This document shows positions 1 to 7,053 of a DNA stretch of 7,053 nt, one piece after another. Origin of the DNA: an uncultured Selenomonadales bacterium (GTDB lineage: Bacteria > Bacillota_C > Negativicutes > Selenomonadales > Selenomonadaceae). The position numbers were made by a program, and so were the translations under genes. Within the stretch, counting starts at the first letter, position 1, and the number at the start of each line of letters is the position of its first letter. The stretch covers positions 1 to 7,053 of the forward strand of contig CALGGX010000293.1 in assembly GCA_937916025.1 (NCBI GenBank). The letters run 5' to 3'. Below the pieces are notes generated by a model. The model did not search any database. It was not told the DNA's origin and was given only the letters and a program-made list of their open reading frames with translations.

Positions 1-871
1 CGGTGTTCACCGTCAATTTCTCGACAACTTCCGATGCGGTTTGCGAATTTGCCGTCAACTCCTCCGAAGACGCCGCCACGATCTCCGCACTTCGCGCCAC
101 GTTCGTCACCAATATCTTCAATCGACGTTTCATTTCATTGGCTCCGTCGGCGAGCCGCCCGATCTCGTCGTTACTCTTGACTTCAATGTCTTCGCCGCGC
201 AAATCGCCGTTCGCAATTTTTTCGAGTTTCGACGTAACTTCAATCAGCGGCGTGAGCACCCGCTCGATCACTTTCCAAGTCAAAATTCCGATCGCGAGTA
301 AAACGCCGACGATTGAAGTCAGCATCGACGTTACGAAATTGCGATTGATCTCGTCGAGCTCGTGCACCGACAACCCGACAAAAATCATTCCGATCACTTG
401 CCCGCTCCGAGTTTTGATCGGTTCATACGCGCAGTAATAATCTTCGCCGACAACATTCGCTCTGCCGGTATACTCCGCGCCTTTCGTCAATACTTCCGTC
501 GTCACCGCTTCCGAGGCTTTTGTGCCGAGCGCGCGTTGCCCGGCTTCGTTTTTGACGGTCGTCGACACGCGCGTGTCATTGCGAAAAAACGTCACGTGAC
601 CGCCGCTCACTCTGCCAAGATGATCGACAATCTCCGAATCGCCGTCGATTTTTTTATCGCCTTTGAAAAGCTCGCCGGATTTGATCTCCCAATCGCCGGG
701 ATATTTCAAGTCGATGAGCTCAAGAGCCGCGCGGACATTCGACGCCGCCTTCAATTGCAAAGTCATCGCAAAGCCCGACGCCGCGCTCCGATAATTTAAA
801 AATCCGACGACCGCGCACGCGATGATGATCAACAGATCGATCCCGAGCATTGCCTTCGTTTTCAAGTTCAT
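1..871 (-). CDS. Methyl-accepting chemotaxis protein, N-terminal part (sCache sensor, HAMP); truncated by window edge
   Basis: Transmembrane chemoreceptor that would sense a small ligand outside the cell and signal through CheA/CheW. Only the first 290 codons are present; the C-terminal signalling hairpin lies beyond the left edge. Reading inwards from the ATG at 871-869 (MNLKTKAMLG) there is a short basic N-terminus, a membrane segment at about residues 7-26, and an extracellular single-Cache-like domain at about 27-178. That domain has the typical end YYCAYEPIKTRSGQVIG (145-161) followed by MIFVGLSVHELDEIN. A second membrane segment lies at about 180-199, a HAMP domain at about 200-252 (TPLIEVTSKLEKIANGDL), and the start of the helical signalling domain follows (SSEELTANSQTASEVVE). 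The start lies 16 nt after the ung stop, with a weak GA/GGG-rich ribosome binding site, so it is probably the last visible gene of the trxB transcript. The ligand cannot be told from the sequence. The family call is very secure. Confidence 0.93.
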   Translation of the reverse strand, partial: MNLKTKAMLGIDLLIIIACAVVGFLNYRSAASGFAMTLQLKAASNVRAALELIDLKYPGDWEIKSGELFKGDKKIDGDSEIVDHLGRVSGGHVTFFRNDTRVSTTVKNEAGQRALGTKASEAVTTEVLTKGAEYTGRANVVGEDYYCAYEPIKTRSGQVIGMIFVGLSVHELDEINRNFVTSMLTSIVGVLLAIGILTWKVIERVLTPLIEVTSKLEKIANGDLRGEDIEVKSNDEIGRLADGANEMKRRLKILVTNVARSAEIVAASSEELTANSQTASEVVEKLTVNT

Positions 872-887
872 CGCTTTAAACCGCCCT

Positions 888-1565
888 TCATTTCAGATCA
901 GGAATTTGCCAATCGACAGGCGTTTCTCCATGCGCTTTCAAAAATTCGTTGACACGCGAGAAAGGACGACTGCCGAAAAATCCGCGCGGAGCCGACAACG
1001 GACTCGGATGCGCCGACTCGATTATCAGATGCTGCGGCGATGTGATCAGTCGCTTTTTCTGCCGCGCGTAATTGCCCCAGAGTATAAACGCAATCGGACG
1101 CTCGCGCTCGTTCAACAATCGAATGATACGATCGGTGAAATGTTCCCAGCCCTTGCCCTGATGAGAATTCGCGTTGTGCTCTCGAACGGTCAAAACCGCA
1201 TTCAGAAGCAAAACGCCCTGCTCCGCCCACGGCTTGAGGCAACCGTTGTTCGGAATTCGGCAACCGAGATCGGTTTGAAGTTCTTTAAAGATGTTTTGCA
1301 ATGAAGGCGGCGGCTCGACGCCCGGCTGCACGGAAAAACTCAAACCATGCGCCTGCCCGCGTTCATGATACGGATCTTGCCCGAGGATCACGACCTTCAC
1401 GGCAGAATACGGAGTGTAATGCAGCGCGTTGAAGATCGAATACATGTCCGGGTAGATCACTCGCGAGCGGTATTCGCCGATCAAAAATTGTCGGAGCTCG
1501 CGATAGTACGGTTCCTGCAACTCGGCGTCGAGAAATTGCGCCCAGTCGTTTTTGAAAATCTGCAT
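888..1565 (-). CDS. ung: Uracil-DNA glycosylase, family 1 (UDG)
   Basis: Cytoplasmic base-excision repair enzyme that cuts uracil from DNA after cytosine deamination or dUMP incorporation. The 225-residue protein has normal length for the family. The water-activating motif GQDPYH is at residues 62-67, with catalytic Asp64. The uracil-recognition stretch LLLNAVLTV is at 119-127, and the minor-groove loop [10 protein letters not shown] at 186-195 holds the second catalytic residue, His186. WEHFTD (140-145) and the [10 protein letters not shown] segment are also typical. The start is fixed by a strong AGGAGG six bases upstream of the ATG (minus strand) and by the family-like N-terminus MQIFKNDW. 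The first 85 nt lie inside the end of the folK/folA reading frame in another frame, so translation of the two is probably coupled. Placing it with DHFR makes biological sense, because low dTMP supply raises uracil in DNA; that link is inference. Confidence 0.98.
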
Positions 1566-2476
1566 TTCTGCCTCCTGTTGTAATGTCGAAACTCGAAAAC
1601 GCCGCGCGGCTCGACTTTAATCAAAGCGAATTCGTTGCGAGCGTCGAGATCGGGCAATCGGACGTCCGAAATTTCCGCGCGATCGACAACCGTCACATGC
1701 GCGTCGACGACGTAAGGAAGAAGTTGCCGATAAATCTCGCCGCCGCCGATTACAAAATTCTTCTCCTTCATCGACAGCCGCTCGAACAATTCCGAAATGC
1801 TGCCGACGGTTTCGACGCCGTCGATCGATTGATGCGTCAAGACAATGTTTCTTCTGCCGTCGAGCGGTTTTCCGATCGACTCAAACGTCCGTCGCCCCAT
1901 GATCACCGTGCCGCCGAGCGTCATCGATCGGAAATGTTTCATGTCCTCGTCAATCCGAAACAGCAATCGCCCGTTCCGACCGATTCCCCAATTTCGATCG
2001 ACGCACGCAATCAATTGCAATCGAAAGTCGATCGGACTGCCGTCGATGCGAATGACTTCTCCGCTTCCGCGCGGAGCGAGCTCGATTAAATCCGAAAGCG
2101 GCACCTGCACAAACGCGCGTTCGTTCATCAGCGGATGCGGCACCGTCAAACGCGCCGTCGACATTTTAATGCCTTCGATTGCAAGAATGTCGAGATCGAT
2201 CGTCCGCGCGCCCCAATGTTCGAGCCGAACTCTGCCGAGTCGTGCTTCAATCGATTGCAGTTCGTTCAGCAATTCGAGCGGCTCGAGCGTCGTTTCGAGC
2301 GCGGCTGCCGCGTTGACATATGCGCGCTGATTGACGACGCCCCACGGTTCCGTCTCATAAAAAAATGACACGCCGAGCAACTCCGCGCCATGCATTTCGT
2401 TGATGAGTTCGAGTGCATGACGCAGAGTTTTTCGACGCGCTCCGACGTTCGAGCCGAGCCCGATGAACGTCTTCAT
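1481..2476 (-). CDS. folK/folA: Bifunctional HPPK (FolK) - dihydrofolate reductase (FolA) fusion
   Basis: Two folate enzymes in one 331-residue chain. Residues 1-150 are 6-hydroxymethyl-7,8-dihydropterin pyrophosphokinase: N-terminus [19 protein letters not shown] at 40-46, and the signature [12 protein letters not shown] at 87-98 carrying the two Asp that bind magnesium/ATP. Residues 153 to about 301 are dihydrofolate reductase (NADPH-dependent reduction of dihydrofolate to tetrahydrofolate): [17 protein letters not shown], the catalytic acid Asp178 in EDMKHFR (equivalent of E. coli Asp27), [15 protein letters not shown] at 191-205, and [13 protein letters not shown] at 242-254. The position of E. 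coli Trp22 is Phe here. The DHFR fold should end near HYNRR (298-302). The last ~30 residues have no DHFR counterpart and are read from the ung start region in another frame. The start lies 12 nt after the glutaredoxin stop, with a poor ribosome binding site, so it is probably translated by coupling. The enzyme order skips the FolP and FolC steps that lie between the two reactions. Confidence 0.95.
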
Positions 2477-2488
2477 TGCCGAATACGC

Positions 2489-2713
2489 TTAGCCGATGAG
2501 TTCGTCGATTTTTGCTTTGTCAAAACCGACTACGTAATTTTTGCCGTCCGTAATGACGGGAACCATCGTATCGCCCGAGAGTTTTTCGCATGCGCGCGCA
2601 TCTTCCTCGCTCTCTTCGATGTTCCGCACTTCGTATTCGACGCCCTTTTGATTGAGATACCGCTTCGCCTTGTCACACCACGGGCATTGCGTGATTGAGT
2701 AAACCGTCAACAT
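2489..2713 (-). CDS. Small glutaredoxin-like thiol-disulfide protein (CPWC)
   Basis: A 74-residue thioredoxin-fold redox protein, likely cytoplasmic. It starts MLTVYSITQCPWCDKAKRYL, with the active-site pair Cys10-Pro-Trp-Cys13, then the cis-proline region TMVPVI, and ends VGFDKAKIDELIG, the usual finish of small glutaredoxin/NrdH/YruB-like proteins. The frame is open further upstream for 21 codons, but I chose the ATG at 2713 because AAGGAG lies just ahead of it and the fold begins exactly there. It follows trxB by 13 nt and is surely cotranscribed. The natural reading is that the thioredoxin reductase recharges it in place of glutathione reductase, as known for NrdH-type redoxins. The real partner (ribonucleotide reductase or other disulfide substrate) is not shown by the sequence. 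The family assignment is firm, the subfamily less so. Confidence 0.92.
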   Translation of the reverse strand: MLTVYSITQCPWCDKAKRYLNQKGVEYEVRNIEESEEDARACEKLSGDTMVPVITDGKNYVVGFDKAKIDELIG

Positions 2714-2726
2714 AAAAATCTCTCCT

Positions 2727-3662
2727 TCAATTCCAATTTGTGCTTCGGATGTATTTTTCTGCCTGCAACGCGGCAACCGTGCCGTCAGCCGCCGCCGTCG
2801 TCAACTGCCGAAATTCCTTCTCGCGAATGTCGCCCGCCGCAAAGACGCCGCTCAAATTCGTCTTGCAATCTTCGCCCGCCAATATAAAGCCGCGTTCGTT
2901 GAGTTTGACCTGCTCGCGAAACAGCTCGTTGTTGGGCTCGACGCCGACATTGACAAACAAGCCGTCGACTTTCAGCAATTGCGCCGCTTCCGTCTGCCGA
3001 TCGATCAATTCCAATTGCCGAAGTCGAGAGTCTCCGAGCAATTTCGCAATCCGAGTTTGCAACATCACTTCAATTTTCGGATTGTCAAACAGTTTTTGCT
3101 GACTGACCTCGTCCGCGCGGAGCTCCGAGCGATGGATCAAAAACACTTTTTCGGCGTACTTCGTCAAAAAGAGTGCCGCGTCAACTGCCGAATTTCCGCC
3201 GCCCGCCACCGCGATCTGCTTGCCGCGATACATGTGCCCGTCGCACACTTCGCAATAATGCACGCCGCGATTTGCAAAGCGATTTTCTTCCGCCAAGCCG
3301 AGTTTCCGACGCCGTTGCCCCGTGGCAAGAATTACCGCCTTTGCTTCGTAAATGTAATTCGCCGTTTCGACGAGCTTCATCTTGCCTTCGAGCTCGACGC
3401 GTTCGATCTCGTCAAACTCGTCGACTTCCGCGCCGAATGACATTGCCTGCTCCATGGCAGTTTTTTCGAGCGCGTTACCGCCGATCTCTTTGATGCCGGG
3501 ATAATTTACGATATGAGCCGCCGAGGCGATCTGCCCGCCGACCAAACCGTTTTCGAGAATGAGCGTCGACAATTCCAGACGCGCGGCGTAAAGTCCCGCC
3601 GTCAAGCCCGCATGCCCCGCGCCGATTATCACCGCATCTTTCGATCTGATCTGCTTATCCAT
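2727..3662 (-). CDS. trxB: Thioredoxin reductase-type FAD/NAD(P)H disulfide oxidoreductase
   Basis: A 311-residue flavoenzyme of the low-molecular-weight thioredoxin reductase family, which passes electrons from a nicotinamide cofactor through FAD to a redox-active disulfide and then to thioredoxin or a glutaredoxin-like partner. Visible parts are the FAD-binding GAGHAG (14-19) and LVGGQIASAAHIVNYPG (40-56). The redox pair Cys137-Glu-Val-Cys140-Asp follows, then the nucleotide-binding GGGNSAVDAALF (154-165), and the C-terminal FAD motif GVFAAGDIREKEFRQLTTA (272-290). The usual HRRxxxRA motif that holds the NADPH 2'-phosphate is shortened to HRSELRA (177-183), so cofactor preference may differ. 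The frame is open 28 codons further upstream, but the start is fixed by GAGGAGGT just ahead of MDKQIRSKDAVIIGAG. It is the first gene of the minus-strand run, 13 nt before the small redoxin gene, and has its own consensus promoter. Family assignment is secure; the physiological disulfide partner is inferred from the neighbour. Confidence 0.95.
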   Translation of the reverse strand: MDKQIRSKDAVIIGAGHAGLTAGLYAARLELSTLILENGLVGGQIASAAHIVNYPGIKEIGGNALEKTAMEQAMSFGAEVDEFDEIERVELEGKMKLVETANYIYEAKAVILATGQRRRKLGLAEENRFANRGVHYCEVCDGHMYRGKQIAVAGGGNSAVDAALFLTKYAEKVFLIHRSELRADEVSQQKLFDNPKIEVMLQTRIAKLLGDSRLRQLELIDRQTEAAQLLKVDGLFVNVGVEPNNELFREQVKLNERGFILAGEDCKTNLSGVFAAGDIREKEFRQLTTAAADGTVAALQAEKYIRSTNWN

Positions 3663-3684
3663 ATTAAACCTCCTCGTTTGATTG

Positions 3685-3713
3685 ATTATACATTGCCGCA
3701 TGTCGTTTGACAA
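3685..3713 (-). promoter_or_regulatory. Promoter of trxB and the leftward gene run
   Basis: On the minus strand there is a -35 box TTGTCA (3713-3708), a 17-nt spacer and a perfect -10 box TATAAT (3690-3685). Transcription would start near 3678, which leaves a leader of only about 15 nt containing the GAGGAGG ribosome binding site of trxB. The match to the housekeeping sigma consensus is close to ideal. It probably drives trxB, the small redoxin, folK/folA, ung and the chemoreceptor. Confidence 0.85.
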
Positions 3714-3729
3714 CAGGAAATAAAAATGC

Positions 3730-3758
3730 TTGACTTTTGCCGTCAATGCTGATATAAA
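3730..3758 (+). promoter_or_regulatory. Promoter of the flavodoxin gene
   Basis: The -35 box TTGACT (3730-3735) is followed by a 17-nt spacer and the -10 box TATAAA (3753-3758), with TG one base upstream of the -10 (extended -10). Transcription would start near 3765, about 27 nt before the start codon. The promoter sits back to back with the trxB promoter, the two -35 boxes being 16 bp apart. A short inverted repeat, TTGAC-N7-GTCAA (3730-3746), covers the -35 box and could be an operator, but this is weak. Confidence 0.83.
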
Positions 3759-3791
3759 ACTGCCGTTGATTGTATCAAGGAGGTTAATGAT

Positions 3792-4223
3792 ATGAGCAAA
3801 GTTGCAGTCGTTTATTGGAGCGGCACGGGCAATACCGAGTCGATGGCAAATGCGATCGTCGAAGGCGTGAAAGCCGCCGGTGCCGATGTCGATCTCTTCA
3901 TCGTAGACGACTTCAAGGCGGAAGATATCGCCGCATACAACGGAGTAATCTTCGGTTGCCCCGCGATGGGCGACGAGGTTCTCGAAGAAGATTCCTTCGA
4001 GCCGTTCTTCGCCGAAGCGGAGAAGAAACTCGACGGCGTGCCGGTTGCCCTGTTCGGCTCTTACGGTTGGGGCGGCGGCAAGTGGATGGAAGATTGGGTC
4101 GAGCGCACGAAAGATGCCGGCGCGAAACTTTTCGGCGACGGTTTGATTTGCGAAAACGGACCGGATGACGGCGTTCTCGAAGAGTGCAAATCACTCGGCA
4201 AGGATTTTGCAAGCTCGCTCTGA
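3792..4223 (+). CDS. Flavodoxin (short-chain, FMN)
   Basis: A 143-residue soluble FMN electron carrier that can replace ferredoxin. The FMN phosphate loop SGTGNTESMAN is at residues 10-20, in the N-terminal strand-loop-helix KVAVVYWSGTGNTE. The first isoalloxazine loop is CPAMGDEVLEE, and the second is GSYGWGGGKWMEDW with its stacking aromatic residue. The protein closely resembles the Megasphaera elsdenii and clostridial flavodoxins as I remember them, including YWSGTGNTE, GCPAMG, EPFF and LFGSYGWG, and has the same short-chain length. The start is set by AAGGAGG at 3777-3783, 8 nt upstream. It has its own extended -10 promoter and its own terminator, so it is most likely a single-gene unit that responds to iron or redox state; that regulation is inferred from the family, not shown. 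Neighbouring redox genes fit. Confidence 0.97.
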   Translation: MSKVAVVYWSGTGNTESMANAIVEGVKAAGADVDLFIVDDFKAEDIAAYNGVIFGCPAMGDEVLEEDSFEPFFAEAEKKLDGVPVALFGSYGWGGGKWMEDWVERTKDAGAKLFGDGLICENGPDDGVLEECKSLGKDFASSL

Positions 4224-4244
4224 AATATCGAAAACAACATTTAT

Positions 4245-4285
4245 CCGTTCGGGAAGGCGATCGCCTCTTCGAGCGGGTTTTTTTT
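4245..4285 (+). terminator. Intrinsic terminator of the flavodoxin gene
   Basis: The core is the perfect palindrome AGGCGATCGCCT (4255-4266), extended by outer arms 4245-4253 and 4268-4276 with three G-U pairs and one A/C mismatch. Eight Ts follow at 4278-4285. It begins 21 nt after the flavodoxin stop. The T run ends one base before the Shine-Dalgarno AAGGAG (4287-4292) of the next gene, so it also forms part of that gene's leader. Confidence 0.88.
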
Positions 4286-4298
4286 CAAGGAGTTTCAT

Positions 4299-4805
4299 AT
4301 GTCGGAAATACTGATTGAAAATGCCGAGCTCCGATTGCGCCGCGCGGAGCCGGACGATCTCGAATACATTCTCGGACTGCAAAACGATCCCGAAAATGCG
4401 CCGTTCATTGTGCCATTCGAGCGCGAAAATTGGATTGAAATTCTCGACGGCAGAGCCGAGCCGAAATTGGCGGCGATCGCAGAGCTGCACAACGGCGAGC
4501 GTTGCGGATATATTCTGATCGATCATTTCGATGATATTTCGATATATCTGTGGCACTTGGTGATTGGAAGCAAAGGGCACGGCGTCGGGCACGAGACATT
4601 GCGTCTGCTTAAGCGTTTTGTGTTTGATGTGTTGAACCGGCACCGATTGTTGATTGATTGCGAAACGACCAATTCGCGCGCGTTGCATCTCTACGATTCG
4701 GAAGGTTTTCGACGTGAGGGATTGTTTCGAGAGTCGGTGTGCATTGGCGGCGAGTACAAAGATTTGATCATCTTCGCCATGCTCCGACACGAGTATCGCG
4801 ATTGA
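4299..4805 (+). CDS. GNAT-family N-acetyltransferase, RimJ/RimL type
   Basis: A 168-residue acetyl-CoA-dependent N-acetyltransferase, probably cytoplasmic. The N-terminus ENAELRLRRAEPDDLEYILGLQNDPENAPFI is typical of the RimJ/RimL (Acetyltransf_3) branch. The acetyl-CoA pyrophosphate loop is SKGHGVGHETLRLL (91-104), following the beta-4 strand SIYLWHLVIG. NSRALHLYDSEGFRREG (125-141) is the conserved motif B, ending in a GF that packs on the cofactor. The start follows AAGGAG by 6 nt. The gene lies immediately after the flavodoxin terminator and I see no clear promoter of its own, so expression may depend on read-through. The acceptor is unknown; ribosomal protein N-termini, amino acids, polyamines and antibiotics are all acylated by this branch, so no specific role is claimed. 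Confidence 0.93.
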   Translation: MSEILIENAELRLRRAEPDDLEYILGLQNDPENAPFIVPFERENWIEILDGRAEPKLAAIAELHNGERCGYILIDHFDDISIYLWHLVIGSKGHGVGHETLRLLKRFVFDVLNRHRLLIDCETTNSRALHLYDSEGFRREGLFRESVCIGGEYKDLIIFAMLRHEYRD

Positions 4806-4832
4806 CGGAAGCGAAGACAACATAAAAAATTA

Positions 4833-4862
4833 TTGATTTTTGTTCGCTCGAATTGGTATAAT
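4833..4862 (+). promoter_or_regulatory. Promoter of the exported-protein gene
   Basis: The -35 box TTGATT (4833-4838) is followed by an 18-nt spacer and a perfect -10 box TATAAT (4857-4862), with TG one base upstream (extended -10). Transcription would start near 4869, giving a leader of about 36 nt. It lies in an AT-rich gap after the acetyltransferase stop. Confidence 0.8.
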
Positions 4863-4884
4863 GACTTTCGTTCATGAAAAATTC

Positions 4885-4900
4885 AATGACGGAGGTCATT
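4885..4900 (+). promoter_or_regulatory. Inverted repeat enclosing the ribosome binding site of the exported-protein gene
   Basis: AATGAC-GGAG-GTCATT is a perfect 6-bp inverted repeat with a 4-nt loop. The Shine-Dalgarno GGAGGT (4891-4896) lies in the loop and 3' arm, and the ATG follows at 4905. A second copy of the left arm, AATGAC, is at 4860-4865. It overlaps the -10 box, so it would lie at or before the RNA start. If the hairpin forms it would partly mask the ribosome binding site. The repeat is seen directly; a regulatory role is inference. Confidence 0.45.
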
Positions 4901-4904
4901 TTGC

Positions 4905-5546
4905 ATGTTGAAACGAATTTTTTTGACGGCATCGGCAATGCTGTTTTTGATTTTCTCGACGGCGGACGCGGCGAAATCGGCAGAGACTTACGAATATGTC
5001 AGTCGCGAGTACAATTACAGTTTGGAATGTCCGAAACGTCCGAACGTGGTTCCGGCGAATGTCTATTACGAAGATGCCGAGAAGAAAGGCGAGGTTTTGA
5101 TTTTCGACAATGAAGGCTACACCATCAAGCGCGCGTGGATCATTCTGTTTGATGCGTTTGATACGACGATGATTCCGAACTTCAACAAAGACTCGAAGAA
5201 ATTCATCGAGCAATACATCGAGGCGAAGAAGAAAGACGAGTTTGACGAGCTGAACTTGGTCGAAATTCAGAAAGGCAACAAGGGCGTTTTCGGCATCACG
5301 GCGAAGGAGATCGAGATCGACGAAGACGGCGACGGCAAGATTGACGGCGTGGCGGTTGCCGATCAGCAAGCGGCGGTGGTCTTCTTCCGCTCCGATCTCG
5401 GACGTTGCATCTCGGTGCAGTTGTTTGACGAAAACTTCGGCGAAGCCTCGATTGCCGAGTTTCGCGCGGCATTGGAGACGTACAAAGACGTTGATCCGAA
5501 CGCAAAATCCAAAAACGCGAAGAAAGATAAGAAGTCGAAGAAATGA
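4905..5546 (+). CDS. Exported protein of unknown function with an EF-hand-like loop and lysine-rich tail
   Basis: I do not recognise a characterised family. The 213-residue product begins with a clear Sec signal peptide: MLKR, a hydrophobic core at about residues 5-18, and a likely cut after ADA (20-22). There is no lipobox cysteine, so a periplasmic or secreted location is expected. The mature part starts with [21 protein letters not shown], with one Cys at 42 and another at 168. [10 protein letters not shown] (139-148) resembles the first part of a calcium-binding EF-hand/dockerin loop with Asp at positions 1, 3 and 5, but the usual acidic residue at position 12 is missing (Ala150). The C-terminus is a polar lysine-rich tail ([15 protein letters not shown]). 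GGAGGT, 8 nt upstream, sets the start. The gene has its own promoter and a terminator, and its stop overlaps an in-frame ATG of the following fusion gene's frame (ATGA). Confidence 0.85.
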
Positions 5547-5558
5547 TTGCGTTTTTGC

Positions 5559-5586
5559 TCCTGTCAGACGGCAGGATTTTTTTTTT
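5559..5586 (+). terminator. Intrinsic terminator between the exported-protein gene and the rubrerythrin fusion gene
   Basis: The stem TCCTGTC (5559-5565) pairs with GGCAGGA (5570-5576) over a 4-nt loop, with one G-U pair, followed by ten Ts (5577-5586). It starts 12 nt after the exported-protein stop and ends 22 nt before the Shine-Dalgarno of the next gene. A second small hairpin, GCAACG-N8-CGTTGC (5587-5606), follows at once. Confidence 0.88.
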
Positions 5587-5623
5587 GCAACGCGAAATGA
5601 CGTTGCAGAAGGAGGGTTTTGAT

Positions 5624-6790
5624 ATGTTGACAAAAATCAGCTACGGCTTGTATGTGCTCAGCGTAAGCGGCGAGCATGACAACGCGTGCATCACAAACAC
5701 GTTGACGCAAATCACCGATAATCCGGTGCTGTTGACGGTTGCCGTTAACAAAAAGAATTACACCAATGAAATTCTGACAAAAACCGGCAATTTCACGGCA
5801 TCGATCCTCAGCGAGGCGGCATCGTTCGATCTGTTCAAACGTTTCGGATTTCAAAGCGGCAGGACGGTCGATAAATTTGCGGGCTTCAGCGCAGTCAAGC
5901 GCACGAAGAACGGCACGTTTGCAATCACCGAAGGCACGACCGGCTACATCAGCGGCAAAGTTCGGCAGATCATTGACGCAGAAACGCATTCGATCTTCAT
6001 TGCGGATGTCGTCGATATGGAGCAACTTTCCGAAGTCGGTCCGGCGACGTATGCTTACTATCACGCGCACATCAAACCGAAACCGCAAGCCGTCGGCAAA
6101 ACTCAAGCAGGCAAGACGATTTGGCGTTGCACGATTTGCGGCTTCGAGTACGTCGGAGATGAATTGCCGCCCGCGTATTTCTGTCCGATCTGCAAACATT
6201 CGGCGGCGAGTTTCGTAAAAGTCGAGGCGACTGCGGCGGACGAAAAACCTTCCAAGGTCGAGTTCAAAGGCAGCAAGACCGAGAAGAATTTGTGGGAAGC
6301 ATTTGCCGGTGAAAGTCAAGCGCGCAATAAATACACTTACTATGCGTCGGTTGCAAAGAAGAGCGGCTTCGAGCAGATTGCGGAACTGTTTTTGAAGACA
6401 GCGGATAATGAAAAAGAACATGCAAAACTGTGGTTCAAGGCATTGGGCGAACTCGGTGATCTGCCGACAAATCTCCTGCATGCGGCGGAAGGCGAGCATG
6501 AAGAGTGGACTGAAATGTATCCGCGAATGGCGGCGGAAGCGGACGAGGAAGGCTTCCATGAGCTCGCGGAGCAGTTCCGCGGCGTGGCGGCAATCGAGAA
6601 GCGGCATGAGGAGCGCTATCGGAAATTGCTGAAGTCGGTTGAGGCAAAGGCGTTTTTCGAGAAGGCGGGCGTTTCGACTTGGGAGTGCCGCAATTGCGGA
6701 CATATTTATATCGGAAAGAGCGCGCCGAAACTCTGCCCGGTCTGCAAACATCCGCAGGCGTATTTCGAGCTCACAGCGCAGAATTATTGA
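5624..6790 (+). CDS. Four-module redox fusion: flavin reductase (Hrb-type) - rubredoxin - rubrerythrin - rubredoxin
   Basis: A 388-residue cytoplasmic protein that appears to carry a whole electron path to a diiron site. Residues 1 to about 152 form an FMN-binding split-barrel flavin reductase domain like that of high-molecular-weight rubredoxin (Hrb) of Moorella: [39 protein letters not shown]. Residues 165-200 form a rubredoxin with Cys169, 172, 187 and 190. Residues 218-340 form the rubrerythrin four-helix domain with all seven expected diiron ligands: Glu230, Glu263, His266, Glu291, Glu294, Glu325, His328. Residues 352-384 form a second rubredoxin, Cys355, 358, 371 and 374. Expected activity is NAD(P)H-dependent reduction of hydrogen peroxide; O2 or NO reduction is possible because Hrb serves a flavodiiron NO reductase. 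The start is set by AAGGAGGG (5609-5616), 7 nt upstream, and by the Hrb-like N-terminus. The frame is also open back to an ATG at 5543. No clear promoter lies between the preceding terminator and the gene. Confidence 0.95.
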
Positions 6791-6804
6791 CAAGCCGCAA
6801 GGCA

Positions 6805-6816
6805 AATGATATCATT
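6805..6816. repeat. Perfect 12-bp palindrome AATGATATCATT ahead of the riboswitch
   Basis: AATGATATCATT is fully self-complementary. It lies 15 nt after the rubrerythrin-fusion stop and about 40 nt before the riboswitch, in the stretch where the promoter of the riboswitch transcript should lie. It has no T run, so it is not an intrinsic terminator. It could be a repressor operator, but AT-rich 12-bp palindromes also occur by chance. Confidence 0.35.
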
Positions 6817-6853
6817 AATGAAAACTATGATTTGACAATTGAATATTGATTGG

Positions 6854-7046
6854 ATCAGGTGTCGTAAGACTTAATAAGGAAGTCCGGTACGGGGGATACC
6901 CTAAGGCCGGCGCGGTCCCGCCACTGTATCAGGGAGTGAATCTGCAACGGAATCTAATATCTTCGTGATTCCGGTATTATGTCACTGGGGGTAACCTTGG
7001 GAAGGCGCAGAGGAACGATAAACTGAAGCCAGGAGAATTGCCTGAT
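6854..7046 (+). ncRNA. Cobalamin (B12) riboswitch aptamer
   Basis: The conserved core is easy to recognise: the P2-P3 region GGTGTCGTAAGACTTAATAA (6858-6877), then GGAAGTCCGG, GCGGTCCCGCCACTGTA with its invariant CCCGCCACTG, the later GTCACTGG (6981-6988), GGGAAGGCGC, and the B12 box AGCCAGGAGAATTGCC (7027-7042; usual form AGCCAGGAGACCTGCC). The closing stem P1 is ATCAGG (6854-6859) with CCTGAT (7041-7046). A side arm CGGAATC/GATTCCG lies between the core and GTCACTGG. It points rightwards, so it should control a gene beyond the right edge, most often B12 synthesis, cobalt or corrinoid uptake, or a B12-independent isoenzyme. The expression platform is not in the window. The loop after CCGG is longer than usual. 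Confidence 0.95.
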
Positions 7047-7053
7047 TGACAAT

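Follow-up and report, generated by a model that had tools for sequence, protein, structure and literature searches.

A widespread single-chain flavin reductase–rubredoxin–rubrerythrin–rubredoxin protein of anaerobic bacteria is a candidate NAD(P)H-dependent hydrogen peroxide reductase

Introduction

Can a protein that carries a flavin reductase, a rubrerythrin and two rubredoxins in one chain supply its own diiron site with electrons, and what would that site reduce? The question is raised by a gene in a 7,053-nucleotide stretch of DNA (the window) from an uncultured Selenomonadales bacterium (contig CALGGX010000293.1 of GenBank assembly GCA_937916025.1). A preliminary description of the window had suggested a self-sufficient NAD(P)H peroxidase or an NO/O2 reductase, and had named no characterised protein of this exact layout. 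The open-licence literature agrees. No study of a flavin reductase–rubrerythrin fusion was recognised among open-licence papers, judged mostly from their titles and the beginnings of their abstracts, and an earlier characterisation may exist elsewhere. The word 'flavin' is absent from a survey of rubrerythrin domains (PMC5114695), and a 'Rubrerythrin fusion protein' detected in the proteome of Brachyspira hyodysenteriae is mentioned, in the passages of that paper that name it, without its domains or a flavin reductase (PMC4955376). The exact layout of the fusion seems unstudied, and the names that databases give it, where they give one, are plain rubrerythrin or flavin reductase.

Gene and domain architecture

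The fusion gene lies on the forward strand at 5624..6790 and encodes 388 amino acids followed by a stop codon, with a Shine-Dalgarno sequence (AGGAGGG, 5610..5616, read directly) ahead of the ATG at 5624. Pfam, NCBIfam and the cysteine motifs confirm the domain order first described. A flavin reductase domain with the split-barrel fold occupies residues 4-150 (5633..6073; Pfam Flavin_Reduct, E 4.9e-27) and is followed by a first rubredoxin at residues 166-198 (6119..6217, bounds set by eye), with Cys169, 172, 187 and 190 arranged as CxxC-x14-CxxC. After a linker at residues 203-211 (6230..6256), which has a pLDDT below 50 in the predicted structure, comes the four-helix diiron domain at residues 221-336 (6284..6631; Pfam Rubrerythrin, E 3.2e-24), identified also by alignment and structure search, and finally a second rubredoxin at residues 353-382 (6680..6769) with Cys355, 358, 371 and 374 as CxxC-x12-CxxC. 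RUBY_RBDX matches two stretches of the protein and, like the other two Pfam matches, does so above its cut-off. A rubredoxin after the Flavin_Reduct domain is the arrangement of Hrb-type proteins, and seven diiron ligands with a C-terminal Fe(Cys)4 motif are those of classical rubrerythrins; the match to the rubrerythrin equivalog NF045767 reaches 256.8 bits (cut-off 200), with its best stretch at residues 213-388. Judged by sequence, the first half of the fusion is Hrb-like and the second half a classical rubrerythrin. Pfam found neither the [FeFe]-hydrogenase domain PF02906 nor the metallo-beta-lactamase diiron and flavodoxin domains in the protein.

The predicted structure supports the individual folds, the relative placement of the domains being uncertain (pTM 0.50). 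Among the matches listed in a structure search, most of which concern the flavin reductase domain, this domain matches the fold of flavin reductases, including structures that contain FMN or FAD, and the nearest solved structure is the ferric reductase of Archaeoglobus fulgidus (1i0r), of the same fold and 31-34% identical. That neighbour, a PF00210 Ferritin match in the second half of the fusion, and a ferritin gene in the Fusobacterium naviforme cluster described below would suit an iron-handling enzyme, with a ferric reductase half and a ferroxidase half that move iron rather than scavenge peroxide. We consider this highly improbable, as the protein has two complete, conserved rubredoxins, electron carriers for which iron storage has no need, and its second half scores above the rubrerythrin equivalog cut-off.

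No sigma-70-pattern promoter was found just upstream of the fusion gene. A terminator-like hairpin at 5559-5576 precedes it, and such sites are no more frequent in the window than expected by chance (3 versus 2.8 in shuffled sequences). Downstream, a near-consensus promoter-like sequence (6787-6815) stands ahead of a cobalamin riboswitch (RF00174, 67.1 bits; 6840-7053, forward strand), which most likely controls the next gene, beyond the window. Further redox genes near the fusion are found at 2489-4223, where a pyridine nucleotide-disulphide oxidoreductase gene with a CEVC motif, which we take to be thioredoxin-reductase-like, and a glutaredoxin-like gene lie on the reverse strand, divergent from a flavodoxin gene. 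Elsewhere in the window, HPPK and DHFR domains share one reverse-strand frame (1481-2476), 85 bases of which also belong to a uracil-DNA glycosylase frame at 888-1565.

Conservation of the metal ligands and the two rubredoxins

Alignment to Desulfovibrio vulgaris rubrerythrin gives the diiron ligands of the fusion as E230, E263, H266, E291, E294, E325 and H328, so that all seven ligands claimed at the outset are present. We assume the ligand identity of these residues and the Desulfovibrio numbering; E294 is presumably the equivalent of E97, which we take to be the ligand that separates rubrerythrin peroxidases from ferritins and is tied to peroxide chemistry. In an alignment of 142 fusions (the window protein, 120 listed homologues and 21 loci; P0001-P0121 cover the first two groups), E230 and E263 are kept in 141 and the other five ligands in all 142, while each of the eight rubredoxin cysteines is kept in 141 or 142. 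As read from the alignment, this conservation is far beyond chance.

The spacings of 14 residues in the first rubredoxin and 12 in the last, given exactly in the preliminary description, recur in every one of the 118 homologues, out of 120 listed, that have at least two motifs. Ten of the 120 carry three rubredoxin motifs. Of the two with a single motif (P0003 and P0115), one stops short and the other has a second rubredoxin that is altered, and the first rubredoxin of one locus (L003) has the x12 spacing. An extra rubredoxin after the flavin reductase, making three in total, is seen in L022 (4986-6281), P0107 and P0021. A second, partial rubrerythrin domain stands in tandem in P0012 (by sequence) and P0052 (by Pfam), both of which could be assembly errors.

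The two rubredoxins differ in a consistent manner. The residue preceding the second cysteine is isoleucine or valine in the first rubredoxin (142/142) and asparagine in the second (141/142), whereas a histidine follows the last cysteine in both (142/142 and 139/142, respectively). Asparagine and histidine near the cysteine pairs are credited with the high potential of rubrerythrin rubredoxins in the available part of PMC6033852. Because the asparagine is confined to the second rubredoxin, though both have the histidine, we infer that the first has the lower potential of the two.

Distribution of the fusion

The preliminary description implied that the architecture is rare, which proved wrong. 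Both halves are present in all 120 homologues among the matches listed, a result re-checked by phmmer; these are 120 of at least 7998 proteins that passed the search, and fusion status is established for the listed ones. A search of a one-genome-per-species collection confirmed at least 587 relatives, from which 80 loci were kept. Single-gene fusions account for 21 of these loci; a further two (L010 and L019) are fusions interrupted by one in-frame stop each, in two (L014 and L018) the halves are separate genes side by side, and in the other 55 the gene contains no flavin reductase. The stops (TAA at codon 259 of L010 and TAG at codon 260 of L019) fall within the rubrerythrin domain; both fusions are complete in other respects and may be pseudogenes or carry sequence errors.

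By their record titles, the 21 fusions come from at least five phyla, with many from rumen or gut samples, and include Selenomonadaceae, Lachnospiraceae, Oscillospiraceae, Clostridia, Bacteroidales (including Muribaculaceae and Prevotellaceae), planctomycetes, Lentisphaeria and Treponema; the genomes are mostly metagenome bins, of which single placements may be wrong. Matches also occur in 32 plasmid records, in one of which the match spans 80% or more of the query. That record is a 242,774-bp plasmid (L081) of the pig-associated anaerobe Roseburia sp. 831b, which carries an oxidative-stress cluster with the fusion and a desulfoferrodoxin; the homologue is 57% identical to the window protein and is annotated as rubrerythrin. 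The fusion protein is real, conserved, widespread and of predictable function, and its layout is neither rare nor mechanistically strange.

Fused and separate forms

A search with the N-terminal half recovered stand-alone Hrb-like proteins, with the rubrerythrin motif present in 5 and absent from 115 of the 120 rows listed; the length limit of this search shut out full-length fusions, so 5/120 is not a ratio of fused to unfused forms. At the two loci with adjacent halves (L014 and L018), the Hrb-like gene is directly followed by a rubrerythrin gene with its own ribosome site. No internal in-frame start for a free rubrerythrin was seen by eye near 6200-6270 of the window, and 13 of the 120 listed homologues have a methionine within 14 residues ahead of the diiron domain.

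Trees were built from the flavin reductase-plus-rubredoxin part of fused and unfused rows. A quick tree used 137 rows, thinned from 264, with L003 omitted since its first rubredoxin falls outside the motif used. A more careful tree used 90 of the 137, once partial fusions, unfused rows from contigs of less than about 5 kb (chosen by eye) and four fused loci with long branches (L020, L022, L023 and L024) had been removed; long branches were still flagged for P0107, P0108, L015, L016 and L025. Fused and unfused forms are intermixed, with at least 10 changes forced by supported branches in the 137-row tree and at least 8 in the 90-row tree. A single fusion event is rejected, the one-clade test giving p-AU 0.0013 on the 90-row tree; the trees do not separate fusion, splitting and horizontal transfer, and the unfused rows could include broken genes.

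Gene neighbourhoods

Across 26 loci (L001-L025 and L079), each neighbour family occurs in 5 at most, and ten scanned neighbours share no common redox role. The Roseburia locus is a stress cluster, in which bcp, yaaA, a Fur-family repressor gene, the fusion (which shares 8 bases with the repressor gene), lactate dehydrogenase, desulfoferrodoxin and rubredoxin genes are followed further on by a hemerythrin gene. When the proteins of this cluster were used as queries, no PerR, desulfoferrodoxin, rubredoxin, YaaA or Bcp neighbour was found at L001-L025, several of which have little flanking DNA, and the sole match was a hemerythrin neighbour at L004. Given the lack of such neighbours and of a recurrent family, the genomic support for the fused form comes from the Roseburia locus alone.

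The unfused counterparts are found in shared clusters. In Fusobacterium naviforme (L079), genes for a rubredoxin–rubrerythrin–rubredoxin protein (Rd-Rbr-Rd), a ferritin, a desulfoferrodoxin (superoxide reductase) and an Hrb-like protein stand in a row on one strand. Desulfoferrodoxin makes H2O2. Of the 80 loci, nine have its gene close to that of a rubrerythrin, none of them with this type of fusion (L030, L033, L036, L044, L045, L047, L056 and L069 besides L079).

The adjacency of Hrb-like and desulfoferrodoxin genes in L079, and the number of stand-alone Hrb-like proteins (115 of the 120 rows listed lacking a diiron motif under the length limit that shut out full-length fusions), could also mean that the flavin reductase and first rubredoxin form a general electron hub, serving flavodiiron protein or superoxide reductase, with rubrerythrin as one client among several. 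Such a role for the fusion appears quite unlikely to us, as its rubrerythrin is kept in fixed order and within a short range of the first rubredoxin, the last cysteine of which lies 22-31 residues ahead of the diiron domain in the 81 rows measured.

Among nine fusion-bearing genomes searched, six have a PF00301 rubredoxin match, five of them within a short frame of its own, so that an outside electron donor is possible. The classical reductase family PF18267 was found in 1/9 fusion-bearing genomes and 2/12 overall, counts to be read with genome completeness not given and the family being no clean marker.

Proposed function

We propose that the fusion is a self-sufficient NAD(P)H-dependent H2O2 reductase, built from an Hrb-type NAD(P)H:rubredoxin reductase and a classical rubrerythrin, and place the probability of this reading at roughly 0.77. 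The domain anatomy, the conservation, the adjacent or clustered Hrb-like and rubrerythrin genes and an H2-driven analogue (available part of PMC11926857) all point to the peroxidase part of the original suggestion. The cofactor content, electron route, substrate and dimer would be those of the parent families. NAD(P)H would reduce FMN by hydride transfer, and FMN would pass single electrons to the first rubredoxin, which, on its flexible tether, would deliver them to the second rubredoxin. From there they would reach a diiron site, which, on the model of known rubrerythrin dimers, is probably the one in the partner subunit, and the diferrous site would then reduce H2O2 to water.

The other part of that suggestion is that the fusion is mainly an NAD(P)H oxidase whose diiron site reduces O2 to water, or NO, rather than H2O2. 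The Hrb of Moorella has reportedly been studied with a flavodiiron NO reductase, to go by the title of a 2003 paper by Silaghi-Dumitrescu. Such a partnership is also stated in an excerpt of PMC12288474, according to which, in addition, the rubrerythrins of Clostridioides difficile and Clostridium acetobutylicum also act on O2 in vitro, with an activity 2 to 7 fold lower than on peroxide. For the fusion an oxidase is unlikely, its second half being a classical rubrerythrin that keeps E294 in 142/142 sequences and no flavodiiron domain being present; the H2O2-making desulfoferrodoxin near rubrerythrin in the nine loci, and near the Roseburia fusion, likewise argues against it.

Should the peroxidase activity be confirmed, a one-protein NAD(P)H peroxidase would be present in many anaerobes of the gut and rumen, which could then dispense with a dedicated rubredoxin reductase when removing peroxide. 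The fusion would also offer a single-chain system in which to study electron delivery into the rubrerythrin diiron site.

Comparison with known systems

Each half of the fusion resembles a protein already described. The Hrb of Moorella thermoacetica, the described counterpart of the first half, is an FMN-containing, NADPH-dependent enzyme with a rubredoxin domain (excerpt of PMC12288474), a likeness drawn from its description; unlike the fusion, it is a separate protein with a flavodiiron partner and no rubrerythrin. The A. fulgidus protein 1i0r is a 169-residue chain with no rubredoxin or diiron domain. Classical rubrerythrins (C. difficile 9fj2 and D. vulgaris 1b71) share with the second half the diiron domain and the short C-terminal rubredoxin, but depend for their electrons on a reductase and a rubredoxin that are separate proteins (same excerpt). 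Among flavodiiron proteins, those of class F (CD1623 of C. difficile and FDPF of Trichomonas vaginalis) are self-sufficient, as is proposed for the fusion, combining a diiron site, a short rubredoxin and an NADH module; however, they are built on a metallo-beta-lactamase diiron core with a flavodoxin and an NADH:rubredoxin-oxidoreductase-type domain, and reduce O2 (PMC6033852 and PMC9364112, both in part).

The closest characterised analogue is HydR, the [FeFe]-hydrogenase-rubrerythrin of Clostridium perfringens, an H2-dependent H2O2 reductase that has been modelled as a homodimer (available part of PMC11926857). Like the fusion, it joins in a single chain a donor module, two rubredoxin centres and a diiron rubrerythrin site (same source), but its electrons come from H2 via the hydrogenase, whereas those of the fusion are predicted to come from NAD(P)H via FMN. 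HydR-type genes are present among our loci at L035 (3618-5657, by Pfam), L071 (3537-5669, by sequence) and L064 (1040-3076, from its length and cysteine pattern alone). They belong to Lachnospiraceae, Fournierella and a Clostridiales, and L064 and L071 have a Fur-family gene upstream. The Rd-Rbr-Rd order in such genes was read from L035 and L071 rather than from the figure in the HydR paper. These genes indicate that the same Rd-Rbr-Rd core takes different donors. At nine other loci, a 4Fe-4S ferredoxin-like module and some 100-150 residues without a Pfam match stand ahead of Rd-Rbr-Rd, as recognised by Pfam (L027 and L038), by eye (L026, L031 and L046) or by cysteine pattern and length (L033, L036, L042 and L045).

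The presence of different electron-donor modules on one Rd-Rbr-Rd core is a more interesting point than the fusion itself. It may be, in a view for which we see about equal grounds to accept and to doubt, that the core is a general peroxidase cartridge whose inputs are swapped (NAD(P)H via an Hrb-like flavin reductase, H2 via [FeFe]-hydrogenase, or a 4Fe-4S ferredoxin-like module), that its rubredoxins form a stepped wire, the first of low and the second of high potential, and that the flavin version goes back to an hrb–rbr gene pair that underwent fusion and splitting many times. If the proposed function is correct, the fusion and HydR would point to a family of modular proteins that differ in their electron source alone.
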